From Grifola frondosa (Eukaryota > Basidiomycota > Agaricomycetes > Polyporales > Grifolaceae), in the NCBI GenBank assembly GCA_001683735.1, contig LUGG01000047.1:1-64000 (forward strand): a stretch of DNA of 64,000 nt, given 5' to 3'. Positions 1 through 64,000 of this stretch are shown here, piece after piece; the stretch's first letter is position 1, and the number at the start of each line of letters is the position of its first letter. The position numbers and the translations under genes were made by a program. The notes under the pieces are model-generated. The model did no database searches. It was not told where the DNA came from and saw only the letters and a program-made list of their open reading frames with translations.

Positions 1-1450
1 CGCTTCTTACCGGGCGAAGGTACGTCCTCTTCCGTGAGGACTGCAAGATCCCCCAATGTGAGTCCACCAGAAGCCGCAGCAAGTGATCGACGGTTTGGAT
101 GGCTACCCGCGCCGTGGCGCTCGCGCAGGGATCCACCCGTCATCTTCGAGATGTTGTATGTCGAAAACCGTTTCGAGGCGCGGCGCTCGAGCGCATCGCT
201 CTTCTTTAGCGCTGCAAGCGAGTTTTGCACGGCAGGGGGAGAGTCATCTGGGGGTGGCAGGCTTCCCGGAGAGATTGGAGTTTCAACGGTAGGTGTCTCA
301 GCTGGAGGAGCATCATCTATGGGAGTACCATCGACAACAACTGCGGGAGGAGGAGGCGTAGAGGAGACGGGTCGGTCGATGAGAGAGTAGCGTTTAACAT
401 GTCCCGGCACGGCAGAAGCCGTGCGTGGCGTGTCATGCTCTGGGAGTGGTGAGGGAGTAACCTCAGTACCATTTGATGGAGGATGAAAGGTCTGGTCTAC
501 TGCGGACGTGGAGTGTGCACGCACAGGATAGCCATTTGCGTGCGCAAGCTGCGGACGGGGTGCAACGGGGGTGGAGGAGCGCGATAGCGTAGAAGGTGTA
601 GCATCTCCGTTTGCGGTGACGCCAGGGACAAAGCCGCCGACAAACGGTTCAGGAGATTCATTTGTCGTAGATGGGACGGGATTGCCGTCAGAAGCAGACT
701 GTTTGCGCCGAGTAGAAGAAGTTGCACTTCGGCGGGCGAGACTGTCTCGATCTGAAGTCGATGGCATGGCGGCGCGCGCTGATTGTGTGCGACTAGCGGC
801 ACCATCGTCACGCTGGGAGAAACGGGACTTGCTCTCGCGGTCGCTCGCGGTAAGGTCGGAACGGTGTTTGTGGTCAGAGACAATCCTGCGGTATATGGAC
901 TGCTTGCCGCGGAGGCCCTGGAGGAGGTGGGTGATGATCTTGCGGACCGCGGGAAGATATATCTCGAGGTTCTCTGGAGTAGCATCTTCGGAGAGACAGG
1001 TCTCGAGGACAGAACGCAAGTCTTCCGGAACGGTTAGAAGTTCGCTACGGGAGTTGTAAAGACTTGTGTATGATGACCGGAGGGGAATCGACTCACGTCA
1101 TATCGATGCTGAACGCCGCAAATGCTCCCACTGCCGCATTGAAGTCATTGCCTAACCGGACGTAGACGTCGCTAACTTGGTTTTCGTCGACTTCTTGCTT
1201 ACTCCATTGTGTAAGAGACTCTAGCAAAGCCTTGATAGACACAAGAAGGCGGGTCACAGCAGACTCTACGGCTGGCTGTTCTGGATGAGACCGGGTAAGG
1301 TCATAGAAAAGGAAAGATATGAGCACACACACTGGGATTAGCACGAGTCGAGCCACGTTCAGTCCTAGAAGAGGATGCTACAGAAACGTTCGATGACACA
1401 GATTGGTTTGTCCTTCTGGAAGGGTGAGCAGGCTGTCGAGCAGAAGACAT
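1..1450 (-). CDS. BUD6: Bud6/AIP3 actin-interacting protein, N-terminal part (3' end outside window)
   Basis: Polarity factor that in other fungi binds actin and formins at growth sites. Seen: three exons, 1450-1333, 1280-1097 and 1062 to the window edge, with good GT..AG introns (52 and 34 bp) and an open frame across the whole last exon. The protein starts MSSARQPAHPSR, then has the conserved Bud6 N-terminal block: SAVTRLLVSIKALLESLTQW, a VSDVYVRLGNDFNAAVGAF segment and, after intron 2, LPAVRKIITHLLQGLRGKQ. A Ser/Pro-rich linker follows, then the RFSTYNISKM motif found before the coiled-coil core. Known of family: the C-terminal core nucleates actin with Bni1; that part is missing here. The start is the first Met after the in-frame upstream Met that fits the family. 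It is head-to-head with the Axl2-like gene. The second intron is short. Confidence in the family is high. Confidence 0.86.
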
Positions 1451-1942
1451 CGTGAAACAGGTCAAGCGACGACCAAGACGACCAGCAACGACGAGAGTCA
1501 CGGTCTGAATGCTGCTGAGTGTCTTCTCTGATCTCTTGACGCCTTACGTAATCATACTGGACGAGCCTTCATATGGTCTCGACTGTTTGTCTCAGTGTGA
1601 TCAAAATTTTTCCCAGTTCAAATCAATCACTAGAATTTTCAAGAGATATACTGATAGTAAAACTTGACGAAACAGTACAGACAAGAGTGAAGGGCCAAAA
1701 GTCATTAGCGCACGTGATCGAGCTGAGCACGTGCCGGACGCGTTATTGATGGATGTTTGTTAACGGTTCAGGTTCGGTGCACGCGTCAGGACGCGTTAGC
1801 ATTTGTTCCCTCCGTCGTCGACCGGCTACGTTCTTCACTGCCGCCAGTGTCTTGATTCCATCACCTCTGCTGTTCAACATAGTGAGGTCGCTGGTCGACT
1901 TGGTACTTCCGCTTCTAGACGTGGCCCTTTCTGCCCATCACT
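1451..1942. promoter_or_regulatory. Divergent intergenic promoter region between BUD6 and AXL2-like genes
   Basis: 492 bp separate the two start codons, which point away from each other. No clear TATA box is seen at a standard distance for either gene. The region holds a CACGTG E-box-like site near 1711 and a related GCACGTGCC site near 1730. Shared control of two polarity genes is inference from the arrangement only. Confidence 0.5.
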
Positions 1943-4900
1943 ATGCTTGTCATTCTTTTGTCTGTTCTTGCCTCCGCGAACCTGGCATATGCCTCGACTG
2001 TATCTGTAATGTCTCCTCTTAACGATCAACTCCCTCCTATTGCCCGTATAAACGCTCTTTTTACTTGGACTTTTTCAAGCCAAACTTTTGTCTCCTCCAC
2101 CAACGCTACCTTGGAATACTCAGCATCTGCCTTACCATCTTGGCTTTTCTTTGATTCATCGAGTCTTACTCTGCATGGATTGCCTTCTGCAGATGACGAA
2201 GGGGCACCTGGAATTACTATCACTGCTCGTGATCCAAAGTCTTCTGATTCTGCATCGTCTCATGTAACTCTCTGCGTGACGCCTTATCCAGCTCCATCCC
2301 TCAACATTCCAGTCACTCAGCAGTTCTCAGCCTCTAATCCATCATTGTCCTCGGTATTTCTGTTGGCCTCCAACTCGGCGCTGTCTACTTCTCATCCTGG
2401 TCTACGCATTCCCCCGAAATGGTCATTCAGCATTGGTTTCCAGTACAACACCTTCACTGCGGATGGAGATATCTACTATGCTGCATCCCAAGCCGATGGA
2501 TCACCTATCCCTGATTGGATGAGTTTCAATCCCAGAGCGATTACCTTCGACGGAGTCACTCCGTCGCAAAACTTGACTGGGTCACTGACAATATCTTTGA
2601 TGTTACATGCGGCTGATCAAGCAGGCTACTCCGCGGCATTCTTGCCTTTCGATATTGTCATCGCAGCTCATGAGCTGTCTCTGTCTACTGAGGAACTCCC
2701 AACCATCAATATCACTGCTGCAACTCCGTTCAATTTCAGCCTTAATTCTGCAGCAGACTTTTCCGGTGTTCTACTCGACGGTGAACCTGTGCGCTCGTCC
2801 GACATTGTCAGCTTGGACATGGATACCTCCCGGTTCGCTAGCTGGCTTAAATATGACCCTTTTAGCAAGACTCTGAGCGGACAGCCTCCTTCTGATCTGA
2901 ACGGCGGTGCGCACAACCCTCTTCTCCCTGTGACTTTGATTTCGTCGGTCAACCAGACCATCCATACGAACGTCTCTCTGGCTGTTGTACCGTCGTTTTT
3001 CTCCACAGCCACTCTGCAGCCTATTTTGATTACTCCTGGCCACGCCGTGCAATTCGATTTGGAGTCATATTTCTCGAACAGCAGCGGTCTTGGTAGTCAG
3101 AATACTGACGTCAACCTTACTGCTGCCTTCGATCCACCGGAATCAGGTAACTATCTGACCTTCCAACCAGGCTCTGCGCAGCTTGTGGGTACAGTTCCGG
3201 TTAACATCACTGCTTATGACCATATCACCATCACGTTCACCGCCTACTCGCGTATCACCCATTCGACTTCTCATACCATTCTCCCCATCTCATTGTCTAC
3301 CACCGACTATGCTCATCAACACTCGGCTTCTGGCAATCTCTCCGTATCCGCACGTGCGAAGTTGTTGCTGGCCCTCAAGATAGCCTTTGGTGTAGTTAGC
3401 GGAATTATTCTTCTGGTCATGTCCTTCGCCGCGTTCCGTCGCTACGCTCGAGTTCCTGATACTGCTGGTGGGGCGAAGAAGGAAGATGTGGGTGGACTGC
3501 AGAAGAAATGAAGTGGTACGGCATCGGCATCAAGGTTGGTGGCGCGGCATACGACGGCCCCAAGAGCGAGTACGGCTACGGGTCCTTGGAGAAAGCTGCA
3601 ACCTCAGAGAAGGACGAAACAGGCGGCCATGGGAACTTGGGTGTGGAATTGCGTCGTGTGCTCACGCGTACCCCCTCCAACCCCATGTCCCTACTCAGCC
3701 CTCGGAGCCCACAGAGCCCCGGCGTCATGCGCAAAGGCGACTTCATCGGCAAGATCAGGACGACCGCGCGTATCGTCAGCGATAAATACAGGGTCGTGAG
3801 TGACAAGTACAAGCGAGCGGTTGGTGGTTCCAGGAGGCCTGTAATCTCGAAGCCTATGCTCATCATGACTAGCGACAACCGCGCAAGCGCACTAGCAGGC
3901 AGGACCATAGATGGCTTACCGTTCACGGATAGTGCGGGCGGGCTAGATGTACGTCCGAGGCCACATTCCGAGGCCATACCGTTCGAAGACATGGATCTCA
4001 GCCAGTATGCTCCGAGTGGGATGACTAGCGTAGCTGGCTCGCCCTCGTCCTCCACCGGCCAACGCTCTATCCCCCGCCGTCGTGCAGACTTCGCTCCTCC
4101 TCGGACACCTGTTGTGATCACGACGCCTCCACAGGTACATCTAGACGAGCACCACACGCATACGCGGTCCGTAGAATCACTCGCATCGTCCCTTTCCAGC
4201 AACTCGTCCACACGTACGCACGAAAGAGAAGCCATTGTGCAGACCGCCACTCGTGCAACGAGCGTGCGGAGTGCTGCAAGCGCATTATCCTTTCAGTCAC
4301 GCACTAGCACAGGCGTGCATGCACCTGGGAGGCCGCGCCTCGTACCTTTCACGAGCGCAACCCGTGTACCGGTACCAAAGCTACCTACGTCGTTCTTCGG
4401 TGGGGACCCCGATGCGCCCGTAGGCGTTCCTGCGGCCGGCGCGGGAACGAAGCGCGTCGCTAGTCAGATAGCAAAGGTGTTTAGAAGCGCTGCTGGAGGT
4501 CAGGGCGTCATCACCCAGCGTGACAGCCCAGATGACTTGAGCACAGGAGTACAATATGTGCAGGCTTTGGGTGATAATGGACAGCACGCTAGCTCGAACG
4601 GTATGTGTTAATACCGCCGTTTATGGTGCCTATCACTTTCGCTCACTGCTATCTTAGATCATTCGTCGCCTCGCTCATTTTCGTCTTTAGAGTCATCGCA
4701 CCATGGACACCATGGCCGTAAGTCGAAGATATCAACCGTTCCGCGGATGCTAGCGCGCACAGGTGAACAGTTCAAATTCCGTGTGCCAATATCCTACGGC
4801 ATCGGCAAGTCTTCCGCACCTCCCCCGTGGAAGAAATCAAAGGCTCTTGAGGCGAGGCTTATATCAGGGAAGGCATTACCGAAATTCATTAAAGTCAACT

Positions 4901-5067
4901 TGGACGCGGTGGCGAGTGGGGCTGGAGCGGGTAAAGAAAAGCGAGTAGTGGAGTTTTGGGGTACGCCGCAGGCGCGGGACACCGGGGAGGTAAATGTAGG
5001 CCTATATGAACGTGAAGGCGGGGAGTGCGTGGGACGAGTGATCATCGAGGTAGTAGAGAGAAGTTGA
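1943..5067 (+). CDS. AXL2: Axl2-like type I membrane protein with cadherin-like domains (apparent -1 frameshift)
   Basis: Bud-site and septin-linked polarity glycoprotein of the plasma membrane. Seen: signal peptide (residues 1-17, MLVILLSVLASANLAYA), two dystroglycan-type cadherin-like repeats (around SPLNDQLPPIARINALF and LPSWLFFDSSSLTLHGLP), several N-glycosylation sites, one membrane segment near 3355-3435, then a long Ser/Thr-rich cytoplasmic tail. A 57-bp intron at 4601-4657 joins the tail to a conserved C-terminal block (RTGEQFKFRVP, VEFWGTPQARDTGEV). Odd: just after the membrane segment the frame at 1943 ends at a stop (3509-3511), while the homologous reading (GEEGR..., then KWYGIGI) continues one base out of phase from about 3466. 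No usable intron explains this, so a one-base loss in the G-rich stretch 3464-3472 is likely. As written, the tail is out of frame. Confidence 0.82.
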
Positions 5068-6287
5068 TTCTTGGGTTAGTGAACTCTTTGGATCCGGTGT
5101 GCGCTGCACAAGATCCACGATTACTTGTAACAGACGTTAGGTCTTAGTGAATTAATATCCTAGACATAAGTAAGCGGGACAGGCTGATAAATAGCGATAT
5201 TTATTTAGCGCTGTCATGATCTCCGCATTGTTGGTTCGCAACTTTTTCCAGTGACATATTCATGCCAGACTGTTCATTTTGATATTTCTCTTGCGACAGG
5301 TGAAGACAGCGAAGATGCCCCGCAAAATCCTTGAGTGTGGGCGTTTGCATGATGTTCCCGGTCACGCTATGCAATGTGGCACTTTACGAAAAGTTGACAA
5401 CAAGTAGTGAGTACAAGTTGTTGTTTACATCCAATACTTTGTTTCAATGTACAGCCCGTAGTATTTGCAACTAACGCACTGATTCAGTGAATTGAGGTCG
5501 CGCCAAGCGACCCAAGGTTGAAGTATCATGATGTCGTATCCCCCCAAAAAAGCGGCCGGCGAACGACGAATACCACAACCCAATCGGACACTTTATAGTA
5601 AGGATCGGCCATAATTCGATCCTCAGGTGTTTCTAACTGTCTCTTGATACCTATCGGTGTGGGGAAGAATTTCTCGACCTACAAAGGAGAAGGTACTTCG
5701 TGAGAAGACAATTCGTACACGTCTCGTTATTGAGCCTGCTCGCTTTTCCTGTAGCGTTCACGTCATTTATGGTGAACGGGTCGGCAACGACCTGTTGGCT
5801 ATAGTCATGCGTGACAGAACCTAAACAAAAGGGGGGCGAATGCGCCACCGTCTTCAGCGGTCTGCGCACAATTTCCTGTCCAATCACCTCAGGCAATATC
5901 ATGATTCTCGTGGTAACATTTATTCTTTCCTGCTCCACTATCTCCGGCGCCGACGTGCAAGAAGATATGCAGACAATGCCCTAGTCCGTTCCAGAGATCA
6001 GCGTTGTAGCAAGGGCCACATCGGAAGAGGTGAGTGGATCCATTGCGCGCACGAAACAACCTTCTGTAGTCATTGAGTCTACGACGTACGATTTCGAGAA
6101 TCCGACGCGGTCCTTGTCGTGGCGTTCACGTAACTCGGGCTCATCGTACCAGATGCCGCCAGCTACATAGGTATCCCGAAATAGTGACTTAACGACGAGC
6201 TCACTCATTGATTTAGCCTAGGTCACGAAATTTCTGCCCCCAAAGTCAATCACCCATGCATCTCGAAGCGCCTCACCGATTCGAATA
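5068..6287. other. Intergenic, no recognised gene
   Basis: 1.2 kb of AT-richer sequence with only short open frames on both strands. A 75-codon minus frame at 5981-6208 and a 95-codon minus frame at 5651-5938 were read; neither resembles a family I know. They could be decayed gene pieces. Confidence 0.5.
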
Positions 6288-7294
6288 TTGCGCGTAACTT
6301 GCGACGCTGAGGCTTCTAGTGACGTCAATCCACCTCGTTTTCCTCCAGAATTATGGGGTATGACCATGACTGAGTCTCTCAGTCTTATGGATCTCCGGAA
6401 TCTCTCGCTCACACATCAATATATTCGAAACGAAACTGAACGCATCATCTATAGAAACGTTGAGATTCATTCCTTCGCAGCTGAAGCGATTCTATTTCTC
6501 GTTGTTGTCCTGCCCGAAACGTGGAAATTCGGTTCGAATGTTCACACTGGACATTCAAGACATGGTACGTTTCTAAGAAGCTGCTTGAAGCATTCCAAAC
6601 GATGGCGAACATCGTGCACCTCTACATACGGAGAATTACAACTTCCAAGCGGAGCCTTGCAAGGCACTTCACCGTAAATTGTAAGTAATTCCAAAAATAA
6701 ACGCGTACTTCATTACTCTGCTCACCAGATGATACCGAATGCCTTCGAAATCAGATTGAGATCAAGGATTTCTCCTTTTACCCCGAGTCTCCATTTACGC
6801 TTCCCGATGATGTACTACCGAAGGTCGAGATCATGGGTACGTGCAGATATTTGTTCCGTAAAATGTCCTCTCACCGTCGCGTTACATATTTGCCCCTCGG
6901 TAAAGTGACAAATTCGCCCTCAGCTCCTCACGTCATGGTGCGCGTAAGGACAACATCATTCACACCTCATCGAAAGGACTCAATACTACGGTCGTCCGCT
7001 TGCAATCTTCGCATTCTCAAGACAGGAAGTCTCGTGGTAGGAGACGAGCGGCGGTGTCCAACACCTCTTTTTTCTCAAGAGAATGCTCCGAAGCTGGCAT
7101 TTTTAGAGATAGAAGACACAGTAGAAAGTGTACGTGCAGTCAAGATCATATCCTTATTGCTTCTCCTTACGCGTTGTGCAGATACTAACGGCACGGGGAT
7201 CAAGAGCAATCAAACCATCCCAGCCGAACGAAGCACCTGGGGCTCTAAAGACTTTAATATGGAGCCCGGGCCGGCTTCAAGAGACCCCATATGA
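6288..7294 (+). pseudogene. Degenerate F-box family gene
   Basis: F-box proteins are substrate adaptors of SCF ubiquitin ligases and are much expanded in Agaricomycetes. Seen: an F-box-like opening (PPRFPPELWGMTMTESLSL, then a short helix and HQYIRNETERIIYRNVEIHS) followed by pieces of the usual downstream region in three different frames: FSLLSCPKRGNSVRMFTLDI (about 6495-6555), SKKLLEAFQTMANIVHLYI (about 6568-6625), and, after a plausible intron ending near 6728, IEIKDFSFYPESPF onward. At least two frame changes lie between these blocks and no introns bridge them. The leucine-rich repeat end is missing. Best read as a decayed paralogue of the intact F-box gene type at 15126. The family is fairly clear; the exact limits are not. 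Confidence 0.55.
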
Positions 7295-7438
7295 AGACGG
7301 TGGCGCTACGTAAATATCAAGAGCACCGCACACGCGATTCTCCAAGCCTGGCCGATAGAGAAATTTATATATGTGAAGTGGACGGCAGTCAATAGTTGCA
7401 AATACCTTACAACTTTCGTGGAGTGCATCCTCTCTCAA

Positions 7439-7473
7439 GATGGTACATAGTCAAGATGGTACTATGTACCATC
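7439..7473. repeat. Small 13-bp inverted repeat (hairpin)
   Basis: GATGGTACATAGT at 7439-7451 is followed after 9 bases by its exact complement ACTATGTACCATC at 7461-7473. It lies in the 630-bp gene-free stretch 7295-7928, which otherwise shows nothing recognisable. Role unknown. Confidence 0.7.
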
Positions 7474-7928
7474 GTTGAGAAGGAATTCAAATACTGGTAG
7501 ATCGATCTGCCATCGTGGCGCAAAGTATAGCAATCGTCATAGCTCCCTCCTGTCGTCAATTAGTGATTACATGATGTGCAGATTGGGATAGGATATGCAT
7601 GGAATTTTATCCTGTTGTATAGAACAAGCATTTGAGTCTGCTATGCTCCACGGTCGACAGAATTGAAATTTGAAACGGCGGCTGCGATTTCTCTTCCTAG
7701 AGCACGTGACTAACGCGTCGCGTGGAGGCGAAGGTTGAACACTCGGTTTGGGCCACGCTCTACCTCCATGACAGCGCAAGAGTCTTATTGTGACCTTAAT
7801 ATCTAAAGTACTTTGCTATTCGACCTTCGTTCCTCACTCGAACACTGTCCAGCAATATCCATGAAACGTTGACTCATCGACACTTGCCTTAAAATATTAA
7901 AAAAAACAACATTCGTACTTGTATCAAA

Positions 7929-9144
7929 ATGGTCGAGCCTTCAGAATTGGCTCAACAGATACCTCCGCGATCTCCAAGCCGCATGGGCTTCCATCGGCCA
8001 CTGCTGATACGTTCAGACTGTCAACTGAATTTGGAGTTCAAGACTTGCAGTGACTCCTGGTCGGACACAAGTGACGAAGATGAACATAGTCTCTGCTCAT
8101 CTGCCCTCTATCATCATCATTCGAGACATGCTCCTGACTATGAAAACTCGGACGACTCCTCTGGCACGGATGATGAAGACGAGGATCCTCGGCTCGACCA
8201 ACGAGCGGCGGAGAGAATCGAGGCGTGGCGTCTGAGATCCGCTTCTACATCGCTATCTGCTCCAGCGAGCTCGTTAGAATCCAATACTGCGGCACAGTTG
8301 CCGATGATCCCACCATCCGCGCGCACACTCGATAACGGTTTCTCTCGCAGAGCATTCACCCAACTCAAGGAGTTCTGGAATATGCGGAAGGCCCATTGGG
8401 AACAATGGAGATTACATTTAGAGGCTACCGAGGCTTCCGATGCTGCGTATGATGGGATCGAGTCGTCCCCTTCCAAACCTACAACCTGCCCCAAACATGC
8501 TTGCGCCGTCCCTCAGGTGGTAGCCCTGCGTCATATCCATCCGGACAACGTTCACCTCGCGTGGCATCGAACGACCCCACCGCTGCTATATATCCGCGTC
8601 TTGGTGACATTGCCAAATTACCAAACGTGCATTCCGCTCACATCGACCGTGCATTTTGCGACCTCCCCACATATACGATTCACAAGATCCTCTTCCTCCA
8701 CGATATGCTGCACAGGGAACAGAAGGTTTCCCCTCATACTACCATCTTCTGCGCTGCTGGAGATAGCGGCACACTTGCTTGCGCACCCGACCAGCTATGC
8801 TCATCTGATTCTAGTTGCGGCGATAAGACTCTCGTGGAAGATGAGCCACGGGCGCTGCAGGGAAAATGTGATATAGCCTGTGGCGATTGCCTGACCTGTG
8901 CGAAGGAGTACGAGGTCAACTGGTTTGCACGTTGGCAGGTCCTTCTGAACAAGACCATGTGCCAGCAGTACGCGTTACTGTTGAACGCCATAGTGAAGGC
9001 CGATCTACGGGAGCGCAGGCCGCATTGGAGGAATCGGCGCGTGACGCGGAAATATCACAGCGGAGGAGCTTACTGGGTGTTCGTATCGAGCGACCTGTGC
9101 GGCCAAAGTTTTTCATACCCGACGACGAGGAGTACATCTGGTGA
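7929..9144 (+). CDS. Conserved basidiomycete protein of unknown function (two frame changes)
   Basis: I know no function for this family, only that the pattern recurs in Agaricomycete genomes. Seen: an acidic, Ser-rich N-terminus (DSWSDTSDEDE, SGTDDEDEDP), a helical block (FTQLKEFWNMRKAHWEQW), then the family core YPRLGDIAKLP with HIDRAFCDLPTYTIHKIL, a block EVNWFARWQVLL, and a short C-terminus KFFIPDDEEYIW. These pieces lie in three frames. The first shift is at the TATATA run near 8588 (one base lost or two gained); the second is between about 8930 and 9100. No credible introns bridge them. Either the locus is decaying or the sequence has two indel errors; the conserved ends in both later frames favour the second. 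Start chosen at the first Met of the long frame. Confidence 0.6.
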
Positions 9145-10653
9145 TTCTACGTGGATCAATGTAGCTTGCGAAAATGTGGGCTGCAACTGGATCGGCAACA
9201 ATGTTGAATGTTACGAATGTTTCATGATTTCACGAGATACCTCACAGCCTTCTATCGTTGTAATATCCCTCGTATTTGTTAGTGCAACTGGTATAATTAA
9301 TCATAATTTCCATGAACCGCGGTAATGAGCGCACACCCACAACCATTCAACCACGACCAAGATCGGATGGACGAGCGCGCACAAGTTGAGTTCTGGCGTG
9401 CAATGTGCCGTTGGCCTATGCGCTACTTGCCACTCGCTCAGGAACAACTGTGAGGAGTGTATCGACAATCGACCTTGCGCTTAATAAAGCGAGGACTATC
9501 CGGAGTCATCGCGAGGATCCTAAAAATGCAAAAATACTGTGGTCATCTCCTTTTGGTTCTTGTGTATATGGTATTCACCTAGGCAAAATGACCGGTAGTT
9601 CCTCGATAAGAATGATATAGCGGTTGCAATATGATGGCAGACGGGAACAGAGCACCACATGAAAGCCATTCGAATGCTCGCCCTGGGACATTCCGTTCAG
9701 GTCATGGAAGGCCGCGCTTTGAAGCAGTAAAAACAGAGCGACGTCATAGCTCACCGTCATGAGCTTTTAAAGGAACATTAATATTGTCCCACCATGACCG
9801 GAGCACATTCCGCCATTATCCTGTCCGACTACAGGCACTTGCGGTGATCATTAATTAACTCGCACAGTGCTATCCGGAATTCGACCGAGGTACTACCTGG
9901 TCCACATGTTTGACACGCCGTGCGAAGACATAGCAGCGACATGGGCGGTCGGAAACGTCGGCGGCCGGAGAGAATGTCAGCTCGTAGACGAGTTGGAATA
10001 TACTTGGTTTCCAAACCAGAAAAGTTGATCCAAGATCCAAGACGCTCTTGTTGAAAGAGATGCACAAATTATGGCGACCAATCGTTGGCGAGCAACCGCT
10101 GTAATAGAGCCGTCATCAGCAAAATGCGCGCGCACAGTTCCACAGCCGCAAACCTGGATTTCGTGTTTTTTTAAATAGGAGGATTTTCAAGAAGCACGTC
10201 GTGCTCGAATACACACCTGACTCCAATGCGCAGTCCAAAGGCAACGCATGAGCGTTGAGTAACGGTCTTTCAAAATTAGCATTGGGTCAATTATATCCGT
10301 TCCGTGGCAGTTATTGTTCCCGTCTAATTGGGGCTGAGGTATGTCGATGCTCGTTTGACGTTCGTCTTAAGGAAATTCAAGGTGTCACAACATGGGCGTG
10401 CAGGTGGACGAAAGCGTATTGCAACAAAGCAGAACTTATACAACGACTGTCCAGCAAGGTGGAGGCGAACTGTTCAGCACAACGGTTATAAGGTAATGCA
10501 GAGAATTAGGAAGTTAGGGGGATATCTGGTCGCGCCTGAGTAGCTGGATATATCTCACACACCCGCTTCCCCGCGACTCGCAGGAAAACGTTCGTGCTCG
10601 CATCGACGCCACTGTCTCCATGATAACGCGTGTAGTGGTGCATGGAGGGAGAT
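9145..10653. other. Intergenic, no recognised gene
   Basis: 1.5 kb downstream of the orphan gene and downstream of the dynein light chain gene. Only short, unrelated frames are present on both strands. No RNA gene, repeat or transposon end was recognised. Confidence 0.5.
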
Positions 10654-11120
10654 CTACGACTTCCAGATGAGGATAGCAAGGGAGCCGATGTAGAAGTAGA
10701 TGAAGTGTTTGGTTTCTGCGGATGAGGCAGAGTGAGAACATGCAAGGACGGATATGGAGCACAAGGAGATGCATGCGACGCGTGAAGACGCGTCTGACGA
10801 GTCGAAGAGAGAGGCAGAATGCAAGAGAAGCAGATAAGCAACATACCATGGGTAACGTAACTGCCAAAGTTCTTCCCAACTACGACGTGCCAGGTAGACC
10901 CATGGCGTCTGTCGAACTCTTTCTTGATGTGGGCAGCAATGTCCTTCTCGATATTGTACTTCTCGAGAGCGGCGGATGCGATGTCGACAGCCTCCTGCTG
11001 CATGTCCTCGCTCATGTCTACATTCTTGATAATGGCTTTAGGGCCCGAGCCTAGTCCGTCTTTGGGACCTGAGCCGGTGTCATTGGAGGAGGAAGTGGGT
11101 GCATCAACTTTGTCTGCCAT
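10654..11120 (-). CDS. DYN2: Dynein light chain LC8-type (DYNLL/Dyn2)
   Basis: Small hub protein that dimerises and binds short peptides in dynein intermediate chain and many other partners. Seen: two exons, 11120-10847 and 10715-10654, split by a 131-bp intron (GTATGT..GCAG). After a 30-odd residue Ser/Gly-rich N-terminal extension the LC8 fold is complete: [20 protein letters not shown], then [36 protein letters not shown] and, in exon 2, [20 protein letters not shown] as the exact family C-terminus. Total about 111 residues against the usual 89, the excess being the N-terminal extension. The frame is clean, with no indels. This is one of the surest calls in the window. Confidence 0.95.
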
Positions 11121-13178
11121 TGTGGAGGATGAGAGCGAAAATGAAGGCTGGGGAAAAGCGGGGATGAGTCCGGGGTTTATGTAGGAAGAAAGAAACTCAC
11201 GAAACGTTTGGAGGAGGGATGTAGAGAGGAGAAGGAGACACGTGGAAGTCGAGCGTGGTCTGGAGACGCGTTGTAGCATGTGCTTCAACCTTCCTCCACT
11301 TCCCCATCTCCGCACTTCGTACTTCATATCTCAAACAACACTCACGCGTTCATGCCAGCCGCCTCAAGTTCTCTTACGGCTTTGCTGGAAATACGCTACA
11401 CTTATCCGCTCATCTCCTCTCATCTCAACCTCCACGACATCCCACCTCCACATGTGCAGGAAGCTATCTACCCACGAGTTCTGCCTCGCATTTGTCTCCC
11501 CGGCGCGTAGGATTATGCACTGAGGTCTTGTCTATCTATGAACACTTGTAGATCCTTCAATGGACGTCTCTGACCCAGGATTGCCACGCAGAAGGTTCCT
11601 ATCCATCTGCTCGTGTGTAGAGAACATGTCACGGTATGTTCGCACATTCATTCGTGCGAGTCTCATGCTCTCGTATGTCCCTCACACCCTCTGATTGCCG
11701 TAGATCTCCCAGATAGGCTATCCATGGCACTTCCATACTCCCGGGATCGTTCGTCCTTTTACTTGGTATGCTCTCATAACCTGTGCGGTCCCAGTCTCAC
11801 GCTCTGTTCTATCCGTCTTCAACTCGGACTTTGTTTCTCCCCCCGCAAGTGCATCCAGCACGTCGTGCGTTATCGTGCGTGTCCTTACACTGCATTGCCC
11901 TATGATGAGGCCGTGTGTTGGCTGCGGGTTTGTCACTGGAATTTTGGTTGACGTACTATTTGGCGTGGCATGCATTCTCCAGGCTATCTGTGCGCTGCAC
12001 TTCCCATGTTTCATTCGCGTTGTGCGTGTCTCGTCCTCATGCTCCCGTCAGTTAAGCTGTCTGATGGGATTCTAGCTTGCCACTTACTGTCAGTCGTGGA
12101 GAACGTATGTTTATGATAAGGTCCTTGCGTTCACAATAGCTGCGTCTGAAGTTTGGCACAGACGTTCGATCAAATGTATGCTTAACACCACCACGTTCCC
12201 CGAACGGCGGCGGTATCACTACATGCCTTCCACGCGAACTATAGTATCGTCAGGGTTCCAGAATTCTCGAACTACCAACTACGCTCTGCGCCTCCTCTCC
12301 GATATTTTTCCACCTCACGTCTATCTCGCACAGATCTAATTCGTGGGACCGATGCGTTCGAGGCTCTCTTTTGTTACTCCGTTCATTTTACGCTGATTCT
12401 TTTGCGGATGTACGTGTGCTCATCATGTGTTTCATTCCGTCAATTAACACGCTCTGCGTGTCATTTCGATATGCGTTCTCGCTCGCAATTATCGATGTCT
12501 ACTTTCAAACTATAGACTAGCCGCAAGATTACAACCCGGTGTGAACTACTTGCTTTCAAGGTTCATTTCTCACACCTTATCCTCACTGACCACCTTTATC
12601 GAGACTCCTATTCGCTCTAATCGGTCACCGGTCATACCCTTGTCAGCACCTGGCTTATCAGTCTGCAGTCAAAATGTTGAACAACTTGGTTCAGAAAGTA
12701 CTGTCGCGATCGTTCCCCGAATTCCGACATGGATCTGCACAGACTACCTAAAAGCGCCATCCCAAAATTGCGGCTTGGCATTGCTCTAAAGTCTGATTCG
12801 GGCGCAAAATGGTCTTCCCCGTGCTGTAGTCATGCCATGTTACAACCATCTACCAGCATCTACCGCGGACACCACTGAGCACATTGTGTTTTAATCCATT
12901 TTCTGTTTAATCCATTTCCATATTATGCGAAACACGGTTTGTACAAGTTCAGACACGTAATGCCGTTAGTGCGCTGTCCGGTTTGATGGCAGTGCTCCCG
13001 CGATCCAGGAACCCGCCCAACAACGATCTATACAGAAGTTCAAATTTGAACTAACTGGATCCATGCACAGCACCGCCTCCGACATTATTGTCGCCAAGAG
13101 AAAATGCGTGCTGGCCGCAACGTAACCGACTCTCAACACTGTTGTTGAGCATTCCTGTCTCTACAGTCTTCTTGCATA
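11121..13178. other. Intergenic, no recognised gene
   Basis: 2.06 kb between the LC8 start and the next gene. Many short frames overlap without matching splice signals or known motifs; the longest (11613-11951 plus, 112 codons) looks random. Stretches are pyrimidine-rich on the plus strand. No RNA gene or repeat recognised. Confidence 0.5.
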
Positions 13179-14860
13179 ATGACTTCTGATCTCGTCCCCT
13201 ACAATATCACTTTTTCTGACCAATCGCCTATGTTCGTCTACCTACCTCACCGAGATGGCCCACTAGAAACCGGGTGGAACGTCAGCTACACGGGTTCCTT
13301 CGATTTCGTGTGGGGTCCTGATAAGGACTTTCCCTATGGTGTACGTCACATGTGCTGCTTCTCAGCGCAGGTAATGCTGACCTTCTTGAGCCAGACAAGC
13401 AGGCACAGGACAACGTTCGCGGGTGCTACTGTGATGCTTGTATGGACTGGAACTGGCGTATCATTTTATGGCAATGCGTCGGCGGGCACATTTCGGATCG
13501 AAGTTGACGCACAGGCCTATGTACACCCTGATCCAGCACCTGAGGGCGTGTTGTTCAATTTGACAGGTTTGGAGTACATGACGCATAGCGTTGTATTCAT
13601 CACTGGCGCCGGAGGCGCGACCATCACTGGAGCTATGATAACTTGGAATGGGTGAAAAAGGGTGAGTCTCTAGCCAATTTTTTCTGCTAGTCCTAGGCGG
13701 GCTGAATGTCCTCAGATTCGCTGTGCAGACGCAGAACATCTCCACTGTTACTGATAGCACACCGGAGACAGCAAATCCGTTCTTCACTGTCAATAGCAAC
13801 GATTGGAGTATTTCACAGATTCTTGGTCCTTCGTCGTCGACTCCGGAGGTGTATCCTCGTATCACAACAGATGTTCAAAATGCGGCTCTCAGCTTTGACC
13901 TGAATTCCACCATTGTGTTTGCGATATATGGCAGCATGGACTACAACCATGGCTCATTTAACGTATTCGTGACGCCCGAAGCCGGGATCGATTATCCGCT
14001 CTCTAATCAATTCAATGCATCTTCACGATGGCTGGCCATGGATCAATTGCTTTACCTTGTGACTGGCATGAATGCCTCGCAGTCATACAGAGTCGACATC
14101 ACCAATGGTGTGGACGGCGTCTTTGATATGGCAAATGTAGTGTTGTATGGGCTTCCCACCACGTGAGTTCTCGCTTTCGTTACATGCTTCACCTCTTACT
14201 ATCAATTTCATACTTCTATATTCTCATCAGGACTTCGTCCACTGCTTCTACTTCCACTGGAACTACTACAGCTACTCCTTCAATTACAGAGTCGTCGGGT
14301 CCTCAATCAGCCAACACATCGACATCGCACTCACTCAAAACAGGTGCTATTGTTGGTATTGTGGTATGAGTCCTCGCGTCCAACAATGCCGCTCGTTTCA
14401 AAACATGTTTCGCAGGCGGCTTGCGTTGGGCTGGTGCTCGCGATTATCGCCCTCTTGATTCGCCGTCGACGCCTTCGCAGCGACGAAGATGAATTTGTCA
14501 TTCAACCTGCGGATTTCGTTGAGGTCTCTCCATTCCCGTTGAGTGTTGGCAGTGAACGACTCGCCCGCCTGCAGAACAAAGATCAAATACATCCCCTCCA
14601 CGTAAGGAGTTCTCATCATGATCGAGAACCACTGGAGTTACTGAAATCCTGTTCCAGCAGATCTCCTTAAATCGGAGTCGAGATCCCAGTTCGTGGAAAC
14701 TCTTCGATCGACGGCTCGTCCACACGCAGCTAGACCATCTTCTCCCCCGGCATCTGTAGCGAGTGCCGATGCATTACAGAATCGTGTGATTATTCGCGAA
14801 TTGGATGCTGGCCCTGTAGTCGAACCGCCGTTGTACGACCCTACATGGCTAGAGAGATAG
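13179..14860 (+). CDS. Single-pass membrane orphan with N-terminal ectodomain
   Basis: Belongs to a common Agaricomycete pattern: a beta-rich ectodomain with a TGTGVSFYG-type motif, a Ser/Thr-rich stalk, one membrane helix and a cytosolic tail ending in a PPLYDPTW-like motif. Function unknown. Exons seen: 13179-13340, 13395-13651, 13716-14162, 14231-14363, and from 14416, all with GT..AG introns in phase. The helix crosses an intron (TGAIVGIV, then AACVGLVLAIIALLIRRRR). N-glycosylation sites are frequent (NIT, NVS, NAS, NLT, NST). No signal peptide is visible at this start, so an upstream exon may be missed. Odd: the natural tail reading (LLKSESRSQF to the stop at 14858-14860) does not join the previous exon in phase; the preceding frame stops near 14668. 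A one-base indel or a missed intron lies near 14602-14660. Confidence 0.6.
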
Positions 14861-15125
14861 AATATATGGCCATTTTCCTCGGCGGATAACTGTAAGTACA
14901 CCCGACACACCGCGGTTTTACTGTAGATGAAAGTTTTGTGTAATTTCTATTAATTACTACGTTGTCACTGGTACATATCACACAAGTTCCATGATTTCGA
15001 GGTTGTTTGGGGGAGGACGGTGCTATCCCACAATTCTATTTTTGGATATGGTTGCATTCACCGGCGCTTAGTGCTCAGCAGCCACACTCCAACTTCACCT
15101 TCAACGAGCAAATCATTCCTTCAGT

Positions 15126-16646
15126 ATGTCCAGCGCCGTATATCGTCTTGCTTACGAGTTGCTAGTCCAGATATTCGTTGAAGTCCGCAACGCAGCTCAG
15201 GAGCACGATGAGCAAGGAGCGCGGTACAACTTCCGGTGGATTTCTGTATCTCACGTCTGCAGGACGTGGCGAGAAGTCGCTATTGATTGTCCCAAGCTCT
15301 GGAGCACGATCTATGTGGCCGGAGGAGCCCCAATCATCTGGATCAAAGAGCAGCTGCTGCGATCCAAGCGTATACCTCTCACCGTGCTGGCTGACTCGGA
15401 GACCTCGTTACTCGACCAAAGCATTCAGGATAGGAGGGGCGAGTTGGAAGGGCTTGTGATGACTGAATCACCACGTATTTTCGAACTTCGGCTTCGAGCT
15501 GATGTCAGGAAGTTGAAACTCCTTCGAATGGGCGCACCCGTACTCCAAAAGCTGGTATTGGTAAATGACACCCGTGATGACAACCGTGATGACACTGGTG
15601 TCATTCCCAACCTATTGTTCGATGGCGAAACGCCAAGCCTGGTGCACCTGGAGATTCATTACTATCCCTCCTCGTGGGACCACTCGCTTCTCAGTCCCAA
15701 TTTGATGCACCTCGAAATCAGCGCTCGCAACGAATATCAATTCGATTTAAGAGGCATGCTAGCTGCGCTAGAGAGGATGCCCTTGTTGGAGACTCTGGGC
15801 CTTGTCCTCGGAAGGAAGATGTCCTTCTTTGTGGTGATTTTACCTGCTCGGAAGGTCTCTCTTTCACACCTTCGCTATATCCGGCTGGGGGGTCGACCTT
15901 GGGCATGCGGTGCAGTTCTAGACTACCTCGATTTTCCCGAGACTGCCACTATCGCTTTAGTTCTTTCGGACACCCCACGAGGGTTTCGGGGGCTTGTTCA
16001 TCAAATTGTGACGTGTTCACAGAGACTAGGCCCTCTTCAGGCTCTCTCTATGGATTCGAATGAGCCCCATTCCGGCGCTAACGACACGAGGCTCCATCGG
16101 TTGCGAACTTGGCACGATGTCCGGGAAGGAGCTTTGCCTTGGGCTCAGGACGGGCCACCTCCCAGGATTGATTTGACATTGACCTCCCCCGGCAAGTTTG
16201 ACAGGTTGCCGACCAGGATCCTTGAGATCATCGCGGACGAATTTTTGGGTACCGACGTACACACCTTGTATGTATCTGGGCAGTGCGTCTCGTCGATCTT
16301 AGGATGGTCCTCGATATTTGAACTTTTCCCGAATGTTTCGACGCTACATGCAGTCGATCTTTATAACCCTCACCCTCACTTCTTCATCACGGATGCCTTG
16401 GGCGTGGATTCTCTACCACGATTGCGAACGCTCTCCTTGGGCGGACTCAACTTTTGTCTCGCTTGTGTAGACTGTCCAACGAAACGGTTTTTTGAAGACT
16501 TGCTGTGGTGCTTGAAATATCGTAGATCCCGTATCGAAGAGCTGGATATATCGAGGTGCTATAGGGGTGGAGCTTGGGTAGCCGATGAGTTCCGCAAAGT
16601 CGTGGGACATGTCTCACCAGAGTATGACAGCAAAGCGCGCTACTGA
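15126..16646 (+). CDS. F-box protein, intact single exon
   Basis: Likely substrate adaptor of an SCF ubiquitin ligase. Seen: 506 residues in one open frame without introns. The F-box is at residues 5-60 (LAYELLVQIFVEV, then FRWISVSHVCRTWREVAIDC and the typical PKLWSTIYV). Behind it lies a leucine-rich region with weak repeats (KLLRMGAPVLQKLVLVN, SLVHLEIHYYPSSW, NLMHLEISARN, MPLLETLGLVLG, LRTLSLGGLNF) as in the expanded Agaricomycete F-box/LRR families. The target cannot be told. The frame is clean, unlike the degenerate F-box copy at 6288. A start at the first Met puts the F-box at the usual distance from the N-terminus. Confidence 0.85.
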   Translation: MSSAVYRLAYELLVQIFVEVRNAAQEHDEQGARYNFRWISVSHVCRTWREVAIDCPKLWSTIYVAGGAPIIWIKEQLLRSKRIPLTVLADSETSLLDQSIQDRRGELEGLVMTESPRIFELRLRADVRKLKLLRMGAPVLQKLVLVNDTRDDNRDDTGVIPNLLFDGETPSLVHLEIHYYPSSWDHSLLSPNLMHLEISARNEYQFDLRGMLAALERMPLLETLGLVLGRKMSFFVVILPARKVSLSHLRYIRLGGRPWACGAVLDYLDFPETATIALVLSDTPRGFRGLVHQIVTCSQRLGPLQALSMDSNEPHSGANDTRLHRLRTWHDVREGALPWAQDGPPPRIDLTLTSPGKFDRLPTRILEIIADEFLGTDVHTLYVSGQCVSSILGWSSIFELFPNVSTLHAVDLYNPHPHFFITDALGVDSLPRLRTLSLGGLNFCLACVDCPTKRFFEDLLWCLKYRRSRIEELDISRCYRGGAWVADEFRKVVGHVSPEYDSKARY

Positions 16647-16947
16647 ACGCGGGTACGAGCATCTCCCGTTGTTGCACATTTGAAAGTAAACTCTATGCTT
16701 TCCCATATATTTAGGTTCGAAGACCTTGAAATATAAGGCCTCACGTCGGTAATTATTCTTGTACGTTATTCGATTGGTTGTGACCGAATTGGCTTACATC
16801 GATTCAGGGATATCTCGACATTTTGCTTATCAGAAGGGACATGGACGCGGACATGTTTTGGCCTGGAGGCAAGGAATATCTGCGATACGCAGACACATAC
16901 ATACGGCGGAGTGAAGGCTGTTCTCCGGCAGAGCGTTGTACATGCAA

Positions 16948-17478
16948 TTAGAACTCTGTACCATCTACAATACCCTTTAATCCCTCTGAACACTCTCCTG
17001 ACCGCGTGCCTCGACATCCAAAATTGTGTTTGAATGTAGAATCGCTCTTGAACGACTTGTCAAAGTTGATAACGCGGTATCCGCGTGGTACGGACAGAAG
17101 CGACTCTTGAAGTCTGGAGGGCACGACGCAGCGAAGACCAGGTTCGATGGCGGACATCGTCGTGTCTCCGTGGACCTCGTAGATGTCGGCCAGGACGTCA
17201 AAGATCCAGCAACCATACATACCGTCAAGCGTCAAGCGCCGCGACTCGGCCGTCTGGGTCACCTGCGTTTTTCGAGTGCGAATAATCATGGTCCGCGGAT
17301 CCAAAGCCCGGCATCGATTACCCGTCCGCCAAGCAGCCGCCTCGCGCAGAGACGCTTGCGCTTGGGGCGCGGGACGCCATCGCGGCGCAGCCACAACGGC
17401 GGTGGGCAGTTGCGCGCAGATATCTATGCAGACGTCGACTTTGGCGCTGTCGCTTGCTGTCACGGACACGCTGGCCAT
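16948..17478 (-). CDS. Possible orphan protein, doubtful
   Basis: A 176-codon minus frame with a protein-like middle (LTLDGMYGCWIFDVLADIYE, SVPRGYRVINFDKSFKSD) but no family I recognise. Frames of similar length are open on the opposite strand over the same bases (17026-17487), so one of the two may be a shadow. No introns or promoter are evident. Kept only because its composition looks less random than its neighbours. Confidence 0.25.
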   Translation of the reverse strand: MASVSVTASDSAKVDVCIDICAQLPTAVVAAPRWRPAPQAQASLREAAAWRTGNRCRALDPRTMIIRTRKTQVTQTAESRRLTLDGMYGCWIFDVLADIYEVHGDTTMSAIEPGLRCVVPSRLQESLLSVPRGYRVINFDKSFKSDSTFKHNFGCRGTRSGECSEGLKGIVDGTEF

Positions 17479-18789
17479 GGGGCGTGATGTGCGGCTTCGA
17501 GACGCTTGCTTTGCAGAATCTTTGATCTCATGGAGATTTTGGTACGGTGAAAGGAACGACAGATCAGTGGACTATCAAGGGGCAGAGCAAAGAGTGGCGC
17601 GTTTGACTCAAAGTTGAAAGCAAGGTTTCAGGGGTGGACGTAACCGTCATCTTTCGAGGGAGGCTGGATACCCCGTGGCTGCAAAATACTTGCCAGATCA
17701 ACAGTCTTGAGATGTGACATGACCATCCTGGCCGACTACTTCTTGACTGAAGCAGTCCGCGCAATTCTTGATGAAATTTAGCCGTATTGTATGGCGAAAT
17801 GCATGGCATAGTTCTCCTTGCACCAAAGAGCCGGAAAAGACAAAATAGCGTTGGACCACGCGTCACGTATCGGCTAGGATCCGTGTCTTGCCTGACTCGC
17901 GGCTTCAACTGCAAGAGCTGGACTGCGGCAGCCCGAGCCAGGAGTCGCTCATACCAATGTAAGCACTCCACTCGCTTGATGCAAGCGAAGCGCATAGCAG
18001 TATATGTGTATCATGTGCGGTATCCGGTTGCGTGAGCATGCAAGCAGTTGAGAAGGGGATGATATCAAAATCTGCCCAGAAGACCTGTATGACGCGTGGG
18101 AAGGGTAGCTCGCTGGACCAGTCCGTGAGTCAGATCGTCAGATTTGGAAAAGGGAATTAAGAGAGCGTATATCTTAGTGTTGGGTTTTCAGATGCGAAGG
18201 TTTATGCGGAGATATCGAACTCGCATTGTAGAGGCGCCTGGTCGTACGCGCGCAGCTCACAGAATGAACTGCTTCAGACGAGAGTATGCCCCGACGTCAG
18301 AATGATACGCTAACCGTACTCGGAGTGCTGGTGTACTTTCGAAGGGGCGGAAAACGGAGCTTTTCTCAGTGCGGTTCGCAGGCTAACGATTCCTCGCACA
18401 ACATTAGTCCGAGTCGCACGAGAATGTGGGTGAGAACAGATGGCAGGGGAACCTACACAGATATCCGCGCTCAACTGCAGCACTAGTGGAGGCGAAAATC
18501 AGCGGCCAGAGTCACCAGGTACTAGTGTATGTCTCTAGGTACTAGTCGAGATGATGACGGACTATTCGAGGGGGAAAAAAAGAGAGCCGCAATTGCGAAT
18601 CTGAAGCGCATTCAACAAGTGCAAGTCAAGAAACGCGACGATACACATGGCGATGGAGTATACGTACATGACTTTGCCTAACCGAGAACAGTACTAACGT
18701 CTCTCGATCGGCCTGTCGCTGTAGACCCTAACCTTGTTGCAGTAACCCGACTCGACACGCGCCCAACGCGCGCTTGACAAGAGACCGCG
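17479..18789. other. Intergenic, no recognised gene
   Basis: 1.3 kb upstream of the dihydroorotate dehydrogenase gene. Short frames only. The heptamer GTACTAG occurs twice near 18520-18545; role unknown. The last 100 bases before the start are CG-rich. Confidence 0.45.
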
Positions 18790-20547
18790 ATGGCGATGAC
18801 CGCGACCGCGACTGCCCGACTCGTTTCTCCTCGCGCACTCTCTCGCGCACTTGCCCACCGCATCCGCCCACCACACACCTTCGCTCGCCGCGCCGCATCC
18901 ACAACCTCGCAGGCCTCCTCGCAGGGCAGCAACCGCCGCTCGCTCATCCTGGCGACCGCCGCCTACGCCTCGCTCTTCCTCGCCTCCACCGGCCTCTTTG
19001 CAGTCTACTACTTCGACTCGCGCTCTGCCATCCACCGCTACATCCTAACCCCTGTCCTCCGCCATACCCTCGACCCCGAGACTTCCCATAAGCTCGCAGT
19101 CAAGGTCCTCGCCAGCGGCCTCTCCCCACGCGACCCGCTTTCCGACGACCCCGCCTCAACCTCGAGGTGAGTCGCGCTCTATAATGACCACGACCCGTAC
19201 ACATGCGTCCATGCTCCAGATATGGGGTGAGCAGCTCTCCAATCCCATCGGCCTCGCCGCCGGCTTCGACAAGAACGGCGAGGCCATCGACGGTGAGTCT
19301 CCCTGCGCCCTTCTGCGTCACGCGCGTGAGACCCTCCCCAGGTCTCTTCAACCTCGGCTTTGCTTGGGTCGAGATCGGTAGTGTCACTCCAAAACCCCAG
19401 GTAAGCACCCGCTACTCCCTTCCCCCGTCTTCGTTAGCGATCCGCCCTCCCCAGCCGGGCAACCCCAAACCGCGCGTCTTCCATCTCCCTGCCGACGATG
19501 CCCTCATAAACCGCTACGGCTTCCCCTCCGACGGCCACGCCGCAGTCCTCGCCCGCCTCCCGCCCGTCTTCCTCGCTTCCCTCAATCCAGCCCACCCACG
19601 CGTCCCTCCGCCCCCACGCGCTCCTCGCAGTCAACCTCGGCAAGAACAAGGCCTCTCCACCGGACTCGATCGCTGACTTCGTCGCCGGTGTCCGCACCCT
19701 CGGTCCCTCGCCGATGTCCTCGTTGTCAATGTCTCCAGTCCCAACACCCCCGGCCTCCGGTGTGTCCCCCTCTTTTCTTCTCTTGCGCATGCTGACCTCG
19801 TGCACAGTGGCATGCAGAGCCGCGCGCTGCTCGAGAACTGCTGAAGGGGGTCACAGACGCGCGCGATGCGCTCCCACACCACCCGCGCGTCCTCCTCAAG
19901 ATCGCCCCGACCTTGACGACGCAGCGGTGGACGACATCCGCCGCCGTGCGCGCCAGCGCCGTCGATGGCTTATCGTTAGCAACACCACCGTGCGCCGCCC
20001 CGTCTCGCTCACAGACCGTGCGCTCCCGTCCATCACCTCTCCTTGCTCTTGCGCTGACGCACACCCTCCTACAGCGAACAGCCATGAGACAGGCGGCTTG
20101 AGCGGTGCGCCGCTCAAGCCGTACACCCTCGCGACCCTCCGAGCCCTCCGCGCGCGCCTCCCCGCATCCATCCCACTCATCGCGTGCGGCGGCGTCGCGC
20201 ACGGGGCGGACGCGCTCGAGTATGCCCGCGCGGGTGCGCGTGCGGTGCAGCTGTACACTGCGTTCGGGTACGCGGGCGCGGGGACGCCGCGCCGCATCAA
20301 GGATGAACTCGCGGCTGCGCTCGCGCGCGAGGGGCGCACGTGGATGGAGGTCGTGCGTGCTGCGGAGGACGAGCTCAGCTGGCGCGCGCCTGAGAAAGTG
20401 GAGGTGGCGGAGGTGGGGACGGTGCGGCAGCTGATCGAGGAGGCGGAGGAGCTGAAGCGTCTGTTGGACGGGCTCGGTGCGCGGATGGAGGGCGCGAGTG
20501 TGGGCGTGCTTGCGCCCGAGGCTGCGTCTGCGGCTGCGTCTGCGTAG
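18790..20547 (+). CDS. Dihydroorotate dehydrogenase, class 2 (mitochondrial), with several apparent indels
   Basis: Oxidises dihydroorotate to orotate with ubiquinone in the inner mitochondrial membrane, step four of pyrimidine synthesis. Seen: Arg/Ser-rich mitochondrial presequence ([12 protein letters not shown]...), one membrane helix ([19 protein letters not shown]), then class 2 motifs: [30 protein letters not shown] with [40 protein letters not shown] (catalytic Ser), [26 protein letters not shown] and [12 protein letters not shown]. Introns: 19167-19219, 19293-19341, 19401-19454, 19760-19807, 20018-20074. Odd: at least six frame changes (near 19147, 19598, 19706, 19836, 19903 and 19935-19970), mostly losses of one base, cut the reading although the residues around them are conserved. 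As written it cannot be translated. I favour sequence error over a pseudogene, since I saw no substitution in the active site. Confidence 0.85.
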
Positions 20548-21731
20548 GCGTTGTGCGTAAAATGGCGCGTCGCGTGTGTCGTGTGTGCGTGCTTAATAGA
20601 TTTCGTGTTGTGAGCGCTCGTTGGTTCGGCGGTGAGTTCGACGTTGGTGAGTTTGCGGAATGGGTTCTGTGCGGGTGAAGTGGATTGGGTAGGATGTGCG
20701 CGGTGGCATCGGAGTGGATGTTGTCTCGCAAGTCTCCGCGTGGTGAGCGAATTTCTTAGGTGTCGTCTAGGTGCACAGGGCAGCTGTTGGGATGCCGTCT
20801 CTGCGCATATAGGCTGTTCCTGAGGGCGGGTCGCACATAGCGCGCAGTCTGCAATCGACGTTCTCCTCTGCGACAGAATGAAAGTCTCTGCGCATAGCGG
20901 TCCGTCTGCGTTGACCATGGAGGCCGCGAACCCCCATTGAAGATGACATCAAACATGATGAATCCTCTAAAGGTGTTGTTCACGAGGAATGGCTGTGCAC
21001 TGGGCTGTCTTCCTTTATCTCTGATTGGCCTTGTGTCTGCGTGGTGACTTCGCTCATGTTCTACAACAACGCGTTGGCCAGATGGTCACTGTTGATTTCG
21101 CTGGTTGATCAATGTTCAATGTGGAGCACCAGATGTCGGTTGCGGTCGCGCATCGGGGCTTCACTGGCGCAGCGCACCCATCACTGACATTTCTCCCCCA
21201 ATCTGTTGGTAAGATTTCGAGGCCACGCGTTCAGAACATATTGAGAATGTGGGCGGGCGCTCATCCCCATCAACAGGATGGACGGCGGTGTGCATGGCCT
21301 CACGGCTGCGCAAGTGCCAGCGACCTTGGTCAAGAGCGATTTTTTTTGTATCGTAAGCGGGGGGTCATTTTCCGCCAATGCGGCAGAGCGCCGCCTCTCG
21401 TGAACGCGGGGGCGCGCTGATCCGTGCGGGCATCTGCTGGAGCCCGCGTTTTATAGCGAACCACTATGAGGTGATTGGTTCAGCCTCGAGATGATCATTG
21501 CTCGCCTGGCGACGCTGCTGTGCTACTCCTTGGTGGAGTTCCCGATATGGCAAGAGTAGTGGTTGGATGCTGATGGTGGACATCATCGGCTGATGGCGCT
21601 GCGTGGCTTTGCATGCACATGGCCGTGTCCATGGTCACTCGCGCAGGTGCCCACCTGGGCATCATGTATCAGATCCAAGGGGCAGCAGGAACGCGGGGAG
21701 GTGCAGAGCAACCGAGATCAAGACGAAGGCG
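20548..21731. other. Intergenic, no recognised gene
   Basis: 1.2 kb between the dehydrogenase stop and the promoter elements of the secreted-protein gene. Nothing recognised on either strand; the long minus frame over 19896-20918 runs antisense to the dehydrogenase and is treated as a shadow. Confidence 0.5.
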
Positions 21732-21765
21732 GCCAATGACCAACCTCGTCCTGGGTCGTATAAAG
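21732..21765 (+). promoter_or_regulatory. CCAAT and TATA boxes of the secreted-protein gene
   Basis: CCAAT at 21732-21736 and TATAAAG at 21759-21765 stand 200 bases before the start codon at 21965. A long CT-rich tract (about 21785-21935) lies between, as is usual in strongly expressed basidiomycete promoters and 5' leaders. High expression is inference. Confidence 0.7.
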
Positions 21766-21964
21766 AGGGCCGCGGCTGCGCACAGCTGCTCTCCCCATTC
21801 TGCCGTCTTTTCTTCCTTCTGCCCTTCATCTCGAGCTGCGCTCGTGGTCTTTCCTTCTTTCATCACCTTTCGATTTTATTTTATTTTCGTCTAGGCTACC
21901 TTTTGATCCGTCTTCACGTCGAGCGCAGTCTCCCTTTTTAATATCTTATATTTGATACGACACG

Positions 21965-23576
21965 ATGGTCAAGTTCTCCGCTGCAATTATCGTCGCGCTC
22001 TCCGCCATCGCGGCCAACGGCATGCCCTTGACGAAGCGCATCGACCAGATCATCTCGGACTCGACCACCCAGTGGGTCGCAGCCTGCGTACGTCCCTCCT
22101 CCCATTCCATGTCGAAATTACCTAACCACATACATTGTCGCAGAATGCTGCAGGGGGAGGCGCGCAGTGCAGCAACATCTCCGTGACGGCGTTCACGACG
22201 CTCCTCGCCGCCGCTGGCCCATGCGACCAGCAGAACTCGGCGGATGCGATGGTCGACCTCGCCAAGACGCTCAACAACAATGCCGATATGATCAAGTTCG
22301 CACAGATCTTCGCGCAGCAGCCGCGTAACAGCGTACGCCCTTCTCCTGCCCCACTTAGCCCTTGTCTGACCACCGCGCCTGCAGCCGACATCCCAGGCCG
22401 TCCCGTACTGCCAACAAGCACCGAAGAACGCAGAGCTCAACGGGCTATTCCAGTGCCAATTCCAGAGCGTCGACGAGAAGACGTTCGTCGGCGGCGTCGC
22501 GGTCGGCGGCGCGGGCACGATCCCCTTCGGGCAGTCGTCCCCGCTCTCGCCCCGGGCTCGTGCCCTGCGAACCCCAGCGGTCCCGTCCCCGACGGCCAGC
22601 AGCTCACCTCGATCACGCAGACCTGGGGTGCCCGCTTCGTCGTCTGCGCCCTCTTCGGGCAACTCGACGGCTTCCTCTGCGCCCTCTTCTAGCAATTCGA
22701 CGGCTACCTCTGCGCCATCCTCCACACCATCTGGCAACTCGACCGCGTCCGGGAATAACTCTGCATCCGGGAACTCGACCACGCCCGCGAACTGCCCCGC
22801 GAAGAAGCGCCGCTCGAACAAGCTGAACAGGCGCATTGCGCAGGTCATCGCGGACTCGACTACGCAGTGGGTACAAGCATGCGTACGTATCCTCTTCGGT
22901 CGCCGCAGCAGTGCTCGTCGCCCGGTCTTACGCTTTATTTTCAGAACACAGCTGGTGGAGGCGCGCAGTGCAGCAGCATCTCTGTTACCGCGTTCACTAC
23001 GCTCCTCGCGGCTGCGGGTCCCTGTGACCAGCAGAACTCGGCAGACGCGATGATCAACCTCGCCAAGACGCTCAACAACAATGCCGACATGATCAAGTTC
23101 GCACAGATCTTCGCGCAGCAACCGCGCAACAGCGTACGTCCCTTCTCTCCTCTGTTCTTCTCTCCCACTTAGACGTTGCCTTACCATCGTGCCCGCAGCC
23201 GACGTCCCAGGCTGTCCCGTACTGCCAGCAGGCGCCGAAGAACACGGAGCTCAACGGGCTGTTCCAGTGCCAGTTCCAAAGTGCGGACGAGAAGACGTTC
23301 GTTGGTGGCGTCGCGGTCGGCGGCGCGGGCACGATCCCCTTCGGACAGTCGTCTCCGCTCTCGCCCGCTGGCTCGTGCCCCGCCAACCCGAGCGGGCCTA
23401 TCCCTGACGGCCAGCAACTCGTGTCGATCACGCAGGTCCCCATTGCGAATGGCGCATCTGCGAGCAACTCGACCGGCAGCGCGCCCCTGCGACGAGCTCC
23501 TCTGCGGCGTCGCAGTGCGACTAGGCGCAAGACGTGGACCGGTAGCGATGTTTCAAAACTAGACGTTAATTTATGA
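21965..23576 (+). CDS. Secreted two-domain protein from internal tandem duplication
   Basis: Function unknown; the pattern recurs among secreted Agaricomycete proteins. Seen: signal peptide (MVKFSAAIIVALSAIAANG), then a domain of about 165 residues present twice. Each copy has DSTTQWV, AGGGAQCS with ISVTAFTTLLAAAGPCDQQN, LNNNADMIKFAQIFAQQPRN, VPYCQQAPKN, LNGLFQCQFQ, KTFVGGVAVGGAGTIPFGQS and, in the second copy, GSCPANPSGPIPDGQQL. Cysteines match between copies. A Ser/Thr/Asn-rich linker lies between, ending in Lys/Arg (AKKRRSNK), a possible Kex2 site. Introns fall at the same two points in both copies: 22088-22143 and 22333-22391 in the first, 22883-22944 and 23134-23198 in the second. Odd: in copy one the stretch 22545-22622 reads out of phase with copy two; near 23485 one lost base probably hides a natural stop at 23522-23524. 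Confidence 0.75.
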
Positions 23577-24467
23577 TTAATTCATGATTGGAATTCGAAA
23601 GGCTGATGAAGAGGGTGGGCAGTGTACGGCAGATGGTAGCGGCTTGGATGTGCATGTGTATTTGGCTCGTTCCTTCCAATATACTTAGCATGTGAAGTTG
23701 CTCCTGTTTGTGAACGTAAGTTCGAGTTATCCCGTGCGGTGTGAGAAGGCCATATCGGTTTCGGCGTTGCTAAAGAGGTCAGGCGCCCTTGGTGATGCAG
23801 TGTAGGAGGACCCCTCACATCATCTCTCCTCTTGGCACTCACACATCTTGGATGAGATGGTCTCGTTAGGATCCGCCGACGCCATCAAAGTTCTCGACTC
23901 CAACCCTTGCAAAGTGGCACCTCTGGTTGGGGGTATGAAGGCTAACGTCTGGAGAATGCAGTTGAATGTGATACGAATGCCACATGAATATAAAAGTACG
24001 AACATGTGGCTCTGACGAAGTTACGACTGCAGTCTAAGAATCAGAAGTCGTAGCGCACCGTCGTCATCTGCGCGCGCGCGCATACCCGAAAACTTTCAGC
24101 CAATTGACTTGCAAGCGCGCTGATGATTCACTGCTTCGATATTTGCTTCTCGAATGACAGTGCAAAATCCTCCTTGTCGCCGATATGGGGCATTAGAGAG
24201 GCGCGTGAAGCCACTTCATTTCGAAATGTCATGAACGGGTGTCTCTACTAGTCATTGGGAGTGCACAGACATAGTCTTGCAGGCCTCGGGCCTTAATGTT
24301 CAACATCCAAATTTGCTCGTCGCATGTTGATATGACGAGCTCGCTCTACGAGATCCTGAATCAGCACGAGCAGGAACACGTTTCAACTAGGATGTCAGCC
24401 CCAAACTCTCGCAAGCTTCTTCCCGGCCCCAAGTAATTCCAGAGCGGCGATAGTCTGAAATGTTCCC
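23577..24467. other. Intergenic, no recognised gene
   Basis: 890 bp with short frames only. A short alternating CG tract lies near 24072. Nothing else recognised. Confidence 0.5.
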
Positions 24468-24474
24468 TATAAAG
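24468..24474 (+). promoter_or_regulatory. TATA box of the dehydrogenase gene
   Basis: TATAAAG at 24468-24474, 58 bases before the start codon at 24532 when counted from the end of the box. Confidence 0.6.
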
Positions 24475-24531
24475 AGGAGGCAGTGGTCACCCAGATATGC
24501 ATACTAACATATCTCACTCACATCGAACAAC

Positions 24532-25893
24532 ATGTCTGCTATTGCGATCCCCAAAATCATGAAGGCAGTGGTTATGCAGGAGGTACGAATAAGCGCCCTT
24601 CAAGTTAAGTTCCCAACGCCAACTAAAAAGGGCGTCACCGGACGATATTCTCGTGGTAGGGATATACCGTTGCTTTAATCGACCAACCCGTACCTACCAT
24701 CGGAGATGACGACATCCTGGTCAAGACGGTAGCGGTTGCCCAAAACCCCACCGACTGGAGACGTACGTACGCTCGGGGCTCGCTGATGTGCAGCGCAGAT
24801 CTGACTGCTCCTTAGACGCAGCGCACCTGGGTAAGCCGGGGATGGTCATCGGCCTGGACTGGTCGGGGCGCGTCATACAAACCGGCAAGCACGTCTCCGC
24901 GCCTGTGGTCGGGCAGCACGTTGCTGGGTTCGTCGCGGGCGGGACTCACGCGGGTAGTGGCGCATTCGCAGAATACGTGAAGACGCCCGCAGACCTTGTG
25001 TGGGAGGTCCCAGAGGGCACGCTCAGCGACGAGGAGGCGTCGACACTTGGATGCGCGTAAGTCCTTGTGCCGACTGTCAGAGCGTGTGCTGATGCACGAT
25101 GCGCGGTAGCTTTTGGACGGCAGTGCAGGGGCTGTATGCTCCGGGACGCCTGGGACTGGTCGAACCGCCTGCTAAAGTCGAAGGAGAGAGATGGGTGCTT
25201 ATTACGGCGGCGGCTGTGAGAATTTTTAATGGTCATTCGGCAGTGCGTTTGACTGACCATCCGTTGGAAGCCTCCGTCGGCCAGTTTGCGATCCAGCTTG
25301 CCCACATATCAGGCTACAAGGTCGTCACTACCGCCTCTCCGCGCAATTTGGCCTGCTTACCTCCCTGGGCGCTGACGCCGTATTCGATTACAACGATCCA
25401 GAAGTGGTGAGCAAGATCAAGGCTGCAACGGGGGACACAATCATCAAGGCATTCGATGCCATCAGCACAAGGGAGTCGCAGATGATCTCAGTGCGAGCGA
25501 TCGCGCCAGTCGGAGGCAAGGTCGTGCTTGTCCTCTCGCTCATATCGGAGGCGAGGTCAGAGACGACGTGGAGATGATGAGTACGTACTCTGTTCAGCCG
25601 CGTGCGATGGCACGCCCGTTGCTGACATGTTAATTGCGCGAGCAGTGACAATGGTCTATACGGCGCTTGGGGATGCGGTCGACTTTGGCCCGGAAATGAG
25701 ATGGTCCGTCTCGCCGGAAGATAGAGCCCATATGGTCGCGTTCCTCAAAAAGGTCCCGAAGTTGGTAGCGGAGGAAAAGCTCAAGCCCAATCCTGTAAAG
25801 CTCTGGGAGGGCGGCTTGGCAGCTGTGCCCGAGGGACTGCAGCATGCGCGCGAGGGGAAGGTCCGTGCAGAGAAGATAGTATATAGGGTGTAA
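24532..25893 (+). CDS. Zinc-type alcohol dehydrogenase / enoyl reductase-like protein (MDR family)
   Basis: Medium-chain NAD(P)-dependent reductase of the fungal ToxD/trans-acting enoyl reductase type; substrate unknown. Exons: 24532-24582, 24660-24762, 24816-25056, 25110-25215, 25271-25580 and 25646-25893. Seen: start MKAVVMQEG, GroES-like part (TIGDDDILVKTVAVAQNPTD, HLGKPGMVIGLDWSGRV, VAGFVAGG, GAFAEYVKTPADL), the nucleotide-binding fold (AAASVGQFAIQLAHISGYKV, SLGADAVFDYNDPEVV) and a C-terminus typical of the group (KPNPVKLWEGGL, EGKVRAEKIVYRV). No structural-zinc cysteine cluster is visible, which fits the enoyl-reductase branch. Odd: three apparent one-base losses, at the donor near 25215, at 25352 (GCCTG) and near 25562, break the frame; the residues on both sides are conserved. 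Confidence 0.85.
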
Positions 25894-26301
25894 GAACAGG
25901 CACAGCGCTTCTTGAAGTATTCTTAGGATCAGCGAGTCCGGACTGGAGGTTGCAGAGCAGCTGATCTTTTGCGCGGATCCGATGTCTGATTTCATGCTAG
26001 CTAATGGATATAAGCTGCCCTAGTAGATGCTGTTCTTGAATTTGCGATAGGAGACTCGGGATGCATAGTGTAGAAGGAGGATCTGATGTTGCAGCCCCGC
26101 AGTAGAGTCATCCCAAGGTCGGATCCAGTCGGATCCACGGATAGATTCATAGGCATCTACAGACGTGGAATAAGCACGTTATATCAGCCCACCTGCTTAC
26201 TGGCAGTTGTTGCACAATATTGATTGGTGCAAAGCGGGTGCATGAAGTTTTTTTGACTTATTGATTAAGACCTATATATGATATTGTCCACGCCACTTTC
26301 G
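25894..26301. other. Intergenic, no recognised gene
   Basis: 400 bp between the dehydrogenase stop and the tRNA gene; nothing recognised. Confidence 0.5.
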
Positions 26302-26383
26302 GTCCCTGTCGATTAGTGGTTAGATCATCACGTTGTGGTTACGCAGAACCGTGAAGACGCAGGCTCGACTCCTCCCCGGGACA
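26302..26383 (+). tRNA. tRNA-His (GTG), with a short intron
   Basis: Folds by hand as a tRNA. Acceptor GTCCCTG pairs with CCGGGAC with one mismatch at 6:67. The D stem is GATT/GATC around AGTGGTTA. The anticodon stem TCACG/CGTGA is perfect. The loop TTGTGG holds the anticodon GTG at 26335-26337. An intron of 10 bases (26339-26348) sits after position 37, the standard place. The T stem GCAGG/CCTCC has one mismatch and the T loop is CTCGACT, with C for the usual T54. CCA is not encoded. The two mismatches and C54 could mean a pseudo-tRNA or sequence error. Confidence 0.72.
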
Positions 26384-26578
26384 CTGAGAAACCCATGAGC
26401 AGGTTTTTTGAACACCTGCACTCAGGTCGACGATTGTATTCATTTAAACTCATGTACCTGTGTCCGACATGTCGTACTTTTTGCGCAATTTCCCACTTTG
26501 ACTACATTAGGTATATAATGACGCAACGCGACGACAGCAAGCCTACAATAGATCCACGTCCATTCTCCAACCTCATTC

Positions 26579-27865
26579 TCATTGCAACACCCACCCCGCG
26601 CCCCCTCCCGCTCCATCCCGCGCTGTGCTCTCCACCACCGCCGGCGAGCTTGCATGTGCGACGAGTGGACGCGACTGCGCCTGCGCGAGCATGCTGCGGT
26701 ACGAGCTCGTAGAGGCAGAGTGTGACGACCAGAACGAGTCGTACGTGAGCCCTGCGCCGGCCGCGGGCGTGGGCGACGCGGAGAATGTGGACGCGGACAT
26801 GAGGGAGCGGAGCGCGGCGAGTTGCGTGTCGTGCTGGTCCTGCGGCTGCATCGGGTCGAAGGGCTCGCTGAATGGGGACGTGCTGGGCGGGGGCGGTGCC
26901 ACGGCGGTTGGTGTCGATGAGGCGGGATTGGCAGCGGGGAAATCTGGAGTGCTGCTTGCGAGCGGTGGATTTTCGGTGGGAGCGGTGTTGTTGTGCGTGG
27001 CGGGGAGCGACGACGCGGGGCGCGGCCGTCGTCGTGTGCTGTTTCTTCGAGATGCACGCGATCCCGTAGCAGCCTGCTCTGCCAGAGCGGCCTCCAGCGT
27101 GGGATGTGACGGTCCCGGGATGGCGGCGTCCCCTTGTTCAGTCCTATGCTCGAGAAAAGCTGACGCACTAGGAACTTCGACATGTTCTATAAGGTCCTTA
27201 CAGCGGGAATTACACGACGTACCAGATAGGTCATCAGGTACACCAACCACGGAGCGTGCTGGGTGCGAACTCAGGACAGAACCATCGCCACTCCCATCCG
27301 GTGCACCGTCGACCTGCATGGCCGTATCCGCTATCTGATCCGGCTTGCGTTCTTCTGTCGGAGAAGGGACGTCTGGTGGAGTGATGGTATTCGCGAGCGT
27401 CGCCCGACTTCGTCGGCCGCCAGGGGATATGGTGGGGTAGGGCCGATTGATGTGTGTATGACGGAAGTAGAGGTTCTCAACTTCGTTGAGATTTTGGCGT
27501 TGCTGGGATGTACAAAAAAGTGATGAAGATGTAGGTTCCTATAAGATAACGCGAAATGCTCACCCAACCATGCTCCACCTTCAGCTTAGCATACTGCAGG
27601 CGAAGACGTAGCTGTCCCGACAACTGTGCACAGACAGCATCACCAAATATTCAGAAACACGCGGGACAGCAGATGAACCGATCAAAATTCCGTATGAATA
27701 ATGATTTGAACAAGAGATGATAGTAGGATGACGGACATAGATGGCTTTCGCCTTGTCCGGCAGAGGTTTAGATCTCTCCGGCTTGAGATGACTCCTGTCG
27801 AGGTCGGTTTTGCGGCGCTTGTAGTCGGGAGGCACAAGCATGCCGTATTGTGGCGACTCCGTCAT
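26579..27865 (-). CDS. Conserved basidiomycete orphan with N-terminal YAKLKVEHGW motif
   Basis: No known function. Seen: start MTESPQYGMLVPPDYKRR, a Lys/Arg-rich block ending KAIYVRHPTII, then after an intron LRLRLQYAKLKVEHGW, then after a second intron (27550 to about 27498, GTGAGC..CCCAG) QRQNLNEVENLYFRH. The last exon runs open to 26579 and is rich in Ser, Pro, Thr and Ala, so mostly disordered. The N-terminal pattern is one I recall from many Agaricomycete genomes. The donor of the first intron is uncertain (near 27710 or at 27640). A plus-strand frame of 237 codons over 26625-27338 is open too but lacks any conserved block, and I treat it as a shadow. Confidence 0.62.
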
Positions 27866-29283
27866 TGTTTATCGGGTTGAGGGAGAAAAGGTATCGCTGG
27901 GAGTTGAGACGGAGTTGTGCACGAACATCAATATTGCCTCGTGGTCGTCGCGAAAAGTGGGCGTGTTCTATCACGTGGTTTGCCGGTCGGCTTGTCGAGG
28001 CAAGGGCTAGGCGCGCGTCTTCGCGGAGTATTGAATCTTGTACGCATATCCTAAGTTCGTCTTTGGATATTTGTTGGTAGGGAACTTTCAGTACATGTAG
28101 CAAAAAAAAAACCACCGCTAACGTCCCGTCGAACAGTTCCGATATCGCTCAGTATTCATAAAGGTAGAGATAATTGCTACCAGCCAGATGTTCCTGTGAC
28201 AGGTTTATGACAACTTCCGCGATGAATTATATGACACTATATGGCACTGCGTTCCTCTAGAGTGCGTGTGCGCACTCCTTGACCTATTCGCTAATGTTCG
28301 GGTTCCCATGCAACAATTGCAAGCTTCGCTCAAGACGGAATGCAAGGGTGTTACGTATTCTCCATGGCAGCTTGTAACCAGCATTCTGCCGGACTTCTTC
28401 TTGTCCTCATCGTACCTGCGACGAGTCTCCTGGGTCTCTGCCTGTCCCTCAAGGTCGGGATGGCCTGGCGGGAGTGCTCTTTGACTTCGTTGGAAATGTT
28501 CACTAACTCTACACTCGCGGTTTGCATCCGCAGCTGTATCAGTACGCATAAAGTACTACCCTCTCTCATCGTAACGTGATCTTTACAGACTGGCCACGCT
28601 GGGTCTGCCGCCAAGGTACGTCGACTCAGCCGAATAATCTGAAACACTCCATAGTCAGCATTCCCACCTTCACTGACTCAACAGCGCGTTAGCACGTCAG
28701 CTGAGCAGTACCTGACGGGACCAACTTTTTATTAGGTCGCCACAAACCTGCCACGTACATCATTCCACTGTCAAACACAATCATAGAAACAAGGGAAGAC
28801 TCACCCAATATATGCATGCTGCGATACGTACTATCTGCCGTCAAAATGCATCCATGTGCGAAGCGGGTCCGGTGGAGGACAAATCCTGTGCTCGGTTGAA
28901 CGACGATGAACTTCCGTTGCACGGCTTAGGATCAAGCATTCTTAATGTGACCTTAACTTGTGCGGCCTTTTATGATTCGTGAGATGTTACCCCTCGGCAA
29001 TGCATCTTTTCGCTGACATGCCTTCAGGTTTCCATTCATGTTTCTCCGCCCTGAAAAACTTACACAGTAAGCAAGTATCCGTGAGGTGGTATCGACCGGT
29101 GTGAACAATTCTCCCACGTATGGTAGGGTTCTCGAAGGTATACAATTCATTTCATTCAAGGGGGTCCGATAGAAGCAAGAACAGCGTCTCGGACCTATCG
29201 AAGCTCCTGTGTATCCGGTCTCACGTGCGCCATCCAGTGTTGCACCGGCCTCAACATGTTACAGCTTAAGCGCTACCTTGCAG
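27866..29283. other. Intergenic, no recognised gene
   Basis: 1.4 kb with overlapping short frames on both strands near 28205-28650; none shows a known motif. An A-run lies at 28100-28110. Nothing else recognised. Confidence 0.45.
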
Positions 29284-29292
29284 GAGCATAAA
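29284..29292 (+). promoter_or_regulatory. TATA-like element of the first SDR gene
   Basis: An AT-rich TATA-like element (GCATAAATAC) about 50 bases before the start codon at 29340. The third SDR gene has TATAAAT at 34224 at a similar distance, and the second has an ATATATATG stretch near 31235. Confidence 0.5.
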
Positions 29293-29339
29293 TACGCTGT
29301 CTCTTCATGCACTCTTCACTCTCAGTTTTCCTCTTCATC

Positions 29340-30526
29340 ATGTCCGAGTCCAAGCAACTCGTCTGGCTCATCACCGGGACCTCGTACGCACATCTCCACG
29401 CATGTTGGATTATGCTCACGTTCACGCTCGAAATAACCACAGCACGGGCATTGGCCGGTGTCTAACTTTGGCGGCACTCAAACGTGGGGACCGTGTCATT
29501 GCCACCGCACGTGCTCGTTCCATCTCCCAGCTCGCAGACCTCCAAGCCCAGGGCGCGGATGTCCTGCAGCTCGACGTCACAGACACCCCAGATAACCTCA
29601 AAGAGATCGCAAAGAAGGCCGTAGCGATCCACGGCCGAGTCGACGTGGTCGTGAACAACGCAGGTGAAGCCTCTTCTCTTATGCCTACAGCGAATATATT
29701 CCTCATGACATACTAGGGTATGCCATCATCTCTGCCATCGAAGAATATACCCAAGAAGAGTCTCTGCAACAGTTCAAGTAAGCTACAGTATTTTTGATTG
29801 ATTTTTTTTGTCGGCTCATTATTATGATAACAGTACCAATTTCTTCGGCGGCCTGAACATTGCGCGTGCATTCCTCCCATACATGCGTGAGAGGAAGAGC
29901 GGCACAATCCTCTGGATTGGCTCGGTCGCTGGGTGGACGTATGTCCCATTCTTGCCCGCTAGTTTTCCATACAGTGACCCATGTCTTACAGCCAACAGCC
30001 GAGCTTCGGGATGTACTCTTCTACGAAATACGCTATAAGGGGTACGTATGTTGTCATCACGCGGCGTCGATTTTCACAGTATCCATTCTTTCCGTTTACA
30101 GGTATCTCGGAAACTTTGGATGCAGAAATCGCCCACCTCGGGCTGCGGAGCATCACCGTCGAGCTCGGATACTTCAACACGAATGTCATCCCCAACCGCA
30201 TCCCGTACGTGAATCGCATCGCCGACTATCAAAACTCCATTGTTACCCAAACGAGCGGCTTTCTGGACGGTGCGTATCCTTACATCCCTTCTCCGACCTC
30301 CTGCTAATGTGATATAGGCTACCACGGTCACGAACCGGGAGACCCCATCAAGGGCGCTGAGGCGATTGCCGATTTAGTCCATGGCGAAGGCTTCGCTGGG
30401 GGCAGAGAGATCCCGCCAACTGTCGGATTTGGCAGTGATTATGTGAGGGAGGCAAGAAAGACATGCGAGGACACGCTGAAGAGGCTCACAGAGTGGGAGA
30501 GCTTTGCTTTGAGTACTGATTACTGA
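29340..30526 (+). CDS. Short-chain dehydrogenase/reductase, copy 1 of 3
   Basis: Classical SDR, NAD(P)-dependent oxidoreductase of unknown substrate, probably cytosolic. Seen: MSESKQLVWLITGTS, with the glycine motif TGTSTGIG completed across intron 1, then LDVTD, the structural NNAG motif (HGRVDVVVNNAG), the catalytic Ser region (WIGSVAGW) and the YxxxK pair in MYSSTKYA. The C-terminal part ends WESFALSTDY. Six introns or so are spliced in phase by GT..AG: about 29382-29449, 29661-29714, 29778-29832, 29939-29992, 30040-30100 and 30268-30318. All motifs are intact and no frameshift was seen. It is the left member of a tandem triplet with 31277 and 34291, same strand and same intron plan. About 290 residues, the usual size. 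Confidence 0.88.
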
Positions 30527-31276
30527 GATACCAATCATGAGTATCATGAGGAGCCAAAGAAGGTCTACGTTTAGGTATGTCCCCAGCTTGCTTGATCTTG
30601 ACTTTTTCTCAATATCGCTCTTTGCCACTTTCTGTTTCTATGGCTGGATATAGTGTATCTTTGCCTAAAGAACGCACAACGAAAAACGTTAAAGGCTCGT
30701 CTCTGGTTATCGTTATCTCCCACGTGTCACTACCTCACGAGAAGCACTCCTGCCATCACGGCGCATTATAATTGAAAAGCTAGTGAATCTGCGCTCGGAC
30801 ATGCAAACATGTGATCCTCAAACCCTCAAATCTGGCAACTCCCTCCCCGCGCAACCTGACCTACTCCCACGAATACCTGTGTTTCCGTCTATCTGGGCTG
30901 CCGAGAACTAATTTTCTGAAAATCCTTTCTGCAACTACATTCTTGGTTATATGCTATTCAATACGCTTCAGTTGTCAGAATTGTTCAGCATCGATGTCAG
31001 AAGTATTCGTGCAAGGCGCTCCATCAATGTCGCATGTCCGAAGCCCTCGGTGCAAGATTCCATGATCACATCAGCTTCTCACCATGTCTCAATCCTCCAG
31101 CGTCTCACAGACCATTGTCCCTCTAATCATATCTTCTATCTATTTGGACTTTCTGGATTGCGTTTAGTTCCTGGATCCACATCATACCATCATCACCTGG
31201 ATGAAAAATCTGATAAAAAGCGCCCTTTAGAACATATATATGACCTAGCTCATCATTTACTTCCACAATCCATCGT
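30527..31276. other. Intergenic between SDR copies 1 and 2
   Basis: 750 bp; nothing recognised except an ATATATATG stretch near 31235 that may act as the TATA element of copy 2. Confidence 0.45.
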
Positions 31277-32458
31277 ATGATGTCCGGAACCAAACAACAG
31301 CTGGTCTGGCTAATCACTGGCACTTCGTACGCTTCTCTTTACGTGCCTTCTGGTTTTCGCTCACACGCCCTCGTTGTAGGAGTGGTATTGGTCGATGCTT
31401 AACGCTGGCTGCTCTCAAGCGCGGAGACCCGTCATCGCGACGGCTCGTGCTCGTTCCATAACACAGCTCGCCGACCTAGCAACGCAAGGCGCAGACATAT
31501 TGCAGCTCGATGTGACCGATTCCCTTGATAACATCAAGAAAATCGCGAAGAAGGCCATTGCGCTTCATGGGCGGGTGGACGTTGTCGTGAACAACGCGGG
31601 TGAAAATCTCCATATCTCGCAATCGTTATTGTAGTCTCACGGTATTTCAGGATACGCCGTTATTGGGGGCATCGAGGAATGCACTCCCGAAGAGTCTCTT
31701 CAGCAATTCAAGTAGATCATGTTATCATCGCTTTTTATAACGTGTTCACTCATAACTGCATCGCAGCACCAACTTCTTCGGTGCGCTCAATGTCGCCCGA
31801 GCATTCCTGCCTTATATGCGTGAAAGGAGGAGCGGAACCATCGTCTGGATCGGCTCGGTGGCTGCTTGGACGTATGTACCGTCAGAGCCTAGCATCTCGA
31901 TTTCTCATCTAATATGGTATCCGACAGGCCAAGTGTCAGCTTCGGAATATACTCAGCCACGAAATATGCCATGAGAGGTGCACTACTGCCGATGCTCTCT
32001 AATTCAATCGACCTTTATGTTGATTCTGTCCACAGGGCTCTCCGAGACGTTAAATACCGAGATTGCGCACCTGGGACTGCGGAGTATCACCGTTGAACTC
32101 GGATATTTCCGCACCAACATGATCGTTAACCGCACTTCCTACGTCAATCGCATCGCTGACTACAAGGAAGTCATTACAAAGGCTGACAGTCTCTTCGATG
32201 GCACGTTCTCCTATTTTCTGACTCGAAACCATCTCATGTTTGTGTGCAGAATATCTTAACCACGAGCCTGGAGACCCTGCTAAGGCCGGTGAGGCCATCG
32301 TCGACCTCGTTCGAGGCGAGGGCCTTGCGAAGGAAAAACAGATTCGCACGACCATTGGATTGGGAAGCGATTATTATGTGGATACGACGAAGAGTTGCGA
32401 GGGCACGCGGACGGCGCTGGTGGAGTGGGAGAGTTTCAGTCGGAGCACTGACTTTTGA
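31277..32458 (+). CDS. Short-chain dehydrogenase/reductase, copy 2 of 3 (one frame break)
   Basis: Paralogue of the copy at 29340. Seen: MMSGTKQQLVWLITGTS, the glycine motif across intron 1 (SGIG), LDVTDSLDN, HGRVDVVVNNAG, WIGSVAAW, IYSATKYAMR with the catalytic Tyr and Lys, and the end WESFSRSTDF. Either of two adjacent Met codons (31277, 31280) could start it. Odd: in exon 2 the reading breaks at about 31424, where GGAGACCCGTC needs one more base to give the GDxVIATARARS block that follows in the next frame. All else is intact and introns sit where they do in copy 1. A one-base error or a very young lesion; the catalytic residues are all kept. Confidence 0.78.
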
Positions 32459-34223
32459 ACCATCAGCGTGGTGAGAATCAGAAGATAAGACATGCATTTT
32501 AATATGTCTGCTCCGCCCCTTTCATAAATCCAGTTCGAGTGCTCAAGTATCTAGTGACTAGGCTACTAGTCTTTCAACGAATGGAAATCCATTCCGGCTA
32601 CTTAGCCCTTTCTTAAGTACAAGATAGTGGTGCGCAGTTATGGCATGTTGAAGGAGTGCTTCTCAGAAGGTAGTGAAAAGCAGGAAGCAAGTGTAACTAG
32701 AGAAAAGCCATTAACATTTCAACGATAGAACCAGTTACTACACGTTCTTTAAGAAAAGGTATGGAAAAAAAAGTGGCAGAGAGCGATAGTGACGGGAAGT
32801 TAACATAAAGCGATCTTGGAACATACCTTATAAGCGTAGGCTCGCTTGATGCGGAAGACCTAGTCGTTCTTCTGTATGAATCTTGAGCTTGAACGTTTGA
32901 ACTACACCGCCAACCTTGCTTGACGCCGGCGCCACCTGGCTGGACGGAACCCATGTAGGAAATAGACGCCGCGCCTGTGTAGACGCCATCCCGCGTCTAG
33001 CTAGGATCATCTATGTCCCTCCGCTCACTGTCCTACCTCGTCCCTACGTACGCGACGGCCTTCCACCACAGCGCTGCATAGTGTTTATACATCCGGCATA
33101 AATATATCTTATTATCATATTCTGCCATGCAAGTGTGCAAGTTCGTGCTAATCAAGGTACATCCCCATCTGCCGGCGCCGCTAACGCTGCACCTACATAT
33201 CGTGGATGCGGCATCAGTCGCCCTGCGGCATTGCAGGTAATTTGTCCGCATTGCTCCCAACCACGCTGATAACACATCCGCTATCCCCACTTTGCCCGAA
33301 CCCCAATAGCCTCGATGCGCCATTGTTCCCAGCATCAACACTTCCCTGTCCTCCAGCCCACTTCCATCATCACCTGCTCCGCTGGCGGCTTCCGCACCGT
33401 CCCCTACAATAAGTGCTCCGAGGTTTTGACAATAGAGGGGACAATGGTTAAACTTCCTGACCAGAACCACGTACGTGGTTATGCGGAATATTGAACAGCG
33501 CTTGAACACTTAATCGCCTGGCCATCTTCCAGATAAATAACAAATGCCTAGTAAATCCCTCCCTCCCAATCCGTACAGTGAGATTATGAAATCCGCCTAG
33601 GCTTGCCTCTATCTAGAAAGTCTTCGCGGATAGAATACAGAGAGACCTCCCAGGTCCCTTATTTGGGTGCACCTTGCATTCATTGCTACCATCTTTGTCA
33701 TTCTATCCTCTCAATTTTACCGCTGATTGCTTTTTTAACCTTTCAGGCTTGTATGTCATCACGTTGAAGATACGGCAGACTTATCATACTTTCGGGATGC
33801 CCGTGAGTCACATAGCTATCTCTTTGTGATTCTCGTTTGAGCGTTAGAAATCTACTGCTCGTACTTTGAACGTAACTTAAACCACGATTGAACATGGTCG
33901 ATCGAATGCTAAAGTGACCGCGTACAACGCGCAGATCCCAGTTCTCTGCCTTGAGTCTTTCATTTTCCTAATCATCATGAGGACGACATCAGAACAAAAC
34001 GTTTATAATAACAAGGCTGCTCACCTCTTCCAATGATTTCAGTCTCTCACTCAGAAGATTGATTACGCCGGGAGCTAGCTCCGGATCCAAGCTCACGGGG
34101 TTCATGCTAGTCGAGGCAAATACCGCTGTATTGGTCAGTAATGGACGCCGTGGAGCTATTGCGCGACCCCACGACATTTTTTTCAATTGACCCTCAAAGA
34201 ATCCCGAGCGCTTTCGAAGAGTA
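32459..34223. other. Intergenic between SDR copies 2 and 3, no recognised gene
   Basis: 1.8 kb. A minus frame of 158 codons at 33033-33509 and shorter ones near 32700-33010 were read and match nothing I know. This spacer is longer than the one between copies 1 and 2 and may hold a lost gene. Confidence 0.4.
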
Positions 34224-34230
34224 TAAATGC
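34224..34230 (+). promoter_or_regulatory. TATA box of the third SDR gene
   Basis: TATAAAT about 60 bases before the start codon at 34291. Confidence 0.55.
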
Positions 34231-34290
34231 GATCCTTCAACCGTCCACTGTGTACCAGCTACCCCATATCTCTCACTCCACCGTTACAAA

Positions 34291-35483
34291 ATGACTGAAT
34301 CAAAGCTTGTGTGGCTCATCACCGGCACATCGTCGGTATACCTCTGCACAAATTTTGAATCACACTCATATTCGTTTATGGCGTCGTTACAGAACGGGGA
34401 TTGGCAGATTCCTGACGCTGGCAGCGCTCGAGCGCGGTGACAGCGTTATTGCCACTACCCGTGCTCGTTCTATGCCGCAACTCGCAGATCTCGAAACTCG
34501 AGGCGCAAACATCCTCCAGCTCGACGTCACGGACAGCTTTGATAACCTGAAGGAGATCGCGAAGAAAGCTGTGGAGATCCACGGAAGAGTGGACGTAGTC
34601 GTAAACAATGCTGGTGCGAGGTTTTCTCCCGTATTCTCCGTGACTACAGTCTTACGGGATAGCAGGTTGTGTCATAATGTCAGCTGTTGAAGAGTACACT
34701 CCAGAAGAGTCTCTACATCAGTTCAAGTTGATTATATCTTCTTCCATTGCTATTCATCGTGAGCTAATTGGCGAATCTGAAGCACTAATTTCTTCGGGGC
34801 TATAAATGTCACACGCGCATTCCTCCCTTATATGCGTGAGAGGAGGAGTGGCACCATCTTGTGGATTGGCTCAGTGACCGCATGGTCGTACATATTCTTG
34901 CAAATTTGTACGCTTTCCATCCAATGACTCAGCACTACACAGACCCCGGCCCTCCTTCGGAATGTACTCTGCCACAAAATACGCCATGAGAGGTACGTGC
35001 TGCATCACCTGCCTGTTAATCTATCCTCACCTCCACTTCGTTCATCACAGGCATATCGGAAACGCTGAACGAAGAGATAGCCCACCTTGGCTTGCGAAGT
35101 ATCAACATTGAACTCGGGTTCTTCAATACAGAGGTGATCCCGAACGCCACGCAGTACGTGAATCGGATCTCAGACTATGAAGACTTCATTACAAAGGCCT
35201 ACAAAGCTCTTAAAGGTATGTTTTGTTCCTTCCTGCTGGCCACGCGTTTGCTGATCGTGGTCCAGAGTATCATGGACAAGAGCCGGGGGACCCAGCCAAG
35301 GGCGCGGAGGCCATCGTTGACATTGTCCGTGGCGAGGGCTTTGCGAAGGACAGGGAGATCCCGCCGACTGTCGGGTTTGGCGCAGATTATCATAGGGATG
35401 CGAAGAAGTCATGCGAGGACACGCTGAAGCGGCTTGCAGAGTGGGAGAGCTTTACACTGAGCACCGATTTTACCGTTAACTGA
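34291..35483 (+). CDS. Short-chain dehydrogenase/reductase, copy 3 of 3
   Basis: Third tandem SDR. Seen: MTESKLVWLITGTS, glycine motif STGIGRFLTLAALERGD after intron 1 (donor TC|GTCGGT, acceptor TTACAG), LDVTDSFDN, HGRVDVVVNNAG, WIGSVTAW, MYSATKYAMR with catalytic Tyr and Lys, GISETLNEEIAHLGLR, and an end WESFTLSTDFTVN slightly longer than the other copies. Introns match those of copies 1 and 2 in place and phase; the third exon uses the acceptor GATAGCAG. No frame break seen. The three copies probably arose by unequal crossing-over; different substrates are possible but cannot be told. Confidence 0.86.
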
Positions 35484-35658
35484 GAGCGCCGTCATGTCGA
35501 GATTCCTGTGCAAACGAGGACTTCGGATCCAGGCTGTTTGGGGCATGGTGCAATAAAGAACAGACAGAATACCACCACCTGCCATCCCCGAATTAAATTA
35601 TGTAACTTGTAAAGCGCGATCGAAGACAAATCATCGCGGAGACGCAACAGCCACAACC

Positions 35659-36900
35659 TCACGTCTTATACGATGGTGGAAGCGTAGATTCCTCTTCGCT
35701 AAATCCCTCAGAATCAAATATATACGTCCCGGGGACCCCGGACCCACCAGCAATATGCACCCTGCTATCGCGGGGCTGGCGCGCTCCTCGCAGAATGTCC
35801 GGCCACGGCGACGGCGGAGATGACAGTGCCAACACTTGGTTCTGCATGATCTCATCCGATTCGGTGGATTGGACGGAAGGCATGTTGAGCTCGCTTACGG
35901 CGGTAAGCTTGTTGTGCGTATAGGCTGACGGCGGCGGGCTGGGCGTCTCCATCTGCGTGGCCTGTACATGGGTCGGGAAGATGGCAGAGAGCGTGGATTG
36001 CCGCTGGGGTATGGGAGTGTCTGCACAAGTTATATGTTGCTGAGATGTGTTAGGAGCCATTGTGTATGGCTGTATTATGTTAGGGAGCATCTGGTTGCCT
36101 TGGAGTATCCTCTCCCGCGATGCTAATCAGATAAAAGTCAGCGACGGATAATGTCCCAGGCAGGTGAGACTCACAGGAAGATTCATTAATGCAGACACGG
36201 CGTCGACGGAACCACCAACAGCACACGAGCAGGAGCATGAGTAGCATGGCTCCGGCGACCCCGACTGCGACACCTGCGATGACACCAGGGTTCGTGTTAG
36301 AGACTTGGTTGGTGGCGCTGGACCGATCCGATGATGAAGCAGGAGGATTCAATGTCGAACTCCAATAATTACTTGGATTGGATGTCGAGTCCGGAATAGC
36401 CACTTCCAGGTAGTCAAGCAAGTACAAATCACCGTAATTCGTAATCAGCAGCGTGTGCTGTGCATCTGGCAGTGGCGAGGACGTAAATACTAGCATGTCG
36501 ACCAGTATTTCCGCTGATGTGGGTGTCGGAGTGAAGTAGCTTGATACAAAAAGGCCGTCGATGATATACGTCGCGTTCACCGTGTAGGCAGTCGCATTCG
36601 TAGGCTGATACACGCTATATATAGATATGGCAGTACCTGGGATAGAACGGGGGAGTATAAGTCCAGCGAGAAAGTGTGCGAAGGAGTACGCCCACCGGTG
36701 AAAGAGAAGGATGCCGAGGCTCCGGCCTCTACAGTGAATGTCATAGTAGAATTATACACGTCCTGGTTCCTAGGTAGCGAAGTGGACATCCAATCGCCCA
36801 CATATGTGATGCGCGGGTCGCTGTCGTCGACTAAAATGACTCCGGCATTGACGATGACTACGAATGCGAGTACGACTTGTGAGCGAAGAAGCAACAGCAT
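35659..36900 (-). CDS. Single-pass membrane orphan with secreted ectodomain
   Basis: Same general design as the gene at 13179, function unknown. Exons: 36900-36696, 36636-36175 and 36098-35659, introns of 59 and 76 bp in phase. Seen: signal peptide (MLLLLRSQVVLAFVVIVNAG), the family opening ILVDDSDPRITYVGDW, a beta-rich ectodomain with FSFTGTAISIYSVY read across intron 1, many N-glycosylation sites, a Ser/Asn-rich stalk (PPASSSDRSSATNQVS), the membrane helix VIAGVAVGVAGAMLLMLLLV followed by CCWWFRRRR, and a Pro/Ser-rich cytosolic tail ending LPPSYKT. Such tails end in similar LPPxY motifs in related proteins, which could bind WW domains; that is inference. The frame is clean. Confidence 0.75.
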
Positions 36901-37732
36901 ATCGATAGGTTGAGTGGTAAGGACTGAATGGGAACAGCACTAATAACGAAATTGGAAGGATGAGATAGCGAGCGGCGTGGGGAGCAGGGTGCTAGTGATG
37001 GGTAAGAAGGAGCAACGCGGGATGCAGGTGCAGTGTACCGACACATATTAGCAGGGCTGGAAAGTTGGCAGACACATTGATGGACACATTGTTGATGATC
37101 AGCGGTGATTTGGAAGGAAGAGAAGTTTATAGAAAAGGTCCCAAGACGGCGAGCAAACCTATTCTTTCAACTCCGTACCTTTCAACTCCATGCTGAACAC
37201 GACACTCTGCAGAAAGCCGAAAGACCCCCTCTGCCCCGCGTGTCATAGACTGTACCGAAGGGAGATACTAATCGATCCCAATGATGAGGCGCTGAATTCT
37301 TGCGCAGAGGACATCCCCTGCATCATGATGATAGTTCCAACCGATGTGAGCCTCGGAAGCTCAGGTAGGCATCATGCACCGAGCTTCTGGCAGCTCACTA
37401 GCGTTTAGCTGCAGAGAACACGATCGTGATTTCGCCATATATACACTGCAAAATGATAATCCAGTAGAGGCGCAGGGTTTGAACTATACGTCAAATGAGT
37501 AGGTCTTCGAGCCCCCTGTTACACGTGGACATGGCCGAATAGAAGATGATAAGCCTCGAACCCAGCAACTGTCCGCATACGACAGCGGGAGCGTTGACCA
37601 TCCTCACTCCCATCGGAAAATTTAGGAGACGCCGATATACATAGATGGTACTGATCGCGGTCCCGAAGCATGTGTTGTTATAATAATAAATTATTTGACT
37701 TTACCGTACAAGAACATACTTACAACACTCCG
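36901..37732. other. Intergenic, no recognised gene
   Basis: 830 bp upstream of the membrane-protein gene, with short frames only. AT content rises toward the tandem repeat that follows. Confidence 0.45.
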
Positions 37733-38141
37733 ACCAAGAATTAAAGTGACAAAAAATAATGAGCATTGTCTCAGCGTGCAGTGTCATAATTGCAGTACAT
37801 GTCAATATATTGTACGTACTGTTGAAAGAGGTAAAATTATTGTATCTAATTCACCGAGGATTAAATGGAGACAAAATAATGACATTGTCTCAGCGTGCAG
37901 TGTCATAATTGCAGTACATGTCATATATTGTACGTACTGTTGAAAGAGGTAAAATTATTGTATCTAATTCACCGAGGATTAAATGGAGACAAAATAATGA
38001 CATTGTCTCAGCGTGCAGTGTCATAATTGCAGTACATGTCAATATATTGTACGTACTGTTGAAAGAGGTAAAATTATTGTATCTAATTCACCGAGGATTA
38101 AATGGAGACAAAATAATGACATTGTCTCAGTGTCATAATTG
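37733..38141. repeat. Tandem repeat, about 119-bp unit, 3.5 copies
   Basis: The marker GTGTCATAAT recurs at 37781, 37900 and 38018, giving periods of 119 and 118 bp; a fourth copy is cut short near 38141. The second and third units are almost identical, the first differs by several bases. The unit is AT-rich, with TGTACGTACTG and GTACATGTCA as near-palindromes. It marks the border between the gene-dense left part and the repeat-rich right part. Confidence 0.9.
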
Positions 38142-38163
38142 GCATCAAGGGCGGGATGTTTGG

Positions 38164-39028
38164 TTAAGAGATGCAGTCGCCTCCTCCTTCGGCGGACTGC
38201 CTATTGGGAAGCGGCGGGGCCGAGAATGCGGCCGGCTTCGACGACCAGCTATCACCTATTCCGACGCCGATCGCCTGTGGCGAGTTGACCATCCGGGGTG
38301 CAATAACGGAAGAGAAGCCGGTTCCAGCGGGTAAATTCGATGTCAATGTCGGCCGGCGATTGCCAGCATATGTAGAGGGTTGTGAAGACTTGTGGAAAGT
38401 TGACGTCGAGAAATCGTGTGGGGAATACTCCCGTGACGAATCTCGCATACCACCATCCCGCACACCATCTCTTATACTGTCCCGAATCGCATCCCTGGAG
38501 ATGTAATCGCGCATTTGCGCACCGTACTAACTAGTCCCTCACGAAATGAGCTTGGTCTCCGTTGCCACGGTTCTCGTAGGCAGGATGCTCGTACTCCTGG
38601 GCATGCGCATCAGCGCGGGGCATGTTAAGAGGAAAGATTGTGAAGATCAAAAATGTGTGAAGAGATCCGTAGGCTGGAGTTTCTGAGAAATTTGAAGGGT
38701 GCTTCTGCTCTTTTGCAACGACAAGGAGCCAAAAACGAGAACAATCGACAGCGACAAAAAAAGACAAGAACCTGGGTGCAGAGAGAGAAAAAAATAAGCA
38801 GAAAGAGCTATGCGGGAACGACGAGTAGACATACACGTTATGGTACCCAGAGGTGGCCGCTACCAGGAATAATGTCGCGAACAGGTCAGGGATGACGTCG
38901 AACAAGTTGTACAAGTTGATCGTGAAGAGGTATTTGTGTGTCAGGCACGATGTACCGTCGTATTGGCACGAAATCGCCGTCCACGCCGGTCCCCTAGACT
39001 GTCGAGCCAGGACGAACTCGTATGCCAC
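38164..39028 (-). CDS. Possible membrane protein, 3' part, doubtful
   Basis: Two minus frames look like exons of one gene: 39028 down to about 38880, with a hydrophobic stretch (YLFTINLYNLFDVIPDLF, ATLFLVAAT), a short exon ENRGNGDQAHF near 38545-38575, and a last exon 38514-38164 (RDSIRDGVRDGGMRDSS, then FSSVIAPRMVNSPQAIG). A donor GTGAGG and an acceptor CTCCAG lie between the last two but not in phase. No family recognised; upstream exons may lie in 39100-39500. Could be a remnant. Confidence 0.3.
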
Positions 39029-39889
39029 TTATGTCCACCCGCGAACGCTACGCGGCGCCGATTGGACATGTCTTTCATATAATGTAGTATAACGACAGCT
39101 CATCGAATGAAGTATTATATTTCAGACACTAAGAAAATGATCTACTAATTCACTATGATTGTGATTAGTAGGAAAAATGAGAAGAGAAGACGCACTTACC
39201 ATGCCAAAATAGCATGTCCGAGAGCCATTGTGGCTCGGCTTCCTGTATTCTTTTGGCTTCCTCCAGCAGCTTGGGCACCAAGTATCGGGCCATTGGTTGA
39301 CCGAGCCTGTAGGGCGGCAAGGGAGCTGAACGGGAACGAGCCGGCCGTAGGAGCGACGCCAAAAAAAAGTGCCCCTGGGGTTGTCGCACTTCTGGAGCAT
39401 TCTGTCGACTCTCCCACACTTGTAGACACGATAATTATACCAGCACATTCTATTCTGTGGTCAGCAACATCACAATCAGCCAAATATTTGCTTACCTGGA
39501 TAGGATGCGGTTGTGGTGTAAAGGTGCGGGAAATGTCGACGCGGTGCCTGTCGGACGCTCTGTGCGGGAAATTCTGAGTGTCTAATGAGCATCCTCACAT
39601 TAATGAATTTTTGCTTGTCGTGAACGTCAGAGGGTGCAAGACACGATCGGGTGCTGGAATATATGGAGGTGGTCAACGTCGCGGCGGATGCACCGCGCTG
39701 GAGCTACGCCCCGCGCCTCCTCAACCTTCGTACGTCGACCGCTGTCGCCTGTGCAGAAGGCCACTTATCCTGTCTCTTCCTTATTCTAGATATCTCGTAC
39801 ATGTGCGCACTGCAGGACGTCAGACTCATGACCGGCTACGAACACGACTCCTATTCGTCAACCGCAATATCCGCTTAAAACCGTTCTTT
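39029..39889. other. Unclear stretch with overlapping minus frames
   Basis: Several overlapping minus frames at 39122-39483 are open over the same bases; one reads PPYRLGQPMARYLVPKLLEE and another a Ser/Ala-rich segment. I recognise neither, and splice signals do not decide between them. May be the 5' part of the doubtful gene at 38164 or debris of the graveyard. Confidence 0.3.
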
Positions 39890-40380
39890 CATCTTCGAAA
39901 TTGCATGATCTGTTGGCGGTGTGAGATTGGCGCGATGTGTGCGGAGGAGTACGCGTGCACGTACCGGCATGACGATCGAATATTTCGAAATGGCTGATCC
40001 TCTTGCGGGTAAAGAAGGGACGAGTCATCGAACGGTGGAACCTACGTTTCGCTCAGCAAAACGATATAAATGCAGAGGTGCAAATGACGCCGTACTTCCA
40101 CATCTCGCCTGAACGCATCCAGCAACCGTCAACACTGAAAACCCAGACGACGAATAGCAGACATACCATCCGAGTTGAATACGCCTGTACCGAAGATCGC
40201 GTTCAAATTGTTCCGCAATATCTCACCTGCAAAACAATACGTTGAGCAGACGTTGACGACATATTCCAGCAGCAAGTGTATGCTAATATAACCTTTCTCG
40301 AAATTGGGATTGTTCATAGTGCGGTACATATTGTTGAAAGACATCAAATCATCTCGCACTGCACACTTGTTGCGTAAAGC
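39890..40380 (-). pseudogene. Cytochrome P450 fragment (CYP63-like)
   Basis: Heme monooxygenase remnant. Seen on the minus strand: FNNMYRTMNNPNFEKG, then across a 67-bp intron EILRNNLNAIFGTGVFNSDG, then EMWK after a second intron, then FHRSMTRPFFTRKRISHFEIF and DRHA. This is the B-to-C helix region of CYP63-type P450s, including the conserved W..HR..TRP. Next to it DHAISKMKERF can be read with stop codons (TAA, TAG) right behind. The membrane anchor, I helix (AGxDTT), ExxR and heme Cys motifs are absent from the window nearby. The piece is therefore a truncated, decayed copy with introns still present, so not a retrocopy. Confidence 0.75.
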
Positions 40381-40797
40381 AAGAACTACTCGAATTGACC
40401 TTCATGCTCGGAATATTTCCTGAAAAGGCAATTCATAAACCTCAAATTTCGATCTGTTCGGAATTTGGATCGAACCTCGCCTGCCACAGCTTCAGTACAT
40501 CAATATTATCGCCTTCTACAGTTTCCACTGCACGAGCATCTCCACACCAACGAACTCGTAAAGCACGCTGGCTGGGGGAATGCTCGCAATTGTGCAGAGG
40601 TCAACACCGAACTCGGCGTATCCACAAGCGCGAGGACGCCCCCGGGATGCACGCAAAGTAGGATAATGTCTCTAGGACGGGTGAAAGAACTTGGTTGTAA
40701 TGCAGGAGAGTCGAGGGTGCGGGCGGTGAGGCGGTGAGTGAGTGGCCATGTGCGAAAAGCCGGCAGTCGCATCTGTAGGGTAAGTGAAGGTCAGTTA

Positions 40798-41130
40798 CTA
40801 AGCAAGAGCAAATCCAGGCGATGTATCAAACAATCCGTACAATGCCAAATTATTTATTCTACAATCGATGGCGATCATGTATGACGTCTGGCGTGGGTCC
40901 TGGTTGTTTGACACCATCACGGGGATCTCGAGCTTATCCAGACGCGCATCGAGGAGCGTGATGCAGGTGTAGCCATTGGCGGGGGGTCGATGAACGTCGA
41001 GGCACACCGGCCACTAGAGGCGCAGCGACAACGACGGGAGAGAAGAAAAAGTGCACACCTGGTATGCTTGATTGTCCACACCATCTTCTCCGGTCCACTC
41101 GCTTGAAGACGTGAACCTTCCACGCTCTGG
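40798..41130 (-). pseudogene. Unidentified gene fragment with one intron
   Basis: A minus-strand reading EWTGEDGVDNQAYQ is joined by a clean intron (41058-41014, GTGTGC..CTCTAG) to WPVCLDVHRPPANGYTC, then LLDARLDKLEIPVMVSNNQD and an end LFDTSPGFALA. The two exons fit in phase and look like real protein, but I do not know the family. No clear start is visible upstream, so it is listed as a fragment among the other broken genes here. Confidence 0.35.
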
Positions 41131-41520
41131 TCACTCACACGCCTTACGTTCTTAGAGGCCCGCGCGGAGCCACACACGTCGTCCGACACTTCAGGTGGAA
41201 ATAGTAATTGGAGGAGCTCGCGAAGAGTTGTGTCCGGCGTACGATGCAGGTGCCTGCGGATGCAGCCATCCCTCCCGTCCGTCGCTTCACTCTCAGTTTG
41301 CAATCACAAATCTGCCCAGCATCTTCAGTTTATCACAGTTCACGTAAGGCGCCGGCAAAATCACAAACCTTCGCGACCACAAACTCAACATCTTGTGTAA
41401 CACGCTGCCTGCGCTTAGCAACGCGTACATGCCTATGAGTCGTCAGAAAAAGAGTTGCGCAATGTATGCATGCATCAATTACCTGCTTCTGTACAAATAC
41501 CTCTCACCTCAGCTCCTGAG

Positions 41521-42522
41521 CATTGAACATCGTATTCATGGCCACGTCGATGCTGGAAAAAGCACCATGGATGGTAACATCCTCTATCTCTCTGGCATGG
41601 TCGACAAGCGTACCATGGAAAAGTTCCGAACGCAAGGCTAAAAAGGCTGGCCGTGATTCCTGGTACCTCAGCTAGGCGCTCGACTCCACACCTCAGGAGC
41701 GTGTGCAAAAGGGAAGACTGTTGAGGTCGGCCGTGCCTACTTCGAAACAGACTCACGGCGGGACACAATCTTCCATGCCTGATCACAAGACATGCGTATC
41801 CATCCATGATCTCGGGCGCCGCACAGGCAGATGTAGCGGTACTCGTCATCTCCACGCGCAAGGGCGAGTTTGAGATGGGCTTCGAGAAGGACGGACAGAC
41901 ATGCGAGCACATCATGCTTGTCAAGGCTGGGGGGGGGGTGTCCAAGCTCATAGTTGTTGTGTATAGGATGGACGAGTCGAGGTTCAGTGGGACAAGGCAC
42001 GATACGACGAAATACACCATAAAATTGCGCCGTTCGTTCGTGCTTCAACGTCAAGACGGACGTCACTTTCATTCCCGTGTCAGCGTACACTGGTGCCAAT
42101 CTCAAAGACTGCATATCCAAGGCCGCTTGTCCATGGTATAAGTAAGTATCCCCACATCACTCGCTCTTGCCGTTTGGTGCTAATGCCCAGTGCAGCGACC
42201 CGTGGCTGCTAGAGTTCCTTGATAAGATGCCGATGGTGGACCGGGGGATACACGCTCCGCTGATGATGCCGGTTCCCGAAAAGTATAAGGACATGGGTAC
42301 GATTGTCGTTGGCAAGATTGAATCCGAGCACATGCGCAAGGGCGACACCGTGCTGCTCATGCTGAACAGGGACATCGTCGAGGGGGTCGCGATGTACAAC
42401 AAGATAGAAGACGAAGTCACTTCTGCCTTCTGCGGTGACAATGTGCGGATCCGTATCCGCGGCATAGATGACGAGGACATCACCCCTGGTTTCGTCTTCA
42501 CGAGCCCGAACAAGCAAAGGTT
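41521..42522 (+). pseudogene. eRF3 (Sup35) translation release factor GTPase, broken copy
   Basis: eRF3 is the GTPase partner of eRF1 in translation termination. Seen: the G1 region LNIVFMGHVDAGKST in the frame of the family, GMVDKRTMEK, then KGKTVEVGRAYFETDSRR, ISGAAQADVAVLVIS, KGEFEMGFEKDGQT, the G4 region as VYRMDES (NKMD changed to YRMD), PVSAYTGANLKD, and a clean domain-2 part (LEFLDKMPMVDRGIHAPLMM to DEDITPGFVFTSPN). A GTAAGT..CAG intron is kept near 42140-42195, so this is a DNA-level copy. Lesions: a nonsense TAG where the family has Trp (WYLS-stop-ALDSTPQE), the G4 change, several frame changes, and loss of the N-terminal region and of the last domain. The G-run at 41929-41938 is in frame. 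Confidence 0.88.
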
Positions 42523-42599
42523 GATGACTCATTGTAAGGACATCTACCGGCAGCGTCTGCTCAGCCACGCGCGAATACAGCGGTCAGATGGACAAATAT

Positions 42600-43738
42600 A
42601 CCGAATGGATGCGTAGGATTGCTACACGAGCGTCAGGACCCGGGGGAGGAAACTCGATCTTTCGGTCAATAGGTCCCGGCCGAAGGAGGGCAGAGTCAAG
42701 GATACCTAGATGGCGTGTCAGTTCTGAACTGATCTTGGAGAGGAAGGACAACATATACCTATCCGATTCGTAGCCATTATAACTTTGATCTTCGTCGGCT
42801 CGAAGCCATCTAGCTGATTCAGCAGTTCCGATATAGTTCGCTGGACTTCGGAATCGCCACCGCCTGAGCCGCTCTCTCCCCTTGGACTCCGGACGGTCAA
42901 TTTCGTCAATGAAGATGATACTAAGCGTGTGCCCTTTAGCTATCACGAATAGCTCTCTGACCATCCGGCTTCCCTCGCCGATGTATTTTTGCACTTGCTC
43001 GGATTCCGACACCCGGATAAACTTGCAATGCGTATGATGCGCGATAGCTTGGGCCAATAACGTCTTGCCTGTTCCCTGAAGGCCATACAGAAGTACACCT
43101 TTGGGTTGAGCGATACCCAGAGACTCGAAATCCTCGAGATGCTTCACAGGCAGCTCGATGACCTCGATTTCTTTGATTGTTGTCAGTCAGACTCCGACCA
43201 TCTCGTACATGCTATCTAGGACCTTCTCCACCATCATCAAAGAGACTAATGGATCAACCTTGTTCTGTAATATCTTGTGTATTGTGTATGAATCTGAGCG
43301 GACGGCGACGCGAAGGGATGGAGCAAGAGTGGAAACGTCGATGTCGGGGTCGAAATCGATGACTGCAGCCAAAGTATTTATCTGTGCACCACATTCATTT
43401 TTGTAGGAGAACGTACTGTATTTCCCTTCAGGCTGCACTTTCACGAGGATCTTGTTCTTGCCCATCACTTTAATAACCTCTCCGACATAGCTACCCCGTT
43501 CGTGAAGTAGTTGTAGCTCCTCTCGAAGTAACCATACTAAACATAGAATGGTAAGCAACTTATTTCAAACCCAAGTCAAACCAGAATCACCTCGTGCATT
43601 AAGCGCATTTCGTTCGGCCTCCAAACGGCGTAGGTTCTGAATTTTCGGGGTAATCTCGAGTTCAGCGGTTTCTATCTTCGCCTGATAGTAGGATTTAATG
43701 CTGCCAGAAGGTGTGGGTATGTGGACTGCAACAGGCAT
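42600..43738 (-). pseudogene. 26S proteasome ATPase Rpt6 (Sug1), broken copy
   Basis: Rpt6 is one of six AAA+ ATPases of the proteasome base. Seen in order on the minus strand: [166 protein letters not shown]. Introns are kept (near 43606-43555 and 43416-43363). Lesions: Walker A Pro-Pro changed to Leu-Gln, arginine-finger region RPGRID changed to RPGPID, a deletion and shift after the Walker B (DRPESKG), an in-frame TGA after YEMVGV, and no C-terminal helical part. Convergent with the eRF3 copy and only about 80 bp from it. Confidence 0.9.
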
Positions 43739-43779
43739 GGCGATAATAAGTTGTATGTATGATCCAAGTTGCAAGTGAA

Positions 43780-44290
43780 GTCAAAGCGCAGATCAAGCCG
43801 GGATGTGCGGCAACTCCCGCCTGAGGAGTGCTTCGCGCCGCTGTCGGCGTACGCACGGCGCGTGAGGGAGGTGCAGGAGGAGCTGCGTGATCTCAGCATC
43901 CAGGCCACGCAAGTGATCATGACCAGCGACGAAACGGATGAGCAGTGGTGGGACGAGGTGCGCGCGCAGGGTAGGCTGAGGACTGACCACAACCGCGAGG
44001 GTGCAGGTGAGCAGTTCGGAAACGCCGGGCTTTGGTGCTCTTTGTCCGTTCTGCAGCGTTCCCTATATTAATGGTCACCTTCGTTGCTCCGTGGTGAGTA
44101 TCGCCTGCGTATAAATAGGTATGTGGTCGTCCTCGACGTGGTAGTGCAGTCGCTTGGCATGGGTTTTGTCGGCGCCGACCGGTCGACGTTGTCTCTCATC
44201 TCGTGGAGACGTGTCAGACTGGAATAGCAGTGCGACAAGGATGCTGATGTGGAGCTCACCAATGCGGATGATCATACCGCGAGCCCGCGC
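43780..44290 (+). pseudogene. Fragment of a conserved fungal glycosyltransferase-like gene
   Basis: Seen: LPPEECFAPLSAYARRVREV, then VIMTSDETDEQWWDEVRAQG with TDHN, an intron (about 44006-44095), then VVVLDVVVQSLGMGFVGADR and STLSLISWRRV. I recall this order (MTSDE..WW..V, GWxxxDH, D..IQS.G.GFVGTDRST) from a widespread Agaricomycete family that resembles O-fucosyltransferase-type enzymes at its C-terminus. The N-terminal two thirds and the usual end (GG..MVKWG) are absent, and the second exon stops early at TAG. The enzyme class is inference; the fragment nature is clear. Confidence 0.5.
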
Positions 44291-44549
44291 TAAAGATCGT
44301 CGAGGGCATGTTCGTGCAGCTCGACGTCATTTTTCGTTTAATACCCTTCAGGGCTAAGCACTATGCGGGCACTGTGGAGAGTCGGCCATGCCCATCGGGG
44401 AAGATGTCTGTTGAGCGGTGCCAGATAGATTAGGCGCGTGGCGTCGCGACGCAGCAACTTCCAGGTGATTTTTTGAAATGTTGGGGAAGGCGTTGACGGA
44501 TCAATCGAGCTCCCCTTGGCGAGGCAGAGAACAGGGTTGACGAGCATTT

Positions 44550-44845
44550 CTAGAGAATTGGCACCTCGCGCTGAATGTCGCATGACATATGTGTCAACAT
44601 TGATTGGCCCAGCGCCACCATTGAAGTCCGAGTCATGAACTTGACCGGCACATGACCTAGTGCATTCTCCTGATTGATTGTGTCGTAGAAGCTGCCGAAA
44701 AAAACAGCCGATGATATGTAGTCAGCAAATCCCGTTAGAGCTACGTCAATTACCTTTGAGCAATCAATAAGATGTCCTTCAAGCTCAGATGGAGCCACTT
44801 CAGATCCGTTCATTTTGATGAGCCTCTAATACAATGTGGTGAACA
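44550..44845 (-). pseudogene. Fragment of an acyl-CoA/4-coumarate-CoA ligase-like gene (ANL family)
   Basis: Seen on the minus strand: RLIKMNGSEVAPSELEGHLI with DCSKVIDVAL following. It matches the hinge and C-terminal lobe of adenylate-forming ligases (family pattern LKELIKVxGFxVAPAELE, then DVAVxGxPD). The catalytic C-terminal Lys block and the whole N-terminal AMP-binding domain are absent; the remaining frame runs on without family likeness to a stop. Short but distinctive. Confidence 0.6.
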
Positions 44846-45096
44846 CATTGCCGTTATCGCGCGCATCGCTCATATCTGTACGTAGAAGAAAACCCGAACG
44901 GACCACCACAAGCGAAATGAATACCTAGACACGGGGAAGTAAACGAAATTACAAGAAATGCGGCACGCACGCACCTTTCGCGAAATATTCATTCTGCCTT
45001 GACTTCTGAGAACAGTGGGTCTCCCAAGGGTAGATTAGAACTGCAGAGAGTAAGCCAGGTATATAAATGAAAACTTTGTGCAAAGACTTACCTCAG

Positions 45097-45648
45097 AGCA
45101 CGAACATCTCTGTCCAACCAGTCCCCTGCCTCAGACCCCGCATCCCTACAAGGCGCCTCCCACGGGCGTGCGTATGAACGGCGGCCTGATTCGCCGTTCC
45201 CAGTGCAACAAGAGGAGGACGAAGAATTATACGACGATGACGACGGGTCCGCCACCATTATCGCTCCGTACCGTAAGTAAAGGCGATCATCAATATATGA
45301 AGGACTTAGCTTACCGTTAATAGAACCGACGGTCTTCGCCAACCACGCTGCTCGGATTGGCGAGGAGGAAACTGGGATTGCGCACCTGAAAGCACGGGTC
45401 GACCGGCTCGAACAGACACTCAACACTCTGGTGAACCAAGTGAGTATATTAATATATCTACACATTTACAATCCTAACAAAGATCTTAGTTCGCAGTAAT
45501 GGTAAGAGAGTAAACATAGTGTTACTCACGATCTGATATCATCCACCAGCTCGAGCTTGTGGTGAATGCGAACATCACCCGGTCGAACGTCGCGTCATCG
45601 TCCCAGGAGCCGCCGTCGTCTACTCGTCCTCCGCCGTACAGTCGATAA
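45097..45648 (+). CDS. Small coiled-coil orphan, 5' exon unresolved
   Basis: Exons seen in phase: 45097-45272 (after acceptor CCTCAG), 45324-45439, a tiny exon near 45489-45500 (FAVM) and a last exon from about 45551 to the stop at 45648. Reading: a Ser/Pro-rich acidic start (SPFPVQQEEDEELYDDDDGS), then TVFANHAARIGEEETG and the coiled-coil HLKARVDRLEQTLNTLV with hydrophobic heptads, then VVNANITRSNV and a Pro/Ser end PPPYSR. No family recognised. The start codon is not found: the Met at 45068 is in another frame, so a first exon upstream of 45060 is likely. Confidence 0.5.
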
Positions 45649-45790
45649 ATTTGTAGTATACTTACGTCGGATGCAATATCCGCCTCGCACAATGAGAAAT
45701 TGATAGAATTGTGTGAACTAAGTGTGAACTAAATGGATACACTGTCATCGATGCAAGGACAGCCGCTGTCTCCGCGACGGTCCCGGGGAG

Positions 45791-46320
45791 AAGGAACGAC
45801 CGCGTGAAGAGGGCGAGCGGGAACGCCGCCTGAGAGGTCGCGGCAAAGGCGAACGTTGCTGCCACGATCGCGAGATAGGCCGCATGCGCGACCGCGAGAT
45901 GGACCGCCTGCGCGACGGTCCCAGAGAGAAGGAACGACCGCATGAAGAGGGCGAGCGGGAACGCCGCCTGAGAGGTCGCGGCAAAGGCGAACGTTGCTGC
46001 CACGATCGCGAGATAGGCCGCATGCGCGACCGCGAGATGGACTGCCTGCGCGACGGTCCCAGAGAGAAGGAACGACCGCGTGAAGAGGGCGAGCGGGAAC
46101 GCCGCCTGAGAGGTCGCGGCAAAGGCGAACGTTGTCGCCACGATCGTGAGATAGGCTGCCTGCGCGACCGCGAGATGGACCGCCTGCGCGACGGTCCCGG
46201 AGAGAAGGAACGACCGCGTGAAGAGGGCGAACGGGAACGCTGCCTGAGAGGTCGCGGCGAAGGCGAACGTTGCCGCCACGATCGCGAGATAGGCCGCCTG
46301 CGCGACGGTCCCGGAGAGAA
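45791..46320. repeat. Tandem repeat, 138-bp unit, about 4 copies, coding an Arg/Ser tail
   Basis: The marker AAGGAACGAC recurs at 45791, 45929, 46067 and 46205, exactly 138 bp apart each time. 138 is a multiple of 3, so each unit adds 46 codons in frame. The unit is GC-rich; all three minus frames and a plus frame stay open across it. One minus frame gives an Arg/Ser-rich chain, another a hydrophobic Ala/Leu chain; the frame continuous with the upstream gene is the Arg/Ser one. Confidence 0.92.
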
Positions 46321-47627
46321 ATCGCGTGGACAGTGCAGTAAATGTCTCAGCGAAGAGGGAGACTGCTTCTCTGAATGCCGTGGTGGTGTCGAGTGTGGCT
46401 GCCGAGGATGCGACGCTGGAGGCAAGGAAATGGCGTTAGAAAACGCTCCAGGAGCAACTCGAAACGGCAAAAGCCACGGTAAAGGGCGTCGCACGCCATC
46501 TTCCTTGCGACTCTGCTGGGCCTCCTCGGCTGGAATTTCCCTCTTGGACTCTATCCCTTCCATGGCCTCTCCAACCGGAAGTGTTTTTGCCACATCAACC
46601 TCGCGAGCTGTAGCGTCAGTTCATTCACGCTCCACAGTTTCTTGAGCTACACGAGCCTCAGCCGCCTGACGCTCCGCAACTACAACCGCCCATGGCCTTG
46701 TCCAGTCAGCAAATTGGTACTGAGGCTCCACCTCCCAGCCCGAATCTTCGTCTTCCGAACTTGACCTCCTCGCGCCTTTTCTGCGCTGCCTTTGCTCCTT
46801 TCGACGGCGCCTCCGATTCGCTTTTGCAGGGAGATTCGGATGATGTTCTTTCTCATCAAACGGATCAATGCTGAACCTACTGTCCAGCTCCTGCAACTTG
46901 ACTTCTGAGCCAGATTGGAGAGGAGGCATAGAGTTGACAATAATCCAGCACGGTATTCCCAAGAAAACTAAAAATTTTGCCGTGGCGCTATCTGCGAAGT
47001 CCAGCCAACAACCCCTACACGACTGGAGTTGGAGAGCACGGGGAATCAAACCATTATTGAATGATTGGCATAGAAATCCGTGCCAGGCAAATGAACGATA
47101 ATCAAGGATGTACTGCTGAATGAGCGCGACCCTCTTTCGGTGCTTCTCCAGCGTTGAATCACATATTTCGAAGTCACTCAATGCATCGCGAATTTCCGAA
47201 GTATCACGAATGATGCTAGACGACGCTGAAAGCTCCGCCAAGCGCGCAAGTTCTACGGACGAACGATACATCCCTAATAAAGACTCCAAAAATAACGGTG
47301 AGGGACGACCACGACGATTCTGATAGTTGTGGGTGCGAAATGAGACGGTATCCTCCATTGTGACGAATGCGGAATCGATGTCCGTACCATCTTGCTCGTA
47401 CACGAATGGACGATGAGGCCTGGCAGGATCATATCGCTGCGGATGTATAGTCCAGTCGTGCCAAGCCCACCTTCCGTCCGCATATTGAAAAGGAGATTGA
47501 GAAGATGGAGGGGGTGGCGTTGGGATGTAGGACGCGTTCGGAGATATCGCAAAGCGCTTGTCGTCCAATTGACAATACGACTTCACACCTAAATGACCAC
47601 GGAAATCCGCGAAGGCAACACATGATG

Positions 47628-47635
47628 GATCTTCC
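47628..47635. other. Target site duplication, left copy (GATCTTCC)
   Basis: GATCTTCC directly before the left end CACTTCAG of the palindrome. The same 8 bases follow the right end at 53095-53102. Confidence 0.9.
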
Positions 47636-47996
47636 CACTTCAGGGCACCGTTTATCCCTAGCTCTTAGCCTCGACAGTTTCCATTGAAAGTCAAGGCTAA
47701 TAGGCTCTCAGAGACTGGTCCTCCCATGGGATCTGGGTAAGGCCCATGGGCCCTAGTGGGAGGTCCCATTTTGTAGGAGGTCCTTTGATGGGAGGTACTG
47801 ACATATTTTATAGGTACAGGTTCCAAAGTTCTAGGTCTTCCCAATAACATATGGACCTCCCATGTTTTGGTCACTTGTCACGGGGTGTTAGGGGTCAATA
47901 TGGACATCCTGTAGCCAGAATAAATATGAATTTCTTTATCGATCAGTTACTATTTTATAACTAATTACTAATGCTTAGGACCTCCTAACAGCATTT

Positions 47997-48712
47997 GTGG
48001 GACATCCTGTGCTAATATTGGGACATCCTGTACCAATATTGGGCCATCCTGGACTAATGTTGGGACATCCTCTACCAATGTTGGGACATCCTGTATTGAT
48101 ATCAGGACCTCCTATATCAATATCAGGACATCCTATATCAATATTGGGACATCCTCTACCAATGTTGGGACCTCCTGGACTAATGTTGGGACATCCTGTA
48201 TTAACATCAGGACCTCCTGTATTACTTTTGGGATCTCCTGTATAATGATTGGGACCTCCTATAAATATCAGGACATCCTATATCAATGTTGGGATCTCCT
48301 GTATTAATATCAGGACCTCCTGCATTAATATTGGGACATCCTGTAGCAATGTTGGGACCTCCTGTACTAATGTTGGGACATCCTGTATTAATATCAGGAC
48401 ATCCTATATCAATATTGGGACATCCTCTACCAATGTTGGAACATCCTGTATTAGTATCAGGACCTCCTGTATTACTTTTGGGATCTCCTGTATAATGATT
48501 GGGACCTTCTATAAATATCAGGACATCCTATATCAATATCAGGACCTCCTGCATTAATATTGGGACCTCCTGATTTACTATTAGGACCTCCTATATTAAT
48601 ATTGGAACACTCTATATTACTATTGGGACCTCCTATAAATATCAGGACCTCCTGTATTAATATTGGGACCTCCTGCATTTAATATCAGGACCTCCGGTAT
48701 TAATATTGGGTC
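47997..48712. repeat. 21-bp satellite array, about 34 units (left arm)
   Basis: Units vary around GGGACATCCTGTATTAATATT, 21 bp, with common forms GGACCTCCTGTA.. and GGACATCCTATATCAATATCA. The period holds with few exceptions for about 715 bp. Mirrored at about 52019-52734. As 21 bp equals two helical turns, every unit presents the same face. Confidence 0.9.
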
Positions 48713-48799
48713 ATTTCACATTTATTAATGGGAAATTTTCAGTACTCAGGTGATCTTGATAGCATTTATCGGAAAGTACATTTCTATTAACAGAACCTT

Positions 48800-49060
48800 T
48801 GGATGATTGTAATACAATTATGGCACTATTATAATATAATAATAGGACATTATAATATAATATTAAATCACTATAGTATAATATGGGGTCATTGTATTAT
48901 AATATTGGGATATTGTAAAATAATACAGAATCATTGTAATACAATACTAGCACATTGTAATATAATATTGGAGCATTGTAATACAATATAACATCATTGT
49001 AATAATATTAAGGCTTTGTAATATAATTTGAAATGGTTGTAATATAAATATAATATAATA
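48800..49060. repeat. AT-rich 21-bp satellite array (left arm)
   Basis: About 11-12 units around GGGTCATTGTAATATAATATT, also 21 bp, with a sequence different from the first array but a similar start (GGxCAT). Mirrored at about 51671-51931. Confidence 0.85.
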
Positions 49061-50011
49061 TAAATTTGTCATATGTCATGAAAACATATCACTTTTGATA
49101 TATTTTGGCTGTAGCCACTATGTGTTTTTTTCTTCATTTCTCCCTCAACTCTCAGGCTTTCCTGTACAGCTACTATAATGTTTGCTAGTATACTAGCAGC
49201 CAGCATTACAATGTGAACCCAACACACCAGGTCCTGCTATTGCTATAACTTAGGACTAATAATTTTTTTAAATATTCAAATATCTCCATATATAGTATTG
49301 ATGCTGATATGATATTTGCACACCCATATTCGTATGTTGCGGGGCTTTCAGCAGATATAGCATTTGTCATATGTTGCGAAAACATACCGCATTTGATATG
49401 TTTTGGTTTCAGCCACCATATGTTTTTCTCTTTATTTCTCCCTCAATTCTGCACAGTTTTTCTTCATCCTGGGTTCGTCTGAAAGCGCTCATTGAGGAGA
49501 ATCAGAATATGTGCATATTTTGGTGTGATATTAAAATAAAAACATACCATTTTGGGCAGCCACTCCAGAGTGTTCTGCTGAATTGCTCCCTCAAATCTTC
49601 ACCAAATCTCTTGGTTCCTTTATCCCCTTTGTCGCCTAAATGTCCAATTTAATGTTCTGAATTTAGTTTGGCAGATTATAGGGCAGAAAACATACCAATT
49701 CTGGCAGCTGTAGGCTCAGCCACATCAGAATTCCTTCCCCTCCTCCTTCCTCAATTCTTCATGGAATCTTTCAGTTTAATTTTCCCTTTGGTCCTATTTA
49801 TGTGTTCTTTGATTCTATGCATAATACAGGACCCCAAACAATAATGGAATTTCGTCTCCCCCTGCTTTGCTGGCAGGTATCCCTCCCAATTTGGGAAATG
49901 AATAGTGGACAGATTCTGGAATGCAGGGCAAGGTCGGAAAGGCAGCAGTTATGTCGATAAAATGATGTTTTCCCTGAAATAATCCGTCTAGTATCCATCT
50001 CACAACACACA

Positions 50012-50719
50012 AACCAAGCTTGGGTGGCAGTTGCCACACTGATCACCCAATATCTTCCCATCCAGTTGCTTGTTTTTTATATTCTTTTGTGCACATATTC
50101 TGTATTATATGTTCCTCATAGAATAGTCCTTTCTTATGTCATTACTCCCAAAATTCACAGTGCTGCACCCCAAATACTTACATATGATCCCCCCTGCTAC
50201 TGAACTTTGTGGCAGCTTTAAAACCATAATAATAAGGGGAAATATAGTATACATCTGTATCTACAATACACAGTAAATATCAAGAGAATCCATGAGGAAG
50301 TGGGGAGATATGGGGAGGATACCTAATTGTGGCTGAATTCTTAATACTGCTGCACTACTGCTGTACCAAGCTCAAGTCACCTGTGCTTGAATCAGGGGCA
50401 AATACACTGATCCCTTAATTACTCCCTCATTTCCTCATCATCTTGCATAATGTTAGGCTTGTTTTAAAGCTATATTAGACCCCTATTGGGTCATTGAATC
50501 TGATCTTGGAATAAATTCCATATAGTAGTACATTTGTGTGATCTATTGAGGAAGCTGATAAGGATTCCACCAACTGAGTTCCACTCTGATAAGCATGATT
50601 TTTGGCTAATGTATGAATCCCAATATATATAATACACTGCAGAAGTCCGCTTGAAATTTGGGACAAATTCCATCTCGGAGGCCAGGAGGAATTGTTTCAG
50701 CCACCCCTGAATATTGTTA
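50012..50719. other. Central spacer of the palindrome
   Basis: 708 bp present once only. AT-rich with short frames (60-63 codons, 50475-50673 minus) that resemble nothing known. No transposase motif, tRNA or promoter recognised. It would form the loop if the arms pair. Confidence 0.8.
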
Positions 50720-53094
50720 TGTGTGTTGTGAGATGGATACTAGACGGATTATTTCAGGGAAAACATCATTTTATCGACATAACTGCTGCCTTTCCGACCT
50801 TGCCCTGCATTCCAGAATCTGTCCACTATTCATTTCCCAAATTGGGAGGGATACCTGCCAGCAAAGCAGGGGGAGACGAAATTCCATTATTGTTTGGGGT
50901 CCTGTATTATGCATAGAATCAAAGAACACATAAATAGGACCAAAGGGAAAATTAAACTGAAAGATTCCATGAAGAATTGAGGAAGGAGGAGGGGAAGGAA
51001 TTCTGATGTGGCTGAGCCTACAGCTGCCAGAATTGGTATGTTTTCTGCCCTATAATCTGCCAAACTAAATTCAGAACATTAAATTGGACATTTAGGCGAC
51101 AAAGGGGATAAAGGAACCAAGAGATTTGGTGAAGATTTGAGGGAGCAATTCAGCAGAACACTCTGGAGTGGCTGCCCAAAATGGTATGTTTTTATTTTAA
51201 TATCACACCAAAATATGCACATATTCTGATTCTCCTCAATGAGCGCTTTCAGACGAACCCAGGATGAAGAAAAACTGTGCAGAATTGAGGGAGAAATAAA
51301 GAGAAAAACATATGGTGGCTGAAACCAAAACATATCAAATGCGGTATGTTTTCGCAACATATGACAAATGCTATATCTGCTGAAAGCCCCGCAACATACG
51401 AATATGGGTGTGCAAATATCATATCAGCATCAATACTATATATGGAGATATTTGAATATTTAAAAAAATTATTAGTCCTAAGTTATAGCAATAGCAGGAC
51501 CTGGTGTGTTGGGTTCACATTGTAATGCTGGCTGCTAGTATACTAGCAAACATTATAGTAGCTGTACAGGAAAGCCTGAGAGTTGAGGGAGAAATGAAGA
51601 AAAAAACACATAGTGGCTACAGCCAAAATATATCAAAAGTGATATGTTTTCATGACATATGACAAATTTATATTATATTATATTTATATTACAACCATTT
51701 CAAATTATATTACAAAGCCTTAATATTATTACAATGATGTTATATTGTATTACAATGCTCCAATATTATATTACAATGTGCTAGTATTGTATTACAATGA
51801 TTCTGTATTATTTTACAATATCCCAATATTATAATACAATGACCCCATATTATACTATAGTGATTTAATATTATATTATAATGTCCTATTATTATATTAT
51901 AATAGTGCCATAATTGTATTACAATCATCCAAAGGTTCTGTTAATAGAAATGTACTTTCCGATAAATGCTATCAAGATCACCTGAGTACTGAAAATTTCC
52001 CATTAATAAATGTGAAATGACCCAATATTAATACCGGAGGTCCTGATATTAAATGCAGGAGGTCCCAATATTAATACAGGAGGTCCTGATATTTATAGGA
52101 GGTCCCAATAGTAATATAGAGTGTTCCAATATTAATATAGGAGGTCCTAATAGTAAATCAGGAGGTCCCAATATTAATGCAGGAGGTCCTGATATTGATA
52201 TAGGATGTCCTGATATTTATAGAAGGTCCCAATCATTATACAGGAGATCCCAAAAGTAATACAGGAGGTCCTGATACTAATACAGGATGTTCCAACATTG
52301 GTAGAGGATGTCCCAATATTGATATAGGATGTCCTGATATTAATACAGGATGTCCCAACATTAGTACAGGAGGTCCCAACATTGCTACAGGATGTCCCAA
52401 TATTAATGCAGGAGGTCCTGATATTAATACAGGAGATCCCAACATTGATATAGGATGTCCTGATATTTATAGGAGGTCCCAATCATTATACAGGAGATCC
52501 CAAAAGTAATACAGGAGGTCCTGATGTTAATACAGGATGTCCCAACATTAGTCCAGGAGGTCCCAACATTGGTAGAGGATGTCCCAATATTGATATAGGA
52601 TGTCCTGATATTGATATAGGAGGTCCTGATATCAATACAGGATGTCCCAACATTGGTAGAGGATGTCCCAACATTAGTCCAGGATGGCCCAATATTGGTA
52701 CAGGATGTCCCAATATTAGCACAGGATGTCCCACAAATGCTGTTAGGAGGTCCTAAGCATTAGTAATTAGTTATAAAATAGTAACTGATCGATAAAGAAA
52801 TTCATATTTATTCTGGCTACAGGATGTCCATATTGACCCCTAACACCCCGTGACAAGTGACCAAAACATGGGAGGTCCATATGTTATTGGAAGACCTAGA
52901 ACTTTGGAACCTGTACCTATAAAATATGTCAGTACCTCCCATCAAAGGACCTCCTACAAAATGGGACCTCCCACTAGGGCCCATGGGCCTTACCCAGATC
53001 CCATGGGAGGACCAGTCTCTGAGAGCCTATTAGCCTTGACTTTCAATGGAAACTGTCGAGGCTAAGAGCTAGGGATAAACGGTGCCCTGAAGTG
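50720..53094 (-). repeat. Right arm of the palindrome
   Basis: Reverse complement of 47636-50011, one base shorter. All frames found in the left arm recur here mirrored, for example 48249-48557 plus with 52174-52482 minus and 49371-49652 plus with 51079-51360 minus. Confidence 0.92.
52019..52734. repeat. 21-bp satellite array, mirrored copy (right arm)
   Basis: Inverse of the array at 47997-48712, unit for unit as far as compared. Confidence 0.9.
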
Positions 53095-53158
53095 GATCTT
53101 CCTCGGGAAGAACGGGAAGACGGGCTTGTGGAGCAAAAGTAATATTTGTCGACATCAT
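53095..53158 (-). pseudogene. 5' end of the split orphan gene, cut off by the palindrome
   Basis: On the minus strand MMSTNITFAPQARLPVLP begins at 53158 after an in-frame TGA and runs into the target duplication, where the sequence passes into the element. The remainder of the frame continues at 47627 on the other side. The first 8 bases (53095-53102) are the right target copy. Confidence 0.75.
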
Positions 53159-53445
53159 TCAAGTTACCTGGTGGATCATTCAACACCCTGAAATAGACAA
53201 GGAAAGAAATTCCACGAACTAGATTGTAAGTACAGAAGCAAAGGCAATGGACTATTGCCACAGCAAAGTAGTGAGCAGCCGAGATGTCTGTGTACCAGTG
53301 TTAGGCGGAAGGTTCTGTACATCAACGCGAAAGTAAACGTACACAATCAGGCCTTGAAATTGGAGCCTGAAGAAAGGTTCACGTACCGTTCCTGGTCACA
53401 ATGGGACCTCAAAGGCAAAGTACAGAAAATCAAAGCGTCCTAGGT

Positions 53446-53725
53446 GACACGGCGGCGGGGACGTGGGAGACAGAGGACGCGGTGGTCAGAATAGGGATGC
53501 GGCGGTGAGCACGACACGATGCCCGGATACTGAAGCAGGATCTCGAGGAGAGAGCAGCTAGGCTGCAGGGTTCACTGTCGCCGACGACGGCAACAGAGAG
53601 GACAACACCACCACCGCTGAGAGCGATAGTGATGTGTCACGCGCAATACACCGCTGGGAGCGATATAGAGCGCGGCCACGGGTCCAGGAGGAGAGGAACG
53701 CGTCGGTCGTCGAGTCGGGGGAGGA
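53446..53725 (-). repeat. Dispersed leader repeat, copy C (inverted)
   Basis: About 280 bp that match 54119-54408 in reverse complement, including CCCAGCGGTGTATTGCGCG and CCGCATCCCTATTCTGACC, with about 390 bp between. Ends at GACACGGCGGCGG on the outside. A 232-codon minus frame (53572-54270) runs through both arms and the loop; it reads the repeat twice and is not called a gene. 53160-53445 shows nothing recognised. Confidence 0.85.
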
Positions 53726-54016
53726 TGGCGGGAACGGAACAAAGGATGTTTTAGCGCCCAAACCGTGCGATGTGATGTGATGCCACGGCGGGCAGTCACG
53801 AGCCGAGGCCCGATCTTGAGGCCTCGAAATCTAATACGCCACTTGTTTGCTCTCCGATTGAAGATCCGATAGGCCGAACGACCGGGCCTGCGATAAGCGC
53901 TTGTATGAGCGCTGTGTAATGTTATTTGTGTGTTTGCTTGTTCCAGTACTTTGTTCTGGGACGTCTTCCTTTCCAAATTCAACGACTCGTCTATTTGTCG
54001 CGCCCCCGATAAGCGC

Positions 54017-54302
54017 TTGTTTCTATGTGGCATTGTTTGTTTGTTCCAATCTGTTCTGGGACATGGGCTTCCTTTCCAAATCCAACGACTCCATTTCCCT
54101 TCGAAGTCCCAAGTCTTATCCTCCCCCGACTCGACGACCGACGCGTTCCTCTGCGTTCCTCTCCTCCTGGACCCGTGGCCGCGCTCTATATCGCTCCCAG
54201 CGGTGTATTGCGCGTGACACATCACTATCGCTCTCAGCGGTGGTGGTGTTGTCCTCTCTGTTGCCGTCATCGGCGACAGTGAACCCTGCAGCCTAGCTGC
54301 TC
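54017..54302 (+). repeat. Dispersed leader repeat, copy A, before the Ulp1 gene
   Basis: Matches 60330-60642 in the same orientation, ending in both at GCCTAGCTGCTC. It ends 150 bases before the start codon of the Ulp1 gene. Just upstream, 53890-53995 is a diverged extra copy of its first 100 bp (AAGCGCTTGT..TTCCTTTCCAAATTCAACGAC). Its 3' side shares a further 106 bp with copy C. Confidence 0.88.
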
Positions 54303-54451
54303 TCTCCTCGAGATCCTGCTTCAGTATCTGGGCATCGTGTCGTGCTCACCGCCGCATCCCTATTCTGACCACCGCGTCGTCGTTCTTACACGTCCCCGCC
54401 GCCGTGTCCTCACTCCCATTGTGCTTAGCGATTCTTACGCTCTTCTCCATC

Positions 54452-56485
54452 ATGGATCAGGATGAAGACCTGGATACATTGATGGCATGCACTTTGGAAG
54501 AAGACGTTGCGGATAGCATTGCTAAAATTATGGTAACTCTCGATATATTGCGTTGCAGAACTTTTAATCTTCCTCGTATCAGTGTTTCAGCTCTCCTTTT
54601 CCTCGTCCTGCGTCGAGTACGACTTCTCATGTCGATTCGCCTACTATTAAGTCATCTATTGCTGGGTACGTGTTAGATATGTACATTCAGTTAGTAATTA
54701 CTATAGTTTGTTATGTGTGCAGGTCGTCTCGATCATCGCATCCTCGGAGTTTACGCGAAACTCCTCGCAAGCCGCCCATTGCTAAACTCCCTACCACGAG
54801 AGTCTCTCGTTTCCCGCCGTCTAATTGTCAACCTATGGCAAAACCTACCCAGGATGCTCGCCAACCTTCACGTAAAAGCGCTGGAGCAATTATATCCAAG
54901 CCCTCAAGCATTCGCCGTCTTGGTTCTACGCGGGTTCGGAGTTCGTGTGACACACCAATGGCTCCTATTCCTGGCCCACTGCGATCAGGAGTGGAAAACA
55001 CAAAAGGATGGATGGCGTGTAGCGAGAAGTCACCGGGAAGTGGGCTGGGAGACTTGAACACTAGCAAGGTCTCCATCATTTCTCCTAGCAGCCCTTCTAC
55101 TCCCTGTCCTCCGACAACTGTGCCTGCAACCGTTTCCCAGCCAGTTGAGGCTGCCACCCCGCTAATATGCTGGACACCATGCCGCCTACAGAGTCAGCGG
55201 AAGTGGAGAACGTGCCACATTCGTTGAGCATTCGCGCTGGCGGTGCCGGCGCTGTGCCAGACCCTGAAATGTAAGATATCCCATCATCAAATTTGTTTTC
55301 CCATCCGAATCTTAGGCGCATACGACTAGCAAATTTTATTATCCATTCAGTGGCATAGGTGCAGTAAAGATTAGCACAAGGGAGTGGCAATTACTCGAAG
55401 CGAATCGAATGGTGAATGACAGTGTGATCGAGTTTGGTTTGAGGTAAGTAATTCTATTTCTTGATTGCAGAATTTGTTTGAATTCGGAGTTAGGTTGTGG
55501 CTGGACGAAGTGAGGGCGGACGATCCGCATCTCGCGGATGCTACTATCATCCTGTCACCTTTCTTTTTTACCCAACTATCGTAAGTCTTGCTTCATCTAT
55601 TACACCGATTTCTATCATTCTGTTGAAGGGAACAAGGATACGCCGCAGCAAGAAGATATATCAACCCGGTTGATGTCTTCACGAAGGCCTTTATCATTGT
55701 GCCGATTCACGACAAGTCGGTACCATCTTATTTTCTGCATGATGACAGCCACTAATGTCTATATAGGAAGAGAAGCCATTGGTTTCTTGCGATTGTCACG
55801 TATCCAGGGAGCATTTTTGGTGCGCCGCCAAACTCTTACACGACGCTATTTAGCGTTAAGGGCGCACAACGTATCGGATGGGCAGTCCCGCCGGAAACGG
55901 TGCAGGTCGCTCAGCCCTCAAATTTGCCATGTGTTCCCGGGTGAGTTTGAATCTCGCAAAATACGAATGTGCTGACTTCAATCAGTGCCACAATCTTAAT
56001 TTTTGATTCGCTTCATTACTCCGACGCCATGCGGCAGAAGATGATCGATCCAGCTACATTGCTGTCGTCTTTTTTATGTTAGAAGCTCGGGAAAGGAGGC
56101 CGAAGGCATCTTTATGCTACCCAGCGAGGTGCACGTTAAGGTAAGATATGCTATACAAGTCGTTGCGTCGACGCTCATAGAATCACAGGTGCCTCAACAA
56201 CCTGCACGTTCGCTCGACTGTGGACTATACTTACTCCATTACGTCCGTGTTTTCATGGCCCGGCCCTTATATTTTCTCGCTGATGTCTTTGTGAGTCTGA
56301 TAGTCGAGCAGCGTATTTTCTCATTCAATTTACTTTAACAGCTACCAAACAAATTGATACCAGCTAACGAGCTTGATAGCATCTGGGCAGTAGATATGAT
56401 CAACGACATGCGCTCTACTCTAAGAACCAAAATATCTACTTTGAATGAGGAATGGCGGTTGCAGTTTGCTTCTAGTAACTCCTAG
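54452..56485 (+). CDS. Ulp1-like cysteine protease (C48 family), transposon-type
   Basis: Ulp1-fold peptidases cleave SUMO-like proteins; related domains occur as cargo or fused parts in several eukaryotic DNA transposons. Seen: acidic start MDQDEDLDTLMACTLEEDV, a basic Ser/Pro-rich linker, then the protease: ISTREWQLLEANRMVNDSVI with EFGLRLWLDEV, SPFFFTQL, VDVFTKAFIIVPIHDK, then across an intron RSHWFLAIVTYP with the catalytic His, LIFDSLHYSD with the catalytic Asp, and RSLDCGLYLLHYV with the catalytic Cys. It ends RLQFASSNS. Five or more short introns. Odd: near 55155 the linker changes frame (one base seemingly lost in a C-run before NMLDTMPPTES). Catalytic triad intact. Convergent with the minus gene that ends at 56501. 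Confidence 0.8.
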
Positions 56486-56500
56486 AACATGTTGCTTCCT

Positions 56501-57816
56501 CTACTCAAATTGTGTTCCAATGGAATCTTCGCTCTCGGTGTCCTCGCTTTCCGTGTCCTCGCCTTCCGTGTCCTCGCCTTCCGTGTCCTCGCCTTCCGCG
56601 TCCTCGCCCTCCGCATCGGTGTGCTCTGTGCCCATGTGCTCCGTGTCCATATCTGCTATTTCGGTATCCTCGGATGATCCAACTTCCATCTCAGCGCATT
56701 GGTGAAAGCGAAAGACCCTCCGTGTCATAACGTCTCCGCACTTGCAGCGCACGCACATGAAGTAAAATAACGAAGCTGCCACGCCTGGCCTCTCTGCGCT
56801 GTCAAATTTATGGATTAATTCATCGACGCGGGCGCGACGGGGTACGGGCATTCCGGGCGTGCCTGTAGCCAAGCAGTCGCCGCCTACTAATCGTGTAAGT
56901 TCCAGTTGACATTAAACATGCGATCAACTGACCATAGTGAGTGTATGTGCGCTTGAGTGATCTACTGCCAGTTGCGATAGCTTCATTTGATAAAGTCAGC
57001 GGTAGTCAGAACAATGCGTCATCGGACTTCACCTGCATGTTGATGTCGCATGTTTATATCTATCTCCGAGTGATGGATGACAGTTGCAGGCCGCATACAC
57101 GGGACCTGTTATGTTGTAAGTCTATGTCCGAGAGCTGACATGATGTCTTACCTCTCGTTAGATATCGTTGCGATCTGACGTACGATTTGGAGTAGATTCT
57201 TTCGAGATAGGCTGTTATTAAACGTTTGTACCATCCACGATTGTATTGAAACAAATCACTCACCTATGTATCCACAGCGCCCCGCTGCGCACATAGCTAC
57301 GTACTCTCCTGACCACGGTCCTTCTACGGCGATCAGCATGGCCGACTCGACGAACATGTTTTTATCCCGATGATCCGGCTTAACGAGGGGCATAAACAGC
57401 AAGGACCTGAAAAAATATGTGAGTAGCGATGTGCGCGAAATCCGATGGCGTGATTCGTTGGCCGTGGCCATCAAGAGGCCTATGCAACACAATCAGCGTT
57501 GTTATCAACGTTACTTACAAGAGAATGCGTACCACAACCATGGAATGAGCCGATGTTTTCTGGCATCATACTGCAGCACTTGCGATTTTTCGTCGCGAAT
57601 GCGTTGAAGGAGGTGCTGGTGCTGAGACGAAGGGCTCAAGGGTTCCCTCATGAGTATGAAGACTGCTGCCGTTGCTGGTGAGCCCCCGTGAATGGCAATG
57701 GACTTTTTATGTGCTGATAGTCTCTGCTGCGCAGTTTTCCGATGGCGATGACCTCTATGACTCGAGTGGGTCGGGACATCCAATGATAGCAGTTCTTGTA
57801 CGCGATGGCGATACTG
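56501..57816 (-). CDS. Transposon-associated orphan with paired Cys motifs and acidic repeat tail
   Basis: Function unknown. Pieces in order on the minus strand: a basic, His-rich start (MQYRHRVQELLSLDVPTHSS from 57816), AVFILMREPLSPSSQHQHLL, a middle SLLFMPLVKPDHRDKNMF, EGPWSGEYVAMCAAGRCGYI, then after an intron LERIYSKSYVRSQRYL, and a last exon 56872-56501 with RRARVDELIHKFDSAERPG, FYFMCVRCKCGDVMTRRVF and RFHQC, ending in an acidic run of (G/S)EDTE repeats. The C-x-C-x5-7-C patterns suggest a zinc-binding module; that is inference. Inner introns near 57530-57490, 57255-57200 and 57110-56895 are not all resolved. The acidic repeat has an 18-bp unit and is open on the plus strand too. I recall similar W-x-G-x-Y-V-A-x-C proteins in Agaricomycetes. 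Confidence 0.55.
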
Positions 57817-57917
57817 CATGACTCGACAGACGATCTGCAAACTCTTAAATTGTACCATGTTATGCATTGCGAAAAGTCGACTGGCTGATAGCCTTCCTTT
57901 CGCTGCTTTCAACGTTG
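57817..57917. promoter_or_regulatory. Short divergent promoter region (101 bp)
   Basis: Lies between the probable start of the Cys-motif gene (57816, minus) and that of the DUF6698 gene (57918, plus). No TATA box is seen. If the minus gene instead starts at 57912, the gap is only 5 bp. Confidence 0.4.
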
Positions 57918-59250
57918 ATGAGCGACAGTGCCGGAACTCCCGTCAAGCGACGCAATGCGCTTGAACAGGGACCTCGCAAGAAACCGTACATCTCGTCTTT
58001 TTCGTTTATTCCCTTGTTGACTTCTGCGCAAATTTACAGCCGATCTTCTGATCCTCTGGTTCACCATGGCCGTCATTTTGGTCGTACTGTTCATGCGATG
58101 TGCAATGTGAATGCACTTATTACGAACTGTGTAGTTGCCTTAGCCAAGACGAGTCGGAGGAGGGTTTATCTGCCGAGTAAGGTCATGTTTTCATCTACTC
58201 TGCATCGTAGATAACATTCTCGTTGCTTGTAGAGAGAGGCGCGAGCAGCGCATTTTTACACAACTTCTCGAATGTATTCCATTCCTGCAGGAACGCTTGA
58301 TGATGGAGAATTGCGATGAGGAGGAGATGTCAAGGATTGCTCATCTGGTACATGTCTTTTAGTCCTGTGACTGATTTGAACTGATGGGCTTCAGATTCAG
58401 CGTGGTGCCGGAAATGCGCGATCCGACGACACTAAGAGCCTCAAAGGCGCAATTCTGGATTGGATTTGTATCCCAGGGGAGGCTTTCAATCCTCCACTCA
58501 ATCGCAATGTCAAGACTACCCGTGGCTATCAGCATGATGTTACCGGAGCCCTCCTTTGCCCGGCAGGCTTAAAGTGGGAAGATCCCAAGTGAGCATCTGC
58601 ATTGCTGTATTTCATTGGTTTGCTGATTCGGCACAGAGTCAAAAGCGAACTGAGGAGTGGCGAGATAACTGTTCCTGGTGATCAGTGGCCGATATTTTTG
58701 TACGCGGATTGTAACTATAATCCGGAGGAACCTTGGGATGGATTATTAAGGAGCAAGCTCCTGGTTACGGTAGGTGTCACATTATACAGTTTTCTCATCT
58801 GAAGTTGATGTTTCATGCAGGCATACAAATATATCTTCACGTCTCCCAGCTCCGTTGACGATGAAACAAGAGCTACAAGAGCCGGGAATGCTCATATTCA
58901 CGGCATGACAAGGGTGACTCGAGCCTCAATTGCGTACATTGCGACACAGGTGAATTATGCTTTCTCCTTCCACCATGGTTATAACTCATGTTGATAACAG
59001 GTCCGATTTGCGCTATCCTCCTCGTCCGTCTTTTCTAGGGACATCGTGACCGACTCCCAACGTTTTTATAACAGCGTTGCTGAGCTGCTCGATGACGTCG
59101 AGGAAAGCGAAGAAGTCAACGCGCTCTTGAATTGGTGGGATCGGTGAGCATGTTCTAGTCTGTCCGTGGGCATGTACTTAATGAAGTTCTAGTCAAGTCT
59201 TTCCTAATACTGCATCGAATTCGTCTGTGCCGACCAAGAACAGTGCCTAG
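57918..59250 (+). CDS. DUF6698-type protein
   Basis: Domain of unknown function, repeated in Agaricomycete genomes. Seen: MSDSAGTPVKRRN, then the family opening PLVHHGRHFGRTVHAMCNVN, after introns ERLMMENCDEEEMSRIAHLI, RGAGNARSDDTKSLKGAILD, PPLNRNVKTTRGYQHD with TGALLCPAGLKW, VPGDQWPIFLYADCNYNPEE, YKYIFTSPSSVDDE, RAGNAHIHGMTRVTRASIAY, TQVRFALSSSSVFSRD, DSQRFYNSVAELLDDVEESE and an end PTKNSA. Introns at about 58173-58231, 58350-58394, 58588-58637, 58769-58820, 58948-59000 and 59144-59195. All blocks sit in order with no frame break noticed. About 320 residues. The start is the Met whose reading fits the low-complexity lead. Role in the element is unknown. Confidence 0.78.
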
Positions 59251-60329
59251 CCAGGATACGCCATAAACGCGCCCAGATGAAAGCAAGCATGACGTCCGCA
59301 GACTAATCTACCTGATCTTTAATAATTGAATATTCCCAATTCTGCATGGTGATGCGATTACATACGGGACAGTAACCTTCAGGACAGCTAAGGAGTATGA
59401 AACGTGAGCCGGACACGGATAGCGAAGGCCAAAGGTATTATTATTTCTGTCATTCTGAGTGTCTGGGCGTCGACGCGCGCTTCATCATGCATGCACCACG
59501 TTCACTCGTGAACCCTGGGTCTTAGCAGTGTCTCATTCAAACATCACGTGCTACAACTTATTGCGAATCTTAGAACCGCTGCATACATGTTACAAATGAC
59601 GCCAGAGCTATCGGACAGATCACGCGAAGATACAGATGTACAACGATCGGAAACCATCAGGCCGTCACAGCCTCTCCCTTCGACTTATTCAGGAGTGCGA
59701 CCTCCAGCTTCCGGAGAAGCTACATAAACATGTTAACTGTATGTTTGTAGTTGGAGAATACATGCGCGCGTACCTCCTCTGTATAACCGAGCTTCAAGCT
59801 GTAGTCCACGATAGGATGTTCCGAAACAGGTTGCATCGGCGGGAGCAAGAACCGCTCCCATTGTTTGTCTGCAAACTAACATTAGCATGATCATAAGGAT
59901 ACGTGCGCACTATTCACTTACCAGCCTTCTTATTCTTGTTCTTGTTCTTGTTTGCTCATGAGTGTAGAGGTACTAGTGCTGGTGGTGATGAAGAATACGT
60001 GTTTGGCCATGTTTTACGAGAGTACCTTTATATATACGACCTGTTCGGGATTGTCCGTCAAGCCTCAGATTCGCTATTATTTCTTAATACAACAATATAC
60101 AACAATTTGTGACTCTGCGTCGTTTCGGCAACTATCGGCAAATGATCACTCCGCAAACGACGGTCACTTACCTGGCAGGATAACTAGTTCCGATCGGTTA
60201 AAATGTATATTGAGACTCCATTCGGAGCTTGAATTAAATGTTAGATGAGACGCTCAACACCACTGCACCCCCGAAACCGGAGCGCCCGTCTAAGATGACG
60301 GCCGCTTTGTCACGCCTCCTGTAAGCGCT
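59251..60329. other. Intergenic, no recognised gene
   Basis: 1.1 kb after the DUF6698 stop. Short frames only. A short GTTCTT tandem repeat lies at 59935-59950. The stretch TAAGCGCTTATTTAAGCGCT just before the leader copy B is palindromic. Confidence 0.45.
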
Positions 60330-60642
60330 TATTTAAGCGCTATGTGGCATTATTTGTTTGTTTGTTCCAATCTGTTCTGGGGACGTGGGCTTCCTTTCCA
60401 AATCCAACGACTCCATTTCCCTTCGAAGTCCCCAGTCTTATCCTCCCCCGACTCGACGACCGACGCGTTCCTCTGCGTTCCTCTGCATCCTCTGCTTCCT
60501 CTCCTCCTGGACCCATGGCCGCGCTCTATATCGCTCCCAGCGGTGTATTGCGCGTGACACATCACTATCGCTCTCAGCGGTGGTGGTGTTGTCCTCTCTG
60601 TTGCCGTCGTCGGCGACAGTGAACCCTGCAGCCTAGCTGCTC
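60330..60642 (+). repeat. Dispersed leader repeat, copy B
   Basis: Same orientation as copy A, with an 18-bp insertion near 60483-60500 and a few substitutions. It ends 326 bases before the start codon of the large orphan gene. The matches begin after a TAAGCGCTTATTTAAGCGCT palindrome at 60321 and stop at GCCTAGCTGCTC. Confidence 0.88.
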
Positions 60643-60967
60643 CCTCTCAGTGCTGTTTGTTCTCCGCTGTCCCTATCCCCTTGGAGGACTGTTCGGATAT
60701 TCTGACATCGCATTGTGCTCAACGTCGCGTCCCCCCATCCTTCCCTCGGTGTGCTTGGTCTCGGTCGTGTCATCTTTGATTTGCGTCCCAAACTCTTCGC
60801 CGCTGTTTTCATCGAACTTGCGGCAGTGCACGCGAATATCTTTCACGTACCCCACCGCACCATTTGTTTCTTAGCGCCTTGTTCCGATCATTCAGTATTA
60901 GTGCTTGAGCCCTGAAGACTCTTCGCTGTGTGTAGGAGGTGTTACTAAAAGCGTGCTCCTTGTCGAT

Positions 60968-63658
60968 ATGTCTGGTATGCTCTATGTCGATGATCTACTG
61001 GCTACGTATTGATGTAACTTTCAGGGGAACTTCTCGCTGCAAACCGCCCACTTCCAAACCTCAATCATGTCTTGCGCGCATGTCGCTTGGCCAAGCCTTC
61101 GGAGATTCGATCCCACACTGACTGCCTTTGCGTTGGCGCCTTTCCAGGCACGAATGAGCAACTTTTCATCTCGTCACCGAATATCGAAATCCTTCCTGCA
61201 GTTCCTATGCATCGCAAGGATGAACTCTTTCGGTTCTACAGAGACGGCATGTTGAACTACTTCGAATTTCTGAAATGGCCACAAGCGTACTATCCCTTGG
61301 AACCTCACGCCGCCGCTGCGCCTGGCAATCCACAGCTCCTCACTGTGGGCATCGAAAACGACAAAGATCTGTATCGTGCCTTTCCTCTCGACGACGATGA
61401 GGGGATTCTTCCCAAATTTGCTGATGCGGACATTGCATGGTGCGGCTTTGTGCCGCGAGATTTCATCGTCTCCGAGGAGCTATCGAATGCGACTGTTGGA
61501 ACGCTATGTTCTGCCCTTCTCGGGCGAATGAAGGCGGCCTTGATCGAAACTGTTAAAATGGCGAAGGATGTTTTCCGTATCCCCCAGGAGTATGTACGAG
61601 GTACTTGTTCTTCGTCTCGGATTTCATCCATTTCTTAATGTCTTCTGCAGCTGAACCCCAATCCGCGATTGATCGTCGCATTCGTGATTATCTCTATCAG
61701 CGCAAGCGTAGTTTTGATCTGAAGCGAGTGTACGATCTCTTCACAACATTCCAATGACGTCTTTCGACACTGTGTTATGGTTCCGGGAGTTTCAGCGTGT
61801 TCTTCTAGATCTTCGTGCTTTCATCATCTATCATCGAGTGATTCTGCCTCTCAGCGCAACCCGGATTATCGTCGTCCACAACCTATCCTTCCCCTTAGAG
61901 GAGTTTTCACTGCCAACGAGCATTTGGTCTCTGAAATGTTTCGTATTGGCGTGCCGGTGTGGTGGATTCGTCCTCGTACCTCGTTGACGAAGGAAACGAT
62001 GATTGTGCGAGCGAGGGACGTCCTGTTGCCGTATGGTATTTTTTCCTCCACTGCGTTGATGACGCACGACAAATACTCGAAGGAAGCTCCTCTTTGGATA
62101 GAGTCGCCCCTTGATGAGGGTGGTCAAGATATTCAGGATCGACTGCGCCGATTTTCTCTCACCTCCCGTCCGCTTTTGCAGCCTATGGGACAATATTCGC
62201 CGTCGGAGACATCAAAGCTCATCGAGGAACACGTTGTACTCCCTGTCACGGGAGACCTGTATGGGGCTAATAAGCCGACAGGAATGCATCCGGTGGCTGA
62301 AGTCGAACAAAATCATGTCGACCAAGAAACAGCAGACCGTGCTGTAGCGGATACGCTAGAATTGTATTGTACGTGCTTCATTATATTCTAATTCGACACA
62401 GATGCTCAAAAATGGATCTTAGCTGAACAACCGCTCTCTTCTGATGTTGGTATCTTGAGTCCCCTTCCCTCGTCCTCTTCTCAGATTGTTCGGGAAAGCC
62501 TGCTCAGGCTTCCACCTCCATGCGTCTGAAATCTCAGACAATGCAAACAGACTTCTCGGCGATTAAAAACAGCAATACCCGGACAGAGACGGTGCCAAAG
62601 AAATCGATGAGGACATTCTCCCAGCATAAGGAGAAGCTCAAGAGGGTGGCCGCTGCCAAAAGAGCTGAAGCTGGCAGACAGGCGTCAGCTCCATTATGGC
62701 TGCCGCCACCTAGCCCCGAATGGGTTGTTGCTAGGCAGGCTTTCCAGGCGATGGTGGATGATTCTCGATACGATCCTGAAGCCGCGAGGTTGTATTCAGT
62801 GCCTCCTCTGCATGTGTTCTACACAGATCCTTCCCGTGAATTGCTGCACAATTGGATCAGGATCAGACCGTGGTGTCTTCAGCAAATATTCAATCCTCCC
62901 AAACACGGCAAGGTATTGATGACGAAAACTCAGTGGAAGATCGCGCTGCAGGGGAAGTATTACGCCGTGGATTACAGTGGCTGCCGTCGTGATCCAGAGT
63001 CTCCGCTGTGCGACATCAAACGACTTCCAATTGCACCTTCTCCATCTAAGCGACCTCGAATCGAGCCAGGGGGATCGGTCCAGGGTGCCAACTCCAGACG
63101 TCCGTACGCTGATCATCGCATGTCCGATCGCGTCGACATCAATGTGCGCTTTGGCGTCTACGCTGGGTTCCTTCCCTACAATCGTGAGGAGAGGTTCAAG
63201 TGGGGAGGTACCTCCGTTGACTACAATACGATCGTCAGCAATAACGACATCGCGGTCCACGTTCTGTGGGAACTGTCCGTGTTGAACTTTCGGTTCGAGC
63301 TTCTGATGTTGGATCGCATCGAGGCACCACATCGTTATGGCACCACAGCGGCTCAAGTGCAGCGCGAGAGTCTCGTTGTCGAAGTCTGGGGCGGAGGGGA
63401 CATTCTTCCACACTTGGACGATGCATTCGTTTCTGTCTCTCGGAGTGAGAGGAGAAGTCAGTGAAGGCTCTGGCATTGTTGATGAAGGCCTGGAAGCGAG
63501 TCCCAGCTCTTGATTGGTCGGAAAGGTTTGAAGACTTGGACCAGTGGAATTCCTTTTTGGAGTTTGAGACGTCCGTTTTGAAGACATACATATCTCATTT
63601 CCGGAAGAATTTCCATTACGACCCCACTATGCCCCTGACCCCTTCTAACGCTGTGTAA
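60968..63658 (+). CDS. Large lineage-expanded orphan protein (several apparent indels)
   Basis: Function unknown; I recall similar proteins in many copies in Agaricomycetes. Seen: a 7-base first exon (MSG, 60968-60974), then from 61024 LPNLNHVLRACRLAKPSEIR, MHRKDELFRFYRDGMLNYFE, IENDKDLYRAFPLDDDEGIL, IAWCGFVPRDFI; after an intron RRIRDYLYQRKRSFDLKRVY; then LPLRGVFTANEHLVSEMFRI with GVPVWWIRPRTSL, HDKYSKEAPLWIESPLDEGG; after an intron VGILSPLPSSSSQ; then SMRTFSQHKEKLKRVAAAKR, YDPEAARLYSVPPLHVFYTD, HVLWELSVLNFRFELLMLDR and a last part LALLMKAWKRVPALDW to the stop at 63656-63658. Odd: four frame changes (near 61755, 61858, 62520, 63462), each explained by one lost base in a short run. The order of conserved blocks is otherwise kept. 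About 800 residues. Confidence 0.6.
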
Positions 63659-64000
63659 CCTTCGTCGGGCGGCTTGGACAGCTCATAGGCTTTCTCGTGG
63701 GATCAATGTTGTCTTTGTGTTTGCTGGAGTCGAGCTTTCGATCTGTGGACGATATCTTAGCGTGTCTGATCTGTATGTATTTTGCATGATTTATCTCACG
63801 ATGAGTGTTCTTGCATCAGCGCTGAGAGGCAGAATTTCTGAAATGCATCACTGGAATGCATTTGCGGATCAAGACATTTCAAATCATACCCGGTGTAGTC
63901 TCTCATCAGTCCTCAGCGCTTCCTCAAACTGACTCGAAAGAATTATGCGACGTCTGACTGCACAGGTTCCTTTTATATTTGCAGACTTCCTACATCGTTC
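63659..64000. other. Window end, no recognised gene
   Basis: 340 bp with a 71-codon plus frame at 63717-63932 that matches nothing I know. Confidence 0.4.

Follow-up and report, generated by a model that had tools for sequence, protein, structure and literature searches.

The window, by which we mean the whole stretch of 64,000 nucleotides analysed here, contains a long palindrome of two inverted arms around a single-copy centre, and a predicted host reading frame is split by its insertion. The features are listed below with their strand.

46621-47635 (reverse strand): predicted host reading frame, downstream part, split by the insertion
47628-47635 (unstranded): left 8-bp target-site duplication GATCTTCC, single copy in the empty sites on C3 and C2
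47636-50011 (forward strand): left palindrome arm, 2376 bp, from global alignment with the right arm
47636-47742 (forward strand): terminal 107 bp, starting CACTTCAGGGCACC; most widely conserved end, at 88-89% in the copy on C7 and in the solo ends on C16 and C2
47998-48710 (forward strand): outer satellite, a 21-bp unit repeated about 34 times
48801-49044 (forward strand): AT-rich inner satellite with a weak likeness to the subterminal satellite of the KDZ elements
49355-50011 (forward strand): shared core, arm part
50012-50719 (unstranded): single-copy centre of 708 bp, whose homologue in the sister family is found in both orientations
50720-53094 (reverse strand): right palindrome arm, 2375 bp, from global alignment with the left arm
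50720-51376 (reverse strand): core arm, mirror copy
51704-51932 (reverse strand): inner satellite, mirror copy
52021-52733 (reverse strand): 21-bp satellite, mirror copy
52988-53094 (reverse strand): right-end terminal 107 bp
53095-53102 (unstranded): right 8-bp target-site duplication GATCTTCC

When 47636-50011 was globally aligned with the reverse complement of 50720-53094, the 2376 columns held no mismatches and a single 1-bp gap; BLAST, which extended a few bases past the arms, gave no mismatches and two gap openings over 2381 columns. The arm lengths, single indel, 708-bp centre and 8-bp duplication of a preliminary description of this DNA were exact on re-alignment, and the satellites it had seen inside the arms could be located as a 21-bp and an AT-rich unit, both mirrored. 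An inverted repeat of 2.4 kb this perfect cannot arise by chance. Both termini read CACTTCAGGGCACC and are flanked on each side by GATCTTCC; the element runs CACTTC...GAAGTG and shows the CA..TG ends reported for Kyakuja, and the end motif of the family is CACTTCAGGGC(A/G)CC. With its long, internally repetitive inverted arms, short centre and target-site duplication, the element has both the structure and the mark of mobility of a foldback, a class that includes FB of Drosophila with its long satellite-bearing arms.

The stop-to-stop frames lying wholly within the palindrome reach 114 aa at most. None of ten inner frames (left arm, centre and right-arm edge) matched Pfam above cut-off, the only weak match being RIMC1 (14.5 bits, cut-off 25), in line with the earlier statement that no transposase is recognisable in arms or centre. 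No RNA family in Rfam reached threshold against the palindrome. The predicted host frame as present in the window gave no Pfam match; in the joined empty site it has 356 codons and starts at about 53158.

Copies, empty sites and a sister family

Two further copies, about 97% identical, were found on C16 and C43 of the same assembly, each with its own 8-bp duplication, and the copies on C40 (the window element), C16 and C43 carry three different, perfect 8-bp duplications. A copy on C7 is strongly diverged (24.5% on the inner arm) and has no target duplication, i.e. the 8-bp duplication is present in three of the four copies of this family (family 1) with both ends. The inner 2 kb of the window element matches, whole or in part, 40 scored loci. 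The window insertion site is uninterrupted at C3:877209-877709 and at C2:1125620-1126116, each with one GATCTTCC, and C2 holds a related empty site for the C16 insertion. As the duplications and empty sites together show insertion, the palindrome is a mobile element. This had been proposed in the preliminary description, which suggested looking for more genome copies and for empty sites; the former were found on C16, C43 and C7, plus solo ends on C16 and C2, and the latter, two for the window insertion and one for C16, as related sites in the same assembly. Long palindromes are difficult to assemble, but an assembly artefact or long-read foldback chimera is strongly contradicted by separate copies with other flanks, distinct duplications and matching empty sites, and is extremely unlikely here.

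A sister family (family 2) has the same core as the window family under different ends, A and B, and makes 7-bp duplications: these were found in 7 of 10 palindromic copies examined, one other having 6 bp, one none and one being unreadable. The core also occurs under a further end type in L054, which has the ends CCACCTGATCG and GTAGA on both flanks.

Likeness of the arms and inversion of the interior

The arms of one copy tend to stay alike. Within the four family-1 copies we counted 0, 0, 0 and 9 mismatches between arms, the nine (with 23 gap openings) in the C16 copy; between the three close copies there are 16-38 mismatches per arm, and 337-360 against the C7 copy. Among 23 copies with both arms, five have arms no closer to each other than to another copy and two are tied; one arm each of C57_1 and C6_1899 was too short and was excluded. 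It should be noted that arm likeness is judged here by pairwise counts, as column counts of mirrored changes are distorted by misaligned C16 indels.

Steady gene conversion in place could keep the arms alike independently of transposition, as in sex-chromosome palindromes, and the C7 copy agrees with this, having no target duplication yet no arm mismatches. However, the C16 copy retains its nine mismatches beside an intact duplication, and in 15 sister copies 32 of the 38 variable columns differ in a single copy only. Since steady conversion should erase such retained arm differences, they count against it, and we regard this explanation as possible but doubtful. Inverted duplication through template switching is a known process, and each palindrome might on that basis be young and independently formed, with arms alike merely from youth. 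This is contradicted by the position of the arm-centre boundary: in 19 of 21 copies it falls no more than 5 bp from the homologous base, and in the other two it is displaced by 17 bp (three rearranged copies, L051, L057 and L058, were excluded); as the boundary is kept although the inner arms of these copies differ by up to about 25%, the palindrome looks ancestral, and repeated recent origin is very improbable.

Because ends A and B of the sister family are unlike, inversions of its interior leave a record. Six of its centres lie in plus and ten in minus orientation, and the tree of these 16 copies, which is weakly resolved, with good support for only 4 of its 13 inner branches, holds five changes of orientation. 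When L042 was aligned with L045 with the interior inverted between the ends, no mismatches and 20 gap openings were found over 4476 columns; direct alignment covered the arms only, with 3 and 4 mismatches. The interior of the sister family thus appears, from the tree and this alignment, to have inverted repeatedly between its ends.

The candidate transposase

Matches to KDZ (Kyakuja-Dileera-Zisupton) transposases were found in 128 stretches of the genome. Two 14-kb elements, C7:86242-100381 and C7:115027-129245, carry such matches between exactly the ends of the sister family; both have their own 7-bp duplications, and Pfam confirmed the KDZ domain in the former. The reading of this inverted pair as one giant palindrome was rejected, as they are two separate insertions with their own duplications. 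Kyakuja elements, known from Agaricomycotina, have 7-bp duplications, CA..TG ends and, in the available sections of their description, no inverted repeat at the tips (PMC12730594), all of which is shared by the sister family and its two 14-kb relatives. Since exactly its ends bound KDZ-bearing elements and its duplications are of 7 bp, the sister family fits a non-autonomous Kyakuja, as judged by ends and duplication length. The window family differs from Kyakuja in its 8-bp duplications and perfectly inverted ends, and the palindromic form is absent from the available sections describing Kyakuja (PMC12730594).

For the window family itself the most likely mover is a KDZ enzyme of the 8-bp type. 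Its duplication falls within the 7 or 8 bp expected of KDZ: Kyakuja make 7 bp, and Zisupton and one Dileera element make 8 bp (PMC12730594), as does KDZ1 of Cryptococcus, which also has inverted ends, of 241 bp (PMC12810828). KDZ1 differs in being coding and about 11 kb long, and a palindromic non-coding form was not found described in the available parts of either source (PMC12730594, PMC12810828). Duplication length alone is a weak guide to the mover, because Cryptococcus KDZ2 and KDZ3 made duplications of 4-8 bp (PMC12810828). The window end agrees with KDZ end A at 10 of 14 bases, a modest match (binomial 0.0003, or 0.003 given the shared CA), and the end of the C7 family-1 copy at 9 of 14. 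Further, the inner satellite scored 52.5 and 54.0 bits against the KDZ-family satellite, the maxima of the Markov controls being 49.7 and 41.1; 100 controls were used in three comparisons, two of which are one alignment randomised on either side, and in one of the three the controls were beaten only narrowly. The outer 21-bp satellite is unlike the sister-family satellite (25.4 bits, control maximum 31.1).

DNA and pattern searches of the assembly found no coding copy, KDZ or other, with the ends of the window element, and the check for an autonomous relative sharing them, suggested earlier, did not succeed. The pattern searches returned the copies already known, ends that are old or solo, and chance-like matches, and in one of them the backward control matched as often. 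Four near-matches to the window ends, on C2, C16, C18 and C14, were rejected as partners, showing no element similarity beyond the motif. Also rejected as the subterminal part of a partner was a repeat of 386 bp next to the solo end on C16 and C2, which is marked as a separate small element by its own ends TAGTGTTGC...GCAACACTA. A weak end match on C8 (1016642, 3 mismatches) has a KDZ match 20 kb away.

The same foldback element might instead be moved by a hAT or other transposase making 8-bp duplications, the core being shared with the KDZ-ended sister family through recombination. The hAT dimerisation domain occurs at 27 places in the genome, hAT duplications are usually 8 bp (PMC12730594), and the core does sit under more than one end type, as in L054. 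Against this stand the resemblance to KDZ end A (KDZ ends being those compared) and the satellite scores above the Markov controls, narrow as one of these is, and we consider a hAT mover rather unlikely. Mutator and FB elements go with a MULE transposase and a duplication of about 9 bp (8-11), which places the 8 bp of the window element at the edge of the range; of the earlier comparison with FB and Mutator-like elements the structural likeness stands, but KDZ is the better lead to the mover. The P-type transposase domain PF21787 had no matches in the genome, in a search run without a positive control.

We therefore suggest that the window palindrome is probably a non-autonomous foldback transposon, most likely moved by a KDZ enzyme of the 8-bp type, whose arms recombine with each other. 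An enzyme encoded elsewhere, most likely a KDZ-superfamily transposase, would act on both CACTTCAGGGCACC ends and excise the element, which would then be inserted through an 8-bp staggered cut. The sequence patterns suggest that recombination between arms inside such elements may maintain their likeness by conversion and may invert the middle by crossing-over, as read in the sister family, whose ends differ. The likeliest moment would be gap repair at excision, or the excised molecule, one arm being copied from the other. The earlier proposal of a non-autonomous foldback of an 8-bp family, moved by an enzyme encoded elsewhere, is supported by the copies, the empty sites and the KDZ-bearing relatives of the sister family. 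Further, we speculate that the shared 2-kb palindromic core could be a self-keeping, cargo-like module that recruits new transposon ends, passing between families with different ends and duplications of 8 bp, 7 bp and perhaps 5 bp, and persisting through transposition itself, in each round of which one arm would be copied from the other by way of a hairpin-like, arm-copying intermediate; we hold this to be improbable.

Relation to known systems and significance

Galileo, of the P superfamily in Drosophila, resembles the window family in its long repetitive inverted arms, short centre, first discovery from non-coding copies and duplications of 7 bp, some of 8 bp (PMC2775673, PMC4168063). Likeness of arms within a copy is already known there, the arms of its copies 1 and 2 being more than 99% alike within a copy and about 7% apart between copies (PMC2775673, PMC4168063), but Galileo has a P-type transposase and a GTATTAC-like target. 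Tm1, a Mutator/foldback element of root-knot nematodes, has long composite arms whose two ends carry different terminal motifs, as do ends A and B of the sister family, but makes 9-bp duplications and has a Phantom/Mutator-like transposase (PMC3169594). Tetris, a Drosophila foldback, shares the long satellite-bearing arms and the lack of transposase in known copies; it differs in its 8-10-bp duplications, its authors suggested Mutator, and in the available text no autonomous partner is known (PMC4079207). No KDZ foldback or flipping centre was found in the available parts of the literature searched.

Foldback elements are often without a known mover, and here the sister family is tied end-for-end to KDZ-bearing elements, by which KDZ would join the superfamilies from which foldbacks arise. 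The inversion record of the sister family makes arm-to-arm recombination in a dispersed palindrome readable per insertion, and through this family it becomes directly testable whether homogenisation takes place in place or during transposition. Kyakuja elements that carry TET/JBP genes are found across the mushroom-forming fungi (PMC12730594), and it should therefore be possible to find the system in many genomes.

Structure and mobility of the window palindrome

By its structure the element at 47636-53094 is a foldback transposon, and the palindrome geometry claimed in the preliminary description (arms, centre, ends and 8-bp duplication) was borne out. Both ends start with CACTTCAGGGCACC and GATCTTCC flanks both sides. 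Aligned with the right arm in reverse complement, the left arm shows no mismatches and one 1-bp gap.

Features of the window element
47636-50011: left arm, 2376 bp, aligned to the reverse-complemented right arm
47998-48710, mirror 52021-52733: 21-bp satellite, one per arm
48801-49044, mirror 51704-51932: AT-rich satellite, one per arm
50012-50719: centre, 708 bp
50720-53094: right arm, 2375 bp, aligned as reverse complement to the left arm

The lack of a recognisable transposase also held: the longest reading frame lying entirely within the element is 114 aa, Pfam searches of ten inner frames gave nothing over the cut-off, and an RNA-family search of the element gave no match. Elsewhere in the window, a 138-bp tandem repeat (45773-46306, 3.9 copies) falls in an open frame whose product would have charged repeats resembling RDREMDRL, and positions 37753-38130 hold 3.2 copies, 98% alike, of a 119-bp tandem repeat.

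The palindrome is mobile. Its first 295 bp matched 11 places in the same genome assembly (39.06 Mb, 64 contigs, named here C1, C2 and so on), revealing the further copies that the preliminary description had proposed to look for; the remaining matches were two solo ends, on C16 and C2, and one old end on C8.

Further full copies of the window family
C16:677402-682838: 97% identity to the window copy over its length, own 8-bp duplication GATGAAAA
C43:7416-12871: 97% identity to the window copy over its length, own 8-bp duplication GTGTCCGA
C7:1137301-1142542: fourth full copy, strongly diverged, 68-70% identity overall

The C7 copy differs from the others by 337-360 mismatches per arm along with many gaps, and we found no matching duplication at its flanks. 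Empty sites, suggested for other strains, were found within this assembly for the window and C16 insertions. The window flanks joined with a single GATCTTCC matched end to end at 99% to C3:877209-877709 and C2:1125620-1126116, where the sequence is uninterrupted across the insertion site; hence the host segment exists in triplicate, with the element in one of the three. Once the flanks are joined, a frame of 356 codons spans the site, so the element breaks a predicted gene near its start. This gene belongs to the segment present three times (window flanks, C3:877209 and C2:1125620), and the window-resident part of the interrupted frame had no Pfam match. The C16 insertion sits in a duplicated segment, of which the C2 copy has a single duplication sequence, no element and one A fewer in an A run. 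That segment contains Helitron remains (PIF1 47.9 bits, over the cut-off; Helitron_like_N 28.8 bits, just below the cut-off of 28.9).

Two loci with old window-type ends carry other repeats. At L016 a 386-bp small element with ends TAGTGTTGC...GCAACACTA occurs in three copies (1019-1386, 4405-4790 and 9318-9703), one of which cuts the old end. At L017 (2885-5535, C8) inverted repeats of 269 bp, 96.7% alike and 2.65 kb apart, lie beside the old end, and the 280-aa frame between them had no Pfam match over the cut-off.

A sister family and the enzymes that may move both

The inner element (49050-51750) gave 130 matches at at least 40 loci, window included, a lower bound with 40 of 159 candidates scored. 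In 18 of the 40 loci the exact match limits define a core, 49355-51376; the other loci are longer or partial. A large sister family has this core together with unlike ends, A (CACTACTGGCTACC) on one side and B (CAGCTGTGGTCACC) on the other; the two converge about 20 bp inward. The end pattern was found at 61 places, comprising 26 A-opposite-B pairs (14 enclosing a core match), one B-opposite-B pair and 7 single ends. The B/B pair, C13:6753-11017, is the sole one of like types and could show whether unlike ends are needed. Ten palindromic copies with both ends showed duplications of 7 bp in seven and 6 bp in one, none in one, and one was unreadable.

A short 2.25-kb palindrome, L054 (C10:1583128-1585101), is hardly more than the core. 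It ends in CCACCTGATCG, has GTAGA on either side, and may represent a third type of end whose duplication is 5 bp long. Loci L057 (C57) and L058 (C6) share 4.87 kb at 99.8% identity across two contigs, which is either a duplication or a leftover second haplotype. Matches to hAT domains stand as inverted pairs around core-bearing loci (C6:1898781/1905619, C57:1146/7980 and C1:2409152/2420581).

Transposase matches of the KDZ (Kyakuja-Dileera-Zisupton) superfamily lie inside two A/B pairs, C7:86242-100381 (Pfam KDZ 115 bits, cut-off 26.6) and C7:115027-129245, having their own 7-bp duplications CGCTGTC and CTTATAC. In the parts of these elements that were read, the subterminal satellite shows 75-80% identity to the palindromes' outer arms. 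The two elements (L063-L069), 14 kb each and mutually inverted, show no mismatch but 11 gap openings across the 7.1 kb that was compared. Genome-wide there are 22 Tet_JBP matches; by our count 17 of them have a KDZ match no more than about 3 kb away, and none is on C7, the contig of both elements. Passages of Kojima 2025 (PMC12730594) describe Kyakuja with 7-bp duplications and CA..TG ends without inverted repeats, and 8-bp duplications for Zisupton and one Dileera element. As the sister family shares its ends with the KDZ elements and has 7-bp duplications, it fits Kyakuja, judged by ends and duplication length.

The window family has 8-bp duplications and CA..TG ends. Of the first 14 bases of the window end, 10 match end A and 9 end B, the figures for the C7 copy of this family being 9 and 8. 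In three comparisons the inner satellite scored higher against the KDZ-family satellite than any of 100 Markov controls. The margin was narrow in one (52.5 vs 49.7 bits), and two of the three are a single alignment with one side or the other randomised. The outer satellite gave no match to it. In Cryptococcus, passages of PMC12810828 give KDZ1 241-bp inverted ends and 8-bp duplications, and KDZ2 and KDZ3 duplications of 4-8 bp. An 8-bp-type KDZ enzyme is the best-supported, if unproven, candidate mover of the window family; a hAT enzyme is the rival candidate, hAT being present in the genome with 27 matches. The preliminary reading of a mobile, non-autonomous foldback with 8-bp duplications and an enzyme encoded elsewhere largely stands. 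As for the autonomous relative that it had proposed to look for, DNA and end-pattern searches of the assembly found no coding element with window-family ends.

Inversion of the centre and likeness of the arms

Interior orientation is readable in the sister family because ends A and B differ, and flips cannot be read in the window family because its ends are alike. Among 16 sister-family copies 6 were plus and 10 minus. The fewest orientation changes on the tree of centres, with 4 of 13 branches well supported, is 5, and each of three supported clades contains both orientations. Two alignment columns where arm and centre meet follow the orientation: column 664, which differs within 11 copies, does so in all 11, and column 667 in 9 of 10, neither column being independent of the centre. 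The neighbouring copies L042 and L045 on C14 each have a 7-bp duplication of their own. With the interior inverted between the ends, their alignment spans 4476 columns and has no mismatch and 20 gap openings; in a direct alignment the arms alone match, with 3 and 4 mismatches. By these alignments and a weakly resolved tree, the sister-family interior has inverted between its ends. Crossing-over between the arms would be the simplest cause, and the same arm-to-arm recombination could homogenise arms.

The open-access literature, surveyed in part, gave no report of a foldback centre inverting between its ends, nor of a KDZ, Kyakuja or Zisupton foldback or palindrome, which is weak evidence of absence. 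Passages on Galileo (PMC2775673; also PMC4168063) describe two copies with arms >99% alike within a copy and about 7% apart between copies, the same within-copy likeness as in our palindromes. Tm1 is described in part of PMC3169594 with unlike terminal motifs on long arms, and a passage of the Tetris paper (PMC4079207) cites the view that foldbacks may come from different lineages.

Within copies of the window family, arm mismatches were 0 in the window, C43 and C7 copies and 9 (with 23 gap openings) in C16; between the three close copies they were 16-38 per arm. Over the inner 657 bp of the arms (25 copies examined, both arms obtained in 23), own arms were nearer each other than the left arm to any other copy in 16 of 23, with 2 ties and 5 not so. 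Clear cases are C7:1137 (0/640 within the copy vs 24.5% to the nearest), C10:1583 (0/636 vs 9.7%) and C7:1432 (1/653 vs 6.3%); the clearest exception, C10:833, has arms 20% apart. By our reading of the tree of arms, same-copy arms paired in 14 of 23.

Of 21 copies, 19 have the boundary between arm and centre no more than 5 bp from the homologous base, and in the other two it is displaced by 17 bp. Hence the palindrome looks ancestral, and its arms must have been re-matched since. Steady in-place conversion could do this, and the C7 window-family copy, with perfect arms and no duplication, speaks for it. Against it, C16 keeps its 9 arm mismatches, and of 38 columns differing between own arms in 15 sister-family copies, 32 affect a single copy. 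Insertions therefore seem to begin with like arms and drift afterwards, which points to arm matching during transposition rather than steady in-place conversion.
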